From Parietaria judaica (taxonomy: Eukaryota; Streptophyta; Magnoliopsida; Rosales; Urticaceae), in the NCBI GenBank assembly GCA_954871525.1, contig OX940864.1, positions 23,988,001-24,052,000 of the forward strand: a stretch of DNA of 64,000 nucleotides, written 5' to 3'. The position numbers and the translations under genes are program-made. Position 1 is the stretch's first letter; each line of letters begins with the position of its first letter. Under the pieces are notes generated by a model. That model was not told the origin of the DNA and did no database searches. It saw nothing but the letters and a program-made list of their open reading frames with translations. Positions 1-64,000 of the stretch are shown piece by piece.

Positions 1-1335
1 TTTAAAATCAAAATGGAAAATTACAGTTTATACGATTTGTTTTCAAAAATTATTTTATGGAAAATCAACGATACAACATATTGACGTGTATTGACAAAGT
101 TAATTTTTCTTAAAAATAAGAACATTTACTTGTTTTACAGAAAAACTATATTAAAAGTGTATTAACTAAGTTAATTTTTTTAATAATAAAAAATCGTGAT
201 TAAAAATTTTAACAAAAATTATACGCGTGGTTGAATTTATACGCTAGTTTTGATTTTCAAAAATTAAAATTTTAAAAATAAAAATGGAACCAATAAATTT
301 GACTAATCACGTATCAATTTGATAACTAATTACCTATTATTATGCATATTATTCAAATTCGTTTTTAATTATTCATTTTTAATTTACTAGGTTCCTTAGC
401 AGGCTTTTAATACAATCTAACATCTAACAAAAACCGTGAATTAACCACCTTAATACACGTTAATATATAACAAAAAACCTAATAACTAACAAAAACGTTA
501 ATTAACCACATTAATACAATCTAATATGTAAAAAAAAACGTGAACCAACCACGTTACTACAATCTAAAATCTGCATATCAACCAACCATTTAACAGTTAT
601 ATAAGAGGTTCATATTGAAAGAAAAAATAACATTGATTTTTAAAGTGACGATGAATATCATGTGATGAAAAACTCGTACAACCCAAATATCTATTTTATA
701 ACAACCACAATTGGAACATTATTCGATCCCGATGCTGTTTCTGAACTCGAATTAGCCGCCGTTTCCACTATCGTCGCTGCCATTTCCATTGTCAGTTCCA
801 CAGTCGTTTGCTTCTTCGCACTTGATCTCGTCATCCTCATTATATCTAACATAAAAGTGAATTATCCATATTAATACAACATAATAGCTAACATTAAAAT
901 AACCTAATATCTAACAAAAACGTGTATTAACCACATTAATACAACCTAATATCTAACAAAAACGTGAATTAACCACATTAATACAATCTAACAAACACCG
1001 TGAATTAACCACATTAATACAAAATCCAAATATATATAGATGAGAGTATAATTTTTGTTATCAAATATCTAACAAATATATATCAACCACGCATATAATT
1101 TTTGTTAAAATTTTTAATCACGATTTTTTATTTTTAAACAAATTAACTTAGTTAATTCATGTTAATATAGTTTTTCTGTAAAACAAGTAAATGTTCTTAT
1201 TTTTAGGAAAAATTAACTTTTTTAATACACGTTAATATGTTGTATCGTTGATTTTCCATAAAATAATTTTTGAAAACAAATCCTATAAACTCTAATTTTC
1301 CATTTTGATTTTTGAAAATTTTAATTTTTAAAAAA
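1..1335. mobile_element. Foldback/MITE-like element with ~235-bp terminal inverted repeats
   Basis: Bases 1-235 read as the near-perfect reverse complement of about 1088-1325; for example both arms contain the block around TTACTTGTTTTACAG and end in GCGTGGTTGA. The left arm is cut by the window start, so the true left end is not visible. The interior (about 410-1020) holds degenerate repeats of roughly 50 bp built on AACCACATTAATACAA and CTAATATCTAAC. A 70-codon ORF at 662-874 has no recognisable domain and I do not treat it as a gene. The layout (long inverted arms, repetitive non-coding middle, no transposase) fits a non-autonomous MULE or foldback element. Confidence 0.75.
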
Positions 1336-2167
1336 TAAATAGTGATTAGCTGTAATTAGGCACGATTAATTAATTACGAAAATAATAATAATACTAATAA
1401 TAGGTTAATTAAAAGGGTATTATAGGTATAAAATCTGTTATTAAATAGCCACATCATCAATTTGGCTATTTTGCAAAGAAAAAAGAAAGGTTGGCTATTT
1501 GGTTAATTAAACGTTTAAATTTGGCTATTTAGCTAGATAACCCTAGATTTTTAACCTTTTCATTTAATTATAACAAAATAATCCTATTAATACTAATTAC
1601 TTACAATAATACCTATTCTATTATAATTTCTTATTTATTAAAATTATTTACGAATTAATTATTTTACACATGTATATAATTATTTGTTTAAATCACAATT
1701 ATAGATTCTAAAAATCATTAAATACCAAATAATTTACTCATTTACTAATTATATATATACTAATTAATATATATTAAAAAGTTTTAATTGATGTCGTTAT
1801 ATGAAGATGGATAATTAGTAAAACTAGTAAAAACACAATAATTCATACGTGATTATAATTGATAACTGAATTACTAATAGTTAGAGTTTTGTTGGGTACT
1901 AAGCATTTTATATTTTATATATCTTGTAATATTTTTATATACTTTCAAAAAATTCGACCAAATGTCGAACCGAGTAAAACTTCAACTCTTACAACTTAGT
2001 GATATTCAATTTTTTGGTTCTCAAGAAATTCAAGGATTTTTTCTGCCGGCAACCGAGAAAGGAACACAAACTATTCCTTTCTCGTTTATATTCCTTATAA
2101 AACACATGGATCTCATTTATTAACAACATTATGATAAGCATAAAAACATTGCGACCCAAGCAAACAC
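1336..2167. other. AT-rich intergenic DNA
   Basis: No gene seen. At about 2054-2084 there is an 11-base perfect stem (CGAGAAAGGAA paired with TTCCTTTCTCG around a 9-base loop). It lies 3' of the S1-type gene on the minus strand and could be part of its 3' untranslated region. Confidence 0.5.
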
Positions 2168-2581
2168 TTAAATACTCTTACATGACCACCCTTTAAAATC
2201 TAAGTAAACGCACGCTTTGTCTTCTTGTACTTTCCAGTCGCATGAGGGTACGCAGTTAGGAACTTGTGATCGCGCATCGTAGATGACCAACCAGTGATCG
2301 GTATCGTTCGCCTTAAAATGAAAATTACAGAAGAAAAGTGTGGTGGCGAATACATTATTTTTGAAATGAAATTGATATGTCTCTCCCACGTTCAAATAGT
2401 GGGCCCTCAAATCATCATCTTTAGATTTACAATGAACTTGAAATGGACATTCAGAACAATCCACCTTGTTTGTGATCTTCACTGTCCTTTTTGGAAAGAC
2501 TTGGCGGAAGGTGTCTCCTTTGCAGCAAAAACTCGTCAAATGCAGGACAACAAAAAGGACAATGAAATGGGAGAACTTCAT
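2168..2581 (-). CDS. Plant self-incompatibility S1-type secreted protein (S-protein homologue)
   Basis: Single-exon, 137 aa, which is typical for the S1/SPH family (small secreted beta-sandwich proteins; the poppy founder is a pistil self-incompatibility determinant, most homologues are of unknown role). Residues 1-22 form a hydrophobic signal peptide ending near CCKG. The mature part carries the family pattern: a VKITN strand, then VHCKSKDDDL (49-58), the YQFHFKNNVF strand, TLFFCNFHF (81-89) and a C-terminal VYLDFKGW. Conserved cysteines include C51, C85, C110, C114, C124 and C134. An NDT glycosylation sequon lies at N92. No stops or frameshifts. It stands alone, with AT-rich DNA on both sides. 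Function beyond secretion is not shown by the sequence. Confidence 0.9.
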   Translation of the reverse strand: MKFSHFIVLFVVLHLTSFCCKGDTFRQVFPKRTVKITNKVDCSECPFQVHCKSKDDDLRAHYLNVGETYQFHFKNNVFATTLFFCNFHFKANDTDHWLVIYDARSQVPNCVPSCDWKVQEDKACVYLDFKGWSCKSI

Positions 2582-2599
2582 TTCTTTTTTATCTCTAGT

Positions 2600-3249
2600 T
2601 GTTTGTGATTGTGTTTTATATCATACTCCGTGTTTTAAAATGTTTACATGACGAGAAGCCATTAATATGACATGCACGAACAATTAATGTTAGAAGTAAC
2701 AATCAAACCCCATATTCTATACATTTATTGAAATAAGTCAATAGTTACATTAAGTAACAAAAATAAATGCACCACATTAATAGCCCATAATCCCAAAATT
2801 TATTGAATTAAGTCAATAATATCATTAATTAATCAAAATAAATGCACAATATTAGTATTAATTATATTAGAGTAACCTTTATAAATATGCTAGATTACGA
2901 CTCATATTTATTATTTAAAATACATTTATTTATAGTAATTAATTTAAGTATTACCGATTAAACATTCAATTCTATACTTATTTCTTGAAATATTATTTTT
3001 GCATTAAATGTTTACATATTTATTTGCATATTTATGCAAACATATATATTTTTACAAAAATTGGTCTTCTTACACTAATTAAGTTAAGAGATTTACTATT
3101 TATATATATACTATGTTGTGGTTATTTTAATGTGTTGCTTAAGGCTAATAAACCATAATTAATAGTTAAGAGTTATGGAATGCCATTAAATTGGTTTTGA
3201 AATTAATATCGGGTTATTAATGCCATTAAGTCATGTTCGATAACGTCAA
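2600..3249. other. AT-rich intergenic DNA upstream of the S1-type gene
   Basis: This is the 5' side of the minus-strand S1-type gene. I see no further gene or element and no promoter box that I would defend. Confidence 0.4.
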
Positions 3250-3765
3250 ATTCACATCGGTTGTCTCAATGACCTCCAGATTCGCATCAATCGTCTAAAC
3301 CGTATTGGGCTTTGTATCAGTCGCCTCAACGACATCGAAATTTTCATTGGTCGTCTCAACAACCTCCAACTTCGCATTGGTCGACCCCAAGATTTGCATC
3401 GATTGCCCCAACGACTTTGATATTAACATTGGTCGTCTCAACGACCTCCAAGTTTGCATCGGTCGTCTCGATGACCTCCAGCTTCGCATCGGTCGCTTCG
3501 ACGACCTCAAGATTTGCGTCGGTCTCCTCAGCGATGTACGGATTTGCATTGGTCATCTCAAAAACCTCAAACGTTGCGTTGGTCACCTCAACGACGATCA
3601 TATTTGCATCGGTCGTCCCAATGACGTTAAGCTTCGCATCGGTCTTCTCAACGACCTCAAGGTTTGCATTGGTCGTCTCAGCGACCTCGAGCTTTAAATC
3701 ATTCACCTCAAAGGCCTCGAGTTACACCCCAATCACCTGAAAGACCTCGAGTTTCATCTCGGTCG
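3250..3765. repeat. 30-bp minisatellite array
   Basis: About 17 imperfect copies of a 30-bp unit built on GGTCGTCTCAACGACCTCCA followed by a GTTTGCATC-like tail. Because the period is a multiple of three, long spurious ORFs appear in several frames on both strands. They are repeat artefacts, not proteins. Confidence 0.85.
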
Positions 3766-3889
3766 CATTATAGATGGTCAAAATTGGAACCACGAAGGTG
3801 ACATCGAAGGCTAAAAAACAAAGTTAGTAAACAAAACTGACGATCAAAGTCTGAACTAAAAGAAGACGGTCGAAGCGCAAAAACTGAGA

Positions 3890-5740
3890 AAATGCCAGAT
3901 GTTAATCCCATTGACTCAGGCAAATAAGACCAAGATAGGCTGGATATTGATCCCAACGACTCGGGCAAACAGACTGAGAAATGTCGAATCTTAATCCCGC
4001 CAACTCAGCAACAAAGAATGAAATAGGCCAGATCTAAATCCCGCCGATTCAAGCACATAAATTGAGAAACACCGAATAACATATCTTTGACATATGTTCG
4101 AAACTTTAAGACGCTTAGGCGCGAACATCGGCGAAAGACCAGAACCAGATTCTGGTATAAGTCCGGGATCGTAAGACGCTCAGGCACACACACCGGAAAA
4201 AGCTTGGGGGGGGGGGGGGTTGAGACGCTCAAGCGCGATCTTTGACTAAAGACCGAGTAACATATCTTCGGCATAAGTCCAAAACTATAAGAGGTTCAGG
4301 CACGAACATAGGTGAAAGACCAGAACCAGATTCTGGCATAAGTCTAGGATCGTAAGACGCTCAGGCGTAAACACCGGCAAAAGTTTAGGGGGTTGAGACG
4401 CGCAGAAGCAAATTCTGACTTAAGACCAAAAAACATATCTTCGGTATAAGTTCAAAACTGTAAGACGATCAAGCGCCGATATTGACGAAAAATCAGAACA
4501 AAATTCCGGCATAAAGTCCGAGATCGTAAGACGCTCAGGCACAAACACCGGCATAAGCTCGAGAGGTTGAGACGCTCAAGCGCGAACTCCGACTAAAGAC
4601 CAAATGAAATATCTTTGGCAAAAGACCAGAATCAGATTCTGGCATAAAGTCCGGGATCGTAAGACTCTTAGGCGCAAACACCGACAGAAGCTCAGAGGAT
4701 GAAGATGCTCAGGCGCGAACACCAACTAAAGACCGAATGACATATCTTCGGCAACAAAGTCGAGAAAGGATGGATCTTAACCCCGCCGACTCAGGAAATA
4801 AAGTCCGAGAAAAGCCGGATCTCAATCTCGCCGACTAAGGTAACAAAGTCCGAGAAGGCCAGATCTCAATCCCTCTGACTCAAGCACAAAGACCGAGAAA
4901 GACCGGATTTTAATCATGCCGACTTAAGCACAAAGATCGAGAAATGCCATATCTCAACCTCGCCGAGTCAGGCAACAAAGTCCGAGAAAGGCCAGATCTC
5001 AATCCTGTCGACTCAGGCATAATGACCGAGAAAGGCCGAATTTCAATTCCGTCGACTCAGGCACAAAGCCAAGAAATGCCAGATCTCAATCTTGCCAACT
5101 TATGCAATAAAGTCCGAGAAAGGCCGGATATCAATACCGCCGACTCAGGTAACAAAGTCCGAGAAATGTCGAATCCCAATCCCGCCGACTAGGCACAAAA
5201 ACCGAGAAAGGCCGGATCTTAATCACGCTGACTCAGGTACAAACTCTAAGAAAGGCCAAATCTTAATTATGTCGACTCAGACACAAAGCCGAGAAAGGCC
5301 AGATCTCAATCCCGTCTACTAAGGCACAAAGCCAAGAAAGACCTGATCTCAAGCCTGCTGACTTAGGCAACAAAGTCCGAGAAAGGCCAAATCTCAATCC
5401 CACCGACTCGGGCAAAGAGACTGAGAAATATTGGATTTTAAGCCCACCGACTCAGGCAACAAAGTCCGAGAAAAGTCGGATCTCAATCTCGCTTACTCAG
5501 ACAACAAAGTTCGAGAAAAGCCGAATCTCAATCGCGCTGACTCAGGCAACAAAGTTCGAGAAAGGCTGGATCTCAATATTTCTTACTCAGGGCATAAATC
5601 CAAAAAGACCGAATCTCAATCCCACCGACTCAGGCAAAAAAGCCGAGAAATGTCGGATCTCAACCCTGCCGACTCAGGAAACAAAGTCCGAGAAAAGGCC
5701 GGATATAAATCCCACCGACTCGGGCAAACAGAATGAGAAA
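3890..5740 (+). repeat. 45-bp tandem repeat array with an interposed ~130-180-bp repeat block
   Basis: From about 4750 to 5740 a 45-bp unit repeats roughly 20 times (core ACAAAGTCCGAGAAAGGCC, then AGATCTCAATCCCGCCGACTC). A few units also lie at 3890-4030. Between them, 4080-4740 holds a longer unit whose landmark AGATTCTGG recurs at intervals of about 130-180 bp. A run of G's sits near 4205-4219. The same 45-bp unit appears inverted at about 14895-14990 inside the non-autonomous gypsy-like element, so the array probably descends from that family. ORFs reading the array (peptide RISIPPTQ) are artefacts. Confidence 0.8.
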
Positions 5741-5820
5741 TGGCATCATGCAACGTTGAAAAGTTGCGGTAAACAAAATGAGAAATGGCATCATGCAACG
5801 TTGAAAAGTTGCGGGTATGA
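5730..5820. repeat. Two tandem ~45-bp copies at the Athila/minisatellite junction
   Basis: The stretch GAGAAATGGCATCATGCAAC plus GTTGAAAAGTTGCGG occurs twice in a row. It marks where the minisatellite block meets the truncated reverse transcriptase. Confidence 0.8.
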
Positions 5821-5829
5821 GTTCCAAAA

Positions 5830-6482
5830 AGACACGTGAAAGTCGTTTTGTGTTGGTCGTTAGGGGCTATTGCAATTTGAATATTGTAACTGGAATATCT
5901 ATCGAGGAAACAATAGAACTCTTTCCCTGCCAATCGATCGAGCATTTGATCGATAAAACTAAGAGGAAATGATCCTTTCTCGTGGCCTTATTTTGTCGTC
6001 GATAATCCATACAAATCCTCCATCCTGTTACCGTTCTTATAAAAATTAACTCGTCTTTTTTGTTCTTTATCACCGTTATACCACCCTTCTTTGGAACGCA
6101 TTGAACGGGACTAACCCATGCACTATCGGAGATCGGGTAGATAATACTGGCGTCAAGCCACTTAATTATTTTCTTTTTCACGACCTCTTTCATTATTGGA
6201 TAAGTCGACGTTGTCCTTCAATATAATTCCCACAACTCTCTTCCAATAGAATCTTGTGCATACAAAGTGCTGGGCTAATTCCATTAATATCCACAATACT
6301 CCACCCAATGCCCTTTTTGAATCTTCTTAGAACTTCCAACAACTTTTTCTCTTGCTCATGAGTAAGCTCGGAAGATACAATAACCGGAAGGCTATCATTT
6401 CCCCCCAAATATGCGTAGTGAGGATGAGGCGGTAATGGCTTTAACTCTACTTGTGGTGTTTCCTCAATGGATGGTTTCGGGG
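5830..6482 (-). pseudogene. Athila pol fragment: linker and N-terminal reverse transcriptase
   Basis: Reading leftward from the solo LTR, the sequence gives the Athila linker (ELKPLPPHPHYAYLGG), then SPALCMHKILLEE, then RT motifs SWVSPVQCVPKKGG-like and WRICMDYRRQNKATRKDHF, and after a frameshift MLDRLAGKEFYCFLD and TTFTC. The reading ends before the YVDD catalytic motif. At least two frameshifts are needed to read it through. It is a decayed fragment. Confidence 0.85.
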
Positions 6483-6485
6483 ACT

Positions 6486-8684
6486 TGGAATCGATATCGC
6501 TCTGCTACCGATTCCCGGTCGTATCTGCGGATCTAGACCGAAAACAGTCATCGGCTACCCATGAGAAATTGTAATTATTGATTAAGTCACACGGTTTGAC
6601 CTATAATTTTTTTTTACTGAGTTAGAGTCCCATACCAATAACCCTGTCAAACCTTCTATTTCAAAATCAATTTACAATTAATTTTCCCGATCGTGATGAA
6701 TTAATTATTCTAATTTATTTAACCCGTTCTTGATTTTAATTCTGAGCCATGAGTATTAATAAATAATTCTTAATCAATAACCTCAAAACTGTGTACCTTT
6801 TTCTTGTAGTTTCTGACATGGGTCTTGATTCTTTGAAAAACTTTCTGACTCCGTTCTTCAAGCCTTTCTGCGATTTCTGTGAAGAAGATGCTTCCAGAAG
6901 TCGTCCGATGTATTCTTTAGGACTACGTCGCCATGAAGTGTTGGGTCCCACTGGATAAAACCCTAAGCCCTAAATTCGAAAATTCCCTGAGAGAAGCTCA
7001 GAGAAATTCGCAGAAACTGAAGAGAGAGAGAATTCGATTTCTCTGAAGAGAGAATTGTGTGGTGTGTGTTTTGTGGTTTCTGGGATTCCCTATTTATAGG
7101 GAAATGCCCAACGACTTTAGAGAAAATCTCTCAACTAATTATGAAAGATTTAATCTAACCATTTGGAGATATTCACTCAAATATTTGATTAGATCAAATA
7201 AAGAATAAATCCAATTTAAATCTTTTCTGAAAAAACCCTAAAAGATTTAATAAACCAAATCTTTTATTTTCTTACGATTTATAATTATTAAAATCGAATT
7301 TCATATATATATATATATATATAATTGATTTTAAATATTATCTTCATTAAATATTTCTGGTATAAATACCAATATTTAATTTCTCTAATTTTTTATTTAA
7401 ATAACAGTGTCATTTTTAGTCTAGGACCAAAAATTGTTATTATCATAAATCTCAAACCGTCTGTCAGATTGACACGATTCAAAAAGATAACTGTACCAGA
7501 ATTTTATTTCTCACAACCCTAGGGATGTCTTAGGATTAAATTCAATCATCTTTTGCAGTTTCACTGGCATACCAAACTTTGGTACTTTTACCACTATTTA
7601 GGGTAATCAGTAATTCGTAATAATAATAATCACGAACCGAGTCTGATTGGAGTATCCATTAAAATGAAACATTTGAATATGTTTGCAATGTCATCCTTTA
7701 TGGAGCTACAAAGGGGACTAATGGACGTACACATTCGAGCTACGGTAAAAGCGTAGACTTTTACCAACCTCGATTATATTCCACTATAGCTCTCGGCTGA
7801 ACTCTCAAGTGTGTATGATAATTATCTTCATGAACACATGTGTCCATTGATTCCATCAGATATCTGGTGTGCTAGGTTTTCGTGTTATTATGATATTCAT
7901 CAAAAGGGTGATATTTACCGTTCTGCCCTTTTTGATGACACTATCTTATTCTTATGACTCTTACAAACTAGTCACTCATAAGATGATGAATCTAATGAGC
8001 TGATCATGAGTACTTATTTGTTTCCATGAATCACAAAAAGAATATCATAAATATATTGTCCATATCTGCTGTTGTGCAACTTATCCGGTCAACCGTCTAA
8101 TCCCAAAATAAAAGTATTAGGAGTACCAAGTTGTACTATGTAACGATTAAATCAAAGATTATATAAGTTGAACCATACAAGTCCACAATGCTCAGAACAT
8201 CACCCTAATTCCATCTGATCATCTAAGCTACCCTATCGTACTATCATCAGTGACGGACTTATTTGATGATTTCGGATGTGAGTCCAGTCCGTCTAATATG
8301 AAGACACTTCTTACTTGATAATATTTAACAGTGCACAGACTACACTATGATCCGGTAATAGATCATCACCTATATGTGATTAAGTTCATAAATGGTCGTT
8401 CACGCCTTAGAAATTCCCATTTCTAATCTAGACCATGGACCATTTTAAGTTCTTTATTCGTGAAAGTCAAACCTCGTCACAATAAACTACTTGTGATGAC
8501 TAAGCACGATAGCAACGTTAAAGAACTATGGATCAAACATTTAATTAATATTATCTATGTATAATCCGAAGGTAACTATATAAGATAACTTTAATAAGTA
8601 TTATTCATTCTAGGCAAATGACCATAATCTTATGTGAGCGGGATTAGCATATGAATAGAGGGCATATATAAAATATGTCTAACA
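6486..8684 (-). mobile_element. Solo LTR (about 2.2 kb) inserted in the Athila remnant
   Basis: The minus-strand start reads TGTTAGACATATTTTATATA. The flanking pentamer ACTTG occurs at 8685-8689 and at 6483-6487, which fits a 5-bp target duplication; the left terminus has lost a few bases. On the minus strand a TATA box (CCTATAAATAGGG) lies near 7092, giving a long U3 and a ~600-bp R-U5. The LTR at 29600-36625 has the same internal landmarks (GGTACTTTTACCAC-like, CCACTATAG, ATGAAGACACTTC), so both belong to one family. No internal coding region is present. Confidence 0.7.
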
Positions 8685-8689
8685 ACTTG

Positions 8690-9110
8690 GGCTTCATCAT
8701 CGTCACTTGTATCGTCAAGCCCGTCCGGTAATGCTTCGAGTTCGTTTTGGCCGAATTGCTTTTGAACGACTTTGGCCACCAACTCGTCCACGATATCAAC
8801 CGAAGAACATTCTTCAATTTCATCGGGTTAGTTAAGAGCATTTAATACATTGAAAGTGATCTTCTCATCATCTAATCTCATGGTTAATTCACCTTTTTGC
8901 ACATCAATGAGAGTTCGGCCGGTTACAAGGAATGGTCTCCCAAGAATAATAGGAACTTCTTGATCAGCTTCAAAGTCCAATACTATAAAGTCGGCCGGAA
9001 ATATGAATTTTTTGACCTTTACCAAGACATCCTCGACCTTTCCCTCCGAATGAGCTATAGAACGGTCGGCTTGTAATGTGATGGTAGTAGGTTAGGCTTC
9101 TCCAATGCCT
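8690..9110 (-). pseudogene. Athila aspartic protease region
   Basis: The minus strand reads KKFIFPADFIVLDFEADQEV, then IILGRPFLVTGRTLID and VQKGELTMR, the conserved tail of the Athila protease domain. It is followed leftward by a degenerate acidic linker that runs into the solo LTR. In-frame stops are present. It is continuous with the pol fragment on the other side of the LTR. Confidence 0.8.
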
Positions 9111-9499
9111 AACTTCTTGAAAACCAAAGCGGGCATGAAATTGATACTTGTGCCAAGATCACAAAGGGCACGCCCAAAGAAAGAGTTCCTGATAGTACAC
9201 AGAATGGTGAAACTTCCTGGGTCCTTCAACTTTGGTGGGAGTTAGATTCTAAATAAAGCGCTGCAATCCTCCATTAACGCTACAATTTCGAATTCTCCAA
9301 GCCTTCTCTTTATAGACAAGATTCCCTTCAAGAACTTAGCGTAGCTTGGCATTTTCTCTAAAGCTTCCACCAATGTAATGTGTATGTGGAGTTGCTTGAG
9401 TACATCTAGGAATTTCCTGAACTGTTGATCCTTTTGTTGCTTCTGTAGCCTTTGCGGAAAAGGGTGGTGGTTGATTTAACATTTTTCTTGTTCCAAGGT

Positions 9500-11430
9500 T
9501 TTCGACGGAAGGAAACTACAGAATTTCAGTTGCATTTTGTCGGCTCTGAAGCTAAATTTTTCTGAACTTCGTTCTCTTTATTTACTCGACTTGAAATTTC
9601 CTCCACCGCACCCTGGATTAAAGTGGGCTCGGCTTGTTTCTTAGCTTTTTCTTGGGCATTTGGATCGAGCTCCACCTCTTTTCCATTTTGTTGGGTGAAA
9701 ATAATTTTGCATTGCTCTATTCCGCGTCTCGTTGGATCGTTGTTTTGAGACGGAAGAGAACCTTGCGATCTATTGGAGAGGGCGTTTGCAATTTTCCCCA
9801 ATTGAGTTTAAAGCGTTCTTAGAGCCGCATCTTGGTTTTGTTGCTTGGCCTTGGTTTCCGCCATGAATTCCTTTATCAAATTCACCATGGAACTCGTCGG
9901 AGCATTTTGTTGCGGTTGAAAACCCGAAGGAACAATTTGATTTGACCGTTGAAATTGGTTTGACCCGCTAGAAGTAGCTCATTGTTGGCTCCACGGGTTG
10001 TTACTGAATTGTCTCTCCCCTTGGTTGTAAGAGCATTGTTGAAAATTTTGATTTCTTCCCAATTGGTGAAAGTTCCCGACATAGAAAGTCGAGACGGGGT
10101 TGGAATTTTCCCTAATTGAGTTTAAAGCGTTCTTAGAGCCGCATCTTGGTTTTGTTGCTTGGCCTTGGTTTCCGCCATGAATTCCTTTATCAAATTCTCC
10201 ATGGAACTCGTCGGAGCATTTTGTTGCGGTTGAAAACCCGAAGGAACAATTTGATTTGACCGTTGAAATTGATTTGACCCGCTAGAAGTAGCTCATTGTT
10301 GGCTCCACGGGTTGTTACTGAATTGTCTCTCCCCTTGGTTGTAAGAGCATTGTTGAAAATTTTGATTTCTTCCCAATTGGTGAAAGTTCCCGACATAGAA
10401 AGTCGAGACGGGGTTGGATGGGCATTCTTCATAAGCGTGAGGCTCGCCGCAATAGACACAAGATACCTCTTGTGTTTCAAAGGTTTGTACCGCATTGACA
10501 CTCGGTCCGGGTTGCTCATCTTGCTCAATTGATGAAGAATTTTGGACATTTGAGCTTGATGCGTTGTAATGGTGTCAAACTCTAATTTCATGCCAACCTT
10601 CGGAGTGCTTAGCCTAGTAGTTGGCCATTGACTATGATTTCTAGCCATTTTCTCCAAGATTTCAAGCCCTGCATTGTAAGACTTTGTCACAAAGGCGCGT
10701 CCAGCCGTGGCATCCAAATTCGATCTCGTTTGAGCATTCAAACCATTGTAGAAAGTTTGCATTTGGATCCAATGGGGAAGCCCGTGATGAAGACATTGCC
10801 TAAAAAGCTCCTTAAAAATTTTTCAAACTTCATAAATGGACTCGCTATCATCTTGTTGGAAAGAGGTAATGTCATTCCTCAACTTGGACTTTTTTGTTTG
10901 TAGAAAATACTTCATGAGAAATATCTCGACCAATTCATTCCACGTTCACACTGAGCCCGGTTTCAAAGAGTTTAGCCATGCTCTTGCACTATCTCGTAGC
11001 GAATATGGAAAAAACTTGATTCTCAACGCTTCTTCGGGTACGCTTTGAATTCAGAAATTGTCACTCACATCCATGAAAACTCGAAGATGAAAATGAGGAT
11101 CATCGGTAGCTAACCCGCTAAATTGTCCCGCGGATTGCAACATTTGGAATATCACCGGCTTGAGTTCAAAGTGAGTGCCATGAATGGTAGGCCGAATAAT
11201 GTCCAGATTTAGCCCTTAAAGAACCGGGACCGAATAATCTTGTGTTGGAATGTCCAATTCATTCACGATTGGGGTTGTTGTAAACCCCCGTTCCCACCGG
11301 CTCTTTCTTCGGCCATAACTAAGTTCGGATCGCTCTTTGAGGCTCGAATTTTAGCCAAGAATGTGCGTTCTATCTCCGGATCAATAGGTAGCAATAAAGC
11401 TTTGTTTTTCTCCCGCATACAATTAGATTA
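9500..11430 (-). pseudogene. Athila gag remnant with an internal tandem duplication
   Basis: The minus strand encodes gag pieces: an N-terminus near 11430 (MREKNKALLLPIDPEIERTF), the core around 10760 (MQTFYNGLNAQTRSNLDATA, then NAGLEILEKMARNHSQWP) and a C-terminal part (MGKIANALSNRSQGSLPSQN). Many stops interrupt the N-terminal half. The C-terminal segment is duplicated in tandem (see 9791-10418). Confidence 0.8.
9791..10418. repeat. 314-bp tandem duplication inside the Athila gag
   Basis: Bases 9791-10104 and 10105-10418 are nearly identical; the word ATTGAGTTTAAAGCGTTCTT starts at 9801 and again at 10115. The duplication arose after the gag had integrated and is not a feature of the family. 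Confidence 0.85.
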
Positions 11431-11439
11431 ATCTGCCTA

Positions 11440-13123
11440 AGTGCTGAATCATGATTTGCGATTATTGAGTATTCATTATTTCGTGATTTGATTTGTTTAT
11501 TTATGGAAAGTATTGACATCCTTGATGTCATGATAGATGCTGAGTTATTTCAGGAAAGTTATAAGTCGCATTCTCAATCAAGGAGTGATTGAGTCGTTAT
11601 CTCCCATAAGTTAATGTTGAATATCACGCTGGAGTGAATGAAGAGATTTGCGTGATTGTTCTAATCAGAGGAGAGATTTAAGGAGCTGATTTATGGAATG
11701 GAATTAGTATGCAACTCATATATGTCCCGGCTAATGAGGTCCCATTTTGTTAGCACTTACAGAGATAATCTCTAAAATCTTCGGGAGAAGTTAATCATCA
11801 ATTCACGAGTGAAGTGGAGAAGGACGAGACGTTCGTAGCTGATTGCTACAAGGGGATCTTGCAAGTTCATCAAGAGTTTACTTTGGATGTCAAAGCTGTT
11901 GTCGTGACAACAAGGGGGAGTTTCCTGTTTACGCTTTGAATCCTGTTTGTATTACTGATTGTAATCTTCATCTGTAATCTCTTGGTTGATTAATCTGGGT
12001 GAGTGCCCCACAGAAGTAGTGACAGGAAGTCCGAACTGCGTTACCAAAAAGTATTGGTGTTCATTTAACTTTTCGCACTCTCTTTATTCCTATAGTTCAC
12101 GATTATAACGTCATATTATATGTGCAACGCAAAAATACTTCTTAACAATTGGTATCAGAGCAGGTATGCTTAACGTTTGCTTTGGTTTCAGAGAAAGCGT
12201 GAAAACATGTGCTTGACTATTTTCAAAATGGGATCTAGAGAAACTGCTGGAGTTGCAAGGCCTCCTATACTGGATGGTTCAAACTACTCCTACTGAAAAG
12301 CCAGAATGATCATCTACATTCAATCAATCGATGTGAATGCGTGGCCTAGCATTGTTGACGGTTAGAAGCATCCTATCACTGTCGTTAATGCTGTCGCGTC
12401 TCCAAAGCCCCTTGCGAGCTAGGATGCTGCCGACAAAGAAGCTGCTCTTGCAAATTCGAGAGCTCTCATTGCCATTGTTTCAGCAATTGCCGAAAGACAA
12501 TTGAACCAGATTGCCACCTGAACTACTTTTAAACAAGCTTGGGAATGCCTTCAACTCCTTCATGAAAGAACATATAGTTAGAGCATCCAAGAGACAACAT
12601 CTTGCCTCTTAATTTGAAAATATAAAAATGGAGGAGAATGAATCTGTCTCTGACTTCACTGCTCGTCTTCAAGATCTGGCCAATCAAGCTTCTCGTCTTG
12701 GAAAAGGATACTCTGATGCGGAACTAATTTGGAAAACTCTCAGATCTCTTTCCAAAAACTTCCTTCTTAAGATTTCTGCCATTGAAGAAAACAAGAAGAT
12801 TGAATCCATGACCATGGCAGAATGATGGGGATTGAAGACTTTTGAACTGAATCATATTGACATCAAACAAGAGAAGAGTCTCGCTTTTCGCTCATCCACT
12901 GGAGATTCAGGTAACTCTGAGACTAATGTTGATGATCTTCTCTACTAACCAAAAATTTTAGCAGGGTACTGAAGAAATTAAATACAAAGAAAAACTTCTC
13001 CAGAGAAGGATTCAAATCATCTTCAAATCAGATCTCATCAAAATATCATAAGAATAAATCTGAAGAATCTTCAAGATCCTCCAAATAAGTCCAATGCAGA
13101 GAAGGTGAAGGCTTCGGTCACTA
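11440..13123 (+). mobile_element. Ty1/copia remnant: 5' LTR, primer-binding site and decayed gag
   Basis: An LTR of about 700 bp ends with CTTAACA at 12147. Three bases later comes TGGTATCAGAGC (12150-12161), the classic initiator-Met tRNA primer site. A copia gag follows from about 12230: fragments such as RPPILDGSNYSY, SLSKNFLLKISAIEENKKIE and FTARLQDLANQASRLGKGYS, broken by several stops. The rest of the element is missing beyond 13123, where the next retroelement is inserted. The left LTR boundary is approximate. Confidence 0.75.
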
Positions 13124-13990
13124 TCGAGCTAGTGGTGGCTCGGTTACAACGAGTGTAGAGCGACCGCGGTGGTCGGATGTGCTGGTAGGAATTTCGCCAG
13201 AGCTTCCGCTTTGGTCGGATTTTTCTCTTCCGGGACCTGACAAAATAACACCGCGATCAGGGAGAAACGGGGGTTTTGCCCCCCGATTCACCTCCGACGC
13301 TCAACATTAGCGGGGTATTTGAGTGAATATCGGTTTTTGGAAGTCTCGAGAGAGTTTTGGGAGTGTTTTGGGCGTTTCCCAAGTGTTTGGTCGAGTGAAA
13401 ATCCGTTGTGTTTTGAGGGGATCCGAGCCTCTATTTATAGGAAAAAGCCCGGATCTTGTTTTGAATTTATCTCTTCATCCAGGAGGCCCCCGGGGGAAAA
13501 TTATATGTTTTTCTGACTCCCCGGGATGTGGCCGATCCAATGCCGCCAGAATCGCGGCGATCGGAGCAGCGACGCGCCCTCACGCGCGGCCGGAAGGCGG
13601 CGGACTCAGCAAACTTTGGCTCCAAGTTTTGCTGACTCAGCGTCCACGTGTCACGCTGTGGTTGGCTGAGGCGTTTCCCTCGCGCCCATTGGCGTGCTGA
13701 CACGTGGCTCGGTCAGCTTTGACCCTTGTGGGCCCTGCAGAAGGGCAATGGGGCCCACCCGGGGGTCCCGGAGGGCCCTCGGAGGCCTCGGGTGGTCCCC
13801 GAGGCCGATTTTCGCAAACTTTATGTCGTTTTTGGGTGTTTTGATATTTTTGGGATCATCGGGACCCTTTTTTTTTTGAAATCGGACTCCCGGTGAATAT
13901 TTTGGTAAAAAATAGGTTTATTTAATAAAGAAATAATTAATTAAATAATTTTTCTTTATTAAATAACTTTTACAAAATTACCCCATAACA
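13124..13990 (-). repeat. 3' LTR of the non-autonomous gypsy-like element
   Basis: Same length as the right copy. The two differ at a few places, for example CGGAAGG versus CGTAAGG near 13600/16626 and a T-run near 13870. The ORFs inside it are LTR artefacts that occur identically in both copies. Confidence 0.85.
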
Positions 13991-14079
13991 TTAACCCCCC
14001 AGTTTTTCGGAAGGCTTTGCTTTGCGAGAAACTATTTTTGCTCGTAGGGTAATGTGTAGCCTTTGCTTTTTGAAAAGAT

Positions 14080-14660
14080 GTACGGTGGCGTCCCTGGGAT
14101 GAATACTCTGTTTACGTTCATGAGGGTGTTTTGCTAGTACCTTACCGTCATACGCTTTTACGGTCTCGTGGGGGCTTCCCCGTAGATCACTTGCGGTGTG
14201 TGCACGGGAATGTCTCAGGGATAACCTGCCAGCGACGTTTTTGCGTGTGCGGAGTCAGTGTTCTTTTGAAATAACCCCCCATTTACGTTTTCAGAAGCTT
14301 TCCTAAGAGATGACCTTCCGTATTTTCTTTTTTCCTAAAAACAGGGTGAGCATGAGAGCTCTTTTTTATGAAGAGGTATGTGGGCGTCCCCGGAAAAACC
14401 CTATGCTTGCGTTTATGAGGGTGTCTCATCAGGTCCCTCTTCGTCGCACGCTCTTACGATCGTGGGGGTTTACCCGTGGATCACCTGCCGTGTGTGCACG
14501 GGGGTGTCCCGGAGATGACCTGCATGCCGTATTTTCACGTGCGCGGAGTAGGTGTCCCTTTGAAACGACCTCCCATTCATGTCAGCGCAGTGTTTGTTCC
14601 AAGAGATAACCTGCCATATCCTCTTTTTCACAAAAGGGCGAGCGTGAGAGCTCTTTTTAT
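14080..14660. repeat. Two ~285-bp tandem repeat units in the element interior
   Basis: Landmarks such as TGAGGGTGT, GGTGTGTGCACGGG and GTGCGGAGT recur at an offset of about 285 bp. Two diverged copies fill most of 14080-14660, next to the polypurine tract. No protein is evident. Confidence 0.65.
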
Positions 14661-14831
14661 ATAACGCTGAAAAGCGAAAACTTGTACCTCGAGGGGCACT
14701 CTTCGTAGAATCCAGTGTACTTTCAAGGGTACTTCTTGGAATTTTAGTTTAGTAGAAAAAATACGAGTTTACCCGAGGATAAGCAGCTGACAGTTTCCTG
14801 GCGGCCGTGGGAGGCTTAGCCGGATGTCGTG

Positions 14832-16052
14832 TCACTGTGCGTGGCTTGGTGTAGCGAGTGACGCTTTAAGCGTTCGGACTCTTTTTTTTTTTTTTTTTTG
14901 TCGAGTCGGCGGGATCGAGATCCTGGCCTTTCTCGGTCTTTTTTCTTGAGTTGGCGGGATTGAGATCCTAGCCTTCCTCAGACTTTGTGGTGGCCGCGAG
15001 GGCTCTTTGAGATCGTCGGGGTTGCCATGATAGCTTTTTGCTTCGTGTTTGGGCTTTAGGCTTTGACCGTCGATTTTGAACTTCGAGATCTGTACCTCGA
15101 ACTTTGACGATAGAGCCGTCACCACAGGCCCTATATACTTATATGTGTACATTTTTTTTAATGGAAGTAGGCCCCTTTTCTTTTTCTTTTTTTTTCTTCG
15201 ATCATCAGAGAGACACTTTTTTTTTTTCCTTTGATTCTCAGGGAGACCTTTCTCTGTTTTCCTCGTCATACCGCCGATGCTCCGCCGTCGATTGCCGTGG
15301 CGAGGGTGCTTCCGGGCGAACCCTTTGGTGGCGGATTCGTATGCGACGGGGGCAGCGGAAGCCGTAGGTGCGGGCTCCTGACCTCGGGCGGGGCGATGGC
15401 GGCGAGTGCAGCGAACCCATCGACGGCGCCGGAGTTCGCCCCCGTGCGCAGCGGTGATGGGCTGCGCCCTAACTCCAGATCGGAGGTGCGCGAAATGGCG
15501 GGCAGCGACAAGGCCGTTCGCGGTGGCGGAGAAACGCGCCGGGAGGTCGCCTCGGGGTCGCCGGCGTTCGTGGAGGAACTGACTGGCAGAGTTTTCGAAC
15601 TCTTGGCAAGCTCGAAGGAGCTCGGAGCAGCGGGCTCCCTTCGTGGCGGGGTTTTTCTGCACATGGCTTTGCTGTGATGTCACTGCTGTCACGGCGGCAA
15701 GGATTCCGATTCCGATCGCCGTGCCGGTGACGTGATCGTGCGTCCCGTTGACGTAGGGCTGCTCGGCAGATTCTCCGTTGGTGGAGATGAGGAAAGCTTG
15801 GTCGATCATGTTGCCGATGACCTTCACCTGCTTCTTCTCATCTTTTTTTTTTATATAATATATACTATACATATATTTGTGTATATATTTTGGTATATGT
15901 ATAATATGTGTATAAGGTAATATGTATATGTGTGTATCAGCCTTCAATTCTTCCTGATCACGTTTATTTTTGTGTATATCAGTATATGTATAAAGGGTAT
16001 ATATATGCAATATATATTTGTGTATAATATATATTTGTTTTGTTTTTGTCAT
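14832..16052 (-). CDS. Long ORF of unknown function in the non-autonomous element
   Basis: A 406-codon open frame with no domain I recognise. The first ~80 residues come from AT-rich DNA and are not protein-like. The middle (MIDQAFLISTNGES onward) is Arg/Ala-rich from GC-rich DNA. The last ~45 residues read through two 45-bp repeat units (peptide RISIPPTQ). A different minus-strand frame (15266-15664) is equally open, and a plus-strand frame too, which is expected of GC-rich DNA without stops. It may be a decayed gag or no gene at all. Confidence 0.25.
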   Translation of the reverse strand: MTKTKQIYIIHKYILHIYTLYTYTDIHKNKRDQEELKADTHIYILPYTHIIHIPKYIHKYMYSIYYIKKKDEKKQVKVIGNMIDQAFLISTNGESAEQPYVNGTHDHVTGTAIGIGILAAVTAVTSQQSHVQKNPATKGARCSELLRACQEFENSASQFLHERRRPRGDLPARFSATANGLVAARHFAHLRSGVRAQPITAAHGGELRRRRWVRCTRRHRPARGQEPAPTASAAPVAYESATKGFARKHPRHGNRRRSIGGMTRKTEKGLPENQRKKKKCLSDDRRKKKKKKRGLLPLKKMYTYKYIGPVVTALSSKFEVQISKFKIDGQSLKPKHEAKSYHGNPDDLKEPSRPPQSLRKARISIPPTQEKRPRKARISIPPTRQKKKKKRVRTLKASLATPSHAQ

Positions 16053-16159
16053 ATATACATGTGTATGTGTATATGATAAAGGGATATATGTTTGAGGAAG
16101 TTATATATATATGGAGCTTGACGACCGGCAATGATACGGCGATGTTTGTCGGTGCAAAT

Positions 16160-17026
16160 TCGAGCTAGTGGTGGCTCGGTTACAACGAGTGTAGAGCGAC
16201 CGCGGTGGTCGGATGTGCTGGTAGGAATTTCGCCAGAGCTTCCGCTTTGGTCGGATTTTTCTCTTCCGGGACCTGACAAAATAACACCGCGATCAGGGAG
16301 AAACGGGGGTTTTGCCCCCCGATTCACCTCCGACGCTCAACATTAGCGGGGTATTTGAGTGAATATCGGTTTTTGGAAGTCTCGAGAGAGTTTTGGGAGT
16401 GTTTTGGGCGTTTCCCAAGTGTTTGGTCGAGTGAAAATCCGTTGTGTTTTGAGGGGATCCGAGCCTCTATTTATAGGAAAAAGCCCGGATCTTGTTTTGA
16501 ATTTATCTCTTCATCCAGGAGGCCCCCGGGGGAAAATTATATGTTTTTCTGACTCCCCGGGATGTGGCCGATCCAATGCCGCCAGAATCGCGGCGATCGG
16601 AGCAGCGACGCGCCCTCACGCGCGGCCGTAAGGCGGCGGACTCAGCAAACTTTGGCTCCAAGTTTTGCTGACTCAGCGTCCACGTGTCACGCTGTGGTTG
16701 GCTGAGGCGTTTCCCTCGCGCCCATTAGCGTGCTGACACGTGGCTCGGTCAGCTTTGACCCTTGTGGGCCCTGCAGAAGGGCAATGGGGCCCACCCGGGG
16801 GTCCCGGAGGGCCCTCGGAGGCCTCAGGTGGTCCCCGAGGCCGATTTTCGCAAACTTTATGTCGTTTTTGGGTGTTTTGATATTTTTGGGATCATCGGGA
16901 CCCTTTGTTTTTTGAAATCGGACTCCCGGTGAATATTTTGGTAAAAAATAGGTTTATTTAATAAAGAAATAATTAATTAAATAATTTTTCTTTATTAAAT
17001 AACTTTTACAAAATTACCCCATAACA
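16160..17026 (-). repeat. 5' LTR of the non-autonomous gypsy-like element
   Basis: It begins TGTTATGGGG on the minus strand at 17026. The sequence after its inner end (minus strand GAATTTGCACCGACAAACAT) is where a primer-binding site should be; I do not recognise which tRNA it matches. Confidence 0.85.
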
Positions 17027-17086
17027 GTATGTATGTATGTATGTATGTATGTATGTATGTATGTATGTATGTATGTATGTATGTAT
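17027..17086 (+). repeat. GTAT microsatellite, about 15 units
   Basis: A pure tetranucleotide run (GTATGTATGTAT...) directly abuts the right LTR of the gypsy-like element. Confidence 0.98.
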
Positions 17087-17604
17087 TTTTTTGCATTTTA
17101 TCTATTTGTTTATAATTGAAACATATAGCTTTATTATGAAACTTGAATTCTAATTTATTTGAATAACTTTTTTTTTTATTTGGCTATTGTGAATCATCAT
17201 GTGAGATAGTTAAGGAAGTTATAAACCATTAAAGACGAGAACAAGTGTACATGTATATAGATTTTATATGTTAATTAGTATTTTAGAAAAATGTACGTGT
17301 GTGTGTATGCACTAAATTTATGTGAAGTATAAGATGTTTAGTATTGGACGTTAATATATGCACATAGATATTATATTTATTTTAACTAGTAGTAACCGAA
17401 GGACGGTGACGATACCGTATCGATTCTAAACGTTTTGAAATCTATTAATTTTTTGTACTTGCATATTTTAAATTCAATAATTTATCATAAATGATCAAAT
17501 ATGTTGATAAATTTAGTTAGAACTATTTACCAAATTTGATACTTAAATGTTAAATTTTAATTAAAAATATGGATAAACATCCACATTAAATTCAAACGAA
17601 GTCA

Positions 17605-17755
17605 AGATAAGCTAACAATCTCGAAGCGGAGGAGATTATTAGCTTCGTTTTTGGCCGTAGGTGCAAAGACCTAAATGAATCTTCGCACCTACGGCCATTT
17701 AGATCTTCGCACCTATGGCCATTTAGGTCTTCGCCGTAGGTGCGAGGACCTTAAT
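17605..17755. other. Conserved hairpin pair, copy 1 (also near 19793-19940 and 21531-21680)
   Basis: The first hairpin pairs GCTAAYAATCTC with GAGATTATTAGC around a 9-base loop. Immediately after comes a cluster of GTAGGTGC / GCACCTAC inverted words (four to five occurrences in ~100 bp) that can form alternative stems. Both are kept in all three tandem units. Whether a small RNA is made is unknown. Confidence 0.6.
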
Positions 17756-18344
17756 GGCCATGGAGACCTCTTCAACTGCTTGTGCAAGTTCTTTATTTAA
17801 CATGCGTACGTCCGAGACAATATAGTTATGTAGCATAAATAGATCAAACCTCATCAACTATTGAATTTGGAAAGATAAAATAAGTATGAAAACCCATGAA
17901 AAACAATCAATATTCATCCTTTTCCCTAATAAAAAAAGGTATGACTGAAAAAATTCATGACCGAGCTTTGCAAGTTATTTTATTTTATTTTAAATTCGCA
18001 ATCTTTTCTAATTATTTTAATTTGAGGAAGTCACGAACATTTTAATTCAATTTTTTTTATGATATAATACTCGAATCTTACAACAATTTAAATACCATAC
18101 TATATTAGTTACTAGGTCCTTATTAAGCAAAAAATTCAAAAAGAACCATGATCCGTTATATATATAAAATACATATAAATGCATATATAAGATTTCGACC
18201 AAGAAATAAAGAAAGGATAACATCTAAGCAAGACTGAAGTCCATAACATAAAATGTAACTCAGTGAATTTCAAATCTTTTTTATTACTATGTCGTACTGG
18301 TACATGAGTTTGTATTTCTATCCCGATGCTGACTTTTTTTTTAT

Positions 18345-18920
18345 TTTTTTAGTCTCTATCAATCTTCAAAATAATACTAAGTTAAACATATAATCCTATT
18401 AAAATTAGTGGAGAACTTAAAAAGAAGGATTGTATATCGAAAAAAAATACTAAAAATGAAGTCATATTGTCGTGTATGTAGGAACTAGATCTAGCTAGAT
18501 CTCAATTTTTTTTTTTTGTTGGTGAATTTAATTTTGCACAGAAAGTGGTATTAAAGCTGGATTTGCATTTTGGTCTAAAAAAGAAGAAGCTGGATTTGCA
18601 TGATGACAAAGCCAAGCAAAAAGCTTTCAAGACAGTCTCTACTCTTCCAGGTAAATGGAATTCCTTTTATTAAATAAAGGAGTTTAATTTTTGTATAAAG
18701 CCATATAATTCTCTTCTTAGTGAAATAAGTTATCTAATTAAATAGAGACAAGATAATGAGTATTGCAAGAATTACCAGAAAGGAATTACCAGACTTTTTT
18801 TTTTGTCTCTATCAATCTTCAGAATAATACTAAGTTAAATATATAATCCTATTAAAATTAGTGGAGAACTTAAAGAAGGATTGTATATCGACAAAAATAC
18901 TAGAAATGAAGTCATATGTT
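18345..18920. repeat. Copy-1 insertion flanked by a ~115-bp direct repeat
   Basis: The block starting TCTCTATCAATCTTC occurs at about 18351 and again at about 18809, flanking ~455 bp absent from copies 2 and 3. The added DNA carries the HIPP exon. This could be an insertion, or the ancestral state later deleted in the other copies by recombination between the flanking repeats. Confidence 0.7.
18542..18650 (+). pseudogene. Isolated exon of a heavy-metal-associated (HMA/HIPP-type) protein
   Basis: Bounded by a good acceptor (TTTTGCACAG) and donor (GTAAATGG), the exon reads KVVLKLDLH, an extra 11 residues (FGLKKKKLDLH), then DDKAKQKAFKTVSTLP. This matches the start of the HMA fold in plant HIPP/ATFP-like metallochaperone relatives, whose usual second exon reads KVVLKLDLHDDKAKQKA. 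The extra 33 bp is an in-frame partial duplication with a novel stretch. No start exon or downstream exon (GIDSIS-type) is visible nearby, so it is an orphan. The family often lacks the metal-binding CxxC in this subgroup. Confidence 0.7.
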
Positions 18921-21900
18921 CACTTTATAAAGCCATAAAAAAATTACAAATCTAAAATGTAATATAGTTATTTTTATAAAATCATAAGTTACATACAAAA
19001 CTAGAAAATACTTGCCAAAATAGAAAAACAAATGGAATTATTGCCTTTACTATATAAATGCAAAGCAAAAGTAAGGAAGGAAGGGAAACAATAAATTATT
19101 TTTTTTATGTATTTTAACAATTAAGCCATAATGAGTATGACCCTCATTGTATTTTTTATCAATAGAGGTTTATTGAACATATATGACATAACAATACGGG
19201 TTGTCTCTATATTCTGAAATTCTCAAGCTAGCAAGCGCTTCCTTAAGGTTTTGGAGGTACCGTATGTAATTTTTTTTTTTTTTTTGCATTTATCTATTTG
19301 TTTATAATTGACACATATAGCTTTATTATGAAACTTGAATTTTAATTTATTTGAATTTCCTTTTTTTTTGCTATTGCGAATCATCATGTGAGATAGTTAA
19401 AGAAGCTATAAACCATTAAAGACGAGACCAAGTGTACATGTATATAGATTTTAGATGTTAATTAGTATTTTAGAAAAATGTACGTGTGTGTATATGCACT
19501 AAATTTATGTGAAGTATAAGATGTTTAGTATTGGACGTTAATATATGCACATAGATATTATATTTATTTTAACTAGTAGTAACCGAAGGACGGTGACGAT
19601 ACCGTATCGATTCTAAACGTTTTGAAATCTATTAATTTTTTGTACTTGCATATTTTAAATTCAATAATTTATCATAAATGATCAAATATGTTGATAAATT
19701 TAGTTAGAACTATTTACCAAATTTATTACTTAAATATTAAATTTTAATTAAAAATATAGATCAACATCCACATTAAATTCAAACGAAGTCAAGATAAGCT
19801 AATAATCTCGAAGCGGAGGAGATTATTAGCTTCGTTTTTGGCCATAGGTGCAAAGACCTAAATGAATCTTCGCACCTACGGCGATTTAGATCTTCGCACC
19901 TATGGCCATTTAGGTCTTCGCCGTAGGTGCGAGGACCTTAATGGCCATGGAGACCTCTTCAACTGCTTGTGCAAGTTCTTTATTTAACACGCGTACGTCC
20001 GAGACAGTATAGTTATGTAGCTTAAATAGATGAAACCTCATCAACTGTTGAATTTGGAAAGATAAAATAAGTATGAAAACCCAAGAAAAATAATCAATAT
20101 TCATACTTTTCCTTGAAAAAAAGGCATGACTGAAAAAATTCATGACCGAGCTTTGCAAGTTATTTTATTTTATTTTAAATTCGCAATCTTTTCTAATTAT
20201 TTTAATTTGAGGAAGTCACGAACATTTTAATTTAATTTTTTTTTATATAAAACTCGAATCTTACAACAAATTTTAATACCCAACTATATTAGTTACTAGG
20301 TCCTTATTAAGCAAAAAATTCAAAAAGAACCATGATCCGTGATATATATAAAATACATGTAAATGCATATAAAAGATTTCGACCAAGAAATAAAGAAAGG
20401 ATAACATCTAAGCAAGAGTTAACACCATAACATAAAATGTAACTCAGTGAATTTCAAATCTTTTTTTTATTACTATGTGGTATTCGTACATGAGTTTGTA
20501 TTTCTAACCCGATGCTGACTTTTTTTTTTTTTTTGTCTCTATCAATCCTCAGAATAATACTAAGTTAAAAATATAATCCTATTAAAATTAATGGAGAACT
20601 TAAAGAAGGATTGTATATCGATAAAAATACTAAAAATGAAGTCATATTTTCACTTTATAAAGCCATAAAAAAATTACAAATTTAAAATGTAATATAGTTA
20701 TTTTAATAAAATCAGAAGTTACATACAAAACTAGAAAATACTTGCCAAAATAGAAAAACAAATGGAATTATTGCCTTTACTATATAAATGCAAGGCAAAA
20801 GTAAGGAAGGAATGGAAGGGAAACAATAAATTCCTTTTTATGTATTTAACTATTAAGCCATAATGAGTATGACTCTTCATTGTATTTTTTATTACTTATA
20901 AATAGAGGTTTTTCATTGAAAATATATGACATAAATATACGGGTTGTCTCTATATTCTGAAATGTTCAAGCTAGCAAACGCTTCCTAAAGGTTTTGGAGG
21001 TACGGTATGTAATTTTTTTTTTTGCATTTATCTATTTGTTTATAATTGACACATATAGCTTTATTATGAAACTTGAATTTTAATTTATTTGAATTTCCTT
21101 TTTTTTTTTTGCTATTGTGAATCATCATGTGAGATAGCTAAGGAAGCTATAAACAATTAAAGACGAGACCAAGTGTACATGTATATAGATTTTATATGTT
21201 AATTAGTATTTTAGAAAAATGTACATGTGTGTATATGCACTAAATTTATGTGAAGTATAAGATGTTTAGTACTAGACGTTAATATATGCACATAGATATT
21301 ATATTTATTTTAACTAGTGGTAACCGAAGCGCGGTGACGATACCGTATCAATTCTAAACTTTTTGAAATCTATTATTTTTTTGTGTACTTGCATATTTTA
21401 AATTCAATAATTTATAATAAATGATCAAATATGTTGATAAATTTAGTTATAACTATTTACCAAATTTTTACTTAAATGTTAAATTTTAATTAAAAATATA
21501 GATCAACAGCCACATTAAATTCAAACGAATTCAAGATAAGCTAATAATCTCAAAGCTGAGGAGATTATTAGCTTCGTTTTTGGCCGTAGGTGCAAAGACC
21601 TAAATGAATCTTCGCACCTACGGCCATTTAGATCTTCGCACCTATTGCCATTTAGGTCTTCGCCGTAGGTGCGAGGACCTTAATTGGCATGGAGACCTTT
21701 TCAACTGCTTGTGCAAGTTCTTTATGTAACATGCGATCGTCCGAGACAGTATAGTTGTAGCTTAAATAGATCAATCCTCATCAACTATTGAATTTGGAAA
21801 GATAAAATAAGTATGAATACCCATGAAAAATAATCAATATTCATCCTTTTCCCTAAAAAAAAAAGGCGGTATGACTGAAAAAATTCATGACCGAGCTTTG

Positions 21901-22560
21901 CAAGTTATTTTATTTTATTTTAAATTCGCAATCATTTCTAATTATTTTGATTTGAGGAAGTCACGAACATTTTAATTTAATTATTTTATAATATAAAACT
22001 CGAATCTTACAACAAATTTAAATACCCAACTATATTAGTTACTAGGTCCTTATTAAGCAAAAAATTCAAAAAGAACCATGATCCGTGATATATATAAAAT
22101 ACATATAAATGCATATATAAGATTTCAACCAAAAAATAAAGAAAGGATAACATCTAAGCAAGAGTGAATCCATAGCATAAAATGTAACTCAGTGAATATC
22201 AAATCTTTTTTATTACTATGTGGTACTGGTACATGAGTTTGTATTTCTATCCCGATGCTGACTTTTTTTTTTTACCTCTATCAATCTTCAGAATAATACT
22301 AAGTTAAAAATATAATCCTTTTAAAATTAGTGGAGAACTTGAAGAAGGATTGTATATCGACAAAAATACTAAAAATGAAGTCATATGTTCACTTTATAAA
22401 GCCATAAAAAATTACAAATTTAAAATGTAATATAGTTATTTTAATAAAATCAGAAGTTACATACAAATCTAGAAAATACTTGCCAAAATGGAAAAAACAA
22501 ATGGAATTATTGCCTTTACTATATAAATGCAACGCAAAAGTAAGGAAGGAATGGAAGGGA

Positions 22561-22771
22561 AATAATCAATGTACTATATAAAATGTAGTATGTAAAGTAT
22601 TATAAGGTATAAAAACATGAATTCAGCCAATGAACTGCACAAACAGTATTGTGAATTTATAATATTTATGACAAAACTACTAATTAATAGCCCATTTAAT
22701 TTAATCTTTAATCTCGATGGCTTAATTGGATCTTACTTCATTAATTACTCGCCGCATGAATTTTATTTACC
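22561..22771. other. AT-rich DNA downstream of the GPI-type gene tail
   Basis: Likely the 3' untranslated and downstream region of the minus-strand gene at 22772-23073. Nothing else seen. Confidence 0.4.
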
Positions 22772-23073
22772 CTAATAATTTGAGCCGTACACAAGTACGA
22801 AGGCAGTGACCAAAACTGTAACTGAAGATGCCATAAACGAAATTGTCGGAGCTCCGACGACCGACTTCGAAGACGGCGGAGATGTCTCTTGGTTCTGAGA
22901 CCCCGGCGGGGGCAATGATGCATCTCCCGGCGGGGTATTGGTACCGTCGGATGGAGAATTTTCTGGAGAGCTGGAACTCTTTGGAGGACTCGTCTGAGCC
23001 GAAGAAGATGTCGCCGGGGAATCGGTCGAACCAGACGGGCTTTGACTCTCGGAACCGGTAGGCGCTTTTGATG
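22772..23073 (-). pseudogene. C-terminal end of a Ser/Pro-rich GPI-anchored-type protein, cut by a retrotransposon
   Basis: The minus strand reads a Ser/Pro/Thr-rich stretch (GSESQSPSGSTDSP, then SPPKSSSSPENSPSD) followed by a short hydrophobic tail (FMASSVTVLVTAFVLVYG) and a stop at 22772-22774. That layout fits the arabinogalactan-like region and GPI signal of an early-nodulin-like phytocyanin or a related cell-wall protein. The 5' part is missing: the LTR of copia B starts at 23074 (TGTTGAA), with TGATG just before it as the likely target pentamer. A second minus-strand frame is also open, so the frame choice rests on the hydrophobic tail. Confidence 0.5.
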
Positions 23074-23238
23074 TGTTGAAAATATAAACTTGATTTAATT
23101 AGTCTCTAGAATTTTCTAGTAAAATATAGAGTGTCCTAGTATTTGGTAATTTCTAAAGTCTTCTTGTAATATGTAAGTTTCTAGAAGAGTCTTGTAATTG
23201 GTAGACTTTTAGAATACTCTTGTGTTTCTTAGAAGTTC

Positions 23239-23760
23239 TGTTGGATCCCAATTCACGGATCTGCAAAGAACACGAATAACACCAAAGGAATCGAACAGAA
23301 AATAAAGGACACAAACTTATGGGAGAAGAATATCTCTGATTAATAATTCGAAGGCAAAATACAAGAAGGTAAACTCAAACTCTAATGGACTCAACACATT
23401 ATAAAGTGTACATGCTAGGTATATTTATAGCCTCACATAGGCGAAACCCTAGCTAACCAAATCGCACCAAATCAAGAAACTACCCTAAATAATCCTGTCA
23501 AATCTTTGACTTGATCTTTGCTTGCTCCTCAAGCTACGCGCTTTCCTTGCTGGGTAGTTGCTGACTTTCCCTTTCCTGCCCGGACAGCTTCTCTGCCCCC
23601 GAGCTGGCCTGCTCGTCTGCCTCTGGCCGGGCTTGCCTTCTATCCGGACGTTTTGCTCGTGTTCACCCGAGCTGGGCTGAACTCCTATCCGTCCTTGGTT
23701 CTGGCCGGTACCCAGGCTGACTTCCTCTGTGTGACGGACTAAGTCAAGCTTATGCTCACA
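23239..23760 (-). repeat. 3' LTR of the intact copia
   Basis: 522 bp with TG...CA ends. It contains the last ~91 codons and the stop of the polyprotein. Confidence 0.97.
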
Positions 23761-26700
23761 TTCTCCCCCGTAAGCTTGACTTTCTTCTACTCTCTTCACT
23801 CCGAGCAGCTCTCTCATCTCCTCGAACTTGACTCTCCCTAGAGCCTTGGTAAGGATGTCTGCCCGTTGCTCCCTCGTGTTGACGAACTCCACGATGATCT
23901 CTCGCTTCTCCACACACTCACGAATGTAGTGAAATTTCGTGTCAATGTGTTTGCTCCGTCCATGGAACACTGGATTCTTCATCAACGCAATTGCAGACTT
24001 GTTGTCCACGTAGAGAGTAGCTGGTCTCTGCTCGGATCCGGTCACTTCACTAAGTAGCCCCTTCAACCACATAGCTTGACATGCTGCTGCGGTAGCCGCC
24101 ATTAACTCTGCTTCGCATGAGGATAGAGCTACTGTCTGCTGCTTTTGAGACTGCCAGGTGATCAGGTTTCCGTTGAGGTAGAACGCCATCCCTCCGGTAC
24201 TCTTCCTGTCATCGATATCACTGGCCAGATCACTGTCCGTAAAGCCGACTAGTACTTCTGCTCCACTTCCTCTGTTGTACTGGATCCCGTAGTCTGTCGT
24301 GCCCTTCACGTATCGCAAGATGTGCTTCACCGCCTGCTGGTGTGCACTTGTGGGCTTCTCCATGTATCGACTGACTATCCCGACTGCGTGTGAGATGTAT
24401 GGTCGGGTGTGGGTGACGTATCTCAGGCACCCGATCACGCGTCTGTACTCCGTGGGATCCACTCTTCTCCCTTCAGCATCCTTCCCGAGCTGCAGCTTCG
24501 CCTCCATTGGGTATTTGCTCGGGTTGCAATCCGTCATCTCGAACTGCATAAGGATCTTCTTCGCATAGGCCGACTGCTTCAGCGTAATGCAGTCCTTCTT
24601 CTGTTCCACCTCTAGACCGAGGTAGTACGAAAGTAATCCGAGGTCACTCATCTCGAATTCGGCCATCATCTGCTTCTTGAATCCTTCTACGCCTCCTGCG
24701 CTGGATCCAGTGACAATCAGGTCGTCCACATACACTCCGACGATCAGAATTTCCTGCCCGATACTCCTGGTGTAGACTGCCTGCTCGGTCAGACACTTTG
24801 TGAATCCAAGATTCTTCAAGCTCTTATCAAGGCGGATGTTCCACGCTCTTGGCGCTTGTCTCAACCCGTACAGGGCCTTGGATAACTTGTACACCTTCTG
24901 CTCCTTGCCCGTGACGCCGAACCCCTCTGGTTGCTTGACGTACACTTCTTCTTCGAGATCACCATTTAGGAATGCCGATTTGACATCCAGATGGTGAATT
25001 TCCCAACCTCGATGAGCTGCTATGGCAAGGATTAGTCTGATCGTATCCAGTCTGGCTACTGGAGCAAAGACTTCCTCAAAGTCTATGCCTTTCCTCTGCA
25101 CGTAGCCTTTAGCTACCAGCCTTGCCTTGTGCTTAAGGACATTCCCCTCAGTGTCCTTCTTCAGCTCATACACCCATTTCAGGCCGATGGGATTATGACC
25201 TTTGGGCAGGTCGGTAAGCTCCCATGTCCTGTTCTTCTCAATGGACTCCATCTCCTTCTTCATTGCTTCCTGCCACTCCTGCTCGGTTGCTGCCTCCTGG
25301 AAGCTGGCTGGCTCTTCTGCACACAACAAAGAAAGTTCCTCCAGGCTCATCTCCACTTCTTGAGTCTGATCGTAGACGTCTGCTAGAGGTCGGAATCCTC
25401 TTGGGCCGTCTTTTATGGAGGAATCTCCCGAGTTGGACGGGCTTATCCTGCTCGGACTTGGTGTCCTGGGTGTATCCGGGGCCTCTTCCGGACTGGATTC
25501 ACTCATGCTCGGCAAAACTGTTCCCGAGCTGGGTGTTCCGGGCTGCTCTTGCTCAGTAACATCTTGGTCGTCTTCGACAATGAACTCCACTGAGTTCTTC
25601 TCGGGTTCTCCCTTCTCGTCGTGCCAATTCCACTTCATCTCCTCTTCGAATACAACATCTCTGCTCACTTGGAGTCTGCCGCGTCGTGGATCGTAGAGTC
25701 TGTGTGCCTTGCTTCCTTCTTCAACGCCAAGGTACACCATCTTCTGCCTCCGGTCGTCCAGCTTCTTGAGATGTGTCCCCACAATCTCCACGTGTGCGGT
25801 GCACCCGAACACTCTCAAATGTTCTAAGTGGGGTTTCTTCCCTTTCCACGCCTGGTAGGGGGTACGCTCTCCTAGCGCTTTGGTCGGCAAACGATTAAGC
25901 AGGTAGACCGCATGTCTTACTGCTTCTGCCAAAAATCGGGCTGGAATTTGCATGCTCTTGAGCAAGCTCCTCGCTGTGTTCATCACAGTTCGGTTTCGTC
26001 TTTCCACTACGCCATTCTGCTGGGCCGTGTGGGGTGCAGACAGGTGACGTTGAACTCCTTCCTGGTCGCAGAACTCAACGAACTGCTGGGAGGTGAATTC
26101 TCCTCCTCGGTCTGTACGTAAGACCTTTAGCCTGTGCACCGAGCCATTCTCCACGATCTTCTTGAACTTCTTGAAGACCTCAAAGGCTCCACTTTTCTCA
26201 TTAAGCATATAAACCCACATCCAGCGACTGTAATCATCAACTAGTAAAAGAAAGTACTTGTTAGCTGCCAAAGTTGCTGGGGTGACTGGATCACATAGGT
26301 CTGCGTGCACCAACTGTAAGGGTTTCTCTGCTCGGAACCTGGCCTTGATCGGAAACGGTATCCTCGCCTGCTTTGCGATCATGCAGCACTCACATAGCTG
26401 GTCGGGGTGTTCTATCTTGGGAACCCCGAAGGCCATATTCTTCTCGCCCATCATCTTGAGCGCATGAAAATTCACGTGTCCGAGCCATGCGTGCCATAGC
26501 CAAGCCGGGTCTGCCATCGATGCCATAAGACAGACGGGCTGGCATGTCTTCAGGAGAATCTTGTAGAGTCTGTTGGGTGTTCGCTCCACCTTCATCAACA
26601 GCTCTCCTTCCTTGGTCCACATCTTCAGGTAGGACCCTTGCAGCAACACCGTGTTCCCTATCTCAGTCATCTGTCCTAGACTGATGATGTTGCTTTTCAA

Positions 26701-28056
26701 CTTCGGGATGAAATACACCTGGGTCATCAGGCGCTGGTCACCATTCTTGCACTCGAACAGGATCGACCCTCTGCCTCTGATCTCTACGACTGATCCGTCA
26801 CCGAATTTCACGCTGCCCGTGATCTTCTCATCGAGCTCTTCAAACTTAGCTCGGTCCCCAGTCATGTGGTTGCTAGCTCCGTTGTCTAGATACCATACGT
26901 AGGCCGTGACTTTCTTTTCTCCGTCTACGAGGAGGTTTGCAATAACCTTATCCTCGATGAGGAAAACCTTCTCGCTGGTCTCCTCCGGATAGGTCTGTCC
27001 GGCCCCTGGGCTGATCGGCACACTGATCACTTCTGCCCGGGCCTTAGCGTCACACTTGCCATTCTGTTCGTCCAGGTGCGTTTCCTGCTCGGCAAACAAC
27101 AATGCTGGCTGGTCGTCTGGGAATCTCGCTAGATTCGCCTCTTCGCCCTGGTTCCTGCTCCGGCACTCAGATGCAAAGTGCCCAAGCTTCTGACAATTGT
27201 AGCACTTCACTGTGCTCTTGTCTCTCCTGGTCGTGCCTTCCTGACTGGTAGATCCACTGCCGCGACCTCGCATGTCCCGACCTCGACCCCGTCCACGACC
27301 CTGTCCGCGTCCTCGGACTTCTCCACCAAAACTGTTCCGACCTGAGGGTCTTGTAGAAAACTCGGCTCCCCTGGTTTTCCGCATCCTGGCCGTCCACTCT
27401 TCATGCGTGAGCAGGAGGTTCTTTTCCTCGTCTTTGTCACCGTAACCCCAAAGTCTCTCTTCGTGGGCCTTGAGACGACCAACAACCTCCTCGACCGACA
27501 TGGTCTTGAGATCGCCGAACTGCTCGATCGACGTCACGATCTGCATGTACCTGTGAGGCACTGCTCGGAGAAATTTCTTGATGACAGTGGTCTCCTCCAC
27601 CTTGTCTCCCAGCGAGCGTATGCCGGTCACAATGGACGTGAGCCGCATAGAGAAATCATCAATTGATTCGCTCTCCCTCATCCTCATGACCTCGAACTCA
27701 CTCTTCAAGGTCTGGACCTTTGCCTCCTTGACGTGATCTGCGCCCATGTGCATGGTCTGAAGAGTTTTCCATGCTTCCTTCGCGGAATCTTTCTCGGCAA
27801 GCATGAGAAGAACTTCTTCCGGAACTGCTTGGTAGATAGCGGCTAGAGCCATTCTTTCTTTGCGCCCTTCGACACCGCCGTTCTCTACGGCCTCCCATAC
27901 TCCCTGCGCCTGCAGATTCACCCTCATCTTCAACGCCCACACGGCGTAATTGCTCTTCGTGAGCATGGGGTAATGGAGTGTAACTGTGCCTTCTCTGGTC
28001 TCTGATTTCTGCGCAACCAGAGCTCCGTCGATTGGTGACTCTGATGATGAAGACAT
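23485..28056 (-). CDS. Copia gag-pol polyprotein, full length, 1523 aa
   Basis: I take the ATG at 28056 ([10 protein letters not shown]); the frame is open nine codons further but starts there with GTG inside the primer site. Order, numbered from that ATG: gag (about 1-240), CCHC zinc knuckle [14 protein letters not shown] (285-298), protease motif [12 protein letters not shown] (Asp at ~391), GAG-pre-integrase HAWLGH, integrase core with Asp ~586, Asp ~649 and Glu ~685 (D, then D-35-E), reverse transcriptase with YVDD near 1109-1112, and RNase H ([17 protein letters not shown]). No stops or frameshifts. The frame does not stop before the 3' LTR: the last ~91 residues are encoded by LTR sequence. 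The protease motif is DNG rather than DTG/DSG, which I believe occurs in other plant copia elements. Confidence 0.95.
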
Positions 28057-28070
28057 GTTCTTCGATTGAG

Positions 28071-28082
28071 GCTCTGATACCA
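28071..28082 (-). promoter_or_regulatory. Primer-binding site of the intact copia
   Basis: The minus strand reads TGGTATCAGAGC, complementary to the initiator-Met tRNA 3' end, directly inside the 5' LTR. Confidence 0.95.
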
Positions 28083-28084
28083 CT

Positions 28085-28606
28085 TGTTGGATCCCAATTC
28101 ACGGATCTGCAAAGAACACGAATAACACCAAAGGAATCGAACAGAAAATAAAGGACACAAACTTATGGGAGAAGAATATCTCTGATTAATAATTCGAAGG
28201 CAAAATACAAGAAGGTAAACTCAAACTCTAATGGACTCAACACATTACAAAGTGTACATGCTAGGTATATTTATAGCCTCACATAGGCGAAACCCTAGCT
28301 AACCAAATCGCACCAAATCAGGAAACTACCCTAAATAATCCTATCAAATCTTTGACTTGATCTTTGCTTGCTCCTCAAGCTACGCGCTTTCCTTGCTGGG
28401 TAGTTGCTGACTTTCCATTTCCTGCCCGGACAGCTTCTCTGCCCCCGAGCTGGCCTGCTCGTCTGCCTTTGGCCGGGCTTGCCTTCTATCCGGACGTTTT
28501 GCTCGTGTTCACCCGAGCTGGGCTGAACTCCTATCCGTCCTTGGTTCAGGCCGGTACCCAGGCTGACTTCCTCTGTGTGACGGACTAAGTCAAGCTTATG
28601 CTCACA
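28085..28606 (-). repeat. 5' LTR of the intact copia
   Basis: 522 bp. It contains a minus-strand TATA box (TATAAATATA, 28266-28275) that would drive the genomic transcript. Confidence 0.97.
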
Positions 28607-28856
28607 AGTTCTATATAACTCTTGTATTACTTAGATATTCTAGAGAGTTCTACTAAGTCCTAGAGTTAACATGTATTATCTACCATTAATGTTGTATCTA
28701 GAAGCATCCATTAAACTCTATAAATAGAGAGTTCACCGCACCATTTTGTAATCAAGCCACGTGATCAATACAATACAAGTTTATTCTCTCCCACTAAAAG
28801 TTCCATCTTCTCCAACATACTTCCCAACAAAGTGGTATCAGGGCCATAAGATCGAA

Positions 28857-29599
28857 ATGGCAAACGGAGGAATGATTCCCTTCCAAGTTCCGATGCTCAC
28901 CAAGAGCAACTACGACAATTGGAGTATCAAGATGAAGGCGCTCCTTGGAGCACAAGACGTGTGGAAATTCGTCGAGAAAGGTCATAATGAGCAAAAAATG
29001 TTGGTTTATCTCAAGCTCAAAGGGAATCTTTGAGAGATTCACGGAAGAGAGACAAGAAAGCTCTCTACCTCATTTATCAAGCGGTCGATGAGGATGGATT
29101 CGAGAAGATAGCTAACGCTACGACGGCGAAGGAGGCTTGGGAGAAGCTACGAACTTGCAACAAAGGGATTGAGCAAGTTAAAAAAATTCGTCTTCAAAAT
29201 CTTAGAGGTGAGTTTGAGCGGTTGTTCATGGAGGATTCAGAATCGATTTCCGATTATTTCTCAAGAGTATTGACAATAGTCAATCAATTGAGAAGAAATG
29301 GTGAAGAAATTAGCGAAGTTAAAGTCATAGAGAAAATTATTTTCACCTTGAGTACAAGCTTCGAGTTCATCATCACCACCATTGAAGAAACGAAGTATTT
29401 TGAAAACATGACGATTGAGCAACTCATGGGTTCCTTGCAAGCATATGAAGAAAAGAAAAAGACGAAGCAAAGGCAAAAGGAGGATAAAGAGTAACTAATT
29501 CAACTTAACTTGAAGGAAGCAAACTTTGGCAATGATAGAAGCCAAATAAGAAGAGGACATGGCCAAGGACGTGGACAAGGACGAGGAAGAGGAGGCTTT
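28857..29599 (+). pseudogene. Copia B gag, N-terminal part
   Basis: Starts [20 protein letters not shown] with the UBN2-type gag core (ATTAKEAWEKL, then EQVKKIRLQNLRGEFERL). A one-base frameshift lies in the A-run near 28995 (the true frame resumes as SLRDSRKRDKKALYLIYQ), and a stop occurs at 29492. The Gly/Arg-rich tail ([10 protein letters not shown]) is interrupted at 29600 by the solo LTR and resumes at 36626. Confidence 0.85.
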
Positions 29600-30559
29600 T
29601 GTTGGAAATCGGGGTTTGATTCCCTACCCCATTACCACGAAATATGCCTCCGAGCCGTCCCGGTAACATTTAAAAAATTATTTTAAAGCGGAAAACTTGT
29701 TATTGTAACGGCACGGATATCGGGTAATAACCATTTTAACAAGATCCGATAAATATTACATATTTAATATTCACAACACATTATTAATATCATAGTCGAA
29801 ATATAAGAAATAAATAGAAAGCGATAAATGTTTGCATTTATTAACCCAATGCATAAGGCCGTACCTCAGTTGACGTTTCTGACTGCAGACTCTGAAGTTC
29901 AGCAGGGCTCCGCCGGTGCTGAGGGAAACACCCGTGATCTTCCGGGATATTCTCCTGGACTCCTCGTATCGAAGCGTGGGCTTCGCCGGAAGGACTCCGT
30001 CGCAAAAATTTAACTGAGGTTCTTTTGAAGCTTCCGGAGAAATAGTCTCCTAAGCCGAACCAGAAAAGAGATCAGAAGCAGAAAACTCGCAGACCCTAGA
30101 GAGAGAGGGAGAGCTCGAGTTTTTGCTCTGGGGAAAGGTGTGTTGAATGTTGTAAATGAGCTTCCTATTTATAGACTTGGCCCGTAACCGAATTAGAGAT
30201 TTTCACTCCAAAATTTGAATTTTATATATATATAAATACTTTAATTATTTATATCCAATGGTTGAGATCTAATCTCATCTAGATCCAATGGTTATAATTA
30301 AACTTGTATTTAATTAAATAAGAAAGACTTGATAAATACAAAAACCAATCTTATCCTCTTATTTAAATATAATTCGAATATATATATATATATATATTTT
30401 TAATTTCGAAAATTATTTATTAAATATAATTAATTTTCCTAATCCAAAGGTTTAGATTTAATCTTATCTAAATCCAATGGATATAATTAATTAGGGATTT
30501 AATTAAATAAGAAAGACTTGGTAAATAAAAACCAATCTTATCTACTTATTTTAATTTCG

Positions 30560-30593
<34 letters not shown>

Positions 30594-31384
30594 ATGATAA
30601 TTTCGAAATTAATTATCTAGATCCAACGTCCTAGATTAATCTTAGACTGATCTAATGGATCAAATTAATTTGGGATAAAAATCAAATATTCTAAGACTTA
30701 GTAAAAAGCCTAATTCGATTTTATCTATATCATTATCTTCGAAATATATATTATATATATAATTAATTAATTTTCAATCCGACGGTAAAGATTAAATCTT
30801 AAACCGATCTAACGGATACAATTAATTAGGTCAAATTCGAAAACCCTAAGCTTGGTCACCAAGCTACTATTTTTCAAATTAGGGTTAGGTCAAAAATCAA
30901 TCATCTCAATCCTACGGTTGATATTAAATCATCTCCGATCTAAAGGATAAGATTGATTTTAGGGTTTTTGCCAAAGTACCAAACTTTAGGTACTTATGCC
31001 GCAAATATTAAACCCTAGCTAGATCAAACTCGTATGGACTAGATCATGCAGGCCCATATCGATTTACAATATATATATATATAATTAATTAAATATAGGG
31101 CTTATTAGCAAAAGCCTCAATAAAAATCAAACTATTTAAAAAAGTACTCAAGGTTTCAATAATCTAAATTATACTCATTTTATACTTTGTTTTCCCTAAT
31201 TACCCTCAAATCACTTTTCTCCCTCTTCTCCCTCTTCTGAGCACACCAAAGAGTCGCACCGACTCCATTTCACTAGGTTCCTCTTCTTCGCATTCTCGCG
31301 AATTCTCTTCGATCTTTGTTTTATGGGATTCTCCGATTGACTTTGAATGTAGAGTTTTTGTTTTGGTTCTCATTCGCGGCGGTC

Positions 31385-31725
31385 ATGGGCAGTCGCGTTC
31401 TCGGCCTCAATCCCAGCCACTCTCTCCTTCGCCTCCGACCACCTCGAGCTCCGGCGACCTCGTTTCTTCATTCCAGAGGTGACTATTCCGTTTCCCTTTT
31501 GATAAATTCGAGATATAATGCAATGTCCGTGAACAAATTGGTGTTGGGTATAGGTGGATTGAGGTGTGAGAAGATTGCGTGTTCGATGAAGAGCTACAAG
31601 TTATCGGAGCTGTCCTCGCCCGAGCTCGAGAGCCTCAATGCCCGGCCTCGAATCGATTTCTCCTCCATTTTCACCGTATGGTGTTTAGGTCCGATTCAGC
31701 CACTGCTGTACTGAATCAATGGCCT
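31385..31725 (+). pseudogene. HISN8 (fragment): Captured 5' end of a histidinol dehydrogenase gene
   Basis: [20 protein letters not shown] looks like a plastid transit peptide. After a short apparent intron (GT near 31479, AG near 31553) comes [20 protein letters not shown] and [10 protein letters not shown], the start of mature plant histidinol dehydrogenase, the last enzyme of histidine synthesis in plastids. The match stops near 31680, well before the catalytic core. It is a gene fragment carried by the Pack-MULE, in plus orientation. Confidence 0.7.
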
Positions 31726-32639
31726 TCTCAAGGTAAGAAGTTTTGATGCTCGTCTTTTTTCCTTGCCTTGATGTTGAAATCGTTTATTCATCTTATGAGG
31801 AATTCAGAGATGCTGCCATTGTGGAGACCGACAATAGAGACGTTTTACAGACAAGTATTGTAAGTTTCACTGATTCATTTTCGGAACTTTGATCCCGGTT
31901 TATTAAATACAAGCTTAGAAATGCATAATTCGAGTGTATTGGATTGGGTTCGTAGCTCTGCAGGGAAAAATTTGCTCTCTTTGATTGCATTGGCATTGAA
32001 CTTGGATGCGAACTTCTTTGAGAAAGTTGCTGGGTTGGATAAACCGACAGCGTTTCTTTGCCTTTTACCCAAAATTGGGCTTTCATTGATTTGGGGTCGA
32101 GGAATTGACGGTTGACGAGATCGAGGAATCGAATTGGGGTTTCATTGAATTGAGTCAATGAATTGAAGGTCGGCGAGGAATCGGATAGTCGTGCTCTTTT
32201 TTTTTTCTTTTTTTTTTCTGAAGGAACGGATTTTTTAAGGCTTAATTCAAGTGTCGACGAGTTATGCTCTTCGGCCGATTAATATGTTGAGTTTATTTCG
32301 GTGAACTTGTATTTATAATTGGACTTTAAATTCCTTTAGAGGAGAAAGCTAAGGTTTGTTGTTATAGGTTGTACATTACATGATTTTTACTTTGTTAAGC
32401 TATTTCAAAAGTGTATGTTTTTAGATTTTATTCTATATATTTAAGCTACTTTTATTTTTCATGAATGTTTTCTTTAGAAGTCCAATTAGGTTCTATAAAA
32501 AAAATGTCTAAGTCATATAATTTGATCTCTCTCTCAAATATTTGACTAATGTATACAATTTTTTAACATATAATTAACCAATTGGTCTAATACAAATTTA
32601 CGTAATTATACTTACATATATAATTATAGTGGAAAAGAG

Positions 32640-33685
32640 AATTATGTAATAAAAGTTACAAAGTGTAACTACAAAAAAATAGTTATAATTACAATAGCGT
32701 AAATGTAAAGAGAATTACACAGGTGTTAAATGTAATAATAACACGGGTCCGAGGGATAGGGACAGCGAGGAAATCATGGAAGCTGTAACTTCAGTTACGA
32801 TAATCTAACTTCGGTTACGAAAATGTAACTTCGGTTACGATAATGTAACTTCGGTTACAAAACTTTGATTCCAATTAAATTAGTGTAACCACATTTACAT
32901 TAGTGTAACTCTAATGATTGTGGTCATAGTATTACATAATTGTGGTCATACTATTACATAACCATATATGACTAGAATTACGAAAGTGTAACTCCTATTA
33001 CAAAAGTGTAGCACCGGTTACGGTTATGTAACTTGAGTTACAAAAGTGTAACTTCAGTTACAAATTTTTTTTTAATACTTCCAAATTAACTCACAAAGCA
33101 CTAAATTATTATTTGAACAAATATATTGAATTTGTAACTCCAGTTACGTAAGTGTAACTCCAGTTACGATAATGTAACTCTAGTTACGATAATGTAACTT
33201 CGGTTACGATAATGTAAATTCGGTTACAAAACTTTAATTCCAATTAAATTAGTGTAACCACATTTACATTAGTGTAACTCTAATGATTGTGGTCATATTA
33301 TTACATAATTTTGGTCATATTATTACATAACCATATACGACTAAAATTACAAAAGTGTAACTCCTATTACAAAAGTGTAACACCGGTTACGCTTATGTAA
33401 CTTGAGTTACAAAAGTGTAACTTCAGTTACAAAAATTATTTTAATACTTCCAAATTAACTCCCAAAACACTAAATTATTATTTGAACAAATATATTGAAA
33501 TCGTAACTCCGGTTACAAAAGTGTAACTACATTTATATAAGTGTAACTTCAGTTACGATAATGTAACTTCGGTTACAAAAGTGTAACTTCGGTTACAAAA
33601 ATTTAATTCCAATTAAATTAGTGTAACCACATTTACATAAGTGTAAGTCTAATGATTGTTGTCATAGTATTACATTGTAAGTTCC
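32640..33685. repeat. GTAAC/GTTAC palindrome array in the Pack-MULE
   Basis: Dense copies of GTAAC-N4-GTTAC, for example GTAACTTCGGTTAC and GTAACTCCAGTTAC, separated by about six bases (often GATAAT or AAAAGT). Two ~370-bp super-units with the same order of landmarks (AATTAAATTAGTGTAACCAC, then TGATTGTGGTCATA) are repeated, with a third partial copy. The word is the same as in the 41935-52187 MULE. Confidence 0.95.
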
Positions 33686-33702
33686 TATTGCAAAACGCAG
33701 AC

Positions 33703-34359
33703 TCAAAACGCTTGTGAAGCGGAGCCGAGAATATGATTTGCCTTTTCCGGTCTTCCGTTTTCGGTAAGAGTCTGGTGAATGTTGGGAAGAATGCCTCTAT
33801 TGGTATCACCATTTACAGCACTTGCACCACCACGCAAACTCGACAAGTCTTGCATCATTTCCCTCCACGCCGAGTCAGAGAATTTCGAGACAGAGGTTTC
33901 ATTGTTAACGCTCTTCAACGGCGTAGCTTGCCCGGATTCCTCCGTCCTGCTAGGGTTCTTCTTTGAGAACGGCATGATCAATATGAACTCGCCGCTGCTC
34001 GCATTCAGTGCGTTAAGCTTACTTAACTCCCTGAAGGACACATTGTGAGACTCTCCAGCTTCAAACGATGATCGAAACATACAACAAACCAATACATTAT
34101 CAAAACAACGATCAAAGATAAGATTATAAGCATAGAAACATTGATTTGGCAGATTCGTATATGGAAACTGTAACGAGAAATGGAACGGAGAGAGAGGGCT
34201 TGCCTTGAAAAAGAGATGAAAATTGGGGAAGGTGGAGACTGGAGGGAAACTTTTCTTGAGAAGAAGCTTGAGGTCTTCGATTGTGGAATCGGTGGCGAGA
34301 GAAACGGTGGTGGACTCGCCGGAGAATGTACGGACGAGGAATCTCTCCGGCTCTGCCAT
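33703..34359 (-). pseudogene. Captured 5' end of a helicase-like gene with an N-terminal ubiquitin-like region
   Basis: ATG at 34359: MAEPERFLVRTFSGESTTVS, then TIEDLKLLLKKSFPP and NFHLFFK, a ubiquitin-like start. An apparent GC-AG type intron (AAG-GCAAGC near 34203) follows, then NASSGEFILIMPFSKKNPS and SDSAWREMMQDLSSLRGG. The wording resembles the N-terminus of plant HRQ1-type RecQ-like helicases, recalled from memory and not certain. No helicase motifs are included. It lies next to the GTAAC array on the minus strand. Confidence 0.5.
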
Positions 34360-34682
34360 GGCCGTCGCTGGCAACAGAGGGTGAAATTTGGCGCCTCCGA
34401 ATGCCTCAAAAGAGTGCCCACCGGAGAGGTTATGAGCCTCCGAATGCCTCTACCGAATGCCCCTCCGCCCACCGGCGTCGCCGACTGCTCCGATCAGCGG
34501 TGAGGCTTCGATCTCCTCTGCGGTTTCGGCGCCAGCAAAGAGTCCTCATCGGCGGGGTAGTCGACGGCGGGTCCTCCGCCGACGTGGGGGTCTGGATCCA
34601 AACCGATCGCTCACGCAAGCTCGTAGTCTTCTCTGGTGTTCAGAGTGAAAGCGATTTGAGAAAGCACTTGAGCTCGTCGGCC

Positions 34683-34960
34683 ATGGAAGATCTCAGATCC
34701 AAGCCCGAGCAGAACGAGTTCCAGAGCTCCGTCGCCGGCGCCGGAATGCAGGATCTCCGGTGCTACAGCGCGTCGTAAGCGACGGCGACGGCGGCGAACA
34801 ACGATGCGAAGCTGAAGAAGGGGAGATCGGCGAAGAGCTGGAGCTTCAGCGATCCGGAGTCGCAGAGGAAGAGGAGAGTGGCGAGCTACAAGGTGTACAC
34901 CATGGAAGAGCCGCCGGTGATGGAGGAAGGCGTGAAGGGGCCGATGAGGAGAGAGAGGGA
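34683..34960 (+). pseudogene. Captured DUF3511 gene with a nonsense codon
   Basis: ATG at 34683, MEDLRSKPEQNEFQ, then MQDLRCYSAS, a TAA stop at 34776-34778, and in the same frame KLKKGRSAKSWSFSDPESQ and RKRRVASYKVY. This is the diagnostic DUF3511 pattern (CYSASYA, KSWSF-DPE, KRRVASYKVY) of small plant proteins with unknown role. The stop replaces the usual Tyr after CYSAS (TAC to TAA). The C-terminal WIKDRY part is missing; low-complexity GA-rich DNA follows. Confidence 0.8.
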
Positions 34961-36630
34961 GAGAGGGAGAGCAAACGAAGCTGAAGAAGGTGTACACCAT
35001 GGAAGCTGAAGAAGAATACAGCTATTCGATGAAGATGGTTACGATATATTAAGGGTATAATTGTCCAAATAACACCAAATGAGAGTTTCTTTAATTATGA
35101 TAAACTTTTGAGGGTTTTTTAAAAAAGTTTCACCTAAATTGGGTATTTTGCTAAAAAGCCCTTAAATATATATATTCTTATTAATATAAATCCATTAATT
35201 ATTAATAAGATATTAATAATTAAATCCAAATAATTAAATTATATTAATAATTCCTTATCTCAATATCACACATAAAAATGTCTTGGTGCCACAACATCAT
35301 TTAAATTCGTGACATGTGATTTAATTTCATAGTTTATCGAACCAAGCACAAACTTAGAAAATCCATAAATCACAAACCGTGAGTCGAAATGACTTTGTTC
35401 AAAAAGCAAAGTTGCTTATAATTTAATTTCCAACAACATGGTGCTGATAGAAATTCTAAATTATAACTTTCTTTTATCAGTTAATTTCGTGTACCAAGAT
35501 ATGGTACTTTTGCCACGCTGACGATAAACCTATCTGACGTCTGCCACAGACCTTTCAGTTTTATAAGTCTAGCCAAATGATTAAAAATTATCCAGAATGT
35601 ATTTTAATCACATACGTATCATCCGTTACGGAGCTATCCTGGGGACCATGGACCCGTATCACTTAAGCTCCAACGAACTGCTAGTTGTTCGTCAAACCTC
35701 GAAGTGATTCCACTATAGACCCGAGGCTGCACTCTTTAGTGATACGGTATATATTATTCCCTTTATATCAGCAGGGTGTCCATTGATACAATCAAATTCG
35801 GGTTATTGATCTTTCACTTGATGATCCACACACGAGCAGGCGGTTTCTCCCGTTATGCCCCTCATTGCATTTTCAACCTTGACTCAGTCAATAATATTAT
35901 GAGTGACCCACTTATGGTTTCGATTCATAAGTTGCGCACGGGTACCTCTCACTTCTCACCACCGACAATCAAGGGAATCATCATCACTCTGAAGAGAGTT
36001 GTGTGATGCCCATGTCTATGATCAAGCTACCCTTACTGCTGAATATCATGTTCCCAAAATAATAGTGTTGGGAACAACGGTAATTTATTGTGTTCTTTAA
36101 CGGTTAAATCAAAGAACAATAAAGCCAGCAGCTCGGACTCAAGACCACTCAGGACTTAGATCGAATATCCATTTGATCATCTACCATCTACTAGTGACTC
36201 AAATCCAAGTTATCAGTGACGGTCTTATATGATAACTTCCGGAGTTTAAGTCAGGTCCAGTCCAGTATGAAGACACTTCATACTTAATGCACTTCTAGTG
36301 AGTGTGACACACACAAAATCCAGAATAGGATTGGCACTTAGTCACATTAATGACCTTATACGATTAATGGGCTCCCACCCAGTTAATCAGGTCACGGACA
36401 TTTTAAGTTCATTTATTATGATTATTAATTCTTCCTCACATTGACTCTGCTGTGATAATAATAACATAATTGCATCCTTTATGAACTAAGGAAACAAACA
36501 TTCTATTTTACTCTACCAGAAACTATTATAAGATTAACATAATAAGTATCATCTTTATTCAATGACATATCATAATCTTTTACAAATGGATAAAATATCT
36601 TGTTTAAGGACACATATGTCCAACAGCTTT

Positions 36631-37575
36631 CATAACAACAATTTCAACAATGGAGAATTAAGCCAGAATTTACAAGCAACAAGAGGCCGTGGAAGAGGAA
36701 CCACATGGCGGAGATACGATAAATCCCACATCAAATGCCACAACTGCAACAAGTTAGGACACTATGCTTCAGAGTGCAGATTTCCAAGGAACATTGAAGA
36801 AAAGGCCAATTTTGTCGAAGACAAAAGCGGAGTAGACGGCACCTTACTAATGGCACGCGTAGAGAACGGCGGAGAGGAGAGCATATGGTACCTTGATACC
36901 GGAGCAAGCAATCACATGTGTGGAAAAAGAAACATGTTCGTGGAGCTCAACAAAGCGGTGACCGGAAACATCTCTTTCGGAGATGAATCGAAGGTATCAG
37001 TCAAAGGCAAAGGTAAAATTCTCATACGCTTGAAGAACGGAGGTCATCAATTCATCTCAGACGTCTACTATGTGCCGAACCTGAAGAATAATATCTTGAG
37101 CATGGGTCAACTGCTCGAGAAGGACTACGATATCCACCTGAAAGAAAGGTGTCTTTTCTTAAGAGATGACAAAAACAACTTGATTGCAAGGGTTCCTATG
37201 ACAAAGAATAGGATGTTCAAATTAAGCATCCAATACGACGTGGCAAAGTGTCTAAAGGCTTGCTATAACGACTCATCGTGGCTACGGCACTTACGGTTTG
37301 GACACCTCAACTTTGGCGGTCTAGAGCTATTGTCAAGAAAGAAGATGGTTAGAGGCCTGCCATACATCAATCAACCAGACCAACTTTGTGAAGGATGCTT
37401 ACTCGGGAAGCAATGCCGAAAGAGTTTTCCGAATAAGTCGACGTCAAGAGCCACAAAGCAACTTGAGCTCATCCATACCGATGTTTGTGGTCCAATCAAA
37501 CCACACTCACTTGGTAAGAGCAGATACTTTCTCCTCTTCATTGACGATTTTTTGAGAAAGACATGGGTGTATTCA
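36631..37575 (+). pseudogene. Copia B gag C-terminus, protease and start of integrase
   Basis: After the solo LTR, gag resumes with the CCHC knuckle CHNCNKLGHYASEC, then the protease motif WYLDTGASNHMC, the GAG-pre-integrase block and the first integrase aspartate (LIHTDVCGPI, FLLFIDDF). The frame is open throughout. It ends abruptly after TWVY at about 37570, at the junction with copia C. Confidence 0.9.
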
Positions 37576-38047
37576 CCGGCATTATCAAGTCTTATTTTCT
37601 TGATTGTATGATCGGGAAATTGAGCTCGCAATTTGATTATCTGATCGAGTAATCTAGCAAATGCTATATTGCGAGTTGATAACAGACACACATAAGACCA
37701 TTTGCTAGAGGCATCTATCAATACCATAAAGTATCGAAATGGTCCACACGGTGGATGAATTGGCCCACATATATCACCTTGAATACGCTCAAGGAACATA
37801 GGTAATTTTTTTCAACTTTTCGCGGTAAAGGTCTTCTGATTAACTTTCTGAGAGAACAAGCTTTACACTGGAATATTTTTCCTTGAGGGATCTTCTGGTC
37901 CTTCAATGGATGCCCATGTGTATTTTCAATAATTCTTCGCATCATGGTTGAACCAGGATGACCTAGTCGGTCATGCCATATGGTAAATATTGAAGGTTTG
38001 GCAACTACCATATTTGATTCAATTGCACTTATATACGTAAAATGCAA
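37567..38047 (-). pseudogene. Copia C GAG-pre-integrase and N-terminal integrase
   Basis: Contains IWHDRLGHPGSTMMRRIIEN, then GDICGPIHPPCGPFRYFMVL (first Asp) and IKKIRLDNAGEYT (second Asp). One frameshift lies near 37800. The reading passes into copia B at about 37570. Confidence 0.8.
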
Positions 38048-38430
38048 TCATGTGGGGAGCATTGGTAGTTTTTCAAGTATGTATTTCTTCCCCGATTTAT
38101 GCATTATGATAAACATATATTTCTCAGCGTTCTCAGTTGTAGACTGAGTATCAAATTCATGAGAATATATATCCTTGAAACTCAACAGGTTTCTTTTGGA
38201 TCTTGAGGAGAATAAGGCATTGTTTATGGTAAACATTATGCCATTTGATAATGTAAAATTCGCTCTACCAACTCCTTCAATAAGATCTACAGGACCTGAT
38301 ATTGTATCCACGCTAGCTTGTGTTGATTTTATGTTTGAGAAAAACTTTTTATCCTTCAATATTGTGTGTGTCGTTCCATAGTCGAGTATACAAAATTCTC
38401 CAGCTTCACGATTAGCTTTGTCCATTTGAA
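38048..38430 (-). pseudogene. Copia C protease region
   Basis: FCILDYGTTHTILKDKKFFS is the protease active-site segment (usually LDSGTTHTIL; here DYG). It is followed by GVGRANFTLSNGIMFTINNA. The segment is open for ~135 codons but detached from gag by frameshifts. Confidence 0.75.
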
Positions 38431-39072
38431 AAACTTTAACTAAAAACAAACACAAATTTTGATAAGAAAGATAATTAATTAAACACGAGCATTAGTCTAT
38501 TACACACCTTAAAATTAGAAGTTCATGACATATTTTACAAACAAAAAAAAAAGACAAACAAACATCGAACCATTGGGCTTCATTCCCAATAGGAATTACA
38601 TAATTAATTTTTTTAGTTTCCACCAGTCGCTTGTTCAGCGAAATCGCCAACTGTGTTAATGAAATCACCATTGAAGTCGGATGCTTCGAGATGAGTGGAT
38701 TCGTTCTGGTCAATAAAGTTGACCTCTTTCTCTTTCCCTCTTCCCTTCATGGACTCTTGGTAAAGTTTGCATAAGTGTGGTGGGGCTCGGCAAACTCTTG
38801 ACCACTGCCTTATAGTGCCACATCTGAAAGAAGTGGTTTCAAAGCCTTTTGGGGAGATAATCTCTTTTCCCTTTTTAGAAGGGTCATCGTGGCTCCTCCC
38901 GTGTTGCTGCCTTTTATGATAATAGTTAGCGGACTTATATGAGGGATTATAACCACCTCGTCCACGTCCGTAACTACGACCACGACCTCGGCCTCGCCCA
39001 CAACCTAGGCCTCGTTCACGACCCTGAAAATAGTTCTTGGGCTCAGGCTCATCGGAGTTGATAGCGTTTGCT

Positions 39073-39693
39073 TCAGGAAGCGATTTTGAGCCGGCCGGGC
39101 GAGATTGATGATTTTTTTATCAGCAACTCATTATTCTTTTCTGGGATGAGGAGACAAGCAATTAGTTCAGAATACTTTTGAAAACCTCGCACACGGTAAT
39201 GTTTTTGCAAGGTCACATTTGAAGCATGGAAAGTGGAAAAACTCTTTTCCAGCATTTTAGTCTCTGTTACAGTAACCCCACAAAATCTCAGGTGGGTCAC
39301 TATTCTGAGCATCGCAGAGTTATAAACACTGATTTTTTTTAAGTCCTGGAACCGTAAAGCGGTCCATTCATCACGGTATAAAGGGAGCATCACATCCTTC
39401 TGGTGATCATATCTCTCTTTGAGATCCTTCCACAACTCACTAGGATCTTTTACAGTGAGATACTCATTTTTCAAGCTTTCATCAAGATGACGACGAAGGA
39501 AGATCAATGATCTAGCCTTGTCCGTCCTCGACGAGTTATTCTCTGCTTGGAGTGTCTCCAACAGATTCATTAATTCCAAATACATCTCTATATCCACCGT
39601 CCATGGCATATAGTTGTTTCCACTAATCTCGAGAGGACTGAATTCAAGCTTTACCAAGTTTGACATGGTGATAACTAAAATAATATATTTCAT
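39073..39693 (-). pseudogene. Copia C gag
   Basis: Reads MSNLVKLEFSPLEISGNNYM from the ATG at 39666 (an in-frame ATG also exists at 39693), then LIFLRRHLDESLKNEYLTVK, KERYDHQKDVML and VRGFQKYSELIACLLIPEK: a UBN2-type copia gag. Open for ~200 codons, then frameshifts. The zinc-knuckle region (38810-39070) retains a Gly/Arg-rich tract, but the first knuckle Cys appears lost (SFRCGTIRQWSRVC). Confidence 0.8.
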
Positions 39694-40149
39694 TAGATTT
39701 AATTCAAAATATAAAAGTCTACAAAGATTGTAAATAATAAAGCAAGATACATGAATACAACCACCTTTAAGGAAAAATAAAATTTCTCCGGTGTAATATG
39801 AAAGATGAAAATACTAACATTAAATACAAGGATCATTATGGCTACAAAAACTAACATTAGTCTAGTCATTTTTTATCGGCTAAAATTGGAGAGAAAAATA
39901 TGAGGTAGAATAAGATATGTGATTTTTTGTATGGTTTGATAAACTTGTATTTATAGTGTAAAAACTAGTCGTTTATAGCCGTTATATAGCCGTTGAAAAT
40001 ACACTAACACAATGTAATTAAATGCTATAATTAGATTAGTGATGTAATGTCATAAAATGAGATGTAAAAATAGACAAACATTATAGATATATAATATTAA
40101 TCATAAGAATATTAAAAATGAAGAAGTTAAAACTAATCTCAATTAATAT

Positions 40150-40450
40150 CATTTTACTATAAGGTGGCAGAGCCTCCTGTGTATAGTAATTTGATATTAC
40201 TTGAAGATAAATATTTGTTAGATGTAAATTACATCATTTTATTATTATAAGGTGGCATAGCCTTCCATTGTATAATAATATGATGTTATAAATAAGAAAG
40301 TTAAAATATTATAAATCATATTACCATAAGGTGGTAGAGCCTCCTGTGTATGGTAACATGGTGTAATTCATAAAAAATAATTAATTATCGTAGATCCCTT
40401 CACATTACTATAAGGTGGCAGAGCAACCTGTACATAGTAATATGATGTTA
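40150..40450. repeat. Four copies of an ~83-bp repeat with palindromic flanks in the copia C leader
   Basis: Each copy carries TATAAGGTGGCAGAGCC-like sequence, bracketed by TTACTATA and TATAGTAA arms that can pair. Starts are near 40155, 40240, 40321 and 40405. Confidence 0.75.
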
Positions 40451-40559
40451 TACAATGATAATAATAATTATAAAATTTTCAGCTCATACCGTGTTCTGAA
40501 CTTACCGTAGAGTGATCGTGCTGATAACGTGTTGTAAAATCACTAAACTTTTGCACCTT

Positions 40560-41934
40560 GATTTTAAGTGATAAGAAATTTGGTGCTGAATTTATGGTAT
40601 AATGGATGAGTGTGGGATATGATTAATTGAAGAGAAGATAAAGAGAATTTGGAGTAAGATAAGGGTGAGATAAATGTAAGTGTAAAAATGTGAGGGGTGA
40701 ATTTTATTCATCCACTTAGGGGGTATTTATACTAAATTGAGAGCATGCAATTGTTGACTAATGTTAGCAATGTATAGTAAACACAAATAATTGGTACTTA
40801 TATGAGCATTTCAATTCTTATCCATAATAGTTAAAAGTATTTTGAAAAGTAAAATAAAACTCCAAATAATATTTGTTTGAAAAATAAATTTAATTTTTAG
40901 ATATCTTTAATTTTATTTAATTATTTTTTATTTAATTTATCTAATAAAACATTGTTAATTTTTGTATATTAAATTTCACAATTTTTATTTTCATTAAAAA
41001 ATATCAAAGATAAATATATTCAAAATATTTATCTATAAAATAGTATGGGGATTAAAGACCTATATGTTAATTAAGTTAATAATATAATTGAGCAATTGGC
41101 TTTGAGGATAGTTTTTTTTCTTAAATTTTGAAAAGAACATTTCAAAACTAACCTAAATAATATCAGCCAAAAAAATTATTTTATTTTATTTCTTTCTACA
41201 CTGTGATTCCTCGAATCTAATAAGGAGCAATTGTTATTGTAGAATCTTGAGGAGTGAATTGTTGTGCAGGGAATTACAAGACACAGTTCAAATTAAACAA
41301 AAAAAAAAGAAGTAATTTTACATGTTAATTCATATTTAAAATAAATTATAATATTTTGACTTATTCTCCACTGCTATTATAAATGGAGGACCATACCCAT
41401 TGTTGAGTTTGATTTTGATTAACATCAAGATACTTTTTAATGTCGACACAAAATCAAATGAAGTAATTTGTTTTATATTTTCGAACAAATGTAAAAATAA
41501 TAGTTGTGTGCTAAAAAGTGCATTTGGTGTAGGTAATTCGATCATAATTCACAATACACAATTTAAAAAATATATTTTTAGCATTATCATCAAAATCTGT
41601 AGTAATATTCTTTCGTCAGTGCGAAAATCGCCATACTATCGATTCCAAGACTTACAAAAGTTCTAAATTCTTAACAAATTTAAATTCTTAATATTTTTTC
41701 TACATCTTGCTATTTCATTTTCAGTTATATGTATATATATATATATATATTTTGAAATTATAAACATATATATTTATATTGGCTTAACAAACATAGCATA
41801 ATAATATCCAAATACAATTCTGATGGAGGGCCGTTCAACGATTCTCCTATATATATATTTAGATAAACTCTTCAAATTGAAAATAATTATTTATTTTGAG
41901 AGCAATATTTCGTTTAACCATTATTTAAAAAAAA
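40560..41934. other. AT-rich DNA, possibly the copia C LTR on its left, no gene seen
   Basis: The first ~400 bp probably belong to the copia C LTR. The rest is AT-rich with no ORF of interest. The last nine bases (TAAAAAAAA, 41926-41934) are the target duplication of the next MULE. Confidence 0.5.
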
Positions 41935-42076
41935 GGGCTTTTTAGCAAAATACCCAATTTAGGTGAAACTTTTTTAAAAAACCCTCAAAAGTTTACCATA
42001 ATTAAATAAACCCTCATTTGGTGTTATTTGGACAATTATGCCCTTAATATATCGAATCCTTCATCGTCGAACAGCC

Positions 42077-42245
42077 TTCGAAGCCTGCTTCTTCGTCGTC
42101 GAACAGTGAGCTCGATTCTTCTTCTTCACCGAACAGCTCGATTCTTCTTCACCAAGGCTTCGAATCCTGCTTCTTCGTCGTCGAACAGTGAGCTCGATTC
42201 TTCTTCTTCACCGAACAGCTCAATTCTTCTTCACCAAGGCTTCGA
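42077..42245. repeat. 82-bp tandem duplication in the MULE left region
   Basis: The block holding CTGCTTCTTCGTCGTCGAAC and ACCGAACAGCTCGATTCTTC occurs twice at an 82-bp offset, just inside the left end, in probable 5' untranslated sequence. A CT microsatellite follows near 42450. Confidence 0.85.
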
Positions 42246-43099
42246 AGCTCACTTCTCTCCGATCGAAGTCGATTCCTTCAGGTTGGTTTTTGTTTTCAGC
42301 CAAATTTATAAGTTTCGATCGATGCTATTTGGTTCAGAGATTGGATTTTCTCATTTGATTTTCTCATCCCTCGTAAGTAGAATCTCTGTGTTCGGTTTTA
42401 ATTTCGCTGAGTTCTTTTATTAATCGATTGTCTTCAGCCCAAACACTCTCTCTCTCTCTCTCTGTGAAAAGTGGACACTCTTCTCACACAGAGCGACAGA
42501 TTCAAGCTTTGAGCTAAAAAAGGAGAGTATTTGATATTCAGTTCGCCAATACCTTGTAAGTTTGATCTATCCTATATATATATATATTTCTTAAGTTTGG
42601 GGAATATGATCCGTATATGATCAAGTTTATTCGTGTATGATGATGAGCGAGCTGCAACTTTTCTAGTTTGGTTGGATTTTAATCTTGAGACAGAGTACCC
42701 AAATGCTTGTATGATGTCGGAAATTGATACCTTTGTTTGCTTGCCTTTCATTGATACCTTTTTTTAGGATTTCTCTAGGTAAAAACTCAATTCATTTATC
42801 ATGTGTCCTTTAGTATTTCTCAATCGCCAATTTGGGTTGAGTGATATTAGGAGTTTTCGAATTAAATTGTTGTGTTTTAGAGTCTGTAAACAAGAGCAGT
42901 TGGACAGTACTAACAATTCTCCCCATGTTGATAATGTCGATGAGAATGTAACATCCGGGGGCGGTTTACAGTTTCCCACTAGCCAAACTGTCCCTGTTTC
43001 AGTAGGGGTTGATAATAGTTTACCCTCGGAATCGGATATACAAGTGTCGGAAACCAGTTTGATAATCGTTTGCTAACATGGTTGAACATCACTATACAG

Positions 43100-46000
43100 G
43101 ATCGGGCGCGGACCGACACGTACAGGACGGCTATCGTGCAGCATCAGAGTTCCATAGCCGGCAAAGTAATGCAATCTTACCCGTTTAAATTCTAGTTGTT
43201 ACATAAGTGTTACTTGTAACTACAGTTACATTAGCGTAACCAAAGTTTCATTATCGTAACTGAAGTTACCTCTTTGTAACTTCGGTGTTACACTTTATAT
43301 TGTGTAGGTTCATTAATGTCGGCCTCCGAGGGATCATCAAGATCGTCGCACACTAAAAATTTGGCCAACCATGGTATATTAAGAACTCTTATTGTCTACA
43401 CAATTTAAATTCTAGTTGTTACATAAATGTTACTTGTAACTACAGTTACAAACGTGTTACCAAGGTTACGTTTATGTAATTTCACATAAATGTAACTTTG
43501 GTTACACGTTTGTAACTGAAGTTACATTATCGTAACCAAAGTTACATTATCGTAACTGAAGTTACACCTTTGTAACTTCGGTGTTACACTGTTGTAACTT
43601 TTGTAACTCAAGTTACATAAGTGTAACTGGTGTTACACTTTTGTAATTCTAGTAATATATGGTTACACTTATGTTACACTTCAGTTACCAACGTGTAACT
43701 AAAGTTACACTTAAGTAACTGAAGTTACACGTTTGTATCTGAAGTTACATTATTTCAAATATTGCAGTTATATAATAAATTTTAAAATTACTATTGTTAC
43801 AGGGCAATTCACCAGTGAAGATCTAAATAGCAGTTCATCCAACGTATTTATAGATGACGTAACTGTCGAGCATTTTCCAAAGTTGTTTGACGTGGAAAAG
43901 GGCAACATGTTCAAATCGAAGAAGCATCTTCAGAACATTATGTGCATGATTGCAATCAGAAGAAACTTCTCATTTACAACTACGAATTCTGATACATGTC
44001 GGTTTGAAATCAAATGTTCGAGTGCCGGTTGTACGTGGAAAATGCATTCTTCAACGGACTACAATGGCTCAACGACATGGAGGATAAAATCATACAATAA
44101 AACACACTCATGCGTGAGGACGGTAACCAGTACCAAGCACCCGCATGCAAACGCTTCCGTTGTAAATGAATGCTTGAAAACTGCATTTGGTGAAGAAGAA
44201 GAAGTTGAATCCATCGCTCCGAAGAAAATAATCAAGAAGATGCGAAAAGAACACGGAGTAGAAATTAGCTATTATACGGCACGGAAGGCCAAGGAATTAA
44301 CTTTAGAATCCATGCAAGGAAGTGCGGAGGATTCGTATGCAATGCTACCTAAGTATGCAGAAGCGTTAAAAGCGAAAAACCCTGGTAAAATTACTTACTT
44401 TGTTTTACTAGTTATTACCTAAGTGTAACTTGACACTACAGTTATAATAGTGTAACTTAAGTAAGTAAGTTACATTATCGTAACTGAAGTTACATTATGG
44501 TAACAAAAGTTACATTATCGTAACTGAAGTTACACTAATTTAATTGGAATTAAATTTTTGCAACCGAAGTTACAATATCGTAACCAAAGTAACATTATGG
44601 TAACCAGAGTTACATTATCGTAACTGAAGTTACACTAATGTAACTGCAGTTACACTATTGTAACTGCAGTTACAATAGTGTAACTGCAGTTACACTATTT
44701 TAACTGTAATTACACTTTTGAAACTTGAGTTACGATAATGTAACTTCGGTTACAAAGATTTCAAATATGATTAAATATAATATGTGTAACCAGTATTACT
44801 TAGCTGTAATATAAGTTACATAAAGGTAACTGCAGTTACCATTATGTAAAAAGAATTACTTTTATGTAACTACGATTACCAAATAGTAACTGAAGTTACA
44901 GTGTAAAACTTATTAACATTTTTTACTAACATTTTAATGTGCAGGTACCTATACAGCGTTTAGCTCTGACAACCAGGGTCGATTCAAGTACTTCTTTCTT
45001 AGTTTTGGGGAATCGATCAATGGATGGAAGCATTGTAGGCCTATACTATCTGTCGACGGAACATTTCTGAAAAACAAGTACAAAGGTACGCTCCTTATGG
45101 CAGCAGCGATGGATGGCGAAAATCACATCTTGCCTATCGCATTTTCAATAGTGGATTCGGAGAATCATGATTCTTGGCTATGGTTCTTTGAGCAACTGAA
45201 GATTGCTATTGGAGAGCGCGAAGGTTTATGCATCATATCTGACCGCAAAGATTCAATTCCGAGAGCGATCACGTTGGTTTATCCAGAAGCTGCTCAGGGT
45301 GTATGTAAACAGCACTTATCCAGAAATCTTCTAAGCCATTTTAAGAACTCTTCTATTGATTTTTTCTTCTCCAAGTGCGCATTGGCATGTACGAAAAGAG
45401 AATTTGATCATTATATGAAGGAGTTGTCAACGATCGATGCACGAATTGAACCGTATTTGCAAGACGTCGATCCAACAAAGTGGGCAAAATTATATAGCAC
45501 TCAAAGACGCTACGGCATAATGACAACAAACATCTCAGAATGTCTTAATTCAGTCTTGAGAGAAGCAAGAGACCGACCTATTATTTCATTGGTCGAGTCT
45601 TACAGAAAGCTCTGTCAAAATTGGTATAATAAACATAGACTAGAGGGAGCGTTGATGCGTATGAGGCTGACCCCACAAGCAGAGCTGAAGATGGATGTCC
45701 AAGAAGAATTGGCACGAACATTAATCGTAAGTGTTTTCTTTACTTTTTTTATTCATTAATTATATATACCTGCAGTTACTTTAGCGTAACTTCAGTTACG
45801 ATTACGTAGCTTCAGTTACGGTTACGTAACTCCTGTTACGCTAATAGCTAGTAGTATCTTCAGTTATGTAATGACTGTATAATCATTTTAAATGTGAAAA
45901 TATATTTGTAATTTTTCCAATATGCAGGTTGATTTTATAAATGAAAGCGAATATGAAGTCACTGATAAAGGCTCACAGTATGTTGTTAACTTGAGCTGCG

Positions 46001-46444
46001 AGACGTGCACGTGTAATGTTTGGCAAATAGACGCTTTTCCGTGTGCTCATGCTATGGCTTCATTTTGGAGGATTGGGTGTGATCCTAAAGCCTATGTGTC
46101 AATATTTTACACTAGGGAGGCTTATTTAGCCACTTATGCAGGAGGTAATGCACATTTAGATTAAAATATTCTTCATAGGATTTATTTAACACTTTATGTA
46201 TTATTATGCAGGAGGTATATATCCAAGTGGTTACGAAGCTTTTTCGGATAGCTTATGTAGCACTTCAGGTGTTCAGGACCCATTCTTTCCAGACACTTTA
46301 CCCCCCAAAGTAAGGAGGCAAGCAGGAAGACCGAAAAAAAAAAGAATTCCTTCAAACGGTGAAGAATTCAAGAAGTCACTTCATTGTGGAGCATGTGGTA
46401 AATTAGGCCATAACAAACGCTCTTGCCTTAAGTTTCCGAAATGA
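43100..46444 (+). CDS. MULE transposase (MuDR type), multi-exon
   Basis: Phase-consistent exons: 43100-43165, 43308-43373, 43803-44384, 44945-45726, 45928-46144 and 46212-46444 (stop TGA). An upstream exon in 42801-43056 (DSTNNSPHVDNVDENV) is likely but I could not place its junction, so the start is open. Domains in order: N-terminal MuDR DNA-binding/zinc-finger region (FDVEKGNMFKSKKHLQ to CRFEIKCSSAGCTWKMHSS), MULE catalytic domain with LSVDGTFLKNKYKG and IISDRKDSIPRAI aspartates, SWIM zinc finger (CTCNVWQIDAFPCAH) and a terminal CCHC knuckle (CGACGKLGHNKRSC). Introns, not exons, carry the GTAAC/GTTAC words. No disabling lesion seen. Confidence 0.88.
43195..45860. repeat. GTAAC/GTTAC arrays in the transposase introns
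   Basis: Arrays fill the introns at 43166-43307, 43374-43802, 44385-44944 and 45727-45927. Typical order is GTAAC-TGAA-GTTAC-ATTATC-GTAAC, so half-sites recur about every 10 bp and the full palindrome about every 20 bp. The exons between them lack the word. Confidence 0.95.
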
Positions 46445-46489
46445 TTTAATCGTTGTAACATTTTCGAAGGCCATTACTGTGATTATATC

Positions 46490-47690
46490 TTTACACTATA
46501 ACACAAGTTACATAATTGTAACTGACTTTACATTTATGAGATATTTACATTTATGATATATATGCTAATTAGAATTTCACTAATGTAAATGTGGTTACTC
46601 TGTTGTAATTGGAATTATTTTTATGTAACCGAAGTTACAATATGGTAACCGAAGTTACATTATCGTAACCAAAGTTACAATATTGTAACCAAAGTTATTA
46701 AATTTTTGTAACCGAAGTTACATTATGGTAACCAAAGTTACATTACCGTTACTGAAGGTACACTAATTTAATTGGAATTAAATTTTTGTAACCGAAGTTA
46801 CACTATCGTAACCAAAGTTACATTATGGTAACCAAAGTTACATTATCGTAACTGAAGTTATGATAATGTAACTCCGGTTACAATTTTTAACTGGAGTTAC
46901 ATTGTTGTAACTGTAGTTACACTTTTGTAACCGGAGTTACAATTTCAATATATTTGTTTATATAATAATTTAGTGCTTTTCGATTTAATTTGGAAGTATT
47001 AAAATAATTTTTGTAACAGGTGTTACGCTTTTGTAACAGGTGTTACACTTTCGTAATTCTAGTAATATATGGTTACACTTATGTTACATAATTATATTTA
47101 TCCAGTTTCCATCTAAAGGTACGTAGCAATAAGTTCACATAATTTGAGTTACAAAAAAGAATTTAAATTGAAATATTGTGAAAAAATAGTGACATACAAT
47201 TATGTAATACTATGACCACAATTAGGTAATACTATGACCACAATCATTATAGTTACACTAATGTACATGTGGTTACACTAATTTAATTGGAATTAAATTT
47301 TTGTAACCGAATTTACATTATCGTAACCAAAGTTACATCATGGTAACCAAAGTTACATTATCGTAACAAAAGTTACATTAATTTAATTGGAATTAAATTT
47401 TTGTAACTAAAGTTACATTATCGTAACCAAAGTTAAATTATGGTAACCAAAGTTACATTATCGTAACTGAAGGTACACTAATTTAATTTATTTTAAATTT
47501 TTGTAACCAAAGTTACAATATGGTAACCAAAGTTACATTATCGTAACTGAAGTTACATTATTGTAACTGAAGTTACATAAGTTACAAAAGTGTAACTTAT
47601 GTAACTACATAATTTAAATTCTAGTTGTTACATAAGTAAGTTATATTTATGTAACTGAAAGTAAAGGTAAACATTAATTAACTATGTAAC
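46490..47690. repeat. GTAAC/GTTAC array between the two convergent MULE genes
   Basis: The longest array, about 1.2 kb between the transposase stop (46444) and the DUF1985 stop (47823). Words such as GTAACCAAAGTTAC and GTAACTGAAGTTAC alternate with six-base spacers. A sub-unit ending ATTTAATTGGAATTAAAT recurs several times. Confidence 0.95.
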
Positions 47691-47822
47691 ATTAATTCTG
47701 ATTAAACACATGTAATCCGATAAGTAAAGGTAATAGTCATAAGAGTTTAAAAGGAAGAAAAAATAAAACAGACAAATTGGTCACAGACCGTATGTTCGAA
47801 AATGATAATGACTAAAACTAAA

Positions 47823-50800
47823 TCACACATTTGCTTTGTTCGAAGCCCTTGTAACTCTTCTTTTAAATGTCTTCATAGATGTTTCAACCTTCTCAGCTTC
47901 TTCCTACAAATATAGAAGTATGTAAGTTACTTAATTGACATAAAGTAAATGAAATTAAATATACGTAATTCAAGTTACACTTGTGTAACAAAAACTACAA
48001 CCAGAAATTAAAATTGATCACAAATGTTACCTTGTCAAGCATCTGGGTAATGCCTAAGCTGAAACTAGGACGCTCAATGGCTTTGTCAACAAGATTTTTA
48101 TCCACCTAAAAATGTAATTACAAAGAAAATATTAAACTAAATATGATTAAACTAAATATGATTACAATATAAGATGACAAGTACCTTCGTAGCCCTTGTT
48201 ATAAAAGCATCAATGAATTTGGAATCACTATCGATTTGAAGGAGTGTCTCGTCATCCAGATACGCAGATGTAACTTTTTTTGCGTCTTCTGTGGTGTCCT
48301 CAACAGGTGCCTTCTCGGCAATCTTCTTCTTTTTCGGTAGGGGAGGATTCTCACCATCCTACAAATATAAATGGTAATAACTTAATAGCTATAACTGAAT
48401 TGTTTATTTGTATTTGGAGTTACAATTAAGTAACTTACCGGCTTGGTGCATAGCCATAGTTGCATTAAGTTTAAATTACATAAGTGGAGCTATATAACGA
48501 ATATAGTGATAAATGGATTACAAATAGTACCTCTCCCAAATCCGGTGTAGTTAGATGCTCAGAGGACACTCTCGTAGTCTTTCTACGAGCACTCTTTGAT
48601 CTCTTAATTGGATCCTTCTTCGGCTGCCTGGCTACATGCTCGGTAACCTTTTCTCCCTCGGCCTACAAAATACAAATGGTGGTAGTTACATGAACATATT
48701 TACAATAAGTTTTATCGGAGTTACAATAATGTAACTGGACCAGAGTTACGGTAATGTAACTGGGGTTACAGTAATGTAACTGGGGTTACAGTACTGTAAC
48801 TGGGGTTACAGTACTGTAACTGGTGTTACAATTACTTAAGTGATGCTAAATTACAATTACATAAATAAGTTGTAAATTACATTACAATCAGTACCTTGTT
48901 CAAACCAATGTGAGACATTAGCATCTCCACTTGGTTTTTCAAGAGAACAACTTCATTCTTCATGCTAACTTGCTCAGCCTTCATCTCTTTGTTATCTTGT
49001 TTAAGCTCTGCTACTTCTTGGCGTAGCTGATCGATCGTTAAAGATGAGTCTTGCTGAGGAGCTTGTGGTGAAGAAGTAGGTTTTTGAGGAAGTTGTCTCT
49101 CAGAACAATATTCCGACAGAACACGTAGCTGTAATATTAGAAAAACAATAATAACATTATTAAGATTCCAAAAACAGTGCCATGGTTATTATAACAAAAT
49201 TAAATTGTAAATGAAGTAAAGCAATTCGAAAATACCTCAATGTCATAAAAAATGGAAGCAACCATTCTAGAGCATACTTTACCACCGAGCAAACACCAAT
49301 TCAAAATTGGTGGACCGATAGTAGAATTCACCTTTGTAGCAATTTTGGCCTTGGACCACAATGGTATAGCCTGAGCTAAGTACACTAAAATTGCAGTTGG
49401 CATACCATGAAGGTGATAGCCAGTTATCGGACTGTCGGTATTTAAACTTGCAGCAGCCTTTAACATGAACTCCTTAGTCGTTTCGTAGACAATTCTTCCC
49501 CACGGATAGGACTGAAAAGCACTAGAAGAACTGGCTAAGTCGATGTGCGCATTCTCGATTGGTTTATCCTTTGGCTTGCTGTCGATGAATGCCTCGAAGA
49601 AGTAAATGTTCACCATTTTGAGCAGCTCGTCATCATCGATATCATCGGAGGCAGAAAAAAGATCCTCAAAGTCACTACACGTAACTCTTGATGAACTACC
49701 AAACCACTTCTCTCTTATGTCTCCTCTCCTTGGGATGACGTGGGATGGAAAAGCTGAACAGTTCAAGAAGGTCGTTGCCTGAAACTCTTTGATGCCAAAC
49801 TCAACGACTTGGTCATTGAACATGAAGGTCAGGAACTCATCTTTACCCTCCACCATATGAAAGACGAGGTTGTGTAGCAGAAGATATGGAGATGTTTGTT
49901 GCGTGAAGTTGACTAGGTAACCAAAAAGTCCATTCTTGAACTTATCTAAACAAGCTGGCCGCGGAGCCAACAACTGCTCGATGTATTTGATGGTATTGAT
50001 CCGTTGATGCGTATTGATTCTAATACCGTGTCTTCTCCTTGTCAAATCTACAAGAAACTGCAATAAGATAGTGGTAAGTACAATTACATTGTAATTTACA
50101 ATCATATAACTATAGTTAAAGTTACAATCATGTAACTATACACTAACATATGAAACACTAACAGTATGTAACTGAAGTAACTATACAGTAACTATACAGT
50201 TACAATCATGTAACTGTAGTTACAGTTACAATCATGTAACTGAAGTTACAATTATGTAACAGTTACAATCATGTAACTATAGTACAGTTACAATCATGTA
50301 ACTGAAGTTACAATTATGTAACAGTTACAATCATGTAACTGAAGTTACAATTATGTAACAGTTACAATCATGTAACTGTTACATGTTTGTAACTACAGTT
50401 ACATGATTGTAACTGTAACTATAGTTACATGATTGTAACTGTAACTATAGTTACATGATTGTAACTGTAAATATATTGTTACTGTACTGTTATTGTAATT
50501 ACAGTTATGTAACTAGAATTACATAAAGGCAGTTGTAGTTACAATCATGTAACTATAAGTTACATTTATATAATTCTATTTACGTAACTGTAATACCATT
50601 TATAATTATATCTAAGTTATACAATGTAATTGGTCTTACTTTTATTTCAGCTTTGTCGTTTGATGCATCTTTGGATTCAGACATCGGTTTAGAGGAGGAA
50701 GCCTTCTCGGAATCGCCACATGTTGATTTCCTACCTAAAAGAAATTAAATGAAACATAATAAGTAAGATAATGAACCGAATTATATTGACAAACATACAT

Positions 50801-50974
50801 TGAATAATGTGAACAGTTTACCAAATAAGAAACAAATTATAAAGATATATAATTACCTGCCGATTTGCGCTTGCGCTCCACAATTTTGCATGAATCTGTG
50901 GCCGCTGCCTGTGGCTGAGCCGCAATTGTTGCCCCGGTTTCTAGCGCTGCACTTGTTGCCTTGATTTCTACCAT
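47823..50974 (-). CDS. DUF1985-domain protein of the MULE, candidate VANC-like anti-silencing factor
   Basis: Eight exons join without a frame break: 50857-50974, 50640-50734, 49236-50057, 48895-49128, 48531-48662, 48185-48358, 48031-48105 and 47823-47903. That gives 1731 nt, 576 aa, ATG at 50974 (MVEIKATSAALETG) and a TGA stop. After the second exon every exon is a whole number of codons. Exon 1 ends in a basic patch (ERKRKSAG). Exon 3 holds the DUF1985 domain, with its hallmark SYPWGR (about 254-259). Exon 4 forms a coiled coil (IDQLRQEVAELKQDNKEMKA). Exons 5-8 are rich in Lys/Arg (IKRSKSARRKTTR, LPKKKK), suited to DNA contact or nuclear import. As I recall, VANC proteins of Arabidopsis VANDAL elements carry this domain. 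Binding of the GTAAC word is inferred. Confidence 0.85.
48700..48850. repeat. GTAAC/GTTAC array in a DUF1985 gene intron
   Basis: Lies in the intron 48663-48894: GTAACTGGGGTTACAGTA-type units about 20 bp apart, five to six in a row. Confidence 0.93.
50058..50639. repeat. GTAAC/GTTAC array in the large DUF1985 gene intron
   Basis: Intron between exons 2 and 3. Units such as GTTACAATCATGTAACTG repeat, with some palindromes spaced by one base (GTAACAGTTAC). The first intron (50735-50856) lacks the word. Confidence 0.93.
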
Positions 50975-51839
50975 CTTTACACTGTACTTTGCACAATAAT
51001 TGATCAAGTCTTAGGTTAGGGCACAATTTGCAAACAAAAATCCTTAATCTGGAAACTATTTTAAGAAAGCCACTACGTACAGAAAACACATCCAAAGAGT
51101 CTCAATAAAACATGTTTGATAAAAGCCTAAAAGGATTCTAAGAATGCAGATTGAGAGGAGTGAAACAGAAAGGAAGCTATGCTTATGTCGGTTTTTTCAC
51201 AGTTAAGTTAATAGATTGAACTTTGAGCGAGCCACGGAACTTTAAGACCAAAACAGATTTGATCAAACACATGCGAAAAGGTTTTTGAGCAATCTGGTTT
51301 GCTCTTGATTAAACAGAATACATCGATTTTATCAACCTTCTAGTCTCATCACAAAATGATGCTTGAAACGAACAGAAAGGACTCACGCAAAGTTGCTCAC
51401 CTCTATTCACGACGTCGTAGAAAAACGAAACTGTTACAGTCGTATGTCTTATTTACATTGGACAAGCTGATTTACAAAACTATTAAACAGGTATTTAGAT
51501 TAATATATCTCGTATTTGTTTCAGTCCTAATATTTGCAACATTTTTGTAACGATTTCGTGTCCAAATGCATTTCAGCTCCAAACAGTTGCAAGTGATGAG
51601 ATGGACAACAAGCTTCTCCAACTATATTCTTATGAAAACTCGAGAAAACCCTTGAGATTTAGGGATATAGTTTATCATGAAAATGCACGGGTACTAATTC
51701 ACGACGAGAATTCCAGAGATTGCATCAGCAAAAACCCCAACAAAATTCAAGCATTGAGTGAGCGAGCTTACCTGAAGAAGTTGCTAGTGAAGGAGGTCGC
51801 GATTTGCAGAGTTAGGGCTCGAGGAGAAAACGCAGAGGA

Positions 51840-52080
51840 GAGCTCGAGATAGAAGGCAGAGTTAGGGCACGAGAGAAGAGCTCGAGGGAGAAGGAGCTCG
51901 CGATTTGGAGAGAAGGCAGAGAAGGAGCTCGCGATTTGGACAGTGAGAGAAAACGAAAGCTAGGGCAGAGCTCGCGATTTGGAGAGAAGGCAGAGAAGGA
52001 GCTCGACAGTGAGAGAAAACGAAAGCTAGGGCAAAGCTCGAGGGAGGAGAAGAGGGAGAAAGGGAGAAAAGTGATTTGAG
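51840..52080. repeat. GA-rich tandem repeats near the MULE right end
   Basis: Two to three diverged copies of a ~75-bp unit (GGAGAGAAGGCAGAGAAGGA, then AGTGAGAGAAAACGAAAGC). They mirror the short repeats at the left end. Upstream (5' side) of the DUF1985 gene; no ORF of interest. Confidence 0.7.
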
Positions 52081-52196
52081 GGTAATTAGGGAAATTAAAG
52101 TTTAAAATGAGTATAATTTGGATTATTGAAACTTTGAGTACTTTTTTAAATAGTTTGAATTTTATTGAGGCTTTTGCTAATAAGCCCTAAAAAAAA

Positions 52197-52912
52197 TCAT
52201 ATGTATTTGATTTATAATTCTTTATACGTCTTTGCTTTATAATTCACAATTCAAAATGAAAAATTTATAATTCATAAATTTTATTAGAAATTAAATTTTA
52301 TAAAATTTATGATATAGGTTTTATTATTTATAATTAACAATTAAAAATATAATATTTATTAGAGCTCTCCAATGATATTATAAATACTTTTTTATCGACA
52401 CCGTTCGTGCGTGGTGCCCTTCCACTGGTAAATATATAATTTGAGATGAAAAAACAACCCACAAAGGTTCAAACAAACTATGATTTGATTTTCATAACAG
52501 AAAGAAAAGAGCACCACCAATAAAGAAGAAATAGAAATAGAATAAAATTAAAAAAAAAAACAGTTTTAGTTAATTAGTGAAAAAGGTTCCATGATAGTCA
52601 AGTTGAACTAATTTAATATTTTTGCAAATTACTGTTGGTAATAAATTCACAAATGTAATATTTTATCAATTTATTTAGCTTTTCTTGTGAAAATTAGGGG
52701 GACATATCACTAATGTTGAATTATCGTATGACTACTAAGCCTAATTAAACACATTTCAATCCTTTTTGAGCCATTATTTTTATTTATTTTTTGTTCAAAA
52801 TTTTGCTCATTATATATTCATTCCAAGTTTATTCCATACATATTCTGATTCAGAATATAATCGTGGTTATATCGATTCCTTGGTAGAAAAAAAAATAAGA
52901 ATTTGCTAAGAG
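52197..52912. other. AT-rich intergenic DNA
   Basis: Between the MULE target duplication and the membrane-protein remnant. I see no gene. Confidence 0.5.
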
Positions 52913-53471
52913 GCATGGATTTTCGTGCCATGGCCAAGTTTTTTGGATGCCATTCTCGAAATTCCGAATGGAGCAATGGCGACCATACCATTATTGGTCA
53001 TCGGAAGCGAGTATGTGCTCAGTAATTATGATATTTACCTCCAGATCGCAACCGTCTTACTTGAAATATCATTAGGCGTTTTATTTGCTAAACATTCGAG
53101 TTCCTTCACAATGTACCATACCGAACTTGCAAGGCGCCGGGAACTTGATCCAAGTTCACCAGGAGGTACGATTCTGAAGGATTTTTTTCAGCCCTGCATT
53201 ACATTTTATTGTGTATTATTTAGCTTGTCTTCCACCGTTGCTTGCCGGTGTTTGGGTGGAAAACCACTTTATAAGGTTGTGCGCGATAACAACGTTGGTC
53301 GTGGTGGAGCTAGTAACGGCCGCGACGTTAATAGCTATTCTGCATAAGGGTCCAATTTTGGGCCACATTATTCAGCATTTGTCCATGGCTGTAATTTATT
53401 ACGTTGTATCATATTTAGTCGCATATAGTTTGAGGTACCAAAAAAAGCATGATTGGGTACATAGTAACTAG
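52913..53471 (+). pseudogene. Unrecognised multi-pass membrane protein, frameshifted
   Basis: Two open frames continue each other: the first (through MATIPLLVIGSEYVLSNYDI and YLQIATVLLEISLGVLFAKH) and, one frame over from about 53200, the second (PPLLAGVWVENHFIRLCAIT, TTLVVVELVTAATLIAIL, VIYYVVSYLVAYSL, ending KKHDWVHSN). Together they make four to five hydrophobic segments and ~180 residues. The shift probably lies in the T-run near 53182. The first frame lacks an upstream ATG; its first Met is internal (about 52976). I do not know the family. It could be a real gene with a missed intron, but the gap is too short for one. Confidence 0.45.
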
Positions 53472-53474
53472 TAA

Positions 53475-53995
53475 TGAAAGTATATAGTAATTTCAATGTA
53501 TTAGTATGGTGTGTAATGAGTTATGTCTTGTTTGAGTTATGTAATGGTGATGTTAAAGAAAATATATTCATGTAATATACTATAAATCAATTTTCATTGC
53601 CATGGTTACTATTTTGATATTCTTATCTTAAAAAGTCATGATTAGCCTTTAGATGATTTAATAAATATTAACCCGAGCCGCAATACACGATGATTTATTC
53701 CACAATAAACTGATCACAACAAAGCCTCTACTAAATATGAGCTTCGGGAAAAAAGAAAAAAAAAAAGAATGCACCGATAAAGGTGTAACCCAGACAGTGT
53801 CTTTTAATCCTAAAAAAATGGATTAATGTACGAAATGCTCATTTTATACAATTTTCATTAAAAATAAATACAGCTATTGATTTTTCAACTTTAAGTATTC
53901 CTACCTAAAAACCACTTTGCATTTGATAGAAAATACAAATGATTTCATTAATCTATATTTACTTTCAGATTTTTTTTCATAATGTATTGGAAAGA
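53475..53995. other. AT-rich intergenic DNA
   Basis: Probable 3' flank of the membrane-protein remnant. No gene seen. Confidence 0.4.
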
Positions 53996-54579
53996 ATTGG
54001 CTAAAAGACCTTATCTGAGATGTCGTTTCGCTCGGTACCCTCGTTATAACATTTTATTTATTTTTATTTATTTTTCACTCTAATAAATACAAATTGCGAG
54101 TTCTGATTTGATTTTTACCCAGTATTTTGCGAAATTACTAATTTGCCCTTTGGTAGTTGAGCGGTTTCTTTATTACATTTTTTTTTCAAACATATTCTCG
54201 CTTCTTCTCCGTGATTACTTCACTTCGACGCTTTCTATTCCCAAATCCTCTCTTCCGACTCTGAACGGTTTTCTCTTCTCCATTATACTCCTTGTTCTTC
54301 TGTTCTGTTCATTCTGGTTCGAGAACGACTTCGAGCAACGAGGCTTTCTTCTCTTTGCTTTCCCGGCGAACGACAATCCTTTCAGTGACGAGTTTCTCCG
54401 ATCATCGTCTTCATCCTCCCCAATGCCACATAAATGGAGGTAAATATTTATTCTTTGAGAAACCTATGCTTTGCGAAGTGTTTTGACTCGTAATGATGTT
54501 AGGGTTTACTTATTTTACATGCAATATACTATATTGTGTGATTTACGAAGAAGAACGAGTGTACGGTTGGTTCTGTACC

Positions 54580-55100
54580 TATTACAGAAATACCGCTATC
54601 TATTTACGCTCTGTTCACAGAATACCGCTAGCAGTTCCCCGTTGGTCCGAATATACAGCATTACCACTATGTTTTTTAGAATTGCTGCTAGCTATCTATT
54701 TACACCCCGTTGTATATTACCGATAGAGGTTTGCTTTTGCTCCCTGTATACTACACTACCGCTATGTCTAATAGAAACTAATCTAGTTATGATTTGTTTC
54801 TTGTCCGAAATAGCTATGTAATGTTCTCCGGGCGTCCGAAATAGCTATTTACGAAGAAGTCGGTGGAAATGATGCATGCAATAAAAAACGTGATTTACTT
54901 GATGTTAGTTGGAATACGGCCTTTACATGAGGATTTTTTTTATGAAGAACGAATAGCGGAATTATGATGCAAAGAGTGTAGGGAGTAGTCACTAGGTGTC
55001 CGCTATCTATTTTAGCATCCCGCTAGATATTATATCATTAACGCTATATATCTTATCATTACCGCTACATTATTTAATCATTACCGCTAATTGGTATATG
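54580..55100. repeat. TACCGCTA word cluster, left side of the second MULE
   Basis: Words such as ATACCGCTATC, ATACCGCTAGC, CTACCGCTATG, TACCGCTACAT and TACCGCTAATT occur about nine times, with one- or two-base variants (TTACCACTA, TACCGATA), upstream of the DUF1985-type gene. Confidence 0.8.
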
Positions 55101-55198
55101 TAGCTATATTGCATTGTTTATTCTTGAAGATCTTATTCAAACATTTTTCCAATATGAAGTATTGATGTACTTATGATTTGTTTATTAGCCTTCAAGTA

Positions 55199-56160
55199 TG
55201 CGTTGTATTCTCGTAAGCTCGGACTTGTACCACTTTCGACTGGAGACCGATGCAGGGAACTTCCGTTAGATTACTGATCTGATCAAGTCACGATTGAGCA
55301 CAGAGGAGCTTCAGTGGTTTCGGGGTACCCAATTTGAGCCTCTCTTGGATGTCCCCACTTTCTTTTAGTATTCTGAAAGGGTGATCAAGACATTGTTTTC
55401 AAGAATCACGGAATTACAAAGGGACGGGGAGATGTGGATGTCGGTCAATCAAGTTCCACTACGCTACTCTATTCACGAGTTTTTCATCATCACTGGTCTG
55501 TATTGTGAAAACATTCCAGACGTTTTCACAAATTGTGGAAGGGACATCCCCCATTGTATCCCATCGGTTAGAGAACGAATGTCCCTTCCTACAGAAAGAG
55601 ATATCCCAGCCAATGCACTCGAGGTCCGCTTAATGTTTGGTAGAACTTTGAGAAGTGTTGATAGGAAAAGGCTGGCGTGCCTATGCTTCGTCTACAGAGT
55701 TCTGTTATCCGGGTGTAGAATCCCTGACCTAGTTTGGGCGTTGGTGGAGGACCTCGAGTCCTTCATACGATATCTTTGGGGCCGGAGCTCATTCATGTAT
55801 TCATTACAGAATCTCATGGAGATGGCAGCTCGGGAACTACGACGAAATATGCCTCAGAATAATCCTGGTGTGCCTATAGTGCCCATGATAACCATTCGGG
55901 GGTTCATCTACCCACTTCAGGTTTTGTGAAAGATTTAAGTTAGCGGTATTACATGCCTTTATATATATCAAACTATAACATGTTTATTTTCTTACAGGTT
56001 TTAGCGTACGAGTGCTTGTCGGGTGTGCAAAGAACCGAGGTGGTCCGTCGTGAGGGATATTCAATACCGTGTATCTGCAAATGTGCAACAGATCTAGAAA
56101 ATATCGGAGCAAATATTCTTGATGAGGATGCTGATCCAACGGTTGGTTGATATATATTGA
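55199..56160 (+). pseudogene. DUF1985 domain of the second MULE, with stops
   Basis: From ATG 55199 (MRCILVSSDLYHFRLETDAG) the frame has stops after NFR and after DVPTFF, then is open at 55370-55929: WMSVNQVPLRYSIHEFFIIT and DLESFIRYLWGRSSF, the DUF1985 hallmark (here YLWGR, usually YPWGR). A second exon at about 55999-56148 reads LAYECLSGVQRTEVVRREGY. The two premature stops make it a pseudogene in this copy. It is clearly different from the DUF1985 protein at 47823-50974. Confidence 0.75.
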
Positions 56161-56228
56161 TAGCGAAACCATTTTGATTTATAGAAGTAAACAATAAGTG
56201 TATTAATTCTAAATTTATAAATTTTTAG

Positions 56229-56647
56229 GGAGAATTAAGTATGCTACTGCGGACGGAATTTTAAATTTCCAACCGGCACCACTGCCACCACAGGGAGTAC
56301 CGTACCCCGAATATGATGTGGTTTTGGCTAATCAGGTGGAGGAGGACAACGAGTATGAGGATGAGGATGATGACGAGGCTAATAAGGATTGGTTTAATGA
56401 GGGGGACCAACACGAGGACGAGGATGACGAGACATACCAGAATTGGTTCAATGAGGAGGACCAACACGAGTATGAGGTTGATGATGAGGCTGAACAGGAT
56501 GAGAATGATGAGGACATAGATGAGGAGAATGAGGAGGATACTGTGAAGGAGAATGAGTATGGGGACCAAGATGCCATGGAGATTGACTATCGATTCAAGC
56601 CCCTCGAAAACTCAGACCCCGTGCTCATGAGGCTGTTTACCGACTAG
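56229..56647 (+). pseudogene. Acidic linker of the DUF1985-Ulp1-like gene
   Basis: About 110 residues dominated by Asp and Glu, built from two to three copies of a ~25-residue unit (NQVEEDNEYEDEDDDEANKD, then DETYQNWFNEEDQHEYE). It separates the DUF1985 part from the Ulp1-like part. Shadow ORFs in other frames are repeats of the same DNA. Confidence 0.6.
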
Positions 56648-56824
56648 TTTAATGGCACGGGAGATCAGCCTGCGACATGTGCGCTTGGTGCATACCCGAG
56701 GAGGTTTTTTTAAACGCTCGTAAAAAACACAGGCTGGCTCTTTGATACGGTAATAATTCTTCCACGGCAATATTTAGCGATTTATAATTCTGTCATTTTA
56801 TATTTATCAATTTACTATTAAAGG

Positions 56825-57475
56825 CAGCACATCAACGAGATTGCTTACGGGCTCCGTAAGCAACTGACAGAATTTCCCGCCAGTATACTAGACTCTAGTA
56901 CGATCAATGTATTCGATTCTATCCTCATGATACAGTTGAAGATTGTTGCCAACCCAATCAGGCACCAAGAACTCGAGATGGTTAATTATCTATTTTCAGA
57001 TTTGGTGGAATGAGTCAATTTAGCATACGGCCGAGCTTGGAGAGCCCTGGACACGATGTACTTCCCAATCTACAAGAAGAATGGAGATTGGATGGCATGC
57101 AAGTCTGATTTCGTACAAGCCGAGTTCGTCTTGTTTGATTCAACCCCGCCTGACGATGTTGACGATCAGGAGACAACAGAAATCGTGGAGGATCTGAAGA
57201 CGTACTTCCATTGGATCTTGAAAGAAGCAAACTTGAGCCGAGAGGCCCGGCTTCCACTTCTGATGGATTGCGACATTTGGTTTACTAGACGAGCCATGTG
57301 CCCGTCCTACAGGGAACTTTCGAAAGTCGCCTAGGGAAGCAGCGCCATATTTGCAATGAAGTGTATTGAGCTCGACATGCTCGGAGAGTCACCGATGTTG
57401 TTGGACCATGGGCGGGTTACTGCTGTCAGGTTTAGATACGCCTCCGAAATCTTCTCCAATTGGTGTTTAAGTATG
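56825..57475 (+). pseudogene. Ulp1/SUMO-protease-like domain of the second MULE, degenerate
   Basis: Reads HINEIAYGLRKQLTEFPASI, a stop near 57011, then RALDTMYFPIYKKNGDWMAC and FVLFDSTPP, then LLMDCDIWFTRRAM. This resembles the C48 cysteine-protease fold fused to DUF1985 in plant MULEs (vy.P...HW....DS). At the usual catalytic His-Trp there is Asp-Trp, so the His seems lost. Stops and frame breaks show decay. Confidence 0.55.
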
Positions 57476-57479
57476 TTTT

Positions 57480-59090
57480 AATATTTTGGATAACTATTGT
57501 AATATTTTGGAAAACTATGTTAATTTAGCCATGTTAATATTTTGGAATAGGGCTGGAATACATATACAAGAATACAATTTGTATTGTTTGGATTTTTGTT
57601 TATTAAAGAATACAAAATTAGTAAATATCATTCTCGTTGTGTATTAATAATACGATTACCGTTATGTAAATAGATACTTGCCGCTACATAAATCGATATT
57701 TGCATCTATGTAAGTAATAATTTAATTCGAATACAAATAAAATAATACAATTTCTATTGTTTGGAATTTTTTTTATTAAACAATACAAATACAGACATAT
57801 TAAAAAAAACAAATACAAATATAAATACATAGGACACTCTCTGGTTGAAAAAAGCAAGGAGAGAAAATTGAATGAAGGACAGACGAAAGCCATTGAATTA
57901 TCCCCATGGTTCAATGGCTTGTGTCTGTCAGTGCCGCTGCGAGTCCAATGGCAGAATTGATGGCGAACACGCTCTTGCAATGCATAACATGTTCGTACTT
58001 CCCCGATGGGCATGTCGGGTGTTCTTCACGGGTCGCAGCTATTTTTTTGGGTAGCAGAATGGCTTAGTTAAGTCGTACCCTAATATACGGAAGACAAATG
58101 AACAAGGAAGTTAGAATCCGGCTAATTTTTAAAAAAAAAATATGAGGGTTCCCAAAATGGTATGGACAAAACTAGGATTAGGGTTTCCCAAAGTGGTCCA
58201 GGAGAGCGGCGTCAATTGAGATTGCACAATAGGGTTTGTTTCGTTGCCCTTTTATAGTACTAGTGAGGGTATATTTGTACTTACACGCAGATTAGCGGTA
58301 GAGGAAATAGTTAGCGGTATAAAGGAACTACATCTAGCGGTCTAATTGAATTGATACACACGAGTAATTTTAGAGGCAATAAATGAATCATTCGCTGCTA
58401 TATAAATATAACAAACCCTTCTAAAAAATAAAAGCTTCATTACACATCTTTCTCTACAGAAATTGTTCGTCTATGATAATATTGTATGAATGCACCGCCG
58501 ATGGGTTTTCCCATATTTTATTAGCACGTTTGGTTGTTTCAGCCGCAATGTATTCATACAATATTTACAGGGGTGTTCATTTTGACTGGGAAACCCTTGC
58601 ACCACCATCCCAACGTCCAGGTGAGTATTTCTAAATATATTACTGCGTAATATTTATATTTTTCAATATTTTTATTAATACATTAACATATATTTTTTTC
58701 ATATTTGGCAGGGAACGAGTCGGCCGACGAAGATATCATGTTTTAGAACAGGGCAATCTACGACCCCAAAGATATCATGCTCTAGAACGTGGTACTCTAC
58801 TCTACGACGTAGAAGATATCACTAGTCGGCTCTGGTGGTTGCGTTTTAGTGTTTTTTTTTTTTTGGGTTTAAGTGTTTAGTCTCTTTTGTGTTTTTGAAG
58901 AACACTTTGGTTGGTTTTTGTTTGTTTGGGTTTTTTTTTTTTTGGTGTTTAAGGGTTGCTATGTTTTTCAAGAACACTTTGGTTGTTGCTTTATGAAGAA
59001 GATATCATGTTTTAGAACGAAGTAATCTGTAGCTGAATGTTTTGTAATTATTATATAGACAACAACACGTGTATACAACAACATGTTTTA
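57480..59090. other. Non-coding middle of the second MULE
   Basis: AT-rich with two diverged copies of an ATACAATTTGTATTGTTTGG word (about 57570 and 57750) and TAGCGGTA words near 58290-58345. A 60-codon ORF at 57872-58054 has no recognisable domain. Confidence 0.4.
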
Positions 59091-59099
59091 TTGTGTATT

Positions 59100-59780
59100 A
59101 TTTCACCCAATTGAGTAGTTGGTGTCTTTTGAGGACATTAAGATGGTTTTCATGAATGCCTGAATGTTTCGAAGCAATAATTACATTCTATTTGTAATTT
59201 TTATATAGACATCAACCCTTATAAATTTTGGTACGCGTCCTCAATTTTCGTTGAACGATCGTGCAAATCGCTATCGGGAAACACTAGCGGTTAAACAGAT
59301 ACGCGTAGCGATAGCTACGAAGTACTTCTAGCGGTTGCGAGTGTTTTGGATTTTCACAAAAAATTTAATTGTAATATTTACAATCATGTGTCGAACCCCC
59401 CGTGATTTGATACATAGAGGTTCATTTAATACGGGTTGGAGGTCATGATTAATTGTTCACCCAATTGAGTAGTTGGTGTCTCTCGAGGACATTAAGATGG
59501 TTTTCATGAATGCATGAATATTTCGAAGCAATAATTACATTCTATTTGTAATTTTTATATAGACATCAACACTTATAAATTTTGTTACGCGTCCTCAATT
59601 TTCGTTGAACGATCGTACAAACCGCTATCGGGAAACATTAGCGGTTAAAAAGATACACATAGCGGTATCTACGAAGTACTTCTAGTGGTTGCGAGTGTTT
59701 TGGATTTTCACGAACATTTTAATTGGAATATTTACATTCATGTGTCGAACCCCCCGTGATTTGATACACAGAGGCTCTGG
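59100..59780. repeat. Two ~354-bp tandem units with TAGCGGT words
   Basis: CACCCAATTGAGTAGTTGGT begins near 59104 and 59458. Each unit contains three to four TAGCGGT/CGCTAT words (59270-59340 and 59620-59695) at roughly 22-bp steps, just 3' of the transposase remnant. Confidence 0.85.
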
Positions 59781-61370
59781 TAGAGTGTAGCAGCTACCAT
59801 CTTCAAACACTCATGTAACAGGGTAATAATAGGATATTGTCCAGCTATCTCCATAAAATCATGCATGTGTTTATCACCGTTTGAAGTTATTATGTCATAC
59901 CTTTTCTCCAAGTAGTACTCCCTCGCCCATCGATCTCTGCTCTCAAGATTTTCATCGAGATAATTCGCAGCTAAAGTATACCTTTATTGGAACTCGCCCC
60001 ATTTTCTATCGAATTCAGCCCTGGTATGTACCGTCGCCAGTTCCCCAAACTTATTGACTAATCTCTTCGCTTTAAACATGCCTTGCAAGTGTAGTTGGAT
60101 GAGATAAGGACAGAATCCATGGGTTGCCGACCGATACACCTTTCTACACGCATTCTTGATGGGTCCGCAATTTTCCGTTACGATGACCAACTGACTTATT
60201 TTCGGAATCGCTTCTTTCAGATCTTCTAAAAACCGTTCCCATGATTCGATCCGCTCTGAAAATAAAATACCAAAAGCGGGTGGAAAAACTATGTGATTGC
60301 CATCAGTAGCGCTCGCAACGAGTAAGGTGCTTTGGTATTCGTCACTCATTCGATATACGGCGATCGAAATAACCTTCCTCATACTTTTGAAGCCTTGAAT
60401 CGACGCGTATAATGCCACGAAACAATACTCAAAAGTCCCTTCTAGGTTACATTTAATTGAGGTCACGGAACCCAGGTTTTGATTTTCAACCATAAAAAAA
60501 ACGCAGGTAACAAAGTGAAATTCAGGCAAGGGGTACCTCTAATCTTGTATTCGGCAAGTCTTTTGCCACTCATAGCCATCCAGTAACTGATTTTGTAACC
60601 CTTATCTGCCATATGCCTCCGGATCTCATTCGGGTCCGGTATTTCTATATTTTGGTCACTATATCTGCTTATGATCTCATCACAAACGAAGACGAAGTGG
60701 CCCGACGTAAACCTTGTCGTGCCTCTACGAAAAAAATGTGGACGATGTGATATGTACGTATTCTAAACGTCCCCTATGTCCCCAGCGCTGCACGTAAACT
60801 CCAACTGCATGTCTCATAGAGGCTTTTCACTACATATAATTTCTTGTCCGACTTTATTAACTTCCCTCCAATACGTCCTGCAACACCCTCGGACATAACA
60901 CTTCTCAATTCAGCCTTTGATGCAAACTCCTGACCAATTATAAGATCCATACCATCGAGAAAACTATGCATCGGTCCTTCTTCCCCCGACTCGAAACCGA
61001 TATGAAAAGTAGAGGATCCCGTAAAGTTATTAGAACACCCTCTCAATGGCGACAGTATCACACCTTCTGCATTCGGGGACGAAACAGCATCCGGTACGTC
61101 GACATGTCGCACCCGGTACTCTTCTTGCACAAATGTTGTTTGTTCAGTACCTACTTCAGGAGATACTTTTTTCACTAGCTCGACGTGCAGCTGTTTCAAC
61201 CTTGACGGTTTATCTGGTGTCCGAATATATGATTCGAAGTCAGCTTCATCAGCAATGGCTATTGGCTGAATACTGTTATCAACTGGGTAATACGTTACCT
61301 GCAAATCAAATTGTCGGACAATATCAAACTTGTTATATAAAAACTCCTTCAAATCAGAAATGTTGTTCAA
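59770..61370 (-). pseudogene. MuDR-type transposase of the second MULE, frameshifted
   Basis: Minus-strand order: a PB1-like start (FDLQVTYYPVDNSIQPIAIA), the MuDR N-terminal region (GQEFASKAELRSVMSEGVAG to ETCSWSLRAA), a frame break, HFVFVCDEIISRYSDQ with KGYKISYWMAMSGKRLAEYK, another break, the MULE catalytic domain (ATDGNHIVFPPAFGILFSER, LVIVTENCGPIKNACRKVY), and after a break ENLESRDRWAREYYLEKRYD. It can be read almost to the end of the core but needs several frame changes, so it is not functional. The second catalytic position reads TENCG, where the intact MULE reads SDR. Confidence 0.8.
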
Positions 61371-61379
61371 AGCAGACTT

Positions 61380-62030
61380 TGAAACGGTAATATCATTTGC
61401 AGTATCACTTATTCCCTCTCACAACCACTTGTAACAATCTCTATTGAAAATCCACTTTCCGCCAAAACTGACAATCAAATGGTAATAATCCATCCTGCAA
61501 ATGGAAAACTACTTCAATCTTAAATTAAACCGCTATACTCTTATATGATACAACTATATCATAACATAATGTAGCGGTATGGTTGCAACTTAGTTTATAC
61601 TTAAGGATTCATAGAGTACAACCTAAATTCGGCATGCAAATATCGGTACCGCTACATAATATATTAATACCGCTATATATTTATCCATAAATTGAAAACA
61701 GCAATAAAATTTACTTGATTACACCGGATAACCTTAGTTTATAGTGATACTCAAGGATTCATAAAGTACGACCTAAATTCGGCCTACATATATGGGTACC
61801 GCTACACAAAATATCATACCGCTATATTTTATAAAGCAATTGAAAACAACAATAAATTACTTGATTACACTAACTAACCTTAGTTTATAGTTTATACTTA
61901 AGGATTCATAGAGTAAGACCTAAAACCGGCCTACAGGTTTCGGTACTGTTACATAAGATATTCATACCGCTATATGTTATCCAGAAATTGAAATCAGAAC
62001 TACGATTACTTTATTAAAGTGGGCTAACCT
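61380..62030. repeat. Three ~150-bp tandem units with paired TACCGCTA words
   Basis: Units recur with AAGGATTCATARAGTA near 61602, 61753 and 61908. Each holds two words: TACCGCTA at 61647 and 61668 (21 bp apart), at 61797 and 61817 (20 bp), and TACTGTTA/TACCGCTA at 61944 and 61965 (21 bp). They lie upstream (5' side) of the transposase. Confidence 0.85.
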
Positions 62031-62395
62031 TCGAATGAGTCAATTCTTGATATATAATTGAACTGAAAGATTCGCTAATCGTTGGCTGGGTAACGCAGAA
62101 GATGAAGAGAAGGAATACGGTGAATCGGTGAAGAAACAATGGGAGCTTAGGGTTTCTCGGCAATTATGGAGTCGAGGAAGAAGACGAATAACAGAGGAGG
62201 GAGAAACATGGCGGGAAAGAAATAATATTAAAAAGGAGGAGAGAGAAGAAAATAATAAAATAAGAGGAGAGAGAAAATCGAGCCTAACGAACTGCAAAAG
62301 GGCCCCACATCGTTTAATAAAGGGTATGAACCGAACATGTAAATAGTACCGAGGGTATAAACCTCTACCAAATCCCAAATAAGGTCAGTCTTGCG

Positions 62396-62605
62396 AATAA
62401 GTACCAACAAGTTAGCTCCAATCACATTTCTTTTCATGATTAGTTTTACCTTTTAAACCACAAAAATCCTCTGCTTAGCGCGAGCTCTCTTTTTGTTTGC
62501 ATGAGTACAAAAACAGGGAGACATTTCATGTGTTCTGAACTATCATCGCCCCCATTCCTCTGACTCAATCGAGACCACAAACACTTCGATACCCCCAAAG
62601 CCAGA
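62396..62605. other. Proximal upstream region of the aminotransferase-like gene
   Basis: About 200 bp between the second MULE and the ATG at 62606. No TATA box I would defend. Confidence 0.35.
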
Positions 62606-64000
62606 ATGGCGAGCTTGAGCAACGGCGTCAATGGCGGACAGAACACGATTGCGATCAAAGGGATTTTGGGGCTGTTGACGGAGACCATCAATGACCAAAA
62701 GGGGCTGATATCGCTGGGCATGGGAGACCCCACGGCTTACGCGTGTTTTGGGACGCCTCTCGTGGCTCAGGACTGGGTTCTTGAGGCGCTTCAGTCCCAG
62801 TCCTTCAATGGCTACGCCCCAACCGTTGGCCTTCCTCAAATCAGAAGGTTTGCGTTTCCATTTCCATTTCTTTTAATAATTATAAATATTATTTTGGGGG
62901 TTTTTTGCAGTATATATTATGATTTTCTGTTAATCTTTCATCTTATAATGCTAATAAAGTAGTCGGGTTTTGAATATATTATTCTATCTGTTAACAATCT
63001 AGGGATCCGAAATCTTGGTTTACAATGTCATCCCATTTATAATTAAATAAAAATTAGCTTTTGAGAAAATATTTACTTTTTTATGGAACCCGAGAATTCG
63101 GTTTTGTTTGAATCTGTGACTGGAATTTTCAGTTCCACGTTTAAGAGGAATTGGAAAAAAGAGAATCCGGTTTTCTTGACTCGCGAATTTTGAAAACCGG
63201 ATTTACTGTATGTTTTTTTCTTAAACGGAATTAGGAAGTTCGGTTCTGTTTATTCCAAAGCTGGAATTCCTAGTTCCGGATTTTCTAGGATTCAAAAAAG
63301 TTAACCGGAATTTTGGGTTCCTCATTTTAATAGGATTACTAATTTGACATGAAAGCTAAAGTTTATTTTTGTTGATATTAGCACAAGACACTTAACAACT
63401 GAGTGTTTTGAGTGTTAAATTCGTTAACTCGTGTTGCTTTACATAGCAGTAGCAGAGTACCTGTCGCCCGATCTCAAGTACGAGCTGGCGTCGGACGACG
63501 TGTTCGTGATGTCGGGGTTCACGCAGGCAATCGACGTGGCGCTGGCAATGCTGGCGTGCCCCGACGCCAACATCCTCTTCCCCAGGCCAGGCTTCCCCAT
63601 CTACGGGCTCTGTGCCGCCTTCCGACACCTCGAGGTCCACCACTATGACCTCCTCCCCCAGCGTGGTTGGGAAGTTGACCTTGATGCTGTTGAAGCGCTC
63701 GCCAATCGCAACGCTGTTGCCATCACCGTCATCAACCCCGGCAATCCCTACGACAATGTGTATAGCTATCAGCACTTGGAGAAGGTCAGTGACTTGTTGT
63801 AACTCTCTTGTAAAGATTTTCAGAGGAATATAAAACAATTAAAATTTGTTTATCAGAAAGCAAGAACTGCGAAGAAACTTTAGATCCCCGTGATTGTCGA
63901 TGAAGTCTACCCACATCTCGCCTTTAGACGCAACCCATTTGTGCCGATGGGCTTCTTCGGTAGAACCGTTCCGGTGCTCACTCTCGGATCGCTGTCGAAG
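62606..64000 (+). pseudogene. Tyrosine-aminotransferase-like gene, 5' part, probably decayed
   Basis: Apparent exons 62606-62847, 63447-63784 and 63857 to the window edge. Reads MASLSNGVNGGQNTIAIKGI, LISLGMGDPTAY, then AVAEYLSPDLKYELASDDVF, FTQAIDVALAMLACPDANIL and PRPGFPIYGLCAAFRHLEV, then IPVIVDEVYPHLAFR and LTLGSLSK. This is the fold-type-I PLP aminotransferase family of plant TAT/NAAT enzymes (tyrosine to 4-hydroxyphenylpyruvate). The final codon in the window is the SLSK lysine that binds PLP. Defects: TAG at 63881-63883 in exon 3, no clean frame across the first splice junction, and NPGNPYDN where relatives have NPGNPCGN. It could be a recently dead paralogue. Confidence 0.75.

Follow-up and report, generated by a model that had tools for sequence, protein, structure and literature searches.

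The window analysed here, a 64,000-nucleotide stretch of Parietaria judaica DNA, contains what appears to be an autonomous, VANDAL-like MULE with two predicted genes, one encoding a MURA transposase and one a DUF1985 protein, as well as a non-autonomous sibling. The palindromic sequence GTAAC-N4-GTTAC (hereafter, the word) recurs in both. The features are as follows:

31098..35161, unstranded: sibling element, non-autonomous, sharing its ends with the autonomous one and containing 16 words and a fragment captured from a host gene; target duplication TTAAATATA
41926..41934, unstranded: target duplication TAAAAAAAA, left copy (from sequence)
41935..52187, unstranded: whole element, autonomous VANDAL-like MULE, 10,253 bp (from its ends and the 9-bp TAAAAAAAA duplication)
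43078..46444, + strand: MURA transposase gene, six exons, 655 aa (predicted gene model; Pfam MULE, SWIM, DBD_Tnp_Mut)
43216..43729, unstranded: word clusters in MURA introns 1 and 2 (2 and 9 words)
44480..44899, unstranded: word cluster in MURA intron 3 (11 words)
45786..45839, unstranded: two words in MURA intron 4
46625..47576, unstranded: intergenic word cluster (22 words)
47823..50974, - strand: DUF1985 (VANC-like) gene, eight exons, 576 aa (predicted gene model, Pfam, VANC21 match)
48756..48829, unstranded: word cluster in a DUF1985 intron (4 words)
49236..50057, - strand: main exon with the DUF1985 domain (predicted gene model, Pfam)
50210..50454, unstranded: word cluster in a DUF1985 intron (7 words)
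52188..52196, unstranded: target duplication TAAAAAAAA, right copy (from sequence)

The left terminus of the element is GGGCTTTTTAGCAAAA and the right terminus is its near-inverse; compared in inverted orientation, the ends match at 15 of the first 16 bases and, ungapped, at 36 of 50. Ends of this kind fit the VANDAL trait of lacking, short, or degenerate terminal inverted repeats (group 45, PMC6446971); a 9-bp target duplication, also a trait of that group, was found around both the autonomous element and the sibling. Exact copies of TAAAAAAAA flank both ends of the autonomous element, in agreement with the precise ends claimed by an earlier sequence-only reading of this DNA, but the duplication is A-rich and thus weak evidence taken alone. 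The MURA and DUF1985 genes are convergent, and no third gene similar to VANB was seen in the element, for which the predicted model comprises two genes.

The six exons of the predicted MURA model are joined through GT-AG introns throughout with no stop in 655 aa, so that the earlier description of a transposase without visible lesion stands. The protein passes the Pfam cut-offs for MULE, Transposase_mut, SWIM, and DBD_Tnp_Mut, and its C-terminal CGACGKLGHNKRSC stretch looks CCHC-like by eye, without a Pfam match. The combination of SWIM and CCHC zinc fingers, another VANDAL trait (group 45, PMC6446971), is therefore present with its CCHC part recognized by eye only. A 5' lesion in MURA was considered, given a stop in an upstream frame close to the start codon, and was dismissed: a second copy, L068, shares the same 5' stretch ungapped (466 of 470 bases), and no lesion is thus seen in the element's own copy.

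The predicted DUF1985 gene model likewise has GT-AG introns and no stop, and its eight exons join in frame into the 576-aa protein that had been proposed. The domain assignment also holds, with DUF1985 (PF09331) scoring 64 bits against a Pfam cut-off of 35.1 (E=1.9e-17). A profile built from this protein and two relatives, representing three families, matches the VANC21 PDB chain (9lnj, 9lnk) at E=1.9e-11, and the 576-aa protein searched alone as a single sequence matches it at E=2e-4; by sequence, the protein is a relative of VANC21. It has three traits of a VANC, namely a DUF1985 domain, homology to a tested VANC, and a coding MULE with family-specific non-coding words. Coiled-coil-type Pfam matches are weak and under cut-off. 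Homologue searches retrieved DUF1985 proteins from Acer (two) and Ulmus (two), none of them close, and an AlphaFold prediction for the main exon, run together with four distant homologues, yielded a poor model (mean pLDDT 46.8).

The word occurs 57 times in the element, against mean counts of 0.03, 0.06, 0.19, and 1.52 in Markov simulations of order 1, 2, 3, and 4, respectively (100 runs each). None of the 57 overlaps the 3,699 exonic bp, although the words sit in a few clusters, so that this exon avoidance carries less weight than 57 independent draws would give it. Words are present in four of the five MURA introns, two of the seven DUF1985 introns, and the intergenic stretch; the earlier statement that exons avoid the word is accordingly sound, while its statement that introns and intergenic DNA are filled with it was too broad, as some introns and both terminal arms lack words. 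Within the introns and intergenic stretch, half-sites of the word recur approximately every 10 bp, or roughly one helical turn. The word also occurs beyond this copy, with 11,163 instances of the pair GTAACN4GTTACN6GTAACN4GTTAC in the 539-Mb genome (reversed control, 0). It is not equally frequent at unrelated loci, a distribution that would have spoken against the sequence-only reading, as no GTAAC word was found in the remaining 49,683 bp of the window once both elements are set aside.

In this genome, all 30 of the 30 loci whose DUF1985 proteins share 64-99% identity carry the GTAAC word. More distant DUF1985 relatives instead have GTAAT-N4-ATTAC or GTAAA-N4-TTTAC, the counts peaking sharply at a gap of 4. 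These word types seldom cross-occur, the GTAAC word being found 0 times in eight GTAAT-family loci and once in seven GTAAA-family loci. Such a one-letter change among related elements suggests that protein and target have evolved together. We would like to note that the words and the DUF1985 gene of an element are inherited together, and co-variation alone is thus no proof of reading.

MURA is linked to the word just as DUF1985 is, and it too differs between word families (56-67% identical), so the word could instead be a MURA binding site serving cleavage, synapsis, or self-regulation, with another role for the DUF1985 protein. We consider this unlikely, as neither terminal arm (1,143 and 1,213 bp), where a transposase site would be expected, contains any words. 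Additionally, none of 23 MURA relatives at 43-51% identity has DUF1985 within 15 kb, and the one such locus examined, L069 (a related MULE, 6 kb, without detected DUF1985), has no words. Much of the word content lies in 20-bp tandem arrays, and copies differ greatly in word number (3 to 12 in loci of 3.6-3.8 kb, and 52 in 5 kb of L068), both of which fit a by-product of tandem duplication, that is, a minisatellite with no reader. Within these same arrays, however, the word is better conserved than its spacers: consensus agreement in 53 in-register units is 94% in word columns vs 61% in spacers, and within the two largest arrays it is 94 vs 74% and 92 vs 78%. Near 50.2 kb, words are also found in ~26-bp units, and GTAA-x-N4-x'-TTAC is kept in distant families without 20-bp arrays, which makes a minisatellite origin very improbable. 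Inverted repeats of 14 bp are common among plant factor sites and the word has this shape, but recruitment of a host transcription factor to maintain the element's activity, with a reader other than the DUF1985 protein, is also very doubtful, as a letter change between families of one genome is more easily explained by an element-encoded reader that changes with it.

We therefore favor reading the 41935-52187 element as a VANDAL-like MULE that carries its own anti-silencing system of VANC type, which we consider likely on sequence grounds. This reading draws on the DUF1985 domain and the homology to VANC21, on the absence of words from exons, similar to the placement of VANC21's sites in non-coding DNA (PMC5735166), on the conservation of word columns over spacers and the constancy of the word among close relatives, and on the gap-4 words of distant families and the retention of the word by non-autonomous copies. 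The 576-aa protein, which the weak coiled-coil-type matches suggest is probably dimeric, would bind the inverted repeat and remove or block DNA methylation of the element; word-bearing non-autonomous siblings would likewise be cleared or shielded by bound protein, and the family would be able to be expressed and move.

In the 31098-35161 sibling, no match to MURA or DUF1985 fell below E=1.3, and the captured host fragment is DUF3511. The sibling resembles Pack-MULEs in its MULE-type ends, its 9-bp duplication, and the captured fragment; it differs from them in also retaining word arrays, as expected of an anti-silencing protein's target. Non-autonomous copies thus keep the presumed target after transposase loss, both in this sibling and in L068.

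Several observations were counted against the anti-silencing reading. The broken locus L048 has GTAAA words beside a DUF1985 stretch 93% DNA-identical to a GTAAT-type element. Five residues are common to two GTAAT-type groups and differ from two GTAAA-type groups, against 7 and 3 in control groupings, so the DUF1985 exon carries no specificity signal in this comparison. Words of the GTAAT and GTAAA types are thinly spread and lie outside 20-bp arrays; GTAAA pairs at 20-bp spacing number 3 in the whole genome, and the tandem layout is thus not common to the GTAAA family. Finally, the CpG ratio of the element (exons 0.83, internal non-coding DNA 0.79, arms 0.97 and 0.85) is slightly lower than that of the rest of the window (0.99), which does not favor, and if anything opposes, lasting freedom from methylation, without being decisive.

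More tentatively, and as a possibility that we would not yet call probable, DUF1985 proteins may read the fixed scaffold GTAA-x-N4-x'-TTAC as symmetric dimers, with families separated by x (C, T, or A) only, forming a one-letter lock-and-key anti-silencing code in a single genome. VANC systems are already known; what is new, as far as the literature was searched, is the palindromic site together with a switch of one letter inside a fixed scaffold. VANC proteins can strip methylation from selected sequences, and in 2017 the question of which regions determine their specificity was deferred to future work (PMC5735166). One genome with related DUF1985 families, whose presumed sites lie one base apart in a constant palindromic frame, resembles a designed experiment, in which a few protein pairs and three probes would suffice to ask whether, and where, specificity is encoded. 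The element would also extend the VANC-type system to another plant genome.

Among known systems, the KIU genes are Ulp1-bearing VANC-type genes of non-TIR MULEs and are described as motif-specific (PMC13317346), whereas the 576-aa protein has no Pfam match to Ulp1 up to E=1. VANDAL6 of Arabidopsis thaliana encodes a related VANC, VANC6, with words of its own, AGTTGTCC and AGTTGTAC (PMC5735166), and is similar in that specificity shifts between families; neither word occurs in the 41935-52187 element. A further close likeness is to VANDAL21/Hiun with VANC21 (Arabidopsis thaliana; PMC5735166, PMC10398659), a MULE that also combines a transposase with a DUF1985 protein, here a homologous one, and many short-word copies in non-coding DNA, often in tandem. 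As the sequence-only reading had correctly stated, VANC21 reads YAGTATTAY and DUF1985 is marked in VANC proteins; DUF287 is marked in them as well (PMC5735166). YAGTATTAY, which forms single-orientation arrays whereas the word described here is an inverted repeat, occurs 3 times in the element. Reverse-complemented, the C-type VANC21 word reads GTAATACTR, beginning with GTAAT, and a kinship with the GTAAT family is possible, if unproven.

The sequence-only reading had described a bounded, autonomous MULE, a candidate VANC-like transposon, at 41935-52187 whose non-coding DNA repeats the palindrome GTAAC-N4-GTTAC (hereafter the word) while its exons avoid it, and this description proved correct in substance; word binding and anti-silencing by the DUF1985 protein stay putative. 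The element has GGGCTTTTTAGCAAAA as its left end and the near-inverse as its right end, with the claimed duplication, TAAAAAAAA, on either side. The frame of its transposase (MURA) joins from six exons and matches MULE (E=7.2e-22), Transposase_mut, SWIM, and DBD_Tnp_Mut in Pfam. The eight-exon second gene likewise passed the Pfam check, with DUF1985 at residues 143-265 (E=1.9e-17); coiled-coil-type matches at residues ~375-420 were weak and under their cut-offs. The word occurs 57 times in the element, compared with means of 0.03 to 1.52 in Markov sequences of order 1-4, and overlaps exons in no case; the terminal arms contain none.

Genes and word clusters of the main element
43078-43165, 43308-43373, 43803-44384, 44945-45726, 45928-46144, 46212-46444, + strand: exons of MURA, gene model, 655 aa
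50857-50974, 50640-50734, 49236-50057, 48895-49128, 48531-48662, 48185-48358, 48031-48105, 47823-47903, - strand: exons of the DUF1985 gene, gene model, 576 aa
MURA introns 1-4: clusters of 2, 9, 11, and 2 words
Intergenic, between MURA and the DUF1985 gene: cluster of 22 words
Two DUF1985 introns: clusters of 4 and 7 words

Of 212 gaps separating neighbouring half-sites, 63 measure 9 bp and 74 measure 11 bp, so that half-sites recur about every 10 bp, and a period of 10 fitted best of nine tried on pairwise half-site distances up to 105 bp. Across 53 in-register units, drawn from ten arrays of which five lie in a sibling element at 31098-35161, word columns reach 94% consensus (1.69 bits) versus 61% (0.72 bits) for spacer columns, the latter depressed by pooling arrays whose spacers differ; the two largest arrays taken singly gave 94 versus 74% and 92 versus 78%. 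A second, 22-bp repeat, ATTGTGGTCATACTATTACATA with its inverse, is present in both elements (32917-32961, 33286-33330, and 47196-47244).

The sibling is a Pack-MULE-like, non-autonomous copy with a TTAAATATA duplication, ends 95% and 93% identical to those of the main element over 141 bp, 16 GTAAC words, and a captured DUF3511 host fragment (E=1.4e-9); searches of it for MURA and DUF1985 returned nothing better than E=1.3. A second non-autonomous copy, L068, has a left end identical over 205 bp, a MURA in which residues 1-34 adjoin 607-655 with the middle gone, and 52 words within the 5 kb read, beyond which its right end lies.

The fifth base of the word, its letter, differs between families. 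All 30 loci with 64-99% DUF1985 protein identity (L005-L034, window copy included as L005) carry the GTAAC word, 3 to 12 apiece, and it was not found in the distant DUF1985 loci read (37-49% identity), bar one copy in L048. Two such loci with 0 GTAAC words hold 37 GTAATTA (L035) and 8 GTAAA-N4-TTTAC (L036). For each set's own word, gap 4 was the peak among gaps 0-15.

Letter counts at gap 4, with own-word count at the runner-up gap and order-4 Markov mean (100 runs)
GTAAC set, 30 loci: C=222, T=1, A=0, G=0; runner-up 51; Markov 6.05
GTAAT set, 8 loci: T=18, A=2, C=0, G=0; runner-up 6; Markov 0.59
GTAAA set, 7 loci: A=24, C=1, T=0, G=0; runner-up 2; Markov 0.43

Copies inside a set are kin, so the pooled counts are not independent draws, and 3 of the 24 GTAAA-set words are counted twice because L045 equals L046 in sequence. 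L037 and L047 were excluded as contained in L035 and L036; L051 and L053-L066 are repeats of GTAAC loci. The exact word is missing from two of the eight GTAAT-set loci (L038 and L044). L041 and L043 have one GTAAA word each, at a matching place, and 10 kb of the L043 element (L067) gave T=7, A=1.

In a DUF1985 exon tree of 42 of the 45 loci (the short L034, L040, and L044 were dropped), the GTAAC loci form a single group with full support. GTAAT appears in two places (L037-L039 and L041-L043), the second adjoined by the GTAAA groups L045-L050 and L052. The branching order at this fork is not settled, which gives at least two letter changes, a number that rises to three if L052 does not join L045-L050. 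The broken locus L048 (contig C5, ~9.97 Mb) holds three GTAAA words and its one GTAAC word; its DUF1985 stretch has 93% DNA identity to GTAAT-type L041, and another stretch is closest to the MURA of GTAAA-type L036. L048 may be a mosaic; if it is not, it counts against strict pairing of word and DUF1985.

Between the three families, identity is 67, 56, and 63% for MURA and 48, 40, and 53% for DUF1985; in VANDALs too, the transposase VANA is the better conserved (PMC5735166). Within 15 kb, as checked for 78 of 147 MURA matches, a DUF1985 match accompanied 31 of 36 MURAs at 80% identity or more and 11 of 13 at 55-79%, and none of 23 at 43-51% or of 6 below 40%. One related MULE without detected DUF1985, L069 (C5, ~27.79 Mb; 48% MURA identity), had none of four words at gaps 0-15 in 6 kb. 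Only the best DUF1985 candidates were scored, so a remote DUF1985 is possible in L069 and near MURAs at 51% or less. Other ORFs lie beside the L069 MURA, one with a long basic tail; the two that were scanned gave no Pfam call at cut-off, and L069 may have another accessory gene.

A DUF1985 profile of the three families matched VANC21, the Arabidopsis VANDAL21 anti-silencing protein (PDB 9lnj, 9lnk), at positions 146-315 (E=1.9e-11). Beyond the sequence-only reading, the analysis contributes this homology, the two non-autonomous copies, the comparison of word with spacer columns, and the letter that changes with family. Sasaki et al. 2022 (EMBO J) reportedly describe VANC systems across eudicots, which gain and lose DUF1985, DUF287, and Ulp1, along with their motif density, a helical periodicity, and the protection of non-autonomous copies. 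If so, half-sites about 10 bp apart and word-bearing non-autonomous copies are to be expected here, and the novelty lies in the palindrome and its one-letter switch. Among the papers listed in a search with most subscription literature outside it, none described a GTAAC word.

Across the 539-Mb genome we counted 11,163 word pairs spaced 20 bp apart (reversed control, 0), at least 86 DUF1985 exon matches (best 76 of 721 candidates scored), and at least 40 matches to the left 141 bp of the main element (best 40 of 288 candidates scored). Ten of the 40 listed left ends, window copy included, are identical over all 141 bp, a pattern suggestive of recent movement. A DUF1985 position, out of 57 taken from the scored exon matches, falls on the element side no more than 14 kb from 18 of the 40 left ends, and no such position does so for the other 22; a MURA match lies near some of these 22, which are therefore left ends without detected DUF1985, not all gene-less. 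Four loci on contig C1 (~1.54 Mb) contain 28-29 GTAAC words per 3 kb with spacers unlike those of the main element, and the nearest DUF1985 among the matches listed is ~0.4 Mb off.

Elsewhere in the window, a 24-bp tandem unit recurs ~2 kb apart at 17679-17734, 19866-19921, and 21608-21663, perhaps through tandem gene duplication, and 4750-5727 is a tandem repeat of a 45-bp unit (~22 copies, 73% matches).
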